Below are positions 1 through 64,000 of a stretch of 64,000 bases of DNA, piece by piece; position 1 is the stretch's first letter; the number at the start of each line of letters is the position of its first letter. The notes beneath the pieces are model-generated. The model had not been told where the DNA came from. It worked only from the letters and a program-made list of their open reading frames with translations, and made no database searches. The position numbers and the translations under genes were made by a program. Location: assembly GCA_947034885.2 (NCBI GenBank), contig OX344751.2, positions 38,531,082-38,595,081 on the forward strand, in the 5' to 3' direction. This stretch comes from Thuidium tamariscinum (taxonomy: Eukaryota; Streptophyta; Bryopsida; Hypnales; Thuidiaceae).

Positions 1-1811
1 TCTAAAAGCATATGGGGGCCATAGCTCCGCCGTCCCTCATGGGACTAGCTTAACTCCATGACCAAGAGAGGAGGGAGGGAAGAGTAGATACAATGTGCAA
101 GCATACTTTCGAAGTCACCTCACAAGTTACCCCTCGGTTCCTTACAAGTCTTTTCCACAACAACTTTCACTTGTTTCACAACACAAAAGGTGGCACAATA
201 TTGATTAGCATAAGTTCTCACAAAACTTGGGGGGGTCTCAAGTCCCCAAGTGCAAGCCACAAGTACCAAGGGTGCAACAACCCCAAAACTATCAAAGGCT
301 CCTTTGGTATAATAAGCCAAAGGAAATCCGGCATAACCCGGGCCCAATAATCCTCCTCTCTTAAATGGTGAGGAGTGAGAAAGAGAGAGAATGAGAGGAG
401 AATGCCGCCCCTTTTATACTCAAAAGGGAGCAACCCCCCTTTAATCTACTAAGAAAATCTAGATGAGGGAATTTTAGAAGGTCCGTACATGTTTACTAAT
501 CCCAAATCTAACTATCCACCTAAAATCTACGCAATTTGAATTGAGTAATTCAAATCTTACCTAACCTTACAAGAACTTGCAAATCCACCTAAATTACCTT
601 CCCCAAAATCTACAAGTTCCCACATGGGAGTGGTTCCCATGTGTTCCCACCTACTTAATTTGAAATTACTTACACCAAGCACTTGGAGCCACCTCCACTA
701 ACTTTTTGAGGTGGTACTTGCTCCCACATGTGCCCGGAGTTCCGCACACGTTCTCTGCACGTTCCCCATGGCCATTGGGGCCCAAACTCTCCAAAAAGGC
801 ATTGGAGAGCCTTAAACCCCATTTTCTCCTCCATGTGATGTCCCCCAAAGGATAACTTTTGGAATTTAGCTCCGAATGGCAAACGGATTGCGCCATTGGG
901 TCCGGAAGGCCATAAGTAGTATAGAGAGAACCCTATATTCCTTAATCTATGCCCTAAATCTCAAAGAATCTTAGTGTAAGCTGGGGTCAAAGTTGGGATA
1001 AATTCCCAACTTTTAGAGTTTGGCAATTTTGGACCCCAACCCTTCACCAAGCTCTTAAGTAGATAGAAGGGGGTAGGAATAGACCCAAAGTAGGCCTCGA
1101 TCCGATGTTGTATGGCCTCGGTACGCCAGTCAACTGCAACTTCCGTCGTTTAAATTGTCAGTTGTGGAGGAATGTTGCCGATTCAAGGTCTTTCAACTAT
1201 CGATTTGTCTTGAAACTTGGGGAAGCGCTCCGTTGGTGTGAGACCGCCTCACCGGATTCTTAGTGGGATTTTACCGCACTTTGGGATATTCTTTCGAATT
1301 CCCACCCAAAGTCCACCGCGGTTGACCATCCGGGAAAATATCCAAACTACTTTGGAAAATTCCCAAACTTTAGAGGGGACCACCCATGGGATCCTCCCAC
1401 ATGGATGCAAACCTGCACCCCCACTGCGTGCTCCTAAAATTAGGAAATCGCCCGGTACCTACATTTCAAGGTTAGTATTCCGCCCATATTCTCTTCGATG
1501 CTATGGGGAGTGGGGGATTCCTCCTAGATTCCCCCATGAGGACTTCCTAACCTAGCTAGGGCTTTTTTAGGCTTCTTATCCTAATCCTGCACATCACTAT
1601 CAGTTTGACGTCTATTTAGCTAAGACAAGACCTATTTTTGATGCAAACTATCCTAAACCCCCCTCTAATGACCAAATGGCATATTGGTATGTGTAATGCC
1701 AATACCAATTTAATGCTCTTATGTGGGTTTTACGAGCCTAATTATGCCTTAGATTGTGTAGGAATTCGAAAAAAGAACCCGTGAGTCCCCGGTGACGAAT
1801 CGAGGGCTCAC
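1..1811 (-). mobile_element. Probable LTR of an LTR retrotransposon, cut by the window edge
   Basis: Read on the minus strand, this block starts with TGTGAGCCCTCG at 1811, the TG expected at an LTR start. About 1.4 kb downstream comes a good plant core promoter (TATA box at 412-418 followed by a pyrimidine-rich stretch), as in a U3/R junction. GC content is higher than in the neighbouring AT-rich DNA. The other end lies outside the window, so the duplication of target DNA, the primer-binding site and any gag-pol are unseen and the lineage cannot be named. If correct the LTR is over 1.8 kb, long for plants. A host promoter region is the alternative. Confidence 0.4.
361..420 (-). promoter_or_regulatory. 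TATA box plus pyrimidine patch (minus strand)
   Basis: The minus strand reads GAGTATAAAAGGGGCGGC (TATA core at 412-418), followed within 15-50 bases by a CT-rich run (complement of 361-399). TATA plus downstream Y-patch is the usual plant core promoter layout. It would drive transcription toward position 1, consistent with the LTR reading of 1-1811. Confidence 0.45.
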
Positions 1812-2913
1812 AAAGCCCCCCAACAAAGCAACCTCCAAAATTACTATATTTAAGCTAATATGGTTTTATCAAGTAGCAGTCTATACCACTTCATTGGCTC
1901 CCAGTAGCCAATCATGAGCTTTACATTATAGCTGAAATTTCAGTCAGGCATCTCGAGGGGGATTATCTCTCTTTTATTAGAGAAGTAATCCCTTCGGTGA
2001 ACAATGTTATGTACTTGTCATTGAATCTTTCAAGTAGAAATTTGTGTCATTGGGATCTTACCTTGAAATTTATAGCATAAGAAATTTGAAGGGCCAACTA
2101 CCTCAGTCAAACATATAAGACGAATAGTCTTGAAAGAAGAAGGTAGAAGGAAAAGAAAAAGGAAAAGAAGAGAAGGGACATTGAAGATTTGAAGTTAATG
2201 GAGGTTGAGGTATAAGAGGGGATTGAGGCTTTTAAAAGAGTGCAAATTCTTGAATACTACAAAGATTATAGGAACAGTTTCAATTCTACCACATCAATAG
2301 GTTGACACAGTGGTGCTACTACTACATTATATAATATAAATAAATTATTAATTATTATTAATTTTTTAATTGAAATTTTCTTAATCATTTTATTTCTTTC
2401 TAATACATTCTAAGAAATTTGAAATAAATAATTTTTACGAAATTCGAAAACTTAGACCATTAGGGACTAGTTTAGAATAGTGAGAAGAGTTTTTGGCAAT
2501 GGGGAGTTTTAGGAAATGGCTCTCAAACAATCTCTTAGAGACCAAAAATTCATCTTATGCAAGTTTGAATGCATAGGACTTGTATTGGAAACTAAACTCA
2601 TAAAAGGATTGTCAAAGGGATGGCAAGGGTAAATGGTCAATGGAGAAGGAAGTCTTAATGTCAATGCTTTAATTATGGACATCCATTCTAAGAGCATATC
2701 ACATATAGTCTTTGCATATGAGACATAGAATATGGAGTGGAAGTCAAGGGCAACGAGAATATGATTATAGTTCATAGGGGAATGGATGTTGTGATAGTAG
2801 AGTAGAAGTATGCCTATGAGCGTCCCCTTGGCCATTTTGTCCCATAAAGAGTTATATCAAATGAGGCACTAGCATTAGAATTTAGAATTAGATTTAGATT
2901 CTTATAGACAATA
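1812..2913. other. Unresolved spacer with one 108-codon minus-strand frame
   Basis: No repeat ends or recognisable genes seen. A minus-strand open frame at 2509-2835 encodes 108 residues (starting MAKGTLIGILLLYYHN) with no motif I recognise. The frame may be chance or a decayed element; there is no splice or promoter evidence beside it. Confidence 0.3.
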
Positions 2914-3169
2914 CACTACAAGAAATTGGGGGTATAAATGACTGTGCACGAATGACTGCATGTCCGGTTTCACTAAACAATGACTGTTGCTTCTATAATT
3001 GCACCAATTCTACCCTCTTCACAATTTTAAAGTCATTCTATAGTCATGCTTATGACTCGAGGATGGAGAAAGGATGAAACTAGATATTCATTAGTAGAAA
3101 TTCATTTAAAATGTCACTGACTAATTGCTTGTCATAAAATATGACTACTTATTAGTATTAAATGACTTT

Positions 3170-3925
3170 GAGATGACTAGAAGGTTCAAATAGCCTATAG
3201 TGCAATTTTTTGCATTGAAGACGGGCAGGGCACCAAGATGACGTGGATGACAGTCATTTTTTTAATTACTAATCTATGATTGTGGTTTACTAGTATGTGA
3301 TTGTAAAATGACTACAAAGTCTCAAATTGATTAGAGTGTAATTTTTTGCACTAAAAAAGGTTAAGGCACCAAATTGACGTCAATAGTAATCATTTTTTAA
3401 TTACTAATCAATGACTGTATTTTACTAGTTTGCAACTCTAAAATGACCGCAAAGTTCTAATTTGGCTAGAATGTAATTTTTTGCACTAAAAAAGGTTAGG
3501 GCACCAAACTGATGTGGATGGCAGTCATTTTTTTAATTACTAATCAATGACTGTGGTTTACTAGTATGTGATTGTAAAATGACTACAAAGTCTCAAATTG
3601 ATTAGAGTGTAATTTTTTGCACTATAAAAGGTTAGGGCACCAAATTGACGTCAATAGTAATCATTTTTTAATTACTAATCAATGACTGTATTTTACTAGT
3701 TTGCGACTCTGAAATGACTGCAAAGTTCTAAATTGGCTAGAATGTAATTTTTTGCACTAAAAAAGGTTAGGGCACCAAACTGACGTGGATGGCAGTCATT
3801 TTTTTAATTACTAATATCTAACTGCACATTACTACTTTATGATTTTAAAATGACTACAAAGTCTTCATTAGACCATAGTACAATGTTTTGCACTAAAAAC
3901 AAATAGGGCACTAAGCTAATATAGA
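3170..3925. repeat. Tandem array of about 136-bp units inside CACTA-1
   Basis: The marker ATTTTTTGCACT recurs near 3205, 3340, 3475, 3611, 3745 and (diverged) 3881, giving a 134-137 bp period and about 5.5 units. Units alternate: those near 3340 and 3611 share a 'CTCAAATTGATTAGAG' version, those near 3475 and 3745 a 'GTTCTAATTTGGCTAG'-like version. So the array is also a dimer repeat of about 270 bp. A diverged inverse array occurs in CACTA-2. Confidence 0.85.
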
Positions 3926-5034
3926 CAATATTATTTCAAGGAAAATTTTAGCCCTTACAGGAGCTAATTTTCTTCTAAAAGTTCCCTTCAAGGATACTTG
4001 CAGCCCCTTTAAACAACAATGATCACTAGTCATCATCAATGATGACTAGTGATCTATTACAAAATTTAAATTTTTAAAAAAAATTACAAAATTACAAATT
4101 TTTTCTTAAATTTTTTTTATAATATTCAAAACTTAAAAAAAACTTAAAATAATAATATTACATTTAAATTTAAGAATTTAAAAACTTATAATCTTGAAAA
4201 TATCATGCTAATGTGGTAGCATCGATCCTTCATTAGATTTGAATTTCTATAATTTTTTAATTTTTTAATATGAAGTTCTTAAAACATTTTTTCAATATTA
4301 TAAAAATCAATTCATTCTTACTATTCCTACAATCCTACAATTTCAAGCACTTCCATTCACTAGCCTCAAAAATAGATTTTTTTATTTTATTTATTTTATT
4401 TTATTTTATTTTTAGTTTGGTTCCCTTGTTTTTCTTCACAACTCCTTCAAAGGCTGAAAATTTTCCTCATGGATGTTCACTTGTTCTTGAATTTCTACAA
4501 TATGATTGTGTTTTACTACAATGCAACTCTAGAACGACTACAAGGTTGAAAATGACTGCAAGGTCCTAAATAGACTATGGTGCAAATATATTTATAACTT
4601 TTGATTTAAGGCTCAAAATCTAAAACAGATTTTTGGAGATGAAAGTAGAATTGATTTCTTAACTTTTGTTAGTTCAAAGTTTTTTGAAAAAAATTGATTT
4701 GCTATATGTAAATGAGGCTTAAAATTTTACTTGTAACATAATTTCTGCATTTTATATATCCCACATGCTTTGTCTTGCCTCCTTCTATACTTTTAGTATA
4801 AAGGTCTTGTCATCTCAACCCTTTTTACTCTCATACTAAGAGGCTTTTGAAGCCATATGGCGCATGTGCCAAATGTAATGTATGATGTATAAAATATTTT
4901 ATATGGCATATTATGTATGGTGTATTGGATGTAATGTATTATGTATGATATATGGTGTATGGCTTATTGTGTATGATATAGTATTGTAGAACTTTGAATG
5001 TATTCATATGTGACTATGAAATGATTTACTCCAT

Positions 5035-5405
5035 CCTAACTTTTGAATGACTACATTATAACTTTAAAATGACTTATCCATGACTCTAATGTGGATGTTC
5101 ACGTCAGTAATGCTTTGATTATATCACAACTACATAATGACTTTAAAATGACTACAAAATGACTTCTATATGACTCTGACATGGACGTCCACGTCAGCAA
5201 TATTTTAATTGTATTGCAACTACAAAATGACTTTAAAATGACTTCTATATGACTCTGACACGGATGTCCATGTCAGCAGTATTTTAATTGTATTGCAACT
5301 ACAAAATGACTTGAAAATGACTTCTAAATGACTTCTATATAATTATGACGTGGATGTCCACGTCAGCAGTGCTTTGATTGTATCACAACTACGAAATGAC
5401 TGCTT
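5035..5405. repeat. Subterminal repeat cluster of CACTA-1
   Basis: Four imperfect units of about 75-95 bp, each with a GACTYTGAC...GGAYGTCCACGTCAGC core and a 'TTGTATTGCAACTACAAAATGACT'-like tail (split here for brevity). CACGTCAG near 5100, 5193 and 5357 marks the units, with CATGTCAG in the variant near 5270. These lie within 700 bp of the right end, where CACTA elements carry transposase-binding repeats. Confidence 0.7.
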
Positions 5406-5695
5406 CATAGGCTGATGTGGACGTACATGTTTGCAAAATTTTCTTAAAAAATGGACAGCTGCCCAAACTTTTCCAAAATTTTGTTTGTCCACCTCATCTG
5501 CCATGTAGACTTTGTCATCTATTTTCATCCAAGGCCAAAAATGGATGGTGATAATAGAATTGCAGTCATTCAAAGAATGACTTGTCCACTATGACTTCAG
5601 GGGCTCAAAGTCATTTTTCTGTCATTGTGGTCCGAAATGACTGTTTTGCAGTCGTTTAGGACAGTCATTTATACCCCCAATTTCTTGTAGTGATA

Positions 5696-8224
5696 GGAAT
5701 TTAGAATTTAATCTTACATCTACTTAAGTACACCTCAATAGTTATCTAAAAAGGTATTGCATTCAAAAATTGGATAAAAGTTCTAAAAGTTGTGCTAGGA
5801 TGAAAAGTAGTCTACGAAGTAGATTAAAGTTATAGAATTTATCCAATGGAATCCAACAAAAATATTTTTATCTAGGCTAAAAATAGGTTTTTGAGGTGAA
5901 TGAAATCAATTCCAAAAGTAAAAGTAAAAGAAATTGATAGATGAAGTATAGTAAACCAATTACTGGTCAAACTTCATCTACAAATAATTTCTTATAGGAA
6001 AGTCAAAAGTCAAAGTGTTTTTACCTTTTTTTGAAAAGTAATCATGTAAATTTTTACTTAAAATTTAATTATACATAGGGACAACAAGCTAGGGTAAAGA
6101 AAAAAAAGTGAGAAGAAATAGTAGAATAAAAAATAATCTTTCAAGAAATCTTAGAAACAAGTAAAGGTGAGTCCTTGTAGGTAATAATTCTAGGCCTCCA
6201 AAAGTAGTTTTGAATAGTTAAAGTAGGATGAACTTTTGATTAATTCCAAGATAGAATTGGATGAAAGTCAAATGGATTTGACCAATTCGTTTGAAATCCA
6301 AAAGTTAGGTAGAAATATCAAAATAGAAAATAATTCAAAAATCCAAAGTGAAATTAGAAGCAACAAAGGGATGAACTTCTAACCATTAGAGTAGTAGTCA
6401 AAGTTCATCTACAATTATCCTTTTGTAGGAAAGTCAGATTTAAGACTTCTTCATCAATTTTAAAAGGGAATTACAATCCCTATAACCTTGTCTACTTTTT
6501 TCTTTTTCTTAATTAATTATTGGTTGCTTTAGTATTGAGGATTAGCTCTAAGGTCAAAATTGTTTCACAAAATTAGAATTAGCCTTTTAACTAGGTAAGT
6601 TTTAAATAGAATTCTAACTAAAGATTCATTGCTTGGAAAGTGCTCTTAAATTAAATGTATAGGACACCTATAAGATTCAATTGACTATATAGAATGCAAT
6701 TGTGTTTGCTTAATTCCAAGGGTGGGAATTAAGTATCCACATATCATAACTTAGGTAGAGTTCAATATCCATAGAAATAATATTAGAGCCTTAATTTTAA
6801 TTATAAATTGACCACAATTAATAGATGAAGTTTGAAGATTAGGAAGTAGGAGTTAATGTTGAAATTATAGGAAAATTTTCAAGTCAATTTGAATTTAGGA
6901 GTTTACAAATCATGGATGAAGTTTAATTAATGGTTCTAAAGTCAAAACTTCATTTAGTCATAACTTTTGCAAGAGTGTTATATTTTATAGAATTTTGTAT
7001 TTTTGGAAATGGCGTGTAATTCTCTTCAATTTAAAATTGCACTTTAACCAGATTGTTAAAAATTCTAATGTCCAAAAGACTCCATTGAGCATGTACCATT
7101 AAAAAAATTGAATGGCAATTGGAAGGTTTATTTGGTTGATATTTGGTGAGAATGAAGGATAAAGAGGTTGTCCTATACAAGTAGGGTAGTGGTGGGTAAA
7201 ATAATCCATGTAGGATATGTGAATTAGAAGTAATAGGAGGGCAATTGCATGAAAGACTTGTACTATTTTTCGTCACACATCTTGTGTAGATCTGTTTTTT
7301 GACCATAACTTTTGCATTTTTGCTCCAAATGACTCAAGATTTATAGAGAAGGTACTTATAACTATGATACAAGTTACATCAATTTTTGATCATTTTCAAA
7401 AATAGCTTAATATAAAAATAGTACTAGTGATTGAATGTCACATATGACAATTTGGAGGTTTTAGTACTATAGAATACCTTTTTTTAATGATTTTGAGATG
7501 GAAGTTGGATGACATGGTCTTCTAATAGACTTCTAGCTTTCCACAAAAGTATTTTCAAAAATAGTAAATTTAATGTTGTGTAGAGGTCTACAAAGAGAGC
7601 TTCATTTTGCTTGTATTTTGAAACATATAAAATATTATTTTGGTAGGTTCTTTGGTCAATGACCATCTACATAAAGTTGTTGCAAATGTACACTTTTTGT
7701 TTTTTGTATTTACTTATTTTTACTATTTTTCCCTAATTAAAACATGAAGGTATGTATTTTCTTGAGGTTTGGCACTTTTCCAGTTCTCCTACTTAGAAAA
7801 TTTTCCCACACAATTCCTTTTGTAGGTACCTTTGTCTTAAAGGTGTATACCTAAATCATATTTATTTAAAAAAATTTAATTATTTTTCTAATTAAATAGT
7901 ACTCCAGAAAAAGTTAGGAGTACTATTGCAAAATGCAACAAATAGTACAAGTCTTTCGTGCAATCACCTAGGAGCTCTACTACTTATAATTAAGTGAAAA
8001 CACAAGAATTGTATTGAAAGTCAAATTTTAGACCTCATTTAGGCATAGTGGTGTATTTTTTAAAAAGAAATTTGAAATGTATTAAAAATTGTAGAACCAA
8101 ATTAATTTTTATCTCAAAAAATATATTTGAGGTTTAAGACTTTGTTTAAAAAGTTATAGTCAAATTTTAGAGAGGGGTTGAAAGGGATATTCTTTAGACT
8201 TTTAAAATTTTAGATATAGATTCT
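5696..8224. other. Unresolved AT-rich DNA
   Basis: No terminal repeats or gene-like exons identified. Loosely repeated phrases (TTCATCTACAA...TAGGAAAGTC near 5975 and 6400) hint at an old duplicated repeat. The 7.7-8.2 kb part resembles stretches of CACTA-2 near 15.13-15.33 and 16.0-16.3 kb but in a different order, so I do not call it an element copy. Confidence 0.3.
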
Positions 8225-8802
8225 CTTCTTTAATAAACTTTGAAGTCATTTATTTAACTTGATTTTCAATATTTTTTGAAAAAAATAAAATTGTAGGATT
8301 TAGATTGTTTATTTTCACAATATCACATTGCAACCATGGGATCAACATTTTTGAATTCTATGACAAAATTATCAACAATTAGTATTCTGAATTGATTTCT
8401 ATTTTTTTCTACTCACTATTTTTTTCCTATATGTTTTACAATTCCAAATGATATGAAATTATTCATACATGTAGATAGCTTGCATTGAAAAATGAATTCA
8501 AAGAAGCACCAACAACATCAACATTTTTTTATACAAATGTAACCTTATGAAGTGCAACTTTTTTGTTTTGTACAACTACCTTGTTTTTTGAAAGGCCCAA
8601 AAAAAGATTTTTGTCAATTCAAATCCTAATAACTTGCACTCTACACAATGAAAATTTTTACACATCTTCTTAGACCATCTTATTACATGATCTTATAGTT
8701 TTGTGAGTCCAAGATTGTTTTTTTTCAAATTTTTGGTACTTATACTTCAATTGTTGGTTTGCAAGTGTTTTTGGTGAAAACATAGTTAAGGAATTTAAAG
8801 GG
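8225..8802 (+). mobile_element. C7: truncated family C TTAA element (right part)
   Basis: Matches the second half of the family C consensus (compare 9500-10057 and 28212-28744) and ends TTTAAAGGG followed by TTGA, a one-base variant of TTAA. The left half is missing; the boundary near 8225 is approximate. No coding content. Confidence 0.65.
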
Positions 8803-9108
8803 TTGAGGACCAACACAGGTTAGTTTAGATTTCCAAAATTGTCAAGATCAATTATGAAACACAATTTCTAAGAATAATTTAATAGTAAATCTTACAAGAA
8901 AATTACAAAATATGATTCAAAGAATGGTTAAATCAACTAGTTTACAAACCAACACTTTCAATAAAATTTGAAGCCAAAAATGAAAATACTTTTTAAGATC
9001 AAGTATAGAATGAATATATGTGATTTCCACAAAAAATTTCCCTTGAAGTTCAAAATGTTCAATTCTAATTCTAGAAAATTTTGAAAATTTTAATTTTATT
9101 GAATTTAA

Positions 9109-10057
9109 CCCCTAAAGGATCAAACTATATTTTTTGGCAACATAATAATTTTAGGCAACTAATTATGAATGGGAATTTCTAATTTTTTTTCTTTGAAAAT
9201 TTCACACAATATGTGCCCAAAGAATATCTTTAAGGCTAAACAATTTTATAACTTTTAACTACATGGTTCAAAAGTTATTGTATGATCTATAGTTTTCATT
9301 GCTTGGTAGGCAAACTGGAAAGCTCAAAAACTCTTCAAAAATCACTTTTAAAAAAAATTAAAATTTGAAATTAATTTTTTAGATTTATATATATGTGGAG
9401 AGCTTTAAATTATTTCATTTTCATTAATAAGATGAAAGTTATGAAGAGCTTTAGTTTGTGGGTAGTTTGTAGGAAGTTATAGAATGTCCAATCTAAAATA
9501 TACTTTGAAGTCCTTTATTTAATTCAATTTTTAATATTTTTGAGAAAGAATAAAAATATTTAATGAATTTGTTTATTACAACATTACAACCATTGGAATT
9601 GGAATTGGAATTTTTCAATTCAATAAATAAGTTGTTCCCAATTTAGTATTTTGAATCATTCTCTACTTCTTTCTTTTTACTATTTTTTTGTACATGTTGC
9701 ACAATTCCAAATGATTTGAAAATTTTCAAGCATGTAGCCAGATTGAATTGAAGATTGAATCTAAAGAGTTACAACCATTTTGGATACTTTTTTCATACAA
9801 ATGTGGCCTTTTGAAGTTCAGCTGCCCGGATTTTCACATTAGTAAAAAAAGGATTTTTGTGACTTTTAACACTAATATCTTGCAATCTACTTGGCAGAAA
9901 TTTCTAAAAAAAATTCTACATCTTCTCAAACTAGTGCACTAAAAGATCCTATGGTTACATTAATCCAAATCTTTTTTTTTCTAAAATTTGATAATTGCCC
10001 TAGAAATGATAGTTTTGGAGTGGGTTTGGTGAAAATATAGTAAAAAAACTTTAGGGG
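9109..10057 (+). mobile_element. C3: complete family C TTAA element (949 bp)
   Basis: Begins CCCCTAAAGGATC and ends CTTTAGGGG; the outer 9 bp form an exact inverted repeat. TTAA flanks both sides (9105-9108, 10058-10061). The interior follows family C order: a GGCAACAT box, ACTTTTGACT, a copy-to-copy conserved AAGCTT region, a CCGGATTTTC box and a late ATCTTGCAATCTAC box. Only short open frames exist and they differ in frame between copies, so it looks non-autonomous. Confidence 0.85.
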
Positions 10058-10061
10058 TTAA

Positions 10062-10671
10062 GTCATTTTTTGAAGTGAAAAAGTTACTTTTAGAAGCTAA
10101 ATTTATTAAAACTTTAGTTATTGAATAATAGAATTTTTATAAATCAAAGTCTTCAAAATCTATATCATACAATGAACTAATGCAAGAATCTTTAGAAAAA
10201 AACCATGGATGGACAAATACATTTCTGTGTGCTTACACAATGTATTTGTATTCATTCGTTGTTCAACATTTGAATGGTTAGTCCTTTACGGGTCAAGGGT
10301 TAAAAAGACCCATGAGTGGAGAAATGAATGAGTTTGACGCGGCTCATATGAATGGCATGGCCCAGTTTTTGAAAGGATCCATGAGTAACAATTTTGACAA
10401 GGGTGTCTACGAATTGCATTGCGTAGTGAGCACAATTTTCATTTTGGGTTGGTGGATTCCTCCTATCAGGATGGAAGACACAAGGGAAGGGAGTGAGGAT
10501 GACACCACTTGGGGAATGGACCGGTCCTTTCTTGCACCCAACTGGTGCTGACAGTGAGACTTATTTACATTGAGGAGGTTTTCTGAATTGCTGTGCATTT
10601 TGCATTCCATATTGGGCTGAGTTGACTTGCTGCAAAATATGCTAAGCACATTCACAGTTGTGTCTCTTCAA
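10062..10671. other. Unresolved segment with a 79-codon plus-strand frame
   Basis: Between C3 and C4 lies DNA of higher complexity than its surroundings. An open frame at 10312-10551 (starting MSGEMNEFDAAHMNGM, tryptophan-rich C-terminal half) is the best coding candidate but has no motif I know and no clear splice sites. It could be a gene fragment or chance. Confidence 0.3.
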
Positions 10672-11359
10672 AAACCATACCTACCCACAAACTAACATTT
10701 CTCATAACTTTCACTTTGTAAGTCCAAATAGAATGATTCAAAGCTTCCCGCATACACAAAATTCTAAAGAACCAATTTCAATTTTTCATTTTTTCAAAAA
10801 GTCGTTTTTAAAGAAGTTTTTTGAGCTACCCAAGCTGCTCAAAAATAAAAGGAAATCAATATCATGCAATAACTTTTGAACTATGGAGTCAAATGTTATG
10901 AAAATTGTTGGGTCTTAAAGCTACTCCTTGGGCATAAGTTGTGTGAAAATTTCAATTAAAAAAATTAAAATCTTCATTTGTGGTGAGCTGCCCAAAATTG
11001 CTATGTTGCCAAAAAACATAGCTTGGTCCTTTAGGGGTCAATCCAAATAGCACAAGTCAAAGCTTCCCATGTCTATATAAATCTAGAGAACTAGTTTTAA
11101 ATTTTTATTCTAAAAAAAGTGATTTTTGAAGAAGTTTTTTAAGCTACCTAGATTGCCCGCCAAACAAAGAAAATCACATATCATGCAATGACTTTTTAAC
11201 AATGCAGTCAAAAGTTATGAAAATTGTTGGGCCTTAAAGCTACTCTTTAGGCACATGTTTTGGAAAAATTTTAAAGAAAGAAAAAAGAAAGACTCCATCT
11301 GTAGTGAGCTGCCTAAAATTGCTATGTTGCCAAAAAAACGTAGTTTGGTCCTTTAGGGG
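10672..11359 (-). mobile_element. C4: family C element, truncated, with its end duplicated in tandem
   Basis: In inverse orientation it carries the GGCAACAT-end of family C twice: unit one closes with TTTAGGGG at 11030-11037 (followed by TCAA) and unit two with TTTAGGGG at 11352-11359 followed by TTAA. Each unit of about 320-360 bp runs from the AAGCTTCCC region to the terminus. The distal part breaks off at 'GTGGGTAGGTATGGTTTT' (inverse), the same point at which copy C5 breaks off. Confidence 0.75.
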
Positions 11360-11363
11360 TTAA

Positions 11364-11619
11364 GCATTAGAGGAGATTTGAGGCCTCTAAAGGGCTGTTT
11401 TGGGGCTATTCCCCGAAATTGTTCTCGTAACTGTTGGCCATTGTTAGACTAGCATTTACCCCAAAAAAGAAAGGGTCCTAAAATATGAAAAGAAAAGCCC
11501 AAAAAAATTTCAAATTTTTTTTAATGATGTGGCACTCTCTTGACAATGTAGGATTCCTGTTCACGCAGAAAAAATTGCGTTCTCATAGTCCAAGAACCCA
11601 CAGTCTTCCAATAGCCTCA
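11364..11619. other. Unresolved spacer between C4 and E1
   Basis: About 250 bp with no repeat ends recognised; slightly richer in C and G than the flanking elements. Confidence 0.3.
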
Positions 11620-11956
11620 AAAATCCCCTAATGCATCATTGCCCATCACTCACTTTGCTGCCATTTTGGAAATTAGATATATTGAAAATTCTTACATTTA
11701 TTTTCAAAGATGAAATTACATTTCTTTTTTACTCCACAAAGTTTTAATACTTATTTAGTGGAAATTTGATTTTTATGAGAATTTTTCAAGAAAAAGTGAA
11801 GAAAAATCACATCAAATAGAAAACTATTTTTAAAAATCTGAAATTTCACCATGTTTGTATATTAAGATGACAAACATTGTATTGTAAACCCAATTTCAAT
11901 GTCATTATATAATGAGAACTCAATAGACATTTAAAATATATTCAAAGTTCAAACCA

Positions 11957-12417
11957 ATGGGTTTTTTTCTAGCAATTTGGTGCAAAATTGCACCAAATTT
12001 TTTGGCCTAGCAATCTGGCACCAAGCCTATAGAAAAAATCAATAAAATTTTGGATGAAGTTTTTATTGTGAGACCATCTTGTTTGAAGAATTGCTAAAAT
12101 ATTGTATTGGGTCATTACACATTGTAGAAGTATTGTCAAACCATGGCATTTTATACAGAATGAACAACCAAAAACAAAATTTGCAGAGTAAACTCAAGGC
12201 TTTAAGGCAATTTTTAGTAAAAATTTCTTAAAAATACATGTTTGTCTAGTAAATTTTTACTACAAATTGCCAAAATCGCCAATAAACTTCAAAAGAATTT
12301 AAAATACTAGATGAAATTGCCAAATAATAGATGAAAATAGAATGATAGATATGTATTATGTGCTAATATGATATTTTCTATCCAATATATGGATGAATGT
12401 TGAAATTTGGAGCTCTA
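11957..12417. mobile_element. Insert within E1 with a CACTA-MITE-like foldback core
   Basis: This stretch has no counterpart in E2, E3 or E4. Its centre (12196-12290) folds back (AAGGCAATTTTTAG...CTACAAATTGCC) and resembles the core of the CACTA MITE at 26386-26614. A 12-bp inverted repeat with a 2-base spacer (AATTTGGTGCAA / TTGCACCAAATT) lies at about 11974-11999. No CACTA ends were found, so the identity is provisional. Confidence 0.4.
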
Positions 12418-12647
12418 CAATAAAATGAAACATCACCACTTTAGCACTTCCTAAAAAATGAAAAAAAAAACATTGGTTCAAACTACAACAATAAAAAAAT
12501 TGAATTTTAATTTTTTTTTCAAATTTCAAATTGGAGTAGAGACTAGAGTAGATGACCTTCATTTTGTTACTATAGTTGGGCTCAATCTAAAAAAATATCA
12601 TTTTTGTGGAGAAATTTCAAATTTAGAGCAAGGAACAACTTCTTTAC

Positions 12648-13548
12648 CCCCTAAAGTTCCTTGATTATGTTTTCACCAAAAATGCTCTGACACTACCATT
12701 TGAAATACAAGTACCAAATTTTTAGAAAACACTACTTTTAGACACATATAATTGTAGGATCTTCTAGTATGCTAGTTTGAGAATATGGAGAAAAAAATTT
12801 AAGAGATTTCTACTTTGACAATTACAAGATATTAGTGTTTGAATTGACTGAAATCCTTGTTTTGCTTTGCAAAAAACTAGGTAGCTACACTTCACAAGCT
12901 CACATTTGTATGAAAAAATGTTTAAAATGGTAGTACTTTCTGAATTCATCCTTCAAGACAAGTTTGTTGTATGCTTGAAAACTTTTAAATCATTTGGAAT
13001 CAGATATTATATAGGACAAAAATAGTAAATAGAAAAAAATAGAAAATGATTCAAAATATTAAATTGTTAAGAATTCATTTATGGAATTGAAAATGATCAC
13101 TTTGAATGGTTCAAATGTTTTAATAAAAAATCTACACCCAATATTTTATATTTTTTTCCAAAAATATTTAAAATTTAATTAAATAAAGGACTTCAAAGTA
13201 TAAATACTTACAAACTAAAATTCTTCATAACTTTTGACTCATTGATCAAAACGGAATGATTCAAAGCTTTCCATATACATATAAATCCATAAAATCAATT
13301 TCAAATTTTTTTTTCTAAAAAAAAGGATTTTTTATTTGCCCAAACTACTCAAGGTGAAGAAGAAACAACATATCATATAATAGCCTTTTTGAACCATGTA
13401 GTCAAAAGTTGCAAAATTGTTGGGCCTTAAAGATATTCATTGTCACACTTTCTATTAAAATTTGAGCGCAAAACATGAAAACCTCTAGTCACATGTACCT
13501 ATCCAAAATTTCTACATTGCCAAAAAAGGCACCTAGGTCCTTCAGGGG
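12648..13548 (-). mobile_element. C6: family C TTAA element inside E1
   Basis: Starts CCCCTAAAG and ends TTCAGGGG, with family C boxes in inverse order (late ATTACAAGATATTAG box first, GCCAAAAAAGGC end last). Flanks are TTAC and ACCA, so the TTAA duplication has eroded. It sits inside the E1 copy at the CAACTTCTT position. Confidence 0.75.
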
Positions 13549-13842
13549 ACCAAAGAATTAAATATTAAGAATTTTTCAAAATTCAAATTGTAGTAGAAAC
13601 TAGAGTAGATGACCTTCATTTTGTTATTGTTGTTGGGTTGAAATTTTAAAAAACATCGTTTTAGTGGAGATTTTTTAGATTTCGAGCAACGAAAAACAAC
13701 TTCTTAAAATATATATTAAAATAGTATATTTTCTAATCTCTTTTCTTACTAACTTCTCAACTATGTAAAAAAAGTGAATGAAAAATTACTTTTGGTCTTT
13801 TTCATTGGATTGTTATCTCAAAATCATAGAATGGTATTGGCA

Positions 13843-14039
13843 TTGTTTTTTGGAGCATGACATTCTCAATTTGCATCATTATTGCACCTCCTACATGTAT
13901 CTAAAGCTACTAAAGAAAGTTCACATATCCAATGTGTATAATGTTTGTTTTTGTGAATTGAGAATGATAAGGTTTAGATGTTAAGATGTCATTCAAATGA
14001 AAAATGTCAATTGGTGAATTATCTATCTAATAGTGTTTG
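13843..14039. other. Short unresolved gap between E1 and CACTA-2
   Basis: About 200 bp of AT-rich DNA with no recognised feature. Confidence 0.3.
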
Positions 14040-16127
14040 CACTACAAAAAATTGGAGGTATAAATGACTTCAAAGAATGATTGTCTTGCTGTCATTTTGA
14101 ACAAAAATGACTAGAAAATGACACGAGAAAAAATATGAGGCTAGAAGAGGGCTCCTTTAGCTACAATGAAATGTGCAATTACAAGGAATTAAAAAAATTC
14201 AATCTTTAAGAAAAAATTCATTAAGAAAATCATTTTTTTATTTTTTTATTTTAAAAATATTTTTTTAATCCAAAATTTGACAGGGCACATGGGTTATGTG
14301 CTCACCTTATAGATTCTCTAACTGCTTTTTGGATTGATTTTTCTTCTAATTGCACATTTCACTATAGTTGAAGGGGCCCTCTATTGGCCTCAGATTTTCT
14401 CTCATGCTTAGGGCTCTAGAGTCATTGTAGACAAGTCATTCTTTAAATGACTATGATTGTATAATTATCATCCATTTTAGACTTAAATGAAGAATGGATG
14501 ATAGGATCTATGTAAATCATGAGGTAGACAAACAAATTTTTAGGAAAGGTTGGGTAGCTGCCTATTTTCAAAGGAATTTTTGCTAACATGGAAGTCCATG
14601 TCAGTGAATTATGCAATCATTCTATAGTTGTAATACAATCTAGGTAACGCTGAGGTCAAATGTCCATGTTAGCCAATTATGCATTTGTGACATAGTCCGA
14701 GTACTATTAACATGGACATCTACATTAGAGTCATGTGTAAATTGTTGTGTAATCATTATGCAATCATTTAAAAGTTGTGATGGAGTTTCTGTGTTGTTAA
14801 AATGGATTACCACACAACAAGTCATTTTGTAGTCATTCTTAAGTGATGTGGATTCAAGTCACTCTCAAAAGACATGGAAAATAATTTTTTGGTCATTTTT
14901 GATTTGTAGCAATATGTGCAAAAAGAATCTACTAACAATTGCATAAGGATCAATCATTTTGCAATCACATGAATACATTCAAAGTTCCTCAATGACACAC
15001 TATGTTCAATATACCATACATAATACACCATATACCATTCCAAAGTCACTTAATGTGTGAGTATGAATAAATATATAGACAAGCTCTTCATAGAAATGGG
15101 TTAGTAGTAGTCAAGACAAACCTTGTGGGATATGTATTAAAACACAAAAATTGTATTACGAGTAATATTTCAAACCTCACTAAGGCATAGTGGATTAATT
15201 TTTTTTAAACACTTTGAACTAATTAAAGTTGGAAAATCAATCTTACTTCTACTTCCAAAAATCTATTTTAGGATTTGAGTCTCAAATCAAAAGTTATAGA
15301 CAAATTTGCTAAAAAGTCTAGAGAGAATTAGCATAGGAAGAGTATTAGGGTAACCTATTCAACTTCCCCTAAACAAGGATGTATATAGTTGTCCTTAGTC
15401 TCCTTACTTCAAGCAAGAAAAATATAACAATGATTCCTTAAGATGTTTAGAAATTGCACAATGAATCATGGTATGAAAAGTATTGATTGGAAGTAGTAGT
15501 AGGGTCATTGCAAAAAAGGGTGAACAGTTTCCTAATCGATCACAATTGAAACCTTTCTCTTGTTGTTTGCTATAACATTTGAAGCACAAGTGTAATGAAT
15601 ATGAATTTTTTATTGAACATGTCTAACTTTATATTTATTAGATCTCTCATTTTTTTAAATTAATAAAAATTAATAAAAATCATTTTATATTTAAAAACAA
15701 TTTTTGTTAATTTGTCACAAGTTGAGGTTTAGGGGTTTTCACTATGTTATGAGTCTCCAAATTTAATGATCTAGAGTTCAAACTTTTATGATCTATTTGT
15801 GTATTAGGGAAGCATGTATCTATCAAAGGAAATTTGAAAATATATTATTTTATGTCCTCCATATGAGTTCAAACACCACTTCCATTGCACACAATTTTTG
15901 AACATTGAAGACAGTTTTTAGATCATTCTTTTGGTAAAATCTCATCACCATCAACTCTTCCCAAATGGCCAATTTCTAGTTGTTTTTAAAATTTTGTTTT
16001 TCCTATTTTTTGTAAATTAAAATGTAAAATTATAATGATGGTAACTATTTTCTTGAGATTTTGCACTTTTCTAGTTCACCTTCTTAAAGAATTTTTCTAT
16101 GTTTTTCCTTCTTAGAATAACTTCTTT

Positions 16128-16130
<3 letters not shown>

Positions 16131-16194
<64 letters not shown>
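16131..16194. repeat. (AT)n microsatellite
   Basis: An uninterrupted AT dinucleotide run of about 62 bases inside CACTA-2; expected to be length-variable. Confidence 0.97.
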
Positions 16195-16196
<2 letters not shown>

Positions 16197-17389
16197 GTAT
16201 TTTTTACTTCTTTTAAAAATTATTTTTTAAATTCTAAAGTACTTCCAAAAAGAAAAAATGAGTACTGTAAAAAATACTATGCTTTTTGAATGCCCTTTCT
16301 TGTAGCAATGATCCAATAGAATAGGTGTACAATTGTTGTTCCATAGTAGCATTGGAAGTCTGACATTGTCGTCTACAATAAGGAAAAACAAGACTTAACA
16401 ATTGTCACCGCCTCCATCTAAATATTTTAGTGTATGTTTGTTGGAACCCTAGTAATTCAAATATGAATGATGTGAAGAGTATAAAGTAGTGCAATGATAA
16501 TGGCCCAAATTTTTAGAAGTCATTGCTAGTATATTAATAGAAATTTAAATAAATCATACAAATGGCCTTTGGGGAAGAAAACAATAAACACAAACAAATG
16601 GTAAGGCTATAAAGAATGCATGATTTCAAAGAAAAAAACAAAATAAGTCTTTTATTGGAATTTTTTTTAAATAAAAAATATGAATAAGGAGTACAAAAAG
16701 TGGAAAGATGAAAAGAGAACCTATTAGCTTAAGAAGGGTATTAGGATATGAGTGTTATAAAATCTTAAACCACATGTATTGTTGAAGTAGCTAATTGTCC
16801 TTTGAATTGGTCCATTTAGAATGTGTTGAATTACGTGCACAATAGAGGTGGATTTGCACAAGAATATAGTATAAAGAGCCCTTCTAAATTAGAGTAAGAA
16901 GTGTGCAATAGTCCATGAGTTGAAGATCATCCATCTACAATTACATACAATCATTCTCTAGTGGCACTATAGAGGCAATATACCTACATGTAATCTGTAC
17001 ACATTGAAATTGTAAAACCCACAATTTGTCCATTTTTTGTACTCCAAGTATACATCTACTATTTATGTCATGAGTCAAAGTCATTTGTCATTTTTAATGC
17101 AAAATTTGTATTATTTGGTCACAATGGCTTTGTCTTAATCAAAGGTGATACATTTTCTTCCCTGTAGTGATCAATGAAAGGGGAAAGCAATCGTGCCTAA
17201 AATCTACCAAAAGTGCTCAAAAGCTATACATGTGAGGGTGATGAAGGAGTCATATGTAGAAGTGATCCTTGAGTGACACCTGGAGTTGGATCCCAATGTC
17301 TACATAATCGTATTTGAATATGATGCACCTCTAGTACTAGGTACAATTGCATCCCAATAACTTGAGAATGCCAATGCCATCCACATTAC

Positions 17390-17890
17390 ATTAATGCGTT
17401 CATTTTTGGCACAAAAAACTACACCATGGCTATTTGGGATCCTATAGTCATCTTAGAGTCGCACAATAGTAAAGTGAAATCACAATTTAATAATTCAAAA
17501 ATGATTGCCGTCCACATTAGTTAGTGCCTTGTCCATCATTAGTCCAAAAAATTGCACCATGTCCTATTTGGGACTCTGCAATCATTTTTGAGTTGCACAA
17601 TAGTAAAGTGAAGTCATAGTCTATTAATTCAAAAATGATTGTTGTCTATGCCAACTCAATGCCTTGCCATCTTTGGTGAAAAAAATTGCAACATGGCCTA
17701 TTTGGGACCTTATAGTCATTTTAGAGTCACACAATAATAAAATGAAGTCATAGTCTAATAATTAAAAAATGATTACCCTCCACATCAAGTTAGTGCCCTA
17801 CCTATCCTTGGTGCAAAAAATTGCAACATGGCCTATTTCAGACCCTATAGTCACTTTAGAGTTGCACAATATAAAGCACAATTATAGTGT
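17390..17890. repeat. Tandem array of about 134-bp units inside CACTA-2
   Basis: Four units marked by a CAAAAAAYTRC motif near 17410, 17547, 17681 and 17813. Each unit is the inverse complement of the 136-bp unit in CACTA-1, more diverged. Confidence 0.8.
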
Positions 17891-18116
17891 ATGACAACCA
17901 ATCAATTGATGATATTTTGAATGCCCTCCCATGGATGAATCTTTAAGTTTGTCACATCTTCAACCTCAAATTGTAAAAGTAGTTGCAAAATTACTTTGAA
18001 ATTGGGGAGATTGCAAAGTTGGTGAAATTATAGAAGCTCTTATCATTCTTTAGTAAAATTAGACAAGGAATCATTTTTGCACAATCATTTATAACCCCCA
18101 GTTTCTTATAGTGATG

Positions 18117-18499
18117 TTTTACTATATTTAAGTACATATTATGTATTCTAAAGAACAAAAATGATCCTATGTATATGGACCCCTATAGCTCTTTAAGTAT
18201 CTAATTTGATGGAAGGATGGAAAAGATATACCAAAGGACTTTTTATTGTTATAATGAGCCATTCACACTTGTATGATGTTCCATTTTTGAGTTGTCAAAT
18301 GCATGCCCAACTAAATTGGTTCACCTTCACTTGTGGAAAAAAAATCTTCCTCACTTATTGCTCATTGAATGGCAAAGCTCTCTAAAAATCTTATTTTCTA
18401 CATTGAAAATAAGCTTCATTTTCTTGCTTGAAGTTGTTGTCACTCTACTTACCATCCAATCAATAATTTGTAAAGCTAATGGCACTTTAAATCATTATT
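18117..18499. other. Unresolved AT-rich spacer
   Basis: Contains the start of an 88-codon plus frame (18292-18558) that runs on into element D2; I see no motif and regard the frame as chance. Confidence 0.3.
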
Positions 18500-19447
18500 G
18501 CCTAAAGGCTCAAGGCCTTTTAGGGGTTAAAAACATTATTGCTTTTGAAGTGTTATAGGTCTAAATGTTAGTAAGGTATGGAAATCTCAACTATACAATC
18601 TTGTAGTGTATATGTTGTAAATGATGTAAATCAAACTTGGAGTCATTTGGCCACATAGATTGAGAGACTATAATGTTTTAATATTGAATAAAGATGCTAA
18701 AATTTTCCTACACACATAATTGAAGATCAAGTTTGATTTCTAAACTTACTCAAATAAAAAAAAACTTTGAACTACAAAGTGCTTCAAAACTAGCATACAA
18801 ATACATTGGTGAAAGAAAACATCATTCAATTGACTCATTGTGTCTACAAAATGACTTTGAAATGTCAAAAAATAGTTGCAAAAAACACATCTAGGGCGAA
18901 ACCTCCTCCTACTAAAATGCTTTTGCCACTTATAATTTCTTAGATTGATATGAAATTTAAGTCGCACAAACTAGACTAGTATGGGTAACTTTTCCAAAAG
19001 AAATGATTGGAAACAAACACTATATGAAGAAGAAACAAGCCGTTGGAGTTTACAATAATCTAAAAATGTATGGTTTTTGAACTTTGAATTGCTCTCAAAC
19101 ATTCAAAACTACTTGAATTGACATGAAAATTTGACCACAATAACTAGATTTCTAAGAGAACATAATCCAATACATTTGATTGAAAACAAGCATTGGATGA
19201 AGGAGTTACAAGCCTCCAAAATTGCAACCATCAATTGCAATTCGGTGAACTCAAATTGAACATGTGAACTTTGAATGGCTTTCAAAAAACTTGTACATCA
19301 TAGATTGGTCTGAAAATTTTACCTTACAAACAAGAAGAAATAATACAAATTTTTTTTGAATTTTTTTTGAATTTTGAAATTGGATGCAAAAGTTACAACA
19401 CTTTGAATTGGACTTTGAGATTGCGAGGACACTTTTGGGCTCCCAAG
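18500..19447 (+). mobile_element. D2: family D TTAA element
   Basis: Begins CCTAAAGGCTCAAGGCC and follows family D order as in D1 and D3: a CAATCTTGTAGT box, GTCATTTGGCCACATAGATTG, then three related segments of about 140 bp each ending in a GAARNARNYACAAGCC or AAAAGTTACAACA phrase. The right flank is TTAA (19448-19451); the left TTAA is lost or shifted. The terminus on the right is shortened relative to D3. Confidence 0.75.
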
Positions 19448-19451
19448 TTAA

Positions 19452-19944
19452 TATAAGCATATATGTATGTTTTGTATAACCGCATCATGAAATTTTGCTC
19501 AACTGGATCAACAAATATTACTAAAAGATATTAAAAACTTTAGTGATGCATATTCAAATGGTTTGTTGTTATACAAAAGTTAGGAGTTTCATTTTAGAGT
19601 TTTTAGAAGTTTAAGAAGTCACTACCTTATCTTCTTCTTACTCCATGAAGACCAAGAACACATTTCAACCACAAATTGTCAAAAACTATCATTTTGTAGG
19701 GCAACAAGGAAAAAAATAAAAAATAAAAAATAAATTGTTTCTTAAATTCAACCATAAAAACTTGTATTAGGATATTTTGGGAATATATGGAAAAGAAGTC
19801 AAAAACTTTGACAGTATAGATTGAAAGATTGTAACATTTGTTGTGAAAGCCAAAAGAGGCTTGGGAGGGCAAATGCCCCTTCACATTAAGAAAACAATGG
19901 AGTTATGGATTACAATCAAGAAGGATGGAAGGAACAATATAATT
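19452..19944. other. Spacer with a probable family A fragment
   Basis: The part at about 19670-19850 carries the family A phrases AAAACTATCATTT, TTAGGATATTTTGG and AACTTTGACAGTATAGATTG in the same order as A1 and A2, so it looks like a decayed A copy without ends. The rest is unassigned. Confidence 0.45.
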
Positions 19945-20540
19945 TCACTTGTCATTATCCATGTAACAAAAGAGAAGAGTCCACTGGGTGTGGAAGGAGC
20001 CTTCTAACTCAGCTAAGGATTTAGAATTTCTAGCAATTGCATCAATGTGACACCAAACGGCGACACCAACGTGAAGAGTGGAAATCCAGGTTGATGTGCG
20101 CAAATGTTCTTGAGTCACCACTTGAGATGCATATTGCTTATAACATCGATCATCCCCTATGTGCCAAATCAAGAAAGTCTTGAGGATGTTCCAATGCTGA
20201 TTTTCTTAGATGAACTTACTCATTGCCCTAGTGCAGCTTACTTGAAGCTGTCCTAGAAGCACTTACTTGAAGTTTTGGGATTCTAATTTAGCTATTGATC
20301 CTACTAAGCTATTGACTCTCTTCCACAACTCTCGGGTGTGTGGGCACTTCCAAAATAAGTGATAAATAGTCTCTATTGGACATGAGCAAGTTGAACATCT
20401 ATGGAAGGTATTATGGATTTTCCAAATTAGCCATTTGCCTATGACAACTCCATGGTTAAGTATTTGCCACAACAAAGTGGCATGCTTCCTTCATTTGGTG
20501 TAATGCCTCATCCATTGGAACATGCTTTTGATATCATGTT
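19945..20540 (-). mobile_element. LINE (non-LTR retrotransposon) 3' fragment with zf-RVT domain
   Basis: The minus strand, from about 20495 down to 20263, encodes a reverse-transcriptase zinc-binding domain: LLWQILNHGVV, then C-x2-C-x4-E-x3-H-x4-C with HLFWKCP and a following ELW, the usual layout downstream of plant LINE reverse transcriptases. The same frame resumes past in-frame stops at about 20190-19945 with WNILKTFLIWHIGDD, matching the W-x-LL-x-FLLWQIW stretch that follows zf-RVT in plant LINEs. The reverse transcriptase and endonuclease parts are absent, so this is a dead 5'-truncated or eroded copy. No poly-A tail or target duplication seen. Confidence 0.75.
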
Positions 20541-21176
20541 CTATATAGTTGTATAAAATAATGTATTATTAGAATTCCTTTGATAGAAACATGTGTGCCT
20601 ATTAGAAAAATATATCACAAAAAATTTCACTCAAAACCATTAGTTTAAAGTAACTATTCAATAGTATAAGAAAACCCTAATTAAATGTCAAAGGGAGACA
20701 AATTAACAAAATAGACTTTTAAATATCAAAATATTTTTTAAAAATTCTGAAAAATAAGGGATATAGTTAAAATCAAGATATCTAAGAATAGAATTTTTTG
20801 ACTATCTATGAGGAATGGATAGTTTGTATACCTAGCCATACTCAACTGCGTTTTGTTTTTTTATATTTCTTCAATTTTTTGTAACTTACAAAATCAAGAC
20901 CCCAAACACCTTGAAAATCACTGAAATTTTGTAAGGTTTTGGCATTTAGTTCACAATATATAAGTTATAGCATTTGAAAATTGAAATGCAACAACACTAG
21001 CAAGTGTTTCTTGCAATCACCCTTGCCAAATTTTAGAAGTAAAAGAAGAATTGTACACATATTGCTAAAAGCTACCTAACTTGCTTGAAAAACTTGGGGC
21101 TACCTAATTTTTGATACAAGCACCCAATTGAAAATTGAATTGCATTCCTACCAAGGGAGAACATATCCACACCTTG
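20541..21176. other. Unresolved AT-rich spacer
   Basis: No repeat ends or exons recognised between the LINE fragment and A2. Confidence 0.3.
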
Positions 21177-21180
21177 TTAA

Positions 21181-22091
21181 CTCCTAAGTCCCAAGACTTT
21201 TTTCCATCATAACACAGTCGAAATTGCCATTTCTATTGCAAAGAGAAAAATATCATTTTAAATATCATTTTCATACATGTAACCATAGGATCTTGTGCTA
21301 AATTTGTATAAAATTGTGTGGAAGAGATTCTAGAAACTTTGACCATGTAGATTGTATGATATTTGCATTTAAAGTAAAGGGAAACAAACAAGTGTTTTTG
21401 CACCTTCTTCAATTGCATTTTTTGATTATGAACCTTCTTAAGTTTAAAATTTTGTTCTTTTGATTTTTGATTTCTAATTTTATATGATGGAGGATTGAGA
21501 TGAGGAAGCTAGGAAAAAAAATTTAACATACTTAATTTTCATTCATTCAAAAATGCTAAGTAGTAGTAAGTTCAAATTTTAAAAAAACAAACTAAGTTGT
21601 TAATAGCTCTACAATGGAATTGAAACACACTAATTTCAATAGTGACATAGTTCTAGTGAGAGATCTTAATCTTGTAGAACTTTTATTTTTGATAAATAGT
21701 AAAAATCGAGTTCAAAAATAAATCCTAAAAGTGATTTTTCAAAAAGATGCTCTAACTATGTGAAAAACAAGATTGCTTACAACTTTTGCATAACAAATTC
21801 AAATGGAATGAATCAAAGCCTTCCAATGTAGATAAAAATTCAATCTATATGGAAAAAAAATTCTATTTCAACTTTTTTTTTTTTTTTTAAACTTGCCAAA
21901 CAAAAATTTGGGTTTTTTGTGCCTAACTTTTATTTTGATGTAGTGATTTAAACTAAATTTATATAATTGAAAAGCTAATATTTTTTTCTATCTTCACAAA
22001 AAATTTCAAAAAATCATGACATATATTGTGACCATAGGAACCTTCTTGAAATCCATTTTGTCCTCCTAAAGGGACAATGGGACTTTCAGGG
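21181..22091 (+). mobile_element. A2: family A TTAA element (911 bp)
   Basis: Left end TTAA then CTCCTAAGTCCCAAG; right end GGGACTTTCAGGG then TTGA (22092-22095, one base off TTAA). The interior parallels A1 throughout: CCATAGGATCTTGT, TTTGACCATGTAGATTG, a TTAATAGCTCTACAATGG box and the closing GGGACAATGGGAC. It shares its right TTAA-derived junction directly with E2. Confidence 0.8.
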
Positions 22092-22095
22092 TTGA

Positions 22096-22819
22096 CCCTT
22101 GAAGGACAAACCTATAATTAATGACTTCAAGCCTTGTTGTTCATTACTCAATTTGTTTCCATTTTGGACATAGATGTGTATGAAAAAAAATTTAATTTAT
22201 TTTTTAAAGGTGAAATTACATGTCTTCTCTACTTCACAAAAAATTTAGATTTTTTTGAGGAAAATTGATGTTTATGTGAATTTTTGAAGAAAAAGTGAAG
22301 AAAAAATCATATCAAGTAGAAAATTATCTCAAAAAACCTGAAAATTTCACCATGTGTAAACATAACAATGACAAACATCATGGTGTAAATTCAACTTCCA
22401 TGTCATTCTATAATTAGAATGCAATGAATATTGAAACACATCCAAAGTTCAAACTACAATAAAATTTTCAATATTATTAATTTTTCCAAAATTCCTATTG
22501 GAGTAGAAACTGGAGTAGAGAACCTTTAGTTTGTTAGTTGGGCTCAAACTCAAAAGATATCATTTTGTGGAGGAATTTCAGATTTACATAACTTCTCAAA
22601 GTACACTAAAATGGCATATTTTGCCATTTGTTTTTTTTACTTGCTTCTTGACTTCATAAAAAAAAACATTAGTTAGACTAAAAATTCAATTGGATACTCT
22701 TTGTAACTCAACATGAAAGGTCATTAAAAAAAAGGGATGAAAAAACTACTTGTAATCTCTCCTTATGGCCTTGGATTGTCATCCAAATGCCATAAAATGG
22801 TATTGGCGGCAGTCTAAGA
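22096..22819 (+). mobile_element. E2: family E TTAA element (724 bp)
   Basis: Lies exactly between A2 and B1, sharing both TTAA-type junctions (TTGA 22092-22095; TTAA 22820-22823). Family E boxes run in order: TTTCACCATGTGTAAAC, CTGGAGTAGAGAACC, then AATGGTATTGGCGGCAGT at the right end. No coding frame conserved with E3 or E4. Confidence 0.8.
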
Positions 22820-22823
22820 TTAA

Positions 22824-23625
22824 CCCCTAATTGCCCAATCAACCATATATGGTCAATCTAAAATCTAAGGCCCATTTCTGAATGGGCAATTAAATTCCTA
22901 TGACCATTTTTAAAAAAATTGGATAGTTTGAAGGGTTAACTATTCAAAACTTTCATTTTTCATTGAAAAAAGTACATATTTGATTATTGAGAGGTCTTCA
23001 AAGGCATACATGTACCATAAGTGAAGTGTAAAGCTTGCCAATTTTACTTCATTTCCTAGCTTTATGCAATTTCACTTGATTTGAGATCTAAGAAATTGTA
23101 CATATCCATTTGCTTTGAAAATGGTTCCAATGGAAAGAAGAAAGTGTTTTCATGATATTCACCATTGAAAATTTAAACATACAACTATTGATTTGGAGTT
23201 ATTTGCAATTTCTACATATAAAAAGTAATTGCATTTCAACAATTGCAAGGTGGATTGTGTAATGAATTTAATAGCTTTTCATGTGAAATTAAGTTTTTTA
23301 GAAGTGCATTTTAGTGTGCTAACACTCTTTATAGGTGTTTATGTCACCTCCAATCCTCCAAAAAATTTATATTCAAATTTGAGAAACATTGTGGAAAAAG
23401 GCGATATACTAAATACAGAAAATGCACTCTTCTCTTGTTATAATCTTACAACTCCTATGCAATTTTGTACTCAAAATTTGTGTACCTACTAATAAACAAG
23501 CTCTTTAAATATCTATGTAGTCAAATTTTGGAAAAAAAATCAATTTGCTTCACTAGGGATGACTACAAGCTCATACACTTTTTTCATAGTCAAAACACAC
23601 TTGAAAAGGCTTGGGCATTTAGGGG
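22824..23625 (+). mobile_element. B1: family B TTAA element (802 bp)
   Basis: CCCCTAATTGCCCAA at the left and TTGGGCATTTAGGGG at the right form a 15-bp inverted repeat with one mismatch; TTAA on both sides (22820-22823, 23626-23629). The interior matches the two halves of B2 (28749-30499) and lacks the C2 insertion, so it serves as the empty-site reference for C2. An 87-codon frame (23229-23492) is not kept open in B2. Confidence 0.9.
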
Positions 23626-23659
23626 TTAAGATTCATTTGCAATTGACTTCTCAGAAACC

Positions 23660-23994
23660 TAAGGTGGGAGGTTCTAAAACAAAGAAGGCTTTACAATGGA
23701 GCACCTAGCTCCTTGAATGTGCCTTATTTGTGCACGTTGCTTTTTTATAGCCCTCAATAATGTAAAAACCGTGTACATTTTAGGAGGTGCTCCATTTTAG
23801 AGCCCTATGCTGCTTCAACTTCACAATTTTACAACTAATTCTACCAAGCTCTAAAAAATATGAAATAACTTGATTTAGATGTCAATTGCACTTGTCTTCC
23901 AAGAAAAACTTACTGAATAACATTTTAAAATGTTTTGCCTCCCCAAAATTCAGTTTCCACCCTTGGATGCTCCATTCAAGGACCTCCTACCTTA
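23660..23994 (-). mobile_element. F4: family F element (335 bp)
   Basis: Ends TAAGGTGGGAGG and CCTCCTACCTTA are inverted repeats; the interior shares ATATGAAATAACTTGATTTAG and CCTCCCCAAAATTCAG with F1 and F2. No clear target duplication. A non-coding MITE-like element. Confidence 0.75.
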
Positions 23995-25640
23995 GTTGAA
24001 TTTTTGAGTTAGTCATTCAATGACCACTTCATCCTTTATGGGCTAATTCAACCTTGTGAGGACATAGGGGTCCCCAAGATGGCTTTTTCATACCCAAAGT
24101 GAAGAATGCAGCCATTGGTTAAAGCCCACATCATTGTTTAGGCCAAGTTCTGGCCTAAGCTGTAGGTCTAACCCTTGTTTCCAGGTCAAGCCCCCTTTCT
24201 CAAAAGCCTCTCCCCTCACATGTGCACCTGAATTTTTTTGACCCTCCCTGACATTCACATGAGACAAATCCTCCCAAGCTTGGGTTTCCTCAGTTGGCAT
24301 CAGACTTTGATGACATAAGTTGGATCATATGATACTTTGGAACAGAACAGCTCCATCCCAAAGGTACTACCTTACCTTATTCTGGCTCCAGAGTAAGCTA
24401 AGTTAGTCTGGACTTTATCTGAAAAACTAAACTCCTAAACTCTACAGTAAGGGCTGCAGTGCAGAATCCATCCATCCTTTCTTTTCTGTTCTACCCACTG
24501 GCTGCATGGTCCTGACCAACCACCGAGGTTGAGTGAGGGCTAACTTAGGTGACCAAGTTGAAAGGAAATGCAAGCTTAGTGTAACTTCATTAGGGGTTTG
24601 GTTCAGTTCCACATGCGTATTATCCAATGCTATAATTTTGTTCTGGGTTTTCAGCGTCGACTCCCCACTCAGTCCCCACCCCTCCCCTCCCCTCCCCTCC
24701 CCTCCCTGCACCTGAGCCCACAAAACGCCAAAATGCCTTTGCATGTGACGCCTCCCTGCAGGCCCCTGCAATTCGCCCCTCCCTCCGTCCCCCCCTCGGC
24801 CTGCCTCTGCACCTGCCCGCCCGCCCCTCCCCAATTTGCATGAGCCTATGTCCAATCATGCCTTGGCCGTCTGGACCAGTTTCCTTCAAAGACACCACTT
24901 TAAAGTCTCACTGGAGGGGAGGTACAGTACGCGGCCCGTCTGACAGAGCCCCACTGGACCTGGCCTCCACTGTCCTGGACTGGACATTGATAAGGGAAGC
25001 GGAGCGGAGTCAGGCTGGGGCGGAACTGGGAAGGCATGATAACATAGAGGGGCACTGGGGCGGGCAGGCTGCAGCCAGCAGGCCCAGCAGAGGGCATCTC
25101 CACTCTCCAGCCCAGCCCAGCCAGGACAGACCAGCACAGACCCACTTCAAAGGTCAAGTTTGTCACCGTGGTGCAGTGCAGGGGGGGCTTGGGCCTGGCT
25201 GGCAGAACAACTGAACAGCTTTAATTTTAGGTTTGAAATTGCGGGCACAAATAAAGGGTCACACAGGCACGGGAAGATAGAACACTGTACAGTTTGGATT
25301 TGGGAACTCAGTCTCCCTGTAAGATAGCAAGGAGATATCTTAACTAAGGCCCACTGTTCGAAATTCAGGCACTGGCACTGTGTGCTGGAAGGACACAGGG
25401 TAGCCCAATGCTAGGATATGGTAGAGGAATTGGGAACAATCAGGGTCACAGCTGGTACAAATCAAAAGAGGCACAAACTAAGGGAGACAAGCCTATTAGC
25501 ACCCCGGTTTGCAATCTGACTATTTGGGGGCCAATTCCAAGAGGAGCACACATTTTTCTTAGGTGTGTGCATGTTTCACAAATCAAACCGAAGTGGAATC
25601 ATTATTTCTTGATCAAAATTGTAATTCCTGTGAATTTTTG
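23995..25640. other. GC-richer unresolved segment
   Basis: 24.4-25.3 kb is markedly GC-richer than the rest of the window, with several overlapping open frames on both strands (for example 24442-24855 minus, 24840-25214 plus) whose translations are low-complexity, Gly/Arg- or Pro-rich, and carry no recognisable domain. It could be the 5' region of a host gene or an old captured segment. I found no convincing exon pair. Confidence 0.35.
24673..24708 (-). other. G-quadruplex-capable tract
   Basis: The minus strand holds at least five consecutive GGGG runs separated by single bases (complement of a CCCCT pentamer repeat), plus a further GGGG run a few bases away. This exceeds the usual four-run requirement for an intramolecular quadruplex. 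Confidence 0.85.
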
Positions 25641-26385
25641 AAGTCTTCGGCCCTAAATTATGAATGTGCCCATAGACTAGGGTCATGAATGTCCCAATAA
25701 CAACCCCGATAACCACCTTCTCATGTACCTATTAGCATCTAAGTATTCACCAATCATCTATTGACATGTTACCCTAAATGACATAAATGCATTAATTTTG
25801 TCAAATTTCTACATAAATTTGGCTCATTTCTAGACAAATTTGGATGGTGGAATGGGCGGAAATGGAATCAAATATAGGGTGATAGAAATGTTTTGCAGAT
25901 AAAATTAGGCTAGTTCATCTAAAAGGCAATGTGCTTTCAAAGTGACCCCGTAAGAGTTGAGAGGGGGGGGGGACTAAACTTCTTGAAACAATTTTTAGTA
26001 AATTTAGAGAGGGAAAAGAATGGAATTGGCATCAAATACAAGTCATTTCATATTTTTGGAACCTTCGTGGAATTAGTTACAAATTTTGGAAGTTGAAATG
26101 TGGGAGTCAAGAAAAGCAACCACCATTTGAAATGTATACTAATGGCATATTGAAGAAAGCAATATGCACCTTTGTCTTTGTGGTTGTTTTTGAGTTAGTG
26201 ATTGCTTTTAGAGTGCCCTACCTTAGTAGAAACATGGTATGTGTATCTAAACATAGGTAACATTTGAGTTAATTGTAAAATTCTTTGTGAGTTTATAAAT
26301 GGGTGTCACATGACAGCTCAAGTAAGAATAGTAGAAAAGAAAGAGAATACCAAACTCCATCAGACCTCAATTTTGGTGCTCTAAA
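25641..26385. other. Unresolved AT-rich spacer
   Basis: No features supported; contains a short poly-G run near 25963. Confidence 0.3.
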
Positions 26386-26614
26386 CACTACAAGAAAAAG
26401 GGGTGTTTAAGTGAGTTTTTAAGTGTAGTCCTAGACATCAAATAATAAGTAATGACCTTTTAGGCAATTTTCAGCAAAAAAATTCTTGAAATCCATATAT
26501 TTCTAGTAAATTTTTGTTGAAAATTACCTTAAAGGTCATTAACTCATTACTTATAATTTGTTGTCTAGGACTATACTTAAAAACTTACTTAAAACACCTT
26601 TTTTTCTTGTAGTG
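26386..26614. mobile_element. CACTA-type foldback MITE 1 (229 bp)
   Basis: CACTACAAGAAAAAGGGGTG at the left and its near-inverse CACCTTTTTTTCTTGTAGTG at the right, with the inverted match continuing almost to the centre, so a single strand would fold into one long hairpin. Flanked by the 3-bp duplication AAA (26383-26385, 26615-26617). Non-coding. Confidence 0.92.
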
Positions 26615-26827
26615 AAAGAGTTATGTCTTGTGTTTCTTCCAAACTCCGGCTTGTGGTCTTGCATTGCATACGCTTTACAATTAACTCTATTGTTTATTAA
26701 TGACATAAAAGTCCTTTTTGCATCTTTGAAAAGAGGTTCTTTACAATGAACTAGAATTGACTTTTGTATTTCTTTAACCAATTCCAATCCTTAAATTAAT
26801 TCATTAGAAGATAAAGGAATGTTTTAA

Positions 26828-28744
26828 CCCCTAAACCCATAAACAATGTTTTTGAGATTATAGATTTTTTGGGCAGCTCACTACGGATGGATATTTTATT
26901 TATTTTCTTTGAAATTTTGATACAATGTGTGCCCAAGGAGTAGCTTTAAGGCCCGACAATTTTCATAGCTTTTGACTTCACGGTTAAAAAGTTATGCCGG
27001 GATATGTTGTTTTCTTTACTCGGCGGGCAGCCCGGGCAGATGAAAAAACTTCTTCAAAAAAACTTTTTAAAAAAAAGTGAAATTTCAATTTGGTTCTTTA
27101 GATTTATACAAACATGGGAAGCTTTAAATCAATCCATTCCGATCAATGAGTCAAAAGTTATGAAGATTTTGAGTTTGGAGTAGTTTGCGGCCAGTTACAG
27201 AATCTCTACAGTACAAAAAAAGTTTGAAATTCTTCATTTAACCCCTAAAGGACTGAAGTCCAAATAGGTTCTAAAGCGTCATTCCATTTGAAGAGTCATA
27301 GATCGAAATATCACTTAGTTATTAAGATCTTAACCATACAATCTTTTAGTAAACATGTTGTAGATGATTTGTATCAAATTTGGAGTCATTTGACCGCATA
27401 GATTTAAAGATTATAATATTTTAGTGCTAAAAATGAATGCTGAAATTTCCATAAAACACATTCGGAGGTGAAATTTGATTTCTAAACCTACTCAAATGAA
27501 AAAACTTTATACTATAGAATGATTCAAAATTAGTAAACAAACACATTGGTAAAAAAAATTCATTGAATTGACTCATTGTGGTTACAAATTGGCTTTGAAA
27601 TACCTTGAAAAGAGCAAGAAAAACTGCAAAAAACACATCTATGGTTGAAACTCCTTCTACTAGAATGCTTCTCAGTCACTCATAACTTCTTTGATTGACA
27701 TAAAATTTTAGCCACACAAACTAGACTATTATGCGCAACTTTTCCAACATAAATGATTGAAAATGGACTTTGTATGAAGAAGATACAAGTCGCCGAAGTT
27801 TATTGTTCTCCAAAAAAGGTAGGGATTTGAACTTCGAATTGCTCCCAAAAATTCAGAACAACTTGGATTGACATTAAATTTTTACCACAATAACTAAACT
27901 TCAAGGGGAAGAAAACCCAACAAATTTTATTGAATTTAGACCTTAGATGAAAGAGATACAAGCCCCCAAAGTTGCAGCCCTAAAATGCAGTTTGTGAACT
28001 CAATTAGAACCTGCAAACTTTGATTGGCTGCTAAAAACTCATTATGTTGTGTATTGATCTGAAAATTTTACCACACAAACTAAAAGACAAGGCGCATTTT
28101 TCCCAACAATTTTTATCAAATTTGGACTTTAGTTGCAAAAGTTACAACACTTTGAAGTTACAGCATTTCAAGAGGGTATGAAAAACGTCCGCTGTGACGT
28201 TAAGGGGTTAATTCAATTTTTAATATTTTTGGAAAAAAAATAAAAACAAAAGGTGTAGATTGTTTATTACAACATTTTAACCATTGGGATTGAAAATTTT
28301 CAATTCCATGAATAAAATGTTCACAATTTAGTATTTTGGCTCATTTTTTACTTCTTTCTACTTACTTATTTTTTCCTATATGTTGTACAATTCCAAATGG
28401 TTTGAAATTTTTTGAGAATGTAGCCAACTTGCATTGAAGTATGAATTCAAAGAGTAACCAGCATTTTGAATTTTTTTTCACACAAATGTGACCTTGTGAA
28501 GTGCAGCTGCCCGGATTTTCGCAGGGATAAAAAAACAGTTTTTGTCAATTCAAATGCTTATATCTTGCAATCTACATGGTGGAAATTTCTGAATTTCTTT
28601 TTACATGTTTACAAACCACCTTACTACAAGATCCTATGGTTATAAGAGTCAAAAATGTGTTTTTAAAAAAAAAATTGCTCTTGTATTAGAAATGGCAATT
28701 TTGGAGCATTTTTTTGGTTGAAAACGCCGTTAGGGGTTTAGGGG
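26828..28744 (+). mobile_element. C1: family C TTAA element carrying D1
   Basis: Starts CCCCTAAACCC after TTAA (26824-26827) and ends TTTAGGGG before TTAA (28745-28748), which is also the left junction of B2. Without D1 it is about 950 bp and very similar to C2 in inverse orientation. Boxes include GGGCAGCTCACTAC, GGCCCGACAATTTTCATAG, ACTCGGCGGGCAGCCCGGGC and CCGGATTTTCGC. Confidence 0.9.
27242..28207 (+). mobile_element. D1: family D TTAA element inserted in C1 (966 bp)
   Basis: CCCCTAAAGGACTGAAG at the left and GACGTTAAGGGG at the right, with TTAA on both sides (27238-27241, 28208-28211). The host copy reads CTTCATTTAA | D1 | TTAATTCAATTTTT, while C2 has the uninterrupted CTTCATTTAATTCAA (inverse strand near 29910-29925), so one TTAA was duplicated. 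The interior holds three related segments of about 140 bp. Confidence 0.93.
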
Positions 28745-28748
28745 TTAA

Positions 28749-30499
28749 CCCCTAATTGTGTGGGCAACCATATATGGTTGCGCAAAAAATTTGAACTCAG
28801 ATCTGAATGGGTAGTTAAATTCCTTTGACTATTCTGAAATTTTTTTTCGGGCAATTTTTAGTATTAACTATTGAAAACTTTCATTTTTCACAAAAAAAAG
28901 TAAATACTTGATTATTTAGGGGTCTTTAAAGGCATACATGAAACATTAGTGGAAAGTAAAAGCTTTCCAATTCTATTTCATTTTCTGCTTTAGTGCACAA
29001 CTTGCCAATTTCACTTGATTTGAGATCTAAGAAATTGTACTTATCCAAATGCTTTGAAAATGGTCCCATTAGAAAGAGTAAAGTATTTTCATGATTTTTC
29101 ACCATTAATAATTTCAGCATGCAAGTGTTGATTTGAAGATTTTTGCAATTTTTAGTTATAGAAAAAAAATTGTATAACTACTATTGCAAGGTGGATTGTG
29201 TAATGAATTTCATAGCTTTTCAAGTGAAATTAATTTTTTTGAAAGTACATATTAGAATACTAAAAATATTTTTATTTGTTCATGTCACTATTAATTCAAA
29301 AAAAAATTAATATACAAATTTCTAAAACATTGTGGAGAGAGGTAGCATACTAAAAATAGAAAATACACATTTCTCTTGCTATAACCCTTACAGGTTTTTG
29401 ACTATGTTTTCACCAAAAATGCTCCAAAACTGCCATTTCTAATACAAGTGCAATTTTTTTTTAAAACACATTTTTGACTCATGTAACCATAGGATCTTGT
29501 AGTAAGGTGGTTTGTAAACATGTAAAAAAAATTCAGAAATTTCCACCATGTAGATTGCAAGATATATAAGCATTTGAATTGACAAAAATTGTTTTTTTAT
29601 CCCTGCAAAAATCCGGGCAGCTGCACTTCACAAGGTCACATTTGTGTGAAAAAAAATTCAAAATGCTGGTTACTCTTTGAATTCATACTTCAATGCAAGT
29701 TGGCTACATTCTCAAAAAATTTCAAACCATTTGGAATTGTACAACATATAGGAAAAAATAAGTAAGTAGAAAGAAGTAACAAATGAGCCAAAATACTAAA
29801 TTGTGAACATTTTATTCATGGAATTGAAAATTTTCAATCCCAATGGTTAAAATGTTGTAATAAACAATCTACACCTTTTGTTTTTATTTTTTTTCCAAAA
29901 ATATGAAAAATTGAATTAAATGAAGAATTTAAAACTTTTTTTGTACTGTAGAGATTCTGTAATTGGCCGCAAACTATTCCAAACTCAAAATCTTCATAAC
30001 TTTTGACTCATTGATCGGAATGGATTGATTTAAAGCTTCCCATGTCTGTATAAATCTAAAGAACCAATTTGAAATTTCACTTTTAAAAAAAATGTTTTTT
30101 TGAAGAAGTTTTTTCAGCTGCCCAGTCTGCCTGCCGAGTAAAGAAAACAACATATCCCGCCATAACTTTTTTACCGTGAAGTCAAAAGCTATGAAAATTG
30201 TTGGGCCTTAAAGCTACTCCTTGGGCACACATTGTATCAAAATTTCAAAGAAAAAAAAAATCCATCGGTAGTGAGCTGCCCAAAATATTTATGATATCAA
30301 AAAATGCTATTCATGGCTTTAGGGGGTAATCTGACAACTCCTTTTCAATTTTGCACTCAATTCTCTAAAAGACTAATATGCAAGCTCTTAAAACATCTAT
30401 GCGGTTGGATCTTGAAAAAAGAAAAATTGGAGATTACTAGAAGCCAATGCTCTTTTTTCATAAGAAAAACACACTTGTCAAGGCTTAGGTACTTAGGGG
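28749..30499 (+). mobile_element. B2: family B TTAA element carrying C2
   Basis: Starts CCCCTAATTGTGTGGG after the TTAA shared with C1 and ends ACTTAGGGG before TTAA (30500-30503). Its two halves align with B1 on either side of C2. Without C2 it is about 800 bp. Confidence 0.88.
29385..30327 (-). mobile_element. C2: family C TTAA element inserted in B2 (about 943 bp)
   Basis: In inverse orientation, CCCTTACAGG...TTTAGGGGG. B1 reads TTATAATCTTACAACTCC at the empty site; B2 reads TATAA | C2 | TAATCTGACAAC. The duplicated bases are TAA, or ATAA/GTAA if counted as four, so the target was not a perfect TTAA. Near-identical to the C1 halves. Confidence 0.88.
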
Positions 30500-30683
30500 T
30501 TAAGTTTGGTCCTAGTAGTATTGTCTTTTAAGTGATGACCTACAAAGAGTCTTTTAATTAAAATTAGATCAAGAAATACATGTCTTTTTAGTAAAATATT
30601 AGTTAAAAGACTTAGTACAGATCATTATTCAAAAGACTATACTACTAACCATACTTAAAACAACCCTTTCTCTTGTAGTGATT

Positions 30684-31439
30684 AGTAAGTCCCTCTAAGG
30701 CATTTAGCAAAGCACAATACCTTTTCCATCATGTGGAAAACCATTGCATGGTAATACAATGTTATAAAAGAAGAAGGATCTATATGACAATTTAGAATAA
30801 TTATAAAACTTCTAAGAATTGTTTTCCATGTTTACTAGGAAGAAAAATGTAGATGAAGAATTATTTGTAGTAGTTTTGTATACAACTAAATCAACCAATC
30901 ACAATTTGCATTTCATACCAAATAGTTAATTAAAGTTGGGAAAACAAGTTTGTCATATGCTTAAACCCATGAGTTTTGTGAAAAAGTCAGTTGAATTAAA
31001 AAAGTTGAAATAAAAGTGGGTATGAAACTTAGAAACATTCTTTTACATTTGGTACTTTATCTATATTCAAAAAATTGGAAATATAATTTTTGTAAAATTG
31101 TAAAATTGTAAAATATAGTTTTGGAGTTATTTCCACTTGATTCCTTGGTTGATTCTAATAGCTAGGTACAATACATCATAAAGGTGAAAATAGCAAGTTC
31201 TATCCTTAATAGTTCTTTTTTGGAGCAACACTATGTGGTATAGATTTATATTCGATAGCCAATAAAATTTTTGTCATCATCATCTATAAAAATATTTTTT
31301 AAATTCATTTTCAATTCAAACATATGAATTCATTCACTTTATACTTTGCATTTGAACTTTGAAACAAAAGGTTACCTTCTATATTTAAATAATTGTGACT
31401 CTCATACATTCGAGCCTCATCTATTATTATTACATAATT
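30684..31439. other. Unresolved AT-rich spacer with a short dispersed repeat
   Basis: About 67 bp at 30965-31031 (AACCCATGAGTTTTGTGAA...) recur with few changes at 52614-52681. No termini visible, so the element type is unknown. Confidence 0.45.
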
Positions 31440-31866
31440 ATTTTTGTATGACAAAGGCATTATCATTTAGACTAGTGTGCCCTATGCCGTTGTCATAGTC
31501 AAATCCAAAATAAAAATCATTTTTCAATTTTTTAATGCATGAAAATTTTGAAATTGAATAATTCTCACACCGTAGGTCCAAACGCCTCAAAACAAAGTTT
31601 GTGCACCCAAGGTTCCTCACCAAGGACTTTCTAACAATACAAAGATTGGGACCAAAATATAAGTAAAAGTAATTTTCTAAATTTTTAGAACCAAAAATAC
31701 TCAAAATACATAACTTTCACACCATAGGTTGGAATGCCATGAAACCAAGCCCATGCACCCCTCCTCACCAAGAGCTTTCTGACAATACCAAGCACATAAA
31801 CAGCGGATACATAGGCCGGGAGATCTCAATGTGACAGACAAACAAATAAACAAACAAAACAAATCA
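31440..31866 (+). mobile_element. J1: possible SINE/LINE 3' end with (CAAA)n-like tail
   Basis: Two imperfect copies of a segment containing CTCACACCRTAGGT...CACCAAG...CTTTCTRACAATAC lie at about 31567-31647 and 31708-31786. The second is followed by CGGGAGATCTCAATGTGACA and a simple ACAAACAAATAAACAAAC tail. J2 at 36.1 kb shows the same order with a similar tail on the opposite strand. A simple-sequence 3' tail suggests non-LTR retrotransposition, but no polymerase III boxes or reverse-transcriptase domain were seen. Confidence 0.5.
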
Positions 31867-31881
31867 AACTACCTATCTGAA

Positions 31882-32341
31882 CCCCTAAAAGCCCAAGGGG
31901 TTAGGACAAAACACAAATGTGTTATAAAATATAAGCATTACAGCTTTTTTGAAGTTAGTATCAAAGAAGATAATGTAAAGCACAAAAATTAGAAAGTATA
32001 CATACAGTCAAAGTAAAAATATTATTTTTAGATTATTTTTAAATGAATTTTGAAGATATAACTTCAAAAATTCACCAAAAATACAATTTTTATTTTTAGG
32101 ATTTGAAATTTTTTTGATTGGTCAAAATTGTATTTTTTTATTGATTTATAAAAAAATGCAAAATATTCAACCTGTAAAAGCCCAAGGGATTAAGACAAAA
32201 TGCAAATGTCTTATAAAATATAAGATTTACAACTTTTTTGAAGTTAGCATCAAAGAAGATAATGTAAAGCACAAAAAGTAGAAAGTATCCATATGATCAA
32301 AATTTTAAAAATATTTATAGATTCTCTTGAGCACTTAGGGG
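31882..32341. mobile_element. Element I: short TTAA element (460 bp) with internal direct repeats
   Basis: CCCCTAAAAGCCCAAG left, CTTGAGCACTTAGGGG right (inverted repeat, 13 of 16). Flanks TGAA and TTAA (32342-32345). Inside, a block of about 140 bp (TAAAAGCCCAAGGG...ATAAGC...) occurs at about 31885-32010 and 32170-32310 as direct repeats. Confidence 0.75.
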
Positions 32342-32345
32342 TTAA

Positions 32346-33689
32346 GGTATAGATGTTGAAGTCAGAGGCATTTATTTATAACAAATGAGATTTTTGTCAA
32401 AGAAATATTTGTATATGATTCTATTCCTATTGATTACCAAATTTCAAATGTGAGTAGAAAATCATATATTATAAATTTATTATTTATAAATGATCAAAAT
32501 GAACTTAATTAATAGTTATGGATTTTGGAAGGAGAATGATTGGTTTGATCCTTTTTGTGAACACCTTGACCTATAGGAATTATTATTTTAGTTAAAATTT
32601 AACCTATCATTTCAATCAATCAATATATTTTTAGAATTAGGATTTTTTATATATAAAGAAGAATACATTTGTTCAAATCTATTCATTGGTATTCTATTTG
32701 TTTCTTCTAATAGTTTGTTTGTGACAACAACACAAACTTCTTCAATTATTACAACTATATTGTATATGTTAAAAACAATAAAGAATGTAGTTATAGCTAA
32801 TTTAATGACGTGATTCTACTCCATGTAGCAACCAACAATGCTACTTTGTAAGCGTGTGAACACAGATCAAGGATTTTGTGAGCATAGAGCTCAAAAATTT
32901 GAAAAAGCATTAGAAAACTTAATTGTGCTTGTAAAAATAAATTCTACCTTAAAATTTGGATCAAAATTTATTATTTTTAATAAATTTTAGTACTTACAAT
33001 CGTGAACCTATTAGTGTGGTTATGTTGAATTTGGATGAAAATTTTAATTTTCAATCTTATTTAGAAGTATACAATACGAAGATGAAGAAAAGTATCAATA
33101 ATTTTCTATTGATGAATTGTTATTAGAATTGTTTAGATTTTAGAAAAAATAATTGTTGATAAGGATCTTTGCTACTCTAAATTTTATTTTGGTTGATCAT
33201 TATCTTGTAGTATTATAAGTCTTATAAGGGTCGATAGAAATGTATCAATTATCCCCTCTTCATTTGTAGATCAGTACACTTGTTTAGATTTTGAAAAAAA
33301 AATTGTTCATAGGATTCATTCATTATGTGTGGAAAAAGCTTAGCTTGGCCACTTTCATTTTGTTCATGACTATCTTGTAGTAGCATGGGTCTTCTCAGAG
33401 GCCAACACAGGTACCTACACTTTTGTTTTAATGTGTCAATAATCAAATTTGTTAAGATATTAGTTGATCATTGTCCTCTAATTGGACCCATTAGGGAATC
33501 CACCTCTTCTTTCTTGATATAATGGTTGTTTGGTTAATTACTTCCTTCTTATTTCTTAATACCATTCAACACCAAGAAGAAGATTGAGCATTTGTCATCT
33601 TCATATAATACTTATTGGACTTTGTTAGATTTTGGTGATCACTCCCTTCCCTCTTGTTTCTTAGTACTTCTCAACGCCGAGAAGAGACC
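32346..33689. other. Unresolved AT-rich spacer
   Basis: No gene or repeat ends recognised. Two similar phrases (TTAGATTTTRRAAAAAATTGTT near 33130 and 33283) suggest a diverged local duplication. Confidence 0.3.
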
Positions 33690-33964
33690 CGTGGTTGTGG
33701 CCAAAAAAGTATTTTTTTATAAGCTTGTAAAGTGCAAGTGCCAAATTTTTGTAGGGCTAATTAAAAGAAAGATTTACATCAATTCAAATGCTAATATCTT
33801 GCAATCTACGTTGTGGAAATTTCTTAATTGTCTTTCACATCTATCCAAATCAATACACTACAAGATCCTACAATTACATGTGTCCAAAAATGTTTTGAAA
33901 AAAAAATTGGTACTTGTATAAGAAAGGGCAATTTAGTGAAAATATAGTAAAAAATCTTTAGGGG
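33690..33964 (+). mobile_element. C9: family C fragment (right end)
   Basis: Contains the GTGCAAGTGCC, ATATCTTGCAATCTACG and ACAAGATCCTACAATTAC boxes of family C and ends CTTTAGGGG followed by TTAA (33965-33968). The left two thirds are missing. A 109-codon frame at 33592-33921 runs across its boundary and is not conserved in other copies. Confidence 0.72.
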
Positions 33965-33968
33965 TTAA

Positions 33969-34727
33969 ATGTCATGTTAAGACTTACTTTCAAGAAACAA
34001 AACAAAACAAAAATTTATTCTTACAAAATTTATTGCAATTTGAAGGAGATAAAGTTGAAATGCAATTAAAATTTTCTTGCACATCTTCATTATACAATGT
34101 GTTGTCATTGGGTGCTGATACAACATTTCATTTCCATTGCAATAGAATTGCTAGTTAAACCAAGAGGTTATTGTGTGGTAAATGGAAACAATTGTTTTTG
34201 TTTTTTTTAATGTGTGTAGTAAAATGGCATATCTATTCTACCCTAGAACCTCTAATTTAAATTACATTTCATCAAGAAAGAAAATGCAAAGAAAATTCAT
34301 ATTTGTTATCATTGATTTCACTCAAAACATGTACAGTACTAGAATCAATTCACACGCATATGCATACTAAAACAAATTGCAATGAGGAAAATAATCAATT
34401 CCAAGAAAGGATGGAGGTCTTGGGCCTTTCATCTATGCCATTGGTTGTCCACCTTTGAGATAACTAGCACCTTTAGTTAAATGTCATTGAGAAATGTATT
34501 ATTTAACCTATAAAAAATGGACCTTAGCCATGATTTCAAGCCAACAAATAAATTTTCAAAGATCTTTTCTAGCTTTTATAAGAATCTTGAAAATTATTTA
34601 TTGGACATTCTAAGTCCTCTATGTCTATATAAGGTTAATTCTCAAAGAATGGGCTTATGACCACTTTTTTCAAACCTTGAAACTCTATGGCAAATTTCAA
34701 TAAAATGGTAGTATTCTATACGCCATT
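33969..34727. other. Unresolved AT-rich spacer
   Basis: No supported feature. Confidence 0.3.
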
Positions 34728-34935
34728 TTTCAGACCGCACAATTTGAACTTAAAATTGACATCTAAGACATGTATACATTTTCAGGTATAGATTTAAAAA
34801 ATCTATGATAGATTTAGACTTCAAATTGTGCGGTTTGAAATATTGTGGATGAGTATAGATTTTAGACATCTATGACTCATATAGATGTCAAAAATCTATG
34901 ACAAATTTAGATTTCAGATTGCGTGCTCGGAACTA
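34728..34935. repeat. Small foldback repeat, possible MITE
   Basis: CAGACCGCACAATTTGAACT at the left is answered by inverse copies at 34826-34848 (CTTCAAATTGTGCGGTTTG) and, more diverged, at 34908-34933 (TTCAGATTGCGTGCTCGG). Between them ATCTATGA-type phrases repeat. Target duplication not identified. Confidence 0.5.
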
Positions 34936-34959
34936 TAAAAATGTCAAACTAATGGAATT

Positions 34960-35440
34960 TTTCCATTTTAATGAAATTTGCCATCATCTTTTTTTGTATG
35001 CTTCAATCCTATTCTACAGCTATACATGAATGAAATTTTTTTATTTTTTTTTATAGATATAATTACATGTATTCTAGAAGTCATAAAATATGAGATATTT
35101 GTGTCAAAGTTTGAATTTATTGTGAATTTTGAACAAAATTTGAAAAATTCATATCAAATACAAAATAAGTTTAAAAATTCTGAATTTTTTTCCATAGGAG
35201 CATATTTTAGTATGGAAATACCATGGTGCAAAAAAATCTTTGTATCATTTTGAAATCTTAAAACAACCAATATGTTCAAACTTCAAATTGCAATAAAATT
35301 CTCAAATGTAGGGTTCTAAATTTTGAAGTAGAAACTAGACTTGAGAGTAAGTTTCATTTCAATTGTTGGTCCAAAATAGTCATAAAAGATCATTTATATA
35401 GTTTGAATTCATAAAGAGCATAAATTGCCCCAATATACTA
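34960..35440 (+). mobile_element. E5: diverged family E fragment
   Basis: Shares with family E the order ATGAATGAAATTTT, TTACATGTATTCTAGA, CATATCAAATACAAAA, GTTCAAACTTCAAATTG, GAAGTAGAAACTAGACTTGAG. No ends kept. Confidence 0.5.
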
Positions 35441-36099
35441 TACAATGATTAATGGATTTTACATTTTCTTATTTAGGAAAGTAAAAGAATTTGCAAAAAA
35501 AATAATATGCATCTTTCATTGAATTAAGAACAAGTAACTCTCTTCCTAGATTGGATGAAAATTTAATTTTTGTCCATCCTTTGGGCCTCCTTGAAAGGAC
35601 ACACAACATACATCTTCTTAGGTGTTTGAGGGTTAATCATCAAAGTTGTACACAAATGCTTATCATCTCTAATTTGAAATCTAGTGAGTTCTTTGTAAGA
35701 TTTTATACCCCCATTCTTCTATTTGTCCATTGAAATAGCAAACCCTTGTAAATAGAAGTAAAAATAATATAAAATTTTACAAGAAATCAAATGTGGGTGA
35801 TGTGAATTCTACAAATATTAAATGTCCAAATCACCAATGTAAAGGGCAAATCCTTATATGTAGACACAAAAATAATTTGAAATTAAAAAAAATAAAAATG
35901 GGGTTGTCTAAGTTCACCAAAAAAAGGAACAAAATATTGGATTTATAAACCCTAAAATTAAATTCAACCATATAAATGGAAAATCCTTCTATATAGATAG
36001 AAGGAAGGAATTACATTAAAAAAAATTCTTGTACCAATCCACAAAAATGATTCAATAGAAATTTCCAAAAAAAAGATGAGAATCTATCCCCCTATGAAG
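35441..36099. other. Unresolved AT-rich spacer
   Basis: No supported feature. Confidence 0.3.
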
Positions 36100-36255
36100 A
36101 TACGATGTTTGTTTGTTTGTTTGGATGTTTGTTACGTTGAGATCTCCCGGACCGTGAGTCCCCCAGGTGCCTGTTTGGTACTGTCGGAAAGCCCTCGGCG
36201 AGGAGGGGTGCACAGGCTTTGATTCATAATGTTCCAACCTACGGCATGAAAGTTA
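36100..36255 (-). mobile_element. J2: second copy of the J element 3' end
   Basis: On the minus strand: CCRTAGGTTGGAACATTATGAA-like start, TGTGCACCCCTCCTCGCCGAG, GGTCCGGGAGATCTCAACGT, then an ACAAACAAACAAACAAAC tail at about 36106-36130. Same order as J1. Confidence 0.5.
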
Positions 36256-36389
36256 TTGAATTTTGAAGTTTCTATATATTCAAAAATTTAGAAAATTATT
36301 CAAATTTCTTTTCTTTTAGAGCGTGGCAACAGCACGGGCCACCCTAGTGACTATTAAACATGCCTTGACTTTACTTATTGTAAAATTAA

Positions 36390-37278
36390 TCCCGAAAGGA
36401 CCAAACTATGTTTTTTTGGCAACATAGAAAATTTGGGCACCTCCCTATAAATGCAGTTTGTTTGTTTGTTTCCTTGAAATTTTTACACAACATGGGGTTG
36501 AGTAATATCTTTAAGGCCCAAAAAATTTCATAACTTTTGACTACATGGTTCAAAAGTTTTTGTATGATATGTAGTTTCTTTTATAAGTTGGGCAATCTAA
36601 GTAAATATGAAAAATCACTTTTATCACAAACAAGAATTTGAAATTGGTTTTCTAGATCTATATATACATGAAAAGTCTTAAACTATTCCATTTGATTGAG
36701 TAGGTGAAAGTTATGAAAAAGTTTAGTTTGTGGGTAATTATGGGTTTATTGCTCTAAAATAAACTTTGAAATCCTTTATTTAGTTCAATTTTGAATATTA
36801 TTTGAATTTTTTTTGTAATATTACAATCATTTATTCTAACATTAAAACCATTATGATTGAAAATTTCAATTATATAACTAAATTATCAACAATTTAGTAT
36901 TTTAAATCATCCCTTGATATTTTAGATTTATTATTTTTATCTATTTGTTGTACAATTCCAAATGTAGTGAAATTTTTCAACCTTGTTGCCAACTTGATTT
37001 ACCAAAGAAGAACCAACAACACGGACATTTTTTCATGAAAATATGGCCTTGTGAAGTGTAGCTGTCATATTTTTCGTAGGGCCAATTTTTTTTGTCAATT
37101 CAAACATTAATATCTTACATTCCGTGTAGTTGAAATTTTTGAAATTTTTTCTAGATCCTCTCAAACAAGCATACTATAAGATCCTCTAGTTACATGTGCC
37201 AAAAAAATTCCAAAACTTTGGTGCTTGTACTAGAAATGGCAGTTTTATAGCATTTTTGAAGAAAACATAGTTAAGGGG
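36390..37278 (+). mobile_element. C8: complete family C TTAA element (889 bp)
   Basis: TTAA (36386-36389) then TCCCGAAAGGACCAAAC; right end CATAGTTAAGGGG then TTAA (37279-37282). Family C boxes in forward order, including TTTTTGGCAACATAG near the left end. Confidence 0.85.
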
Positions 37279-37282
37279 TTAA

Positions 37283-37859
37283 AGCATGTACTATAGCTAT
37301 AGATTTTCACTCTAGAATCAACAAGGTTTTTGCATTTGGGTGGCAATAGGTTAACCATTGGTATTGGATTGAGCTACCTTAGAGTATTTCTACGGGTTGT
37401 GAATAAGAGAGGCATGAGTAGGGACCACTTGCGGAGCCATCGAGCAATCGCGGGCTTGGCCAAACAAATTTACCCCACCCCAACGTAGTAAATGAGTATA
37501 GGGAACAAACTATTTCAGATTTCAAGGTGCTTTGTCGTGGATTCCAAGAAAACAAACCCTTTGTCAATGCTAAAATGCCTCAAAAGTAGGAATTAATTTT
37601 TTTTTAAATCACACTAAGCCCAGCCAAATTCTCTCCATTTGGTCGAGCCATCATTAAATTTGGTTGTGCCTAGCCTTTCTTTTCACTTGGTTGTACTTGT
37701 TGTGGGGCAATTTATTTGGTTGGGCCCAACCAAATGCCTAGTTTATGTCATATCTTGCAACATGTGAGTATGCTCTTACCTCAATTCTCTCTCATGTTCC
37801 CCAAAAGTATTTCTCTTCTATAGATAACCTAATGGAAAATGAATGTTATAGAGGGGTAC
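37283..37859. other. Unresolved spacer
   Basis: Somewhat more complex sequence; a 62-codon minus frame at 37379-37567 has no motif. Nothing else supported. Confidence 0.3.
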
Positions 37860-38232
37860 GGTAGAAACACCCAAAACTATCAAAATAAGAAATTCAACGT
37901 AGTTAGAGGCAACTTTTGCTAAAAATAATATTTTTTTTAGTACTAGCGAGTGAAAATCATGAATATTAAAAAAAAAATCGGATTCCATGTGTAATTTCTA
38001 TGATTTTCTAAAGTGTTGTCTCCCTAGACCATTGAAATTGTTCAATAGATGCCCCAAATGTGAATACCGCTAAAATCAACAATGAGCCAATCATATTTTG
38101 GTATGTATCCTTAATATGCATAAGCAAATTAAAGTGAAGCATTTGGTAGACACATTAACTGCAATCTAGGGATGATTTTGGATGAGTCTAGGGTCCAATG
38201 CAAGGTACGGGGATGATTTTGGATGTTTCTCC
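37860..38232 (+). mobile_element. K1: family K MITE-like element
   Basis: GGTAGAAACACCCAAAA at the left and TTTTGGATGTTTCTCC at the right form an imperfect inverted repeat. The whole 370 bp aligns with K2 (57258-57640), sharing TAGCGAG...AAATCATGAATATT and TCCCTAGACCA. Target duplication unclear. Non-coding. Confidence 0.65.
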
Positions 38233-38299
38233 ATTAAGTACTTCCTAAACTCACTATGAGAACAATGGAGTGGTTTTGAACTGTCTCAAAGATATTTAC

Positions 38300-39023
38300 C
38301 CTAGGAACGCCGCCGGCGTCATTCTGTGGCGTTTGGATAGCTTCTTAGGGCCAGGAGACAGGTGAACAATGGTTTTTTCATCCATTTTTTGTTTAATGAC
38401 TGTTCATGTTGAGTTACAAAGAATCTTCAATAGACTTTGCAATCTAACTAATGTTTGTTTTCATGTAATTTAGAAATATTTATGGAAAACGGATGGCAAA
38501 ATTTGTCATCTTAGTGTATTTTGAGAAATTGAGTAAATCTGAAATTTCTCCTTGAAAATGACATTTTTTGAGTTTGAGCCCAACTAATGAAATGAAAGTC
38601 TTCTCTTCTAGTTTCTACTCCAATTGAAATTTTGAAAAATTCTTTAAAAAGATTATTTTATTGGAATTTGAATTTTGGCTACATTTTTAATGTCTAGTGC
38701 ATCCTAGAAATAGGTGCACACAAAAGTTGAGTTTACACCATGATGTTTGTCACTATAATTTACACACATGGTGAATTTTTCAGATTTTTTGAGATAATTT
38801 TCTATTTTCTATGATTTTTCCTTCACTTTTTCTTCTAAAACTCTCTTAAAAATCAATTTTACTCAAAAAAATCTGAAATTTCTGTAAAGTGTAGAAGACA
38901 TATACTTTCATCTCTGAAAATTAAAACAAAAAATTTCAGGCATGATTGGTTCTAGAACGATATCAAATTGAGTGACAGGTAAGGGAACTTCCAACCAGTG
39001 GTCATGGGCCCGGCATTTAGGGG
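38300..39023 (-). mobile_element. E3: family E element (724 bp) with TTAC duplication
   Basis: Starts CCTAGGAACGCCGCCGGCG and ends GGCATTTAGGGG; the flanks are TTAC on both sides (38296-38299, 39024-39027) rather than TTAA. The interior is the inverse of E2. Confidence 0.8.
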
Positions 39024-39059
39024 TTACACCAATCCAAATTGAATGTGATGCTACCTTAA

Positions 39060-39277
39060 GGGAGAGGCACCCAATGGTGCACCTGTACCCAATGCCATCC
39101 GTTTCTACAACACACAATCATTTCAGGCTATAAATGTAGGTAGGCAGTACATGGCTTATTTCTTTTGACCTAAAACAATAAGCAGTCTACAGACCCGCTA
39201 CATTTCTGTTCTAGAATGAATGACTGACTTACAAATGGACGGCATTGGGTGCAGGTGCGCCATTGGGTGCCTCACCC
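39060..39277. mobile_element. Foldback MITE with 36-bp inverted repeats (218 bp)
   Basis: GAGGCACCCAATGGTGCACC...CAATGCC at 39063-39099 is matched inversely at 39241-39274 with about three mismatches. Flanks are TTAA on the left and GTAA on the right, suggesting the TTAA-type target again. The interior is unrelated to families A-I. Confidence 0.75.
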
Positions 39278-40512
39278 GTAATTGTATTTTCTTCTCTCAC
39301 TTATCATATATTAACTCGATCTAATCTCCAACTGTCATGTCATGCAGATCTTGCATCCCCAAGTCTCCAGTACTTACAAAAGGCCAACCAAGGGCTGAGA
39401 GTGGCTACAGTGGAGTTGGGGAAGACAAAGCTCGCATCTGTCTGCATGATTGGAATTGCTCCCCATCATGGTTCTCCGCTATCCTGCTGCTGACCCGCTG
39501 CAGCAATGGTGGACGGAGGACTTGTCGCGACCTTGCACTTGCAATGGAGTTCAAGGCTCCTCTCTCTCTCCCCCAAACAGCCCAGCATGTGCTGCAAAAA
39601 TCATAACCAGACTCGGCATGGAATAACATAAAGCACTCACCAAATGATGCAAGTTTGGGCCACCAAGTCTTTTTTCTCTGAAAATAATAATAAGGCTCTT
39701 GGTTCCCTTTGTACTGGACACAAACTGCATGACGTCTGCTGAGGGGCTGGCTTCCTCCTACAATTGGCACCTGATCTTTTCGTACCCTCCGTGGGTCATG
39801 CGGAGAAGATGCAGATCACAAATGGCACTGTGGAGTTCATTCTCCGTGGGGAGCCTCCATCTCTTGAACCCCTCAACGACCTAAGACACCATGTTAGGGG
39901 TTACTAAATGGAAGAGATCTTTGGGTAATTAAAGGTAAACCAACCTATGATAGGCCAAATGCCATGCAACCTATCATGGGCAAAATTGTACTAATAGCAT
40001 CTTCTATAGCCCTCCAATTGTTCCAAAGCCTCTACTTTTGGGATGATAAGCAATTAATTATAGCATGTGTCAGTCTCTACCTTCAAAATGATACACCAAA
40101 CAATCCATATTTGAAGGGGTCACTAACTCCTTTATACGCTACATATTTTCTTGGGATTAGCAAGTCATTGTAATCAAAGATAGTGTACTTATTGCTTTTG
40201 CAAGTTCTTTGACTTGTGGTTGGTTGGAGTTTTATTCTAGGGAATTGTGTAACTTGTGATCGGTTGGAAGTTTATTCTAGGGAGTTGTGTAACTTGTGAT
40301 TGGTTGGAAGTATATTTTAGAAAGTTGTACTATTGGGGATACAAGTGGCCATCCATTGTGAAGTAGACAAATCTCAATTGAAGGGGATGAGAAAATTAGA
40401 GGGGTGCAAGAGATGCTCTAATGGTTTATGTACCCAAATCTGAAATGTGCTTCACTAGAATCTTTTTTGTCTATGATGGGCTAGCAAGCATTTGGCATGG
40501 CATAGGTTAGTT
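39278..40512. other. Unresolved, gene-like composition, no confirmed exon
   Basis: 39.3-39.9 kb has balanced base composition and overlapping frames: 121 codons minus (39405-39770) and 89 codons plus (39337-39606). A plausible acceptor (TCATGCAG at about 39350) precedes the plus frame, but no domain or joining exon could be found. A GTAACTTGTGATTGGTTGGA-type phrase repeats three times near 40205-40310. Confidence 0.3.
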
Positions 40513-41736
40513 TAAGGTAGGAGGTCCTTAAATGAAACATCTAAGGGCTAGAACTAAAATTTGGGAAGGTGAAACATCTTAACCCTTTAGTGACCAATCG
40601 ACTACTTTTTTGTTGATTTTTGCACTCTTGGTCTAATACTGTTTAAAATACATTTGACCACAAAAATCTCAAAGAGTAACGCAATTAGAGTGTCCTCATG
40701 CGCTTTAAACAAAACCAATTTTAAGAGAATTGGAGCATTAATGCATTGGCTATGAGGTTTGCAAACGCAAATGGCTTGAACCCTCAAATGGGAAGTGTTC
40801 AACAAAAAATACAAAAGAATATCAACCAATTTGTGATATTTTTTTGTATCTTGATGTCTTGACAAGGCATAAATGTTGCTTTGTAATCTCATGAATGCCC
40901 AAAGTAAACTTATGCATTGAAATTTATGTAGTGCAAATTCTAAAGGGTCATTTGAGTCATCGATTTTTGAGGATTAAGAGAAACAACTCAAATTCCAACA
41001 AGGCTCTAAAAGCAAATATGATTTAGAGTTACATTTTTCTTTATTCAATATACCAAATCTGCACATTTTAGAAGTGTATTGCTTTTGATGACTACAAATG
41101 ACCATTTTTTGTGAACTTCAAAAATTTGTAACTAATTTCAAAAAGCTTCAAAAAATATGAAACAACTTGGATTAGATGCCTATTCTACTTGCCTCTCGAG
41201 AAAAATTTACTAAAAAATATTTAAAGATGTTCTACCTCCCCAGAATTCAGTTCTAGCCCTTAAAAGATTGATTTATGAACCTTCTAACTTATTTGTGGCA
41301 ATTTGTACCATTGGATGAGTTTGATTTTTTGTTAGGTTGAAAAATCTCCCTTATGGAAATACTTTATACGGTTTGATATAAGATTACATCCTTAGAATGG
41401 CTACAAAATTCACTTTCTTGAAGAACTACACCCGCCCCCCAAATCAACCATGGTCACTAAAGGGTTAAAATATTCCTCCATAAATTTTCATTAAAAGACA
41501 AGTGGAATTGACATTTAATCCAAGTTGTTTCATATTTTTTGGAGCTTAAAGCTTGGTAGAATTAGTTGTAAAAATTTGAAGTTGAAGTAGCATAGGGCAC
41601 TAAAATGGAGCACTTCCTAAAATGTACACAATTTTTACATTATTGAGGGCTATGAAAAAGCAACATGTACAAACAAGATACATCTAAGGAGGTGCTCTAT
41701 TTTAGAGCCCGCTCCATCTTATAACCTCCTACCTTA
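40513..41736 (+). mobile_element. F2: family F element split by element G
   Basis: TAAGGTAGGAGGTCC at the left, inverse CTCCTACCTTA at the right. Without G it is about 340 bp and aligns with F1. F1 reads ACTTCTTAAATATTTTTCAG at the empty site; F2 reads CATCTTAA | G | TTAAAATATTCC. Confidence 0.85.
40583..41464 (+). mobile_element. G: TTAA element (882 bp) with perfect 14-bp ends
   Basis: CCCTTTAGTGACCA and TGGTCACTAAAGGG are exact inverted repeats, flanked by TTAA (40579-40582, 41465-41468). The interior part at about 41085-41308 is itself a diverged inverse copy of family F (ATATGAAACAACTTGGATTAG, CCTCCCCAGAATTCAG). So G either captured F sequence or received an F insertion before entering F2. 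Confidence 0.9.
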
Positions 41737-42430
41737 CCTTATATACAAAATCAATTTGGGTTGAATGTTCACAAAATTAGGATATGAGGTGCAAATATAT
41801 ACTTTTTTAGTGGAATATAATTTCATTTTAGATTGGTTTCCCATATCAAATTTTTTGTTGCTATAAAATTTTTAGGTACACTTATGTAACTTTCAACATG
41901 TGTAAAATTCCTTCTCTAATTTTGAAATTTGATAGGTATGTAATTTATGTGATACTTGGCATAAATGTTCCAAAAAATTACCATATAAAGTATAAAAATC
42001 TCACCCTAAAAGGAATTAAAGTCAACTAGACCTATTGGACAAGGTTAGAAAAAAATGTTATTTCTTTTAACTTCAAACATTATAATCTTCCAATTTGTGC
42101 AATCAAAGTTCATGGTATTTTTCCTATAATTTTTTCTACAATCACCTATAGTAGTTTAGTACAAATTTATATGATTCAATTTTGAAAAATAAATTCATTT
42201 TTTAATTATTGCCCTAAAATGTGGCAATTTTTTACAATATTTCCCAAAAATGTGCATTGGCCCTTTAGGATTTAAGTTTAGGATCTGACAATATATGTTA
42301 TGTGATTTTATTTAACTCACAAGAGTCATAATGCTCCACCAAACTATTGCATGGAAGGATAGAGCTTATGAATATGGATTCAATCAAATCTCAAAACCCT
42401 TCAAATTAGATGGTCTACTTTGTTACTATA
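41737..42430. other. Unresolved AT-rich DNA with a possible TTAA-element end
   Basis: GGCCCTTTAGGATTTAA near 42250-42268 resembles a right terminus, but no left partner was found. Confidence 0.35.
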
Positions 42431-42905
42431 TATGAATGAAATTTTAATTTTAATCTTTAAAGACAAAATCATTTGTCTTCTACAACTAGTCATTAGATTT
42501 TCAAATTTTATTGGAGGATGATTTGATAATATTGTAAATTTTGAAGAAAAATTTTAAAAAATTCATCTAAAATACAGAAAAGTTCAAAAAGTTGATTTGT
42601 TTTGTAAAACATCATGGTGTAAGCAAGGTTTCCATTTCATAACATGCTTAAATGACCAATAGACCTTGTCTATAGGCCCAAAGATCAAATTACAGTATTT
42701 CATGCATATAAGAAAAAATCTTTCACCATTTCAAATTGAAGTTGAAACTAAAATTGGTAAATACATTTCATTACTTGGATTCAATTTCAAAAAATACCCT
42801 TTTAATGCTAAAATTTTGATTAAGAGTAAAGAGTTAAAAGTTGTTAAAATATCTTTAAAAAAATATCTTCTTGTAATTTATAGATTAAGCATCTTCTTCT
42901 TCTTT
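42431..42905 (+). mobile_element. E6: diverged family E fragment
   Basis: ATGAATGAAATTTTAATTTT, CATTTGTCTTCTAC, TTCATCTAAAATACAG and AACATCATGGTGTAA follow family E order. Ends not kept. Confidence 0.5.
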
Positions 42906-42955
42906 TTATAGAAAAATCAATAATACTTAAATGAAGAATTTTTTTGATGCCTTAA

Positions 42956-43328
42956 CCCCTAAAGCCCTGAGCTGCATTTTTTGGCAACATAAGTTTTTTG
43001 GGTAGCTTACTATGAATGGGTTTTTTATTTTTTTTCTTTGAAATTTTTATACAAGATGTGACCAAGGAGTAGCTTTAAGGCCCAACAATTTTTGTAACTT
43101 TTGACTTTATGGTTAAAAAGTTATGACATGGTATGTTGTTTTCTTTACTTGGAGGGCAGCCTGGGCAGCTGAAAAAACTTCTTTAAAAAAACTTTTTTTT
43201 CAAAAGTAAAATTTCAAATTGATTTTTTAGGTTTTTACAGACATGGGAAGCTTTGTTTCATTCCATTTGAATTAAGGAGTCAAAAGTTATGAGGAATTTT
43301 AGTTTGTGGGTAGGTATGGTTTTCAAAG
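42956..43328 (+). mobile_element. C5: family C element, left part only
   Basis: TTAA (42952-42955) then CCCCTAAAGCCCTGAG; follows C1 closely up to GTGGGTAGGTATGGTTTTC, where homology stops. The break matches that of C4. Confidence 0.8.
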
Positions 43329-45950
43329 ATTCTATACCTACCTGGGTCAACTCCTGATAGATACTTTGCTGATTTGACAATTAATGTTATCTTGCCTAAA
43401 TAGAAGAGGACTCTAGCTTCCAACTTTTTCAATTTCAACAATTGGATCCCTTTGTTTGTCATGGTCTTTTAGGATTCAGTTTCAGAGCAAATTAGTTGGT
43501 AATTACACTCACTGACATTCCCCTTCCCCTTTTCCAAGCCTTCATTCCCTTGACGGAAGGTTATGATCCATCTTGCATCCTGCATGGGTTCCCAATCCAA
43601 TGATTCCATGACCCAATGATATCTCCCAAGTAACCAATGCCATGCTTCTCCATGAAGAGATCCCCAAGTCCAGAGTCCAGAGCGGTGCATCCCTGCGCCA
43701 GCCTCCTCCTCGGAGAGTCCGTCCAGGAGTCGGGAGTCCGTCGGGGCCCCTTTTTCCTTCCCTCCAGATAGTCAAAGCTCAGTCAATGCCATCCATGATG
43801 ATCCCCGACCTCCTTCCCTCTGTCCACAAGCCTCAAGTCCCCGGCCAGGCGGACACTAGTAGGCCCCGGGAACTCCCTACTCATGAATGTGACAAACTGG
43901 TAGGTGGGGGAAAGCCAATTCTCATGTATTCTCATGAGCACACAAGCTTGGCTGGCTTGGCAAAGTGTCAGCCGAGGCATTTCCCATATCCCATCACTCG
44001 TGTTTCCACTTATTGATGTGCTCCTTGTGCGACCTCGGCGAAATGGGCCGGGTGGAGGGGGCATGTTTGTGAGTTATGACAGTCCATACTTCACACACGG
44101 GCTCCACAAAGGAAAAGCCTCATGAATAAAAGCCTTGAGCAGTCGAGTGCAGCTGTGATGAGCACTGGCTGGCAGCAGATGCTCACCACTCGTCTACTTA
44201 TGGATTCCTGCCTGTCCGTCAACAAAGTTGCCAAGGAAATGATTTGTGTGTTTGAGCGTTTCGTTTTGATGCACATTTATTTATTTCTGCAGTCTGCGGT
44301 GCAAGGGGCATGCACATGCAGTGAGCATGGCTAGCTGGAAGACGTGTGAACTGGGAAAACACAGGAACTACTTATACCCCTCGTGCCCAGGTGCTGGCTG
44401 GCTGGCTGGCTGGGGTCGTCATTGCAACAGTTCGCTTGAAATGCAAGTCCACCTGATTCTGTTCACACAAAAAGCTGTTGGGACAGAAGGTAACTTGGAT
44501 GTTGGGGTTGGGAGGATGCAAACCATGGCCAGTAATCGTCCTGTTCATTTGCAGAGCAGGTTAGGTGTTGCAATGAAGTCCTTAGGTCCAACTGTGTGGG
44601 AAAAATCATGTAATCCAGCATTATGCACTTCTCATCCAAATTGTTCATTTCCAACCATGTTGTCATCCAAATTGTTCAAATTGTTCATTCCCACTTATGG
44701 TTTACGCAGGCATTGGGCAATTGCCACTCGCTGTCAAGGATTGCGGAAAACATGTGGAAAATGTAAACCACCGCTAGCAAATTGCTCCTTCCTTTGGTAG
44801 GTGTTTTCTAGTCTACAATTTGGCACAATCAAGTTGTAATGCCCGATTATGTTAGTTTGCCTACATAATTGTTCATTACGATTTTAACATCCGGCATACA
44901 AATTTCATCCTCAGTGTTCATCCCAAATGTTCATTTCTTGGCCATGGTTTACACCAAACAATGACTCTCATTGTCATGCATTTCGTAATATGAAGAATTG
45001 ACAACTGAAGGAGGGTGGAGCCTGAGGAGGAGGCCTTTTGTATTCCAAAATGCTTGACAATGAGGAGCATTGCCCCCTACAGATGGCCTCCTCCTCAGGC
45101 TCCACCCTCCTCCCAGGCCCTTGTTTACTGCAATCCTTGACAACGAGCAGCATTGCCCTGTGCAGCAACCCCACCCAAGGGAACTCCACTGCTAGTGTTG
45201 CATGTTAATTAGGTCCCTGGAGTCCTGTGTGGGTTGCGAGGAGTGGGTCACACCTAACTGGGAGCACTAAGTTGGTCAGTGGTTCCATCATTCAAGAATT
45301 CGATATGCATGAATGGGGTCAATGCATGGAATCTAAGTTACAGGAGAGGGAGGGTGGCAGGCTCCAGTGGAGTGGGGTGCAGGTTCAGTTCCACATCCCA
45401 TAACTTCTAGAAAGGGGTCATTGCCAGTGGCGCTGTTGACTCCATTGTAGGGACAGAATTGAAGGAGTGGGGAGGTTGAGACCACTGGATTCAGCTTCAC
45501 TTCGCTTAACTTAGTTGCAGCTAATGAAGCTCACCAAAATCCACATGGAAGTGGAGGTGTGGACACAAGTGTCAGGGGGGCCTAGGAACAGCAAATCCAG
45601 AGAAGGGGGGTCTCCCAATCCACGGGAATGCTACTTGGGAACTGGTGTGCAAGCAACTGGGCAACAGCAGAGGATTACCACTCAGACCTTGCTGTGGACC
45701 ATGAGACCTCCTTGATCCTTACAAAAACCACATGCATCTCCCTTCATAGCATTGTCAACAACTACTGGAGTCAAAACCATTTTCTTCTTCCCTTGGAGGA
45801 GGGATAATGCCCCTGTAAACTTTTCTCTAGGAGTGAATTCAGTTGTAATATGAATAATAAGTTGAGAATCATTGGCTGGCTAAGAAGTTGCAACACTAGT
45901 TTCATTGAATGAGAGGGAAGTTGTCATGTTGGAGGCTTCTACTTTTTGTG
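43329..45950. other. GC-richer unresolved segment
   Basis: Base composition is more balanced than the rest of the window. It contains the longest open frame of the window (44321-44800 plus, 159 codons), which has no recognisable domain, includes a GGCT microsatellite (about 44396-44413) and shows no splice or promoter support. The 44.63-44.95 kb part repeats TTGTTCATT and GGTTTAC phrases. Could be intron or flank of a host gene; not assigned. Confidence 0.35.
45010..45110. repeat. Perfect 26-bp inverted repeat with 49-bp loop
   Basis: GGAGGGTGGAGCCTGAGGAG plus AGGCC at 45010-45035 is matched exactly by its inverse at 45085-45110. A related direct repeat (TTGACAAYGAGSAGCATTGCCC) occurs in the loop near 45053 and again near 45136. 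Confidence 0.93.
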
Positions 45951-47889
45951 GGAGCAATAGAACCCACACATCCACACACAATTGGTTAACAATGTTATTT
46001 TAATAAAGACACATGTTTTCTTGAAAATTTTAAAACATGCAAAGTTACAACACAATAAGGTATACATATACATACAATCTCTTTTCCAATCGCATTTCTT
46101 ATATACACATATCCCATATTTGTAGACTCAATTGTTGAATACATGAAGATAGGGAATGCACTTGATAAACAACCAAAATAAAATACGCTTACTTCTATTT
46201 GTTTCTTTCAAATTGAAAAAGATTCTTTTTCCTACAATATCCTTGTACTATAATGAAAGACTTAGACTGTTTTTAGAAAATTTGACAATCAAGGTCATTT
46301 AATTAGAAACAAGGATAACAAATACTTCTCTAATAAAAAATCAACTTAGTCACTAGTGATAGGTTTGTCATTTCTAGATTATATTGATCAACAAATTGTC
46401 ATAAACAATATAATACTGATGTAGTAATAAGGTCAAATCTTACAGCACCCAACTCTGCTTCTAGCTTGGTGCTCAAAGACCTCCTTTCTACAATCTACAA
46501 TCTTTACGTGCATACTTCTGGTGCATGACAGAAACTCATCCATCTCCATCTCACAATTGCAACTTTGATGGTCAAATCCCAGAAACTCTCAATCCAGTAA
46601 GATCAGTGATCCAAATCTTGAGTGAGAAAAAACAAAACTTCGGAACTTGTACCACCATGAGTGTTGTAAACAGGCCCTGTAGGGACCTTAAATTCCAAAA
46701 TTCTCAAAGTCAAAACAGATTGAATATTCATTTGATGAATGTATTGTAATACTCAGTTCAAAATCAGAACCACTATTTGTAATTAAAATGACCCACACTA
46801 ATTTACTATAATTATGGTAGATGACTGTAATTTTGGTGGATACTTCTAACTACTGTTGATAATGGAAATTAATGTCTGAAGTAGAATTTACTATGGAAAT
46901 TCTAATTATTGTGACCAATTGTATATACTGACCATTTTGAAAATCCAATATGTGGTTCTTGTACTAGTCAAAGATAAGATCCTACAATTAAAAACTCCAA
47001 TGAATCTTTTGGGACTAATGTGTACAAATAAGTGACTGGCATTGATGTCTAATTCAAGGGGCTTATACTCTTAATCATCATTATTTTTAGTCCAATTGCT
47101 CATTTAGATCAGTTATCACTATAATTGATCTTTGAGGATCATAATTTCAGTAATTTACGTCAAAGACAGTGGTGATAAGTAGGGATTTTTTCACATTCTT
47201 CATAGCCACATAATGTATAATCAAAATGTAATTGAAGAAGGATGCTTGAAAACCTTTAAACCTTTGCACTTTATTTCTTTGAATTGCATCTACCTTCTCC
47301 ATAGATGGGGTCCCTACATATATAGCCCACTCTCTTATCGCAAATTTATATAAAATCATATGAAAATTCACTCTTCATCACTATTACTCTTGATGGTCAC
47401 ATGTAGATATATACAAATGTGACTATCAAATGCTACACATATGAGAGATTATATTTCATAATATTACAATTATATAACACTAATAAAATAGTCAAACAAC
47501 ATTAAAATAGAATCAAATAATAATATAATAGCTGTATAATTATTAAAATAATAAACAATCCATAACAGCTTATTATTATTAATATTTTACAAATGAAATG
47601 TAAAGCTATGTGAAATTATTGATAAACTTATAGATTACTGAAGTTTAGAGTTTGCCAAGCCTGAACTCTAAGTTGTCATATTCCTTTGCTAACCAATATT
47701 GTAAGACACGCCCCATGTTTTAAAGTACATAGAATTCTACATTCAATAAGCCCATACAAAATCTCTAACCTGAACATGGTGTTGAAGAGTTCCTCAACTC
47801 TCAGTTAGTTTTGCGAGAAAGCCTGCAGACAATCGACCAGGCATCTTCTATCAGCCAAAAGGGCAATATTGTCAGATTCATCCACGTAT
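45951..47889. other. Unresolved AT-rich DNA, 3' flank of the minus-strand gene
   Basis: A 74-codon plus frame at 46525-46749 and a 74-codon minus frame at 47147-47371 have no motif. 47640-47889 probably holds the 3' untranslated region of the gene ending at 47890. Confidence 0.3.
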
Positions 47890-48551
47890 TCAGTCCAAAA
47901 TAGATGCATAGAGAGAAACAGAGACAGATGTTTCTACATTTTCTGCGTACAACTCTTTCAATTTCGAGGTCACTAATGTTCGACTCAACTAAAAAATGAT
48001 GAAGCCAAGTTTAGGATATCATACATAGCCAGACAGAACAAAGAAAATGAAGTTTACACAGATTTACAGCAATATCAGTGCTCAATAGACAGTAGAATTC
48101 AGTGTGATTCTAGTATTTGAGGTAATGAATTACTCACGGGATCATGTATTCAAGCTTCCATCTTTGTTTGACTCTCATCTATTTCATAGAAGAATAATAA
48201 AGAAATTAGCTCTGAAAATCAATTTCACAGGCTTCGCCATACTCTAAAAATAATAATATAACAAAGTACTCTCAAGTAAATGGAGCATTATCCCTTTTTT
48301 GACCTCGATTTGAACGCAGCATATACCAATAGAATTGAAGTTATCGTCAGAGTGTCAACTTTGGACCAAAACAATAAATAGAAAATGACAAGAGGTCAAT
48401 GTTTTTTTACAAAGCTTGAGATCAAGAAACTAACCTGCCCATTAGATCCCAGGAACAGCGAGTTCCAAATTTGAGCTTCTAAAAGCGCAGCACAGACCAA
48501 CTCATTTATTTCGGACGCCAAAAAGTAGTTCTCAGTATCTATATGCCACAT
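47890..48551 (-). CDS. Last three exons of a probable spliced host gene, product unknown
   Basis: Three minus-strand exons join in one frame: 48551-48435 (117 bp, acceptor AACAACAG, donor GTTAGT), 48178-48138 (41 bp, acceptor GAAATAG, donor GTGAGT) and 47983-47890 (94 bp, ends in TGA). Introns are 256 and 154 bp. They encode 84 residues including ASEINELVCAALLEAQIWN, then MRVKQRWKLEYMIP, then KELYAENVETSVSVSLYAS near the C-terminus. The first segment looks helical. Exons are too short for a long-frame search. I do not recognise the family. The acceptor of the last exon (TTGAG) is the weakest call. Upstream exons are uncertain. Confidence 0.5.
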
Positions 48552-51500
48552 CTGTTGTTTATGTTATAGCAAGAATATTTATAGCCAAAAACACCAAGCT
48601 TAACTATCAAATTGGACAAGATGTTTCTTCTTAGCAATTTGAGCGGGTCATCTGGGGATTTCTTCTTGTTCAACTTCCTATTTTTTTGAGCCGTATGCAA
48701 TGTTCTTCACTGCTTCTGGTGACATACAATTTGGACTTGTCCGATTGATCGAATTGGTCATTTTTAACCCGTGAAATCTTGGTTCAAAGGAATTTGACCT
48801 TGACAACCACTGCACCATGAAATTGAAAGCAAGCATGAAGGCATAGACAGAAAAAGTCTGGGCAAAATCCAAACCTGAAGTCGATGGAAAGCATTTCCCT
48901 TCGGGTATCATCACTGGTGGAGCGCTCGTCAATAGAAGGTCATCACAGGGACTCGTTTCAGGGTCTCACCGTCATACATTGCAACACTCATGCATACTTT
49001 AGTTCCAAGTTCGACATTATTGTAATGAAAGAACTACTTCTCAATCCTCTAGGCAATCCGACCTTTAACCCCAAAAGTGAACCAAGGATTCATGGTTTAA
49101 CAATGTCCAATTCGATTGATCGTATTGTGAAAAAAAATTGATTCAGATTTTGCTGTAGTTTCTATCATCACAATCAGTGAAGAACTAGGCATGTGTTGGT
49201 CAATAAACAAATAAACAGGACGAAAGAAATTCTCCATGTAACCAACTCTAAACTGCTTTAAAAATCACAGGAGTCTCAATCTGGGTTGAAACCAGAAGTT
49301 CCTTCAGTTCGGTAAAGGTATGTCCAAGCATGGACTTGAAACGAAGCAAACTTAAACCTGAAGAAGCTCCACCTGAAACGAGGCAAACTTGAGCCGAGTC
49401 TCCATGCAATATCTCCAGTTGGTGGGAGTCGTAACAGCCAGAAGTGATTGCCCCACCTGACCAACCACCACAACCAACAAATTTTCAATCATAGGGTGTT
49501 TGAAAAAATTAGACAACATCATAGGAAGATTGACCATGGAGAGGCAAGATAAATATGACCCCCAACTCACGGACAGACTTTGCCATTGTTCATGAGAAGA
49601 CCTTCCTGTAGTAGTCACCTTCTTGTACTTACTTGCAAGATGAGTATGTCACTATTTAAAATATTGATCACAGAATTTTCTACAATGTCAATCAAGCGAG
49701 TGGAGAACTATTCTAACGGTTGGCTTGCCTAATTGTCAAGTTCCCATAATGTCCTAAAATCAGTGAAGAGTCCAATTCTACTGAAAACATTTCCTAGAAG
49801 AAGACTCCAGTCAGTTCAGAAGTTCAAATCCACTTTTAACTTTGTGCCACGCCACATCTTCCGAATGAATTCTGCACCTAATGAGGTTCTGATGGCTGTA
49901 GCATAATATACTCCATAACATTACTCATTTTAAGGCAGGAAATCCTGAACACCTAATTGCCCAAGCAAAGACTACAAATTCCCCCTTCGGAAGTTCCTTG
50001 TTGATTATAGTTATATTCAAAACATTTTTCTATCAGTAAAAAATGTAGGGTATGACTTCCTTCTTTCTACTAGTAACTTTTTTACATTCTTTTAAACTTC
50101 CTTAATGATATATTTAAAATTCGTATAGATATTAGAGCGGACACTTTCAGCACTTCAGGGCTGATGTATAAATAAGATCTTGTCAAAGGATCGATTTTTA
50201 AGAAATAAACTTGATCGAAACTGGTGCAAGACTAGGACTAGGAAAATAAAGTGACGCTGAATCTTATGACCTCAAGCTCAGAAAGTTGTTAAACACGAAC
50301 CATATTTGCATTACACCCTTACTACACAAGAGTCAATGGTAGAATACAGCTTGCACCGTTTCCAGTGTAGTACCCAAAAATCTAGACCTTTAAAAGATTG
50401 AAGAGTTGATTTAACTTTTGAAAGCAATTTTAAAATTAGTTCCTTGCCAGGCATTCAAGCATGACGACCAAGGACTGGATTAAAGGAAGTAAAATAATTT
50501 TACAGTTGAGCCAGCCCCCTTAGTAAACGAAACATGAGCTCAAGATTGTGCACGTCCAGAAAGAAATCTGGATTCCTTTCCTACCTCGCTGTTCATTGAA
50601 TCCAAGGTGTTCAATAAATGTTATGTTTTGACGAAAGCAACATTCTAACAGGATCAATGTTTCTTGGTACGCTACAAAGAATGTGAAAGTGTCCAGAAAA
50701 TTTCGCTTAGGTAGTGTCCTTGTGCTTTAAAATTAAAAAAAAATCAGGAATTCTAATCAGTGCTGCAAGCTCAGTGGCCAGACAGTAACGTGCTCTTTTC
50801 ACACATTCCGTAGCCTCCTCCATTCACCATTAAAGTCTCTTGTAAATGAATTCCTTCCTAATAAATTTGGTAGCTCACTTGAGTGTTACAATGTGTATGA
50901 TGAAAGTAATATATCACACAAAAATATCCAATCTATCCAACAAAGTTTTACTCTTTCTTTAAAGAAAATGCAAAACTTAAGGTGACTTGCTACCATAACT
51001 TTGCTTACGCATATAGAAACAATCTACTCGAGAAGAGACTAATAACACGCTAACATGTTGGGTCCTTGGTTAATTTGATATTATATTGACAACTATTAAG
51101 TTGGCATTAAGTCGACATGGATTTGACATTAATCTAACACTATCTTAATACTGATCTATTTAAACCACAGTTAGGCTCTAAAAAACAGGACAGCTATAAA
51201 TTTAGGTTTCAAGTAGACCGCCTTGAAAATGACTATAATCAACTACTGCATTGGCTTCCAAAGGTGACTTTTGATTTTAGATTGGGCACTTCGGGATTAA
51301 AAAATATAGAAGGGTTAAAAGCATGGGACTGACTTCCAACAACCAATCGCGTTAGAATCTTTACACTAACATGCAGTTGAAACTTATCATCATTTCATTC
51401 GTTTGTCCCCAAAATTATGCAATGGCAAGATGTTTTCAAATTATTATCTCCGAAAAAAACAATGATAAACAGAATTCAGGCACACAGGAAGAATGAGAAT

Positions 51501-51992
51501 AGGAGGGATTTCGTACCTTCAAAACTAGAACCGCAAAAAAGACGATGATTCTTTACGCGTTCTTGTTGCAGTCACTCCAAGGATTTCTTGATCTGAAAAT
51601 CCAATCCAGGCCCCAATTGCTATGAAAGTAACAACAGGTTGAAAATGTGGCACAAATCAAAGGTTCAAGTGATGGTTTGGGATTGACTTAGTGACCGCAA
51701 CGAGATCGTCCATAGTAGAATTGGGTTCCGATGAACATTTCGAAAGATCCCGTCAAATTAGTACGTATCATCTTGAGCGATGGGCCGCGCCTGCTCTTCC
51801 ACATGCCTCAACCCTTCCTGCAAAATCCATTCAACGCAAGGCCCCGACTACCTCAGCTACCCCAGACAAGCCTCACATTCCGAAGAATCTCCGACACAAT
51901 GAAGCGATTAATCCAGAATGCGAAATCCCAGACCCACACAATTTTAATGTAAGTTGCTAACATTGGAGCTGGGAAGGGTCTTGATTACTTAC
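48552..51992 (-). other. Probable introns and undetermined exons of the same gene
   Basis: Composition and scattered good splice signals suggest a gene body. The best candidates are an open stretch at 49618-49373 ending TTTCAG before GTGGAG (residues include LAVTTPTNWRYCMETRLKFA), a possible exon at about 49040-48985 ending before GTGAGA, and GC-rich frames at 51690-51955. Alternative frames compete in each, so no joined model is offered. An imperfect inverted repeat (near 48735-48790 and 49070-49130, sharing an ATTCGATYRATCG core) lies within. Confidence 0.3.
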
Positions 51993-52176
51993 CAGTGAGC
52001 CAGACGCGCAGCGAGTCGATCGAGCTGAAGCTGCTCCCCGGGTAGCTATGGCTGGGGCAGAGAATGTGGAGAGAGAGAGTTTCCAGCGACTTAGGAATCT
52101 TCCCTGTGACCGATGAGGTGCGGCATTCGGAGAGCAAGAGTAGAGTATTCGCCATAGCCACAATTTCCTGCACCAT
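51993..52176 (-). CDS. Candidate first coding exon of the minus-strand gene
   Basis: Minus-strand frame from ATG at 52176 through 61 codons to CTCACTG, followed by a strong donor GTAAGT (complement of 51987-51992). It includes GKIPKSLETLSLHILCP and FSSIDSLRVWLTG. The base composition is about 52% GC against about 30% outside. A possible acceptor (GCGTTGCAG) just upstream means the true start could lie in an earlier exon. A competing frame of 83 codons covers the same stretch. Product unknown; its link to the exons at 47.9-48.6 kb is inferred from strand and spacing only. Confidence 0.4.
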
Positions 52177-52279
52177 CCGCGTTCCTGCAACGCAATGTGG
52201 TCAAGCAATAAACCTTCTGCAGAGAGTTAAGGCATTTATTAGACCCCTGCGATCAGTTTTGGGAGAGACGGGCGGATGA

Positions 52280-54445
52280 ATGACGACGACTTGGAGTTTA
52301 AAACTCACATATTAATTCAACCAATTGAGTGGAAATTGTTTTTTGGGTTTTTTTGGGTTTTTTTGTCAATTTCCACTCTAGCATCATCTTTGTATGAAAT
52401 CTTAACCATTATCACATTATTCCTAAAGTTGTTAATTTTATGAAAGATAATTTCAAGTGTTTTTGAACTTTATGATGATGCTGAAAATGATAATTTAATT
52501 TTTTTGAATTTTTAAATCAATTGTGAGAGTTATAATCTTTAGTCTTTGTATATAAAATCAAAACCTACAAATACATTTGAGTTATTCATAAAGTACACTA
52601 AATTGGGGTTTTAACCCATGAATTTTGTGAAAAAGTCAATTGAGTTAAAAAAGTCGAAAGAAAAGTAGGTACGAAACTTATTTTTCCATCAAAATGGTGC
52701 CTAAAAAAGTTTGGTCCCCACTTTTGAAGTCATATGACATAAGTATCTTGCAAAAAAGTTTGATGCTTCAAGTATAGTTGCCTTCTCAACTTCAAAAAAA
52801 GTCATGTCCAAAGTAGGGGGGACTTTACAAATAACTCAATTATATAACTCTAAAATATAAATTGAACTCATTGTCCTAATCAATAATATTTTGAATGCAA
52901 GGGTATTAAGATGCAACAGTGGTTCATGTTGTAACCTACACTCTTTGTACAATGGCTAATTTAGTTGTAGGCTTTCAATTCCAAAAAAAATGCAAATATT
53001 GTGAGAACCAACATCATTAGCATCTTTGTCATATTGTGAATAGTTTTAATTCTATTAATGTCAACTTCTTTCAATTTTTGTGTATAACAATTTGAAATGA
53101 TATATACCAATATATCATGGTGCAAATTTTTTTCTAGAGTTTTAAGAAAGAATTGGCAAAATATAAAGTGATTCCAAATCATGACACATCAAGTTTTAGT
53201 CATGGCTAACTTTGAAATTAATTTTTTTTCAAACTGTAGCTAATTTTTTCTTCAAAATTTTATAATAATGTGTTATATGTTGTATACTACTACTTTTATA
53301 CATCTACATCTATACTTTGCCTATTGATGCATATAGTATGGCTATTCAAATGAAAAAGTTTCAAATCCATTTGCAATTTTGTTTGTCATTGTATCATCTC
53401 ATTATTTTGGAAGTGTCAAGTCCTTACTTACAAAAATAGTCAACTTTCAATGTAGTGGGGATTGCATTTAAGTGCTATTGAGAAGTCTAGTCTAATGATT
53501 CTTCTCTCTTCATGTGAGGACAAAACATGGTTAAGTTTGCAAAAATTGTTGTATGCATGGTATCATTGCAAGCCAAGTTGCCAAACTTGTGTGTTTTAGA
53601 AGCATTTTAGCTTCATTGTTTTTTTTCAAACTTTTTTTGAAGAACATTTGGGTCCCTTCAACAATTGCTCTTGTATTCACTTGTTTTGAGTTATTGTACT
53701 AATTTTTTTGAGTTCTTGTTGAAGTTTAATTGCTATACTAACCCCAAAACAATCCTTTGCCCTACCTTAGTGATGCTGCTTTGGGGGGCTTCTAGTTTAT
53801 GTTTAATAAGTATGCAATCTTCAAAGTGGAAGTTTATTAATTGAGAAATCCCTTAGAATTAGTACATGGATGTATTAACTTGTTGTATTTTGTTCTTGAA
53901 CTAACAAGTGGTTGTATTAACCTCCCTATTCTAACAGGTTTTGTATGGGTTCTTGCCAAGTTAACTTTGTTGGAATTGACTCGTCTTCTCATGGTTCTGT
54001 TAAGCATGGCAAAGCTTTGACTTTGTATTTTAGACTTATCATAGAAATTTAGAAAGTTTTCAAAACCATAACAAAGCTTTGACTTTCAAAGTTTTAGAAA
54101 AAATCAATAAAAATATTGTGTGAGTGAAATGAAAGTGAATTTCCCTTTAGCCCACCAAGTTTAGTTTCCATAATTTTGTTTTGGAAAGACCAAGTTTAGT
54201 ATCTAAACATCTTAGTGTAGAAAGCTTAGAAAAAGCTAAATCACTAAAGAAAACCCATAAATGTACACATAGACCTAATATCTCCTACAATAGTTGGCAT
54301 GTCCGATTGCAATGAAACTTACACCATGACAATTTTGATCATTTGAATTTACAAACTTCTCTTTTGAAACCAATGTCTTATGTGCAAGAGATCTTCACTA
54401 AATATTCAAGAAACTATTGTTCAAAACACAAATGTGTTGTCCAAT
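52280..54445. other. Unresolved AT-rich DNA
   Basis: Includes the second copy (52614-52681) of the 67-bp repeat seen at 30965-31031. No other supported feature. Confidence 0.35.
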
Positions 54446-55413
54446 TCTAAAAGCCCAAAAGCATTTTTGGATTTTAAAACATCATTGCTTTTGAACTCTT
54501 ACAGTCTAAATGTGACTAAGGTATTGTAATATCAATTGTACAATCTTGTAGTATATATGTTGTTGATAATGTGAATCAAATTTGGAGTCATTTAGCCACA
54601 TAAATTATAAGATTATAATGTTTTAGTGTTGAAAAAAGATGGTGAAATTTTCCTATAAACACTATTGGAGGTGAATTTTAATTTCTAAACCTACTCAAAT
54701 GAAAAAATTCTAAATATAAAGTAATTTAGAAATATATGTAAAAATACATTGGTGAAAAAAACATCATTCAATTGATTCATTGTATCTACAAAATGACTTT
54801 AAAATGTCAAAAAATAGCAAAAAAAGTTGCCAAAAACACATCTAAGGTTGAATTTCCTTCTACTAAAATGCTTCTCAATCATTCTTAACTTCTTGGATTG
54901 ACATGGAATTGTAACTGTACAAACTAGACTTGTATGCGCAACTTTCCCAAAAAAAGATTATTTGAAATGGACATTGTATGAAGAAGAAACAAGCCACAAA
55001 AGTTGACTATAATTAAAAAATGTCAGGATTTCAAACTTTGAATTGCTCTCAAATATTCAAAACTACTTATATTGATATGAAATTTTCAACACAGTAACTA
55101 GACTTCAAGGGGAAGAAAACTGAATAAATTTTATTAAAAACTAACAATGGATGAAGGAGATATAAGCCCCAGAAGTTGCAGCCATCAAATGTAGTTTGGT
55201 AAACTCAAATTGAACCTGCAAACTTTGATTATCTCCTAGAAAATCAGTACATCTTGTATTGATCTGAAAATTTTACCACCAAAACTACAAGAAATTGCCC
55301 AACTTTCCCAACAAGTTTTTATTGAAATCAGACATTAGATGCAAAAGTCACAACACTTTAAATTGGACTTGAAACTATGTGAGGACACTTTTGGTCCCCT
55401 GGACATTTAGGGG
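54446..55413 (+). mobile_element. D3: family D TTAA element (968 bp)
   Basis: Left end TCTAAAAGCCCAAAAGC (worn), right end GGACATTTAGGGG followed by TTAA (55414-55417). Interior as D1 and D2, with three related segments of about 140 bp. Confidence 0.82.
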
Positions 55414-55417
55414 TTAA

Positions 55418-57257
55418 GGGTTTCAATCTCTGCAAAGGAAGATGAAAATTCCACTCAGGTCACTAACTTAACATACAACTCTCCCCACATGTGAAGCCAT
55501 TAACTTCAGCATTTGTGTATGGCTACAAATTGACACGTCCCTCCAACAGGCTGAACAACTTATCCAATGTTCACAATGTACCTGCCTTTGGGCGTCTTTT
55601 CTGCCTCTGGCTTTTTCAGTAAAGCTTCACCCTTGATGGGTTTCAACTAATGTTCACAGTGCGAAGAGACAAAAAGAAGCACAATTGTGCAGCACATTGC
55701 AGGTATTAACAAGTAGATGGCTTACCGTAACCCGTGAGCACTCCAGTGCCCCAAATGTGACCTCTCCATTTCAAAAAAAATTCATGTTTGACTATTATAA
55801 TATTTTCAATAGTTAGGTCAAAAGATATATCCTTTTCCTCACACCTCAAAACTTATCTCTACTACCAAGCAGTATGGTTGAAACATGTGGATCTCAATTT
55901 AGGAAACAATTTGATTGGAATGAGTTGAGAAAGGTCTCAAATTCAACAATTTTGCTCTGGGCACTCAGGGGTGACTCTCTAATTATTCATCCTGGCAATT
56001 AACTTCAGTCACACTGATCCAGACATTGTATGCATGTTCCCATTGACTCAACCTGGTTGTCCCATCCATCTCCCTTCCATAATGCCAATTCCATGTTTTC
56101 TTCAGTTGTGGGCAGCTGCTCACAAGAAGGTTCCAGTGGAATGCAAGCTTATAATTCTCCTCAACCAAGTCTCAATCAGTTCTCTAAGGCCATGGAAGTT
56201 TCTTCATTCAATGAGCATCACATCACTGCCAAGAAAAAAACCCTGTATTCACACTTTCACACAGCTGCTAGTCTGCTACTGATCACAATCAGCCAGAACT
56301 TGACATCAATATTGGCTCAATTATACAGGCAGAACCTCTTGTCGGTAAGCTTTGTGCACCTGCTCTTAAGGTAGTGCAAACAAGTTAGTAATGGAGTTGT
56401 AGGTGGGATCAATTTGAAGAACATTCTATGAAAAGTAGTGTTTGAAATTAACATTTGTAAATGGTCATTCATTGCATCTCTCTGACATGCAAAAACCTCT
56501 CTTAGTGCATAAGCTAGTCCCAACACCATGCACTGAGAGAGGTTCCACACTTCCACCTATACTAACTTTTCTGCGGAAACGTTTAGAAAGTACTAAAAAT
56601 ACAACCCAGTCCTAGTTTTGAGAGCTTGGCTGCACTTCAAAATCATGATTTGGACTTTTGTGGATCTCACAAAATGAATGTCACAAAATTTTAGGTCCTT
56701 GTGCTCCAACTCAAGAAAAACAATCCTCTCAGTAACAGGCTCTGACTCAAGTTCTTTGAATATTCACAGCAGGATGCTTGTCGCCAACAGATCTGATCTG
56801 AGATAGTGCACCGTGACCCTGCCTCAAATTTGGGAAGATACCTGTTGTCCTGTTCTTCCAATGAAGTGAATTTTATTTCTTGTTGAAAAAAGGCTCACCG
56901 GGGTTTGTCCTCTAGTTCTCTGTACTGTTCCTTTTACCAATGGGAATTGTCTATGTGTTTCAAAAAATTTATAATGAATTTTCTTTCATTCAAGCTCCAA
57001 AAAGTAAGTACGCAATACACAATACAGCAGAGTATGACTGGAGGGTCAAATGAATCTTAGGTAAGCTTAGTGAGAAAAAAGGTAGTCCTGAGAACCATCA
57101 TGTGGACGGACCCACAGATTGAACTCCACTGACAGCCTTTGAAACAAAGAAACCTTCAATTTTATCAAGTTAGGAGAATTCCACAACTTGGGCCCAACTT
57201 TGGTACTTTTCAGAGCACAGAGCTTGAAACATAAGTCTACACTAACATAGATCTACA
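55418..57257. other. Unresolved segment of mixed composition
   Basis: Frames of 114 codons (56030-56374 plus) and 79 codons (56317-56556 minus) carry no recognisable motif. No exon pair could be supported. Confidence 0.3.
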
Positions 57258-57640
57258 GTGGAAACACCCAAAACTGTCCGAATAAGGAATTCAGCATGGT
57301 TGGAGGCATCTTTTTCTAAAACTGATATTTTTCTAATATTAGCGAGAGAAAATCATGAATATTCAAAAGAAAAATTAAAATTTTCGGAATCAGTACGTAA
57401 TTTCTACAAATTTTCAAAGAGTTGGCTCCCTAGACCACTCGAACCATCCTATAGGTGTACCCTAAACTGAACTCTGCTGAAATCAGTTGTCAGTGAATGA
57501 AAATTATACATGTGTCTTCAAAGTGCGTCAGCAAATTAGAGTTAAGCACTTGTCAGACACTTTAATGGACGCTCATGGACAAATTTAGTGACACTCTAGA
57601 GACGTGGAATAGGTACAGGGACGGAAATGGGTGTTTCTCC
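57258..57640 (+). mobile_element. K2: family K MITE-like element
   Basis: GTGGAAACACCCAAAACTG at the left, GGGTGTTTCTCC at the right; aligns with K1 throughout. The 70-codon frame at 57258-57470 begins at the terminus and is not open in K1. Confidence 0.65.
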
Positions 57641-58901
57641 CTTACACAAGTCTTAGCTATTGGAGTTTTGTGAAGACAAATGCCACAGAATTTGGCACCC
57701 ATGAATCTTGTCAATTTACAATCCAAGGTTGTAACTTATCTGAAAACAAATGTCCCTCTCCAGTTAGTGAATTGTAGGAGGAACATTTTTTTCCTTTTGG
57801 ATGCTTGGGAGCTTGGAATTCAAGATTTCAGTGAATGTCAGGCTGTCAAAGTGGGCCACCAGAGGCTCTTGCATCAACTGACCCAAGTAGGACCACTGAC
57901 TTTGGCTAGACTGATGCATTCAAACCACTATCTTAAGCTTACTTTGTGTTTTACTTTGTGTTTAAAATGGCTGGTCAGTGACGTAGCCAACTTCTTGGAA
58001 CAATTGTGTGCAGCAGCTTAATTTCAAAGCCTAGGTATATTTTACTGCAGTCTAGCACATGTCCAAAGTTCAAGGACAGCGGTTATCTGGTCAAGCAACA
58101 TGTGAAGGCTCACTGGATGAACCAAATGAAACCAAACCATGTCTTGGGAATGTTCTGCCATTGAGTTGCACAGCATTTTGATAAGATTGTCATGGAACCC
58201 CATATTGGCCCTTTCAATGAGAGATTTGTTACTCGTGGTTGTTTCAAAGTTGGTGGAGGGTGAGTTTGAAACTGTAATCACACAGGTCTGGAATAACCTA
58301 ATAAATTCAGGTAGGGTGATTAAGAAACAAGACTTGAAATAAGTGGTCATGGGTTTGTTGTGGGGTTTGTCCTTCTAGGATTAAAACAATGGAATATGGA
58401 GCAAATTTAACCCTCAGAAGGGCACGTTTGGTCGTTGTAGAAATCATCCTTTTGGAATACCGTGAAAATCATTTGCTTAGGAAAACTCAAAAGCACTCAT
58501 TGAAGACCAAACTATTGTACAAGACCTTCCCTTCCCACACATAGTTCCAAAGATGAGCATTTGCACTTCTGTCTTACAGAGAAGGATACTATGTCACCCA
58601 TTGGACAATAAACGACCAGGAGGCCTCATTCAAGGTCACACCACGGTCACCTCTTTCATGAGCAATTCAAAACAACTAACTTATTCTTATTTATGTGGTG
58701 GTGTGTCCAATTGTTTGCCCACACTCATTGGTTGAATCCATAGCTTACTACAAAACCCAAGCAGGGCCAAACGTGCTTGAGTTTCTGTGCACGTCCAGTA
58801 AGGTACAGACTTGGGGAAGGACCAGCCTTATGTTCCTTGTGATGGTGGCCGACTGGCCGTTGGGCCGTGGGGACATATGGACACTCACACCCCACCTATA
58901 C
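57641..58901. other. Unresolved segment with two 100-codon frames
   Basis: 57680-58021 plus (113 codons) and 58042-58350 minus (102 codons, includes FHDNLIKMLCNSMAEHSQDM) lie back to back. They look more protein-like than the AT-rich frames elsewhere, but no domain is recognised. Confidence 0.3.
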
Positions 58902-59217
58902 TAAGGTAGGAGGTCCATAAACCGCTCATCTAAGAGCTGAAGCTGACTTTTGGGGAGGTAGAACTTCTTAAATATTTTTCAGTAAATTTTCCTTGAAAGG
59001 CAAGAGAAATTGGCATCTAACCCAAGTTGTTTCATATTTTTTGAAGCTTTGTAGAATTAGTTATGAATTTCTGAAGCTGCAGAAAAGTGCATTTTTGTGG
59101 GCTCTAAAACCGACCACCTCCTCAAATGCACACCACTTGTACATTGGAAAGTGAAAAATGTACCTCTAGAGCCTGATTGGTTTTAGAACCCGCTCCATTT
59201 TAGGACCTCCTACCTTA
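58902..59217 (+). mobile_element. F1: family F element (316 bp), uninterrupted copy
   Basis: TAAGGTAGGAGGTCC and GGACCTCCTACCTTA are exact 15-bp inverted repeats. It supplies the empty site for element G in F2 (ACTTCTTAAATATT). Target duplication not evident. Confidence 0.88.
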
Positions 59218-60651
59218 TTCTCTCATGCTTTCAAGTTATATCACATGAGTGCCGATCTTCTTTTTCTTTTTCTTTCTCTCTCTGTCATTGCTATATCTTA
59301 CAGGAGAACCTCCAATCTCAACCCTTATCCCCTGAGTGCCCAGTCCATGTTCAGTGAAATCTAAACCCTTTTATATTCATTCCAATTAAACTATCACCTA
59401 AGAAAAGATTCACACTAATTGATCGTATTGATTGGTAGTAGAGACATGTCTAGAGGTACAATGGAAAGGGATGCATCCTTTAACCATACCATTGACAAGA
59501 TTACAACAATCAAACAAGGACATCTTTCAAAATTGAGAGGCAATATTTTTGCTCATGGGGTGTTCAAGGGTCAACTTAAAAGGACATTGGGAGCCTGAGA
59601 GAGCACTCAAAATGAGTAGAAACTCATATTTGACAAGGACAATGACTGAGTTGGATAATTATTGGAATGATTTAAGAATATTTGCACCACAATAGATACA
59701 AACTATTTATTTTTGGAACAATTATAGTAAAACAACCCATCCTTATCAAAATTCTTAATTTGCCCTTATGCCATTGACAAGGACAATGACTAAGTTGGAT
59801 AATTATTGGAATGATCTAAGAATATTTGCACCACAATAGATACAAACTATTTATTTATGGAACAATTATAGTAAAACAACCCATCCTTATTAAAATTCTT
59901 GATTTGCCCTTATGCCATTGCTAAATTTTCTTAATTTTCTTCCCACATAAAGACAAGTGTGAATATAGGAGGAACAAGTGAAACAATATTTTTTCAACAA
60001 AGTATGAATTTGCTATGAAGTTTTGAAGAGTTTGGCCCAAAAAAGTTTGTAGACTATCCCAAAATCAACATACAATTATATCCATCAGGCTCACTTTACT
60101 CTTTGAAAGCAATTACAATATTTTCTAATGCCAAAGACTTTAGAAAGTCACTTCGTGTAATGATTTATGCTTAAATAGCTAAGTGTTCCTATTGAGCTCA
60201 TTGATCACTCCATTGGTATTAAGTAACACATTGATTGTAGCGTGAAATCTCATAAATTGAGAAAATCCATTATGGGATTATTCCTTAGATGATTGTCATA
60301 GATCATTTGATTATGATGGGATGTTTTACCTTATTGCTAAAGAAGTCCTTTACTGGCCTTTCTCCTCTGAGCCCAAAGAGATTTTCTAGCCCTGCCATGT
60401 CACAAGATCCCAAATTCTGCCACTCTTTCCTTGGAAAACCATTTGGAGGGTTCCACTGAACTTCAAATCAAGAGGGTGCTCCATTTCATTTGTTTCGAAA
60501 ATAAAATAAAATAAAATAAGGTAGCTGGAGTCGCACTGCATGGCGGACTGACCGAACTCTGACTGTGGCAGTCAATGACTAAACATTAAGCAGAAAACGT
60601 GTTAGAATTGAAATAAAATCTACAAAATTATTCTCTTCCTTCAGTTGCAAT
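59218..60651. other. Unresolved AT-rich DNA
   Basis: Apart from the tandem duplication at 59632-59919 and an AAAAT pentamer run at 60498-60519, nothing is supported. Confidence 0.35.
59632..59919. repeat. Two-copy tandem duplication, 144-bp unit
   Basis: GACAAGGACAATGACT begins each unit (59632, 59776) and TTATGCCATT closes each; only a handful of differences, so the duplication is recent relative to surrounding repeats. Confidence 0.93.
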
Positions 60652-60928
60652 GTAAGGTGGGTACACACAAAATTGCACCTCACCTAAAAGCGTCATCTAT
60701 AGTTGTTGTACATTTCTGAATTCCATTATGTACCTATTTGGCTGAAGCGCTTTTAGAAACAGACTTTGAACCTTAATAACTTGTGCATATTGTATCCAAA
60801 TGCTGCATTTTTTGGTGCATTGGAACAAGCTTTCACTTGCCAAGAAAACTATATAAAAATTCGATAAGACCAGTAATAGTTACTAGGCATAGTACCAAAA
60901 AGTGGTGCTTTTAGGTGTAGCCACCTTA
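60652..60928 (+). mobile_element. H1: family H MITE-like element (277 bp)
   Basis: TAAGGTGGGTACACACAAAA left, TTTTAGGTGTAGCCACCTTA right (imperfect inverted repeat). The ends start TAAGGTGG, close to family F's TAAGGTAGG, so F and H may share a transposase class. Confidence 0.72.
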
Positions 60929-61184
60929 GTCTCGTTTCATTTGTGTAATTTTATTTTAAAAATTAAAAATTAAAAAATTAAAAAATCTATAAAATTAATA
61001 TTGAGAGTACTTCAGTAGTGTAGACTGTCTCTATCAAATACCCCTGTTTGTTACCCATTGACTTATCAAACAACAACAACTTAATGTGATCAGTACGAGC
61101 TCTTCCATCAATCACCACATGTGCACTTATTCCTTTTTCTTTTTTTCTTACACAAATGAAACAGAACACATGTGCACTTTTCAC

Positions 61185-61440
61185 ACACAGCGTTAAATCC
61201 TACCATCGAAGGTGGGCCCGCAGGCTGGATCTACCCCAAGGGAAAACGCTGAATTTTTAAAAATTTAAATTTTTTTTCAAATTCTGAATTTCAGATTCAG
61301 AGACCCCAAATTAGCCAAATGGCCCTCCAACATGCCCAAAAAACCCAACACAAATATAAACCTTAAACCCTTGTCAACCCCTAGTAAAATGAGATTTACC
61401 CCTATGGGCCCACCTTCAATGGTAGGATTTAACGTTCTGC
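61185..61440. mobile_element. MULE-like MITE (256 bp) with 10-bp target duplication
   Basis: CGTTAAATCCTACCATCGAA...GGGCCC (61191-61219) is repeated inversely at 61406-61434 with one mismatch. CACTTTTCAC flanks the element exactly on both sides (61175-61184, 61441-61450). A 9-11 bp duplication is typical of Mutator-like elements. Non-coding. Confidence 0.75.
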
Positions 61441-61708
61441 CACTTTTCACTGCCACTTGAGCAACATCATGATTTTATTTATTTACATTATATTTTGGTG
61501 CAATTTTGACTCGTGACAAAAAATTCAAGGGCTGAATTAATTATATAGTATAACATGATTCCCCCACCAAAAACAAGAATGAATTGTCTATATAATTACA
61601 TGTTTCGCAAGTATCTCAAATGCTTGAGGCTTAAGTCAGTTATTGAAATTTGCTTTGACTAAGTTACAAGTGATACAAGTCGGTGAGACCTTAGGCAACT
61701 CAAATTAA

Positions 61709-62628
61709 CCCCTAAAGGACCAAGGCCTTTTTTCTGTCAAAAAACTCTCAAAACTACCATTTCTGTTGCATTCATCCAAGAAAACAAATTTTTTTTTTTA
61801 AGAATCTAACCGTAGGATCTTGTACTTAACTTGATTGAGATCAAGTGGTAAGAACTTCATGAACTTTGACCGTATAGATTGGAAGATATGAGCATTCAAA
61901 GTTGGAAATATAAGTTTTTTTGAACTGTGGTTTGCAATTTCAGATGACTTTGACTGGAATTTGTATTAAAAAATTGCACTACAGACTTTGAATTTATAAT
62001 TTTTTGTGTTTAGAAATTGAGTTGAGAGTCTAGGAAAAAAATTTCATACAAAAAACACTTGATTTTCATTCTTTAAGAAATTGTTAAGTAGGTGTAGGTC
62101 CAAGATTGAAAGAAAAACTAAATGGTTAATAACTCTAAGATGGGATTGAAATACAATAATCCCAATGGTGAGATTGTTCTAGAAAGTAAACATAACCTTG
62201 TCCAACAATTTTTTTTGAAAAATTGTGAAAATTGCATTCAAAAATGAATCCTATAAGTTATTTTTTCAAGAAATTGTTTAGATTGCCCAAAAAACAAGAT
62301 TGTCCATAACTTTCTCATTATAAGTCCAAATAGAGTGAATCAAAGCTTCACATGTAGGAAAAAATATATTATTTTAGAAAAAAATAAATTTTAATTAAAT
62401 TTTGACTTTTTGCAAAAAATAATTTTTGCCCGCCAAATGAAAATTTGGGCTTTTTGTGGTATAACTTTTGCTCCCAGTCACCAATTGAAATAAAAATTAC
62501 ATTCCCATGAAGCTAATCATTTTTCCTATCTTATGAGAAAGTTTCAAAAAGATTCATTAAAAATTGAGGTCTACAGAACTTGTCCGAACTCCAAATTGTC
62601 CCCCGAGGGGACAATGGTCCTTTAAGGG
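61709..62628 (+). mobile_element. A1: family A TTAA element (920 bp)
   Basis: CCCCTAAAGGACCA and TGGTCCTTTAAGGG (inverted repeat, 13 of 14), with TTAA on both sides (61705-61708, 62629-62632). Same internal order as A2. The right TTAA is also the left junction of E4. Confidence 0.9.
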
Positions 62629-62632
62629 TTAA

Positions 62633-63489
62633 CCCCTTAGAGCATGCTCTTCAAATGTCATACTTTAAACATTCTGGACCACTGATTTTCCTCTAAGAAG
62701 GAAGATCAGTGGTCCAAAATGTTTGAAGTGTTGCTTTGAAGAGCAGGCATGGGGATGCTCTTAGTGCCGGCAGTACCATTCCATGACATTTGGAGGAAGA
62801 GAGAGGGTCAGAGCTCAAAAGAAGAGGTGAACAATAGTTTTTTCATTCACTTCTTTTTTAATGACTTTTTATTGTGAGTTACAAAGAGTGTTCAATTGAG
62901 TTTTTAGTGTAACTAATGTTTGTTTTCATGTACTTGAGAAGGAATTACAAAAAACGGATGGCAGAAATTACCATTTCAGTGTATTTTCAAAAATTGAGTA
63001 AATCTGAAATTTCTCCTTGAAAACAACATTTTTGAATTTGCGCCCAATTAACGAAATGAAGGTCCTCTACTCTAGTTTATACTCCAATTGGAATTTTGGA
63101 AAATTTCGTAAAATTGAATATTTTATTGCAGTTTGAACTTTAGCTGTATTTTTAATGTCCATTGCATTCTAATTATAGAAGTATATGGAAATAAAATTTA
63201 CACCACAATGTTTGTCACTGTGATGTACACACATGGTGAAATTTTCTGATTTTTTAAGATAATTTTCCATTTGATATTATTTTTTCTTCACTTTTTCTTC
63301 AAAAAAATTCTTAAAAATCAATTTTCTTCAAAAAAAACTAAATTGTTTGTGGAGTACAAAAGACATGTAAATTCATCTTTGAAAAATAAAAATAATTTTT
63401 TTCATGCACATCTAGTATCATGTTGGCAACAAAATGAGTACTAGACAACGAGGATTGAAACCAGTGGTTATAGGCCCAACGTTTCAGAG
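62633..63489 (-). mobile_element. E4: family E TTAA element carrying a Tourist-like MITE
   Basis: Follows directly on A1's TTAA with CCCCTTAGTGCCGGCAG once the MITE is removed, and ends AACGTTTCAGAG before TTAA (63490-63493). Boxes are the inverse of E2. Without the MITE about 733 bp. Confidence 0.82.
62640..62760. mobile_element. Foldback MITE, PIF/Harbinger (Tourist)-like (121 bp)
   Basis: GAGCATGCTCTTCAAA at the left and the inverse of GAGCATCCCCATGCCTGCTC at the right; the arms pair almost to the centre. TTA on both sides (62637-62639, 62761-62763), the 3-bp duplication of PIF/Harbinger elements. Inserted into E4's left end. Confidence 0.8.
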
Positions 63490-63493
63490 TTAA

Positions 63494-63882
63494 AATCCAA
63501 TTGAAAGTTTTAACAACTTAGGGCTCCTTGCTTTTCAAGTGAAGTAAGTGAGACATAAGCAACTTAGTATAGAAGAGGGCTCATAAACTGCTTAGGCTTT
63601 TGCACCTGTCCACTAGGAGGCTCTAAAATGGATCATTTACTGTGAGAAAATGAATTGTAGATTACATTGAAGCATGCTAAGACTTTGTTTTCACTAATTG
63701 AATGGATGGTTTCAGAATCCCATTGGGTTCATTCTCAACTATGTGGATAGGTGTCTCCTGATTATATTCAAAATAAGGATTGACTGTTGAACTACCTTCT
63801 CTCAAGTGATAAAAAAATCTGAAAGAATGATTTATTCAACTATCCATTTGAGTTTTTGAAAGGGACGCATTTAGAAACAAAT
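63494..63882. other. Unresolved spacer
   Basis: No supported feature. Confidence 0.3.
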
Positions 63883-64000
63883 TAAGGTGGTACATCCAAA
63901 AGTGCCAGTTTTTCATACTGTGCCTAGTTCTCATTATTATATTGTTTAGATTTTTTTACAGTCTTGTTGGTGAGTGAAATCATGTTCCAATGCACCAAAG
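63883..64000 (-). mobile_element. H2: family H element, cut by the window edge
   Basis: TAAGGTGGTACATCCAAAAG begins the element; the next 110 bp are the inverse of the right part of H1 (TGCCTAGT, TGGTGAGTGAAATCATGTTCC, CACCAAAG). The remainder lies beyond 64000. Confidence 0.7.

Follow-up and report, generated by a model that had tools for sequence, protein, structure and literature searches.

The element D1 and its neighbours in the analysed DNA of Thuidium tamariscinum (64,000 nucleotides, referred to here as the window) are almost certainly non-autonomous DNA transposons of the piggyBac superfamily, and the same genome encodes transposases of that superfamily. The junctions of D1 with the surrounding element C1 were read as ...AATTCTTCAT-TTAA-[CCCCTAAAGGACTG...GACGTTAAGGGG]-TTAA-TTCAATTTTT (27238-28211). 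The element C2, which lies about 2 kb away on the opposite strand and is without D1, reads CTTCATTTAATTCAATTTTTC and contains a single TTAA. With D1 and one TTAA removed, the C1 region matched C2 at 94% over 936 aligned columns. The exact empty-site 20-mer occurred 991 times in the 363-Mb genome, and its reversed control did not occur. The junction reading and the alignment confirm the original prediction that D1 was inserted into C1 with duplication of one TTAA, and that C2 is uninterrupted. The features of the window and the delimited transposase elements are listed in Table 1. Within D1, an internal unit is present in three degenerate copies that lie 173 and 186 bp apart (27663-28159).

Table 1. 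Location and properties of the TTAA elements of the window, of five transposase elements found elsewhere in the genome, and of the N-terminal segment of one transposase. Window positions are numbered from the first nucleotide of the window.
Feature	Position	Length	Strand	Remarks
D1, non-autonomous TTAA element	27242..28207	966 bp	+	ends CCCCTAAAGGACTG / rc CCCCTTAACGTCAC
TTAA target-site duplication, left side of D1	27238..27241		.	direct reading; site without insert in C2 and at 991 exact genome places
TTAA target-site duplication, right side of D1	28208..28211		.	direct reading and fetched D1 copies
C1, TTAA element split by D1	26828..28744	947 bp	+	TTAA at 26824-26827 and 28745-28748
C2, C1 relative without D1	29385..30325		-	empty site near 29916; flanks ATAA/GTAA; nested in B2; ends by eye
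B2, TTAA element split by C2	28749..30499		+	TTAA both sides; 10/16 terminal bases alike
B1, B2 relative without C2	22824..23625	802 bp	+	TTAA both sides; ends 14/16 alike
A-type element from TTAA 9105	9109..10057		+	possible alternative right end, GGGG at 11359 (terminal match 15/16 vs 10/16)
TTAA element	40583..41464	882 bp	+	ends CCCTTTAGTGACCA, 14/16 alike
TTAA element	61709..62628	920 bp	+	ends CCCCTAAAGGACCA / CCCTTAAAGGACCA, 13/16 alike
L030, transposase element		5,088 bp		one open frame, 1,023 codons
L036, transposase element		4,888 bp		one open frame, 969 codons
L013, transposase element		4,946 bp		longest frame 628 codons
L011, transposase element		5,038 bp		longest frame 693 codons
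L031, transposase element		5,938 bp		longest frame 527 codons
N-terminal segment in L030 (with L075)	residues about 171-248			in the 1023-codon frame

A genome search with D1, in which the best 40 of 3369 first-look candidates were scored, yielded at least 40 matches that run from position 1 of D1 to 965 or 966 and are 96-100% identical to it, one of them being the window copy; two partial matches at 76% were also returned. The 17-base left end of D1 has an exact genome count of 191, and TTAA stands directly before 184 of these occurrences. This count is less biased than a tally of 30 fetched full-length copies, because those 30 were the best-scoring copies and hence a non-random sample. In the tally, the left 4-mer was TTAA in 29/30 copies and the right 4-mer in 27/30 (25 by the aligned end and two more in copies ending one base shorter). 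The three other copies had right flanks of TTCC, TAAA and CTAA, and the CTAA copy carried CTAA on its left as well. All 30 copies had CC...GG termini, and the 20 bases beyond the flanking 4-mer were all different among them on each side. Tabulated genome-wide, the flanking 4-mers were thus overwhelmingly TTAA, the outcome opposite to the lack of enrichment that would have spoken against the original prediction. Divergence among the 30 copies averaged 2.5% pairwise and 1.3% from the column majority, and the sampled part of the D1 family is therefore fairly young. Eight fetched copies of C gave a similar picture, with TTAA on the right in seven and TTGA in the eighth, TTAA on the left in six (the alignments of the other two stop before the end), and right termini of GGGG or GAGG in 8/8.

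One check proposed with the original prediction was a search for longer elements that have such ends and encode a transposase. At least 116 matches to the PF13843 profile were found in the genome (659 first-look candidates, 116 scored), all over the cut-off and with a best E of 5.7e-80, and there were none in 14 control genomes. Compared as DNA, the best 30 transposase loci formed 14 groups. Five transposase elements, one each from five groups, were delimited; all five had CCC...GGG ends and were bordered on either side by TTAA. The copies of L013, L011 and L031 look decayed or intron-bearing, judging from their longest frames. PF13843 was the sole Pfam family in L036 and in 991 codons of L030 taken from one locus, and the match in the Pfam scan of the transposase had an E of 5.5e-79. 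Two matches of equal PF13843 score, L014 and L015, have opposite orientations and are separated by about 6 kb (C8 at 23.934 and 23.941 Mb). In viral contigs, two stretches fitted a search pattern, and neither encoded a relative.

The L030 protein matched the PDB sequences of piggyBat (3e-27) and of insect piggyBac 6x67 (9.6e-23) with the catalytic aspartates aligned, and a DDD triad (D644, D749, D865) was invariant in 10/10 aligned transposases; the catalytic residues given for insect piggyBac are D268, D346 and D447 (PMC7351741). The predicted structure of the transposase had a mean pLDDT of only 51, with 531/991 residues under 50, and its best Foldseek match was insect piggyBac 6x67 (E 5.6e-20). 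In the last 30 residues of ten transposases, two cysteines were invariant and three cysteines and one histidine nearly invariant. This C-terminal stretch had no Pfam match, and its Cys/His residues may correspond to the cysteine-rich domain (CRD) of piggyBac. The profile match, the triad, the TTAA duplication and the CCC...GGG ends support the piggyBac-like reading put forward in the original prediction, and the longer elements with such ends that were delimited encode PF13843 rather than an unrelated transposase.

In the window itself, D1 included, no transposase remnant was detected at E 1e-3 by tblastn with frames from the 30 transposase loci. A Pfam scan of 10 of the 17 window open frames of at least 100 codons gave no family over the cut-off, and the weak match below the cut-off in those ten frames was DUF5920 (E 0.042). 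Under the proposed mechanism, the DDD transposase of a resident autonomous piggyBac would recognise the CCC...GGG ends, excise the element and join it into a TTAA, which would be duplicated in the process. D1, C and B would most likely have been mobilised in trans, because their ends are similar, the duplication is the same in most cases, and no gene was found in them. From the sequences, we infer that a piggyBac transposase was the mover of D1 itself. The chemistry, by analogy with insect piggyBac, would proceed through a hairpin and seamless excision.

D1 and the transposase elements share the same duplication and the same terminal bases. Likeness beyond the first three bases was assessed by aligning each window end with the best of nine autonomous ends, and likewise in 500 shuffles; the resulting ranks are per-end values over twelve ends, uncorrected for the number of tests. 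For the right end of D1, the alignment with the left end of L030 exceeded 499/500 shuffles. Three ends (the right end of C1, the right end of B1 and the left end of the 61705 element) aligned with the right end of L031 and in each case exceeded 500/500. Another five window ends exceeded between 477 and 490 of the 500 shuffles, only moderately above chance, and 3/12 were at chance level: the two ends of the A-type element and, in the 61705 element, the right one. Among the five delimited transposase elements, none had the exact end pair of D1. A short palindrome was noticed, by eye only, just inside several autonomous left ends and perhaps also at the right end of D1.

Duplication of TTAA is also a property of Kolobok, another superfamily, to which the elements might be assigned on that ground (PMC9587614). 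The Kolobok termini given in the same source are 5'-RR and YY-3', however, whereas CC...GG was found in the 30 D1 copies and the five transposase elements, and the resident transposases match PF13843. Kolobok was rejected on account of these termini, and we give it next to no chance of being correct. Sola3 elements use TTAA too, as the original prediction had also stated, and D1 and its kin could have this target in common with piggyBac while being Sola3-like; the D1-type CCC...GGG ends coincide, however, with the ends of the resident piggyBac elements, and a Sola3-like nature appears very improbable.

It was also considered that the TTAA flanks belong to the repeat and were spread with it by segmental duplication or gene conversion, not by transposition. 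C is abundant, as the 991 exact empty-site places attest, and recombination between copies is possible. Yet the flanks beyond the 4-mer differ in 30/30 D1 copies and in 11/11 autonomous right flanks, and where D1 is absent from C, just one TTAA stands at the site. This explanation was rejected because the flanks differ between copies, and its probability is judged to be negligible. Transposition by a piggyBac-superfamily transposase is thus the reading adopted here for D1 and its neighbours.

The window as a whole is rich in inward-facing ends of this type. Relative to a first-order Markov expectation, the inward-facing 8-mers TTAACCCC (9 vs 1.23 expected) and GGGGTTAA (11 vs 1.16) were in about seven-fold and about nine-fold excess, whereas the outward-facing CCCCTTAA (0 vs 1.37) and TTAAGGGG (2 vs 1.27) were without enrichment. 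Exact TTAACCC and GGGTTAA ends standing 150-2600 bp apart were then paired. Nine left ends obtained a partner, and seven were kept: 9105, 22820 (B1), 26824 (C1), 27238 (D1), 28745 (B2), 40579 and 61705. Outward-facing ends, paired as a control, gave one pair. The left ends 48764 and 49065 were discarded with 8/16 and 4/16 terminal bases alike, by a cut that is soft, D1 and B2 themselves being only 10/16 alike. The original prediction lists eight TTAA copies, D1 among them; its labels C3, C8 and G could not be mapped onto the seven paired elements, and the exact count was not reproduced. Within B2, C2 stands between ATAA and GTAA, and B1 carries ATAA at the empty site; the insertion of C2 may have used a non-TTAA site, or the site may have decayed since. 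A further short element of the window (26386-26614), presumably CACTA-like, has inverted ends CACTACAAGAAAAA with arms 91% complementary, and a related end is found at 30658-30685.

The L030 family comprises 11 copies, and its next relative is just 70% alike. Over the 3,980 bp compared, 9/11 copies, counting the reference copy, had the reference sequence without any change, and 2/11 had one substitution each. The 1,023-codon frame was without a stop in 11/11. The right flanks of the 11 copies were all different and all began with TTAA; on the left, only the flank of L030 was read, and it was likewise TTAA. The 21-base left end of L030 was present at 11/11 copies, at the same distance by coordinates, and at two further places in the genome, one of which is L011. 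As read from these sequences, the L030 family is the product of a very recent burst, and its members probably still move at the present day. In L022, an L030-type copy, the right TTAA (from 3981 in transposase orientation) is common to the start of the next element, and this adjoining element resembles those at 9105 and 42952 of the window.

One clade of the transposases carries, ahead of the core, an additional conserved segment about 60 residues long. It was found in 7/14 groups (9/19 loci scanned: L030, L009, L010, L011, L013, L017, L019, L034 and L036), and in some of the groups that appear to be without it the sequence examined may not extend far enough upstream. In L030, L036 and L010, the segment and the whole core occupy one open frame. 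In L034, L017 and L009, the segment is in frame with the start of the core and a stop falls inside the core, while segment and core are separated by a stop in L013 and L019 and by a frameshift in L011. Second codon positions were more alike than third positions in 21/21 segment pairs, which points to selection on the protein. Mapped on a tree of 18 cores, some of them near-copies, the presence of the segment needs one change (99/99 support), so that one capture or one loss suffices. A search with the L030 segment gave 45 matches, which were compared with 43 typed transposase places. Of the matches, 38 had such a place downstream on their own strand at a distance of at most 3.5 kb, and 7 did not. 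The coding sequences therefore indicate a real segment that is under selection.

Pfam contained no family over the cut-off for the segment. The best match to a Tudor profile, BAHCC1-like_Tudor, was obtained with 1/7 sequences at E 0.032 (14.6 bits vs a cut-off of 28), and a profile of seven segments matched no Tudor chain in the PDB. The segment was modelled as a small barrel-like fold of four strands (of at least 3 residues), with a pLDDT of about 90 in blocks 41-70 and, for the whole model, a mean pLDDT of 71.7 and a pTM of 0.52. Its Foldseek neighbours were Tudor domains (LBR, ERCC6-L2, PHF19), plant SAWADEE, SH3 and unrelated barrels, with best E values of 0.034 and 0.065 and none under 0.001. 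By the predicted fold, the segment is likely to be SH3-like and may plausibly be Tudor-like; a chromatin-reading role can only be hypothesised. For insect piggyBac, a disordered N-terminal region has been described, and the isoelectric point predicted for its residues 1-117 is 4.7 (PMC7351741). We regard it as possible, although rather doubtful, that this piggyBac clade captured an N-terminal histone-reading Tudor-like domain that would steer integration or escape from silencing via chromatin marks, and that the clade is still active. Continued activity is suggested by one member, whose 11 copies are practically identical.

The host was taken in the original prediction to be a plant, and this is borne out by 49 matches to chlorophyll a/b-binding protein in the genome, which mark it as that of a photosynthetic eukaryote in the green lineage; among the 14 control genomes, the cyanobacterium alone matched. 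The top-scoring single-domain solved chains for the LHCII protein were 8htu and 7xqp, both of which we take to be from the moss Physcomitrium patens. MIR1023, a moss-specific microRNA family, was matched at 4.2e-13, below the gathering score (71.7 vs 90 bits). These matches point to a moss as the probable host.

piggyBac has been studied mostly in animals and is best known from insects. The elements described here resemble the members of the superfamily represented by insect piggyBac (6x67) and piggyBat (9c0f) in the TTAA duplication, the CCC...GGG ends, the PF13843 DDD transposase and the core fold. They differ from insect piggyBac and piggyBat in their plant host, in the 4.9-5.9 kb of the five delimited elements, in the about 475-530 codons that precede PF13843 in the 1023- and 969-codon frames and include the barrel-like segment, and in the abundance of non-autonomous relatives of 0.8-1 kb. 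Animal piggyBac-derived MITEs are gene-less, with TTAA duplication and short terminal similarity. D1 agrees with them in all three respects, whereas it is set apart by its 966 bp with degenerate internal repeats and by its plant host. A Tudor-type domain in a mobile element has a parallel in Gypsy-10_Ec32, an Ectocarpus retrotransposon with a C-terminal Tudor domain that was, to its authors' knowledge, the first reported Tudor-bearing mobile element in 2025 (PMC12477816). The present elements are, in contrast, DNA transposons that have the segment at the N-terminus, and the segment is Tudor-like by structure prediction only.

That plants contain piggyBac was already known: a 2015 survey recorded PiggyBac in all groups studied, land plants included (PMC4438587), and a fern repeat table holds 1,230 PiggyBac entries (PMC6890710). 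piggyBac is also said to have been isolated from plants (PMC10813416), is named among plant superfamilies (PMC10794571), and in its insect form has served as a tool in plants (PMC4309413). A Physcomitrium transposon paper is without mention of piggyBac or TTAA (PMC7466625). A Niphotrichum moss paper was set aside as a piggyBac source, its sole match being the word "piggybacking". Among the matches listed in the open-licence PMC literature, judged by titles and the beginnings of abstracts, there was no characterisation of a native plant piggyBac.

Taken together, the at least 116 transposase matches, the 3369 first-look D1 candidates and the 11 near-identical copies point to a native and probably working TTAA-targeting system in a plant. 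If the N-terminal segment does read chromatin, its clade would be a case of DNA transposons equipped with a module for targeting.
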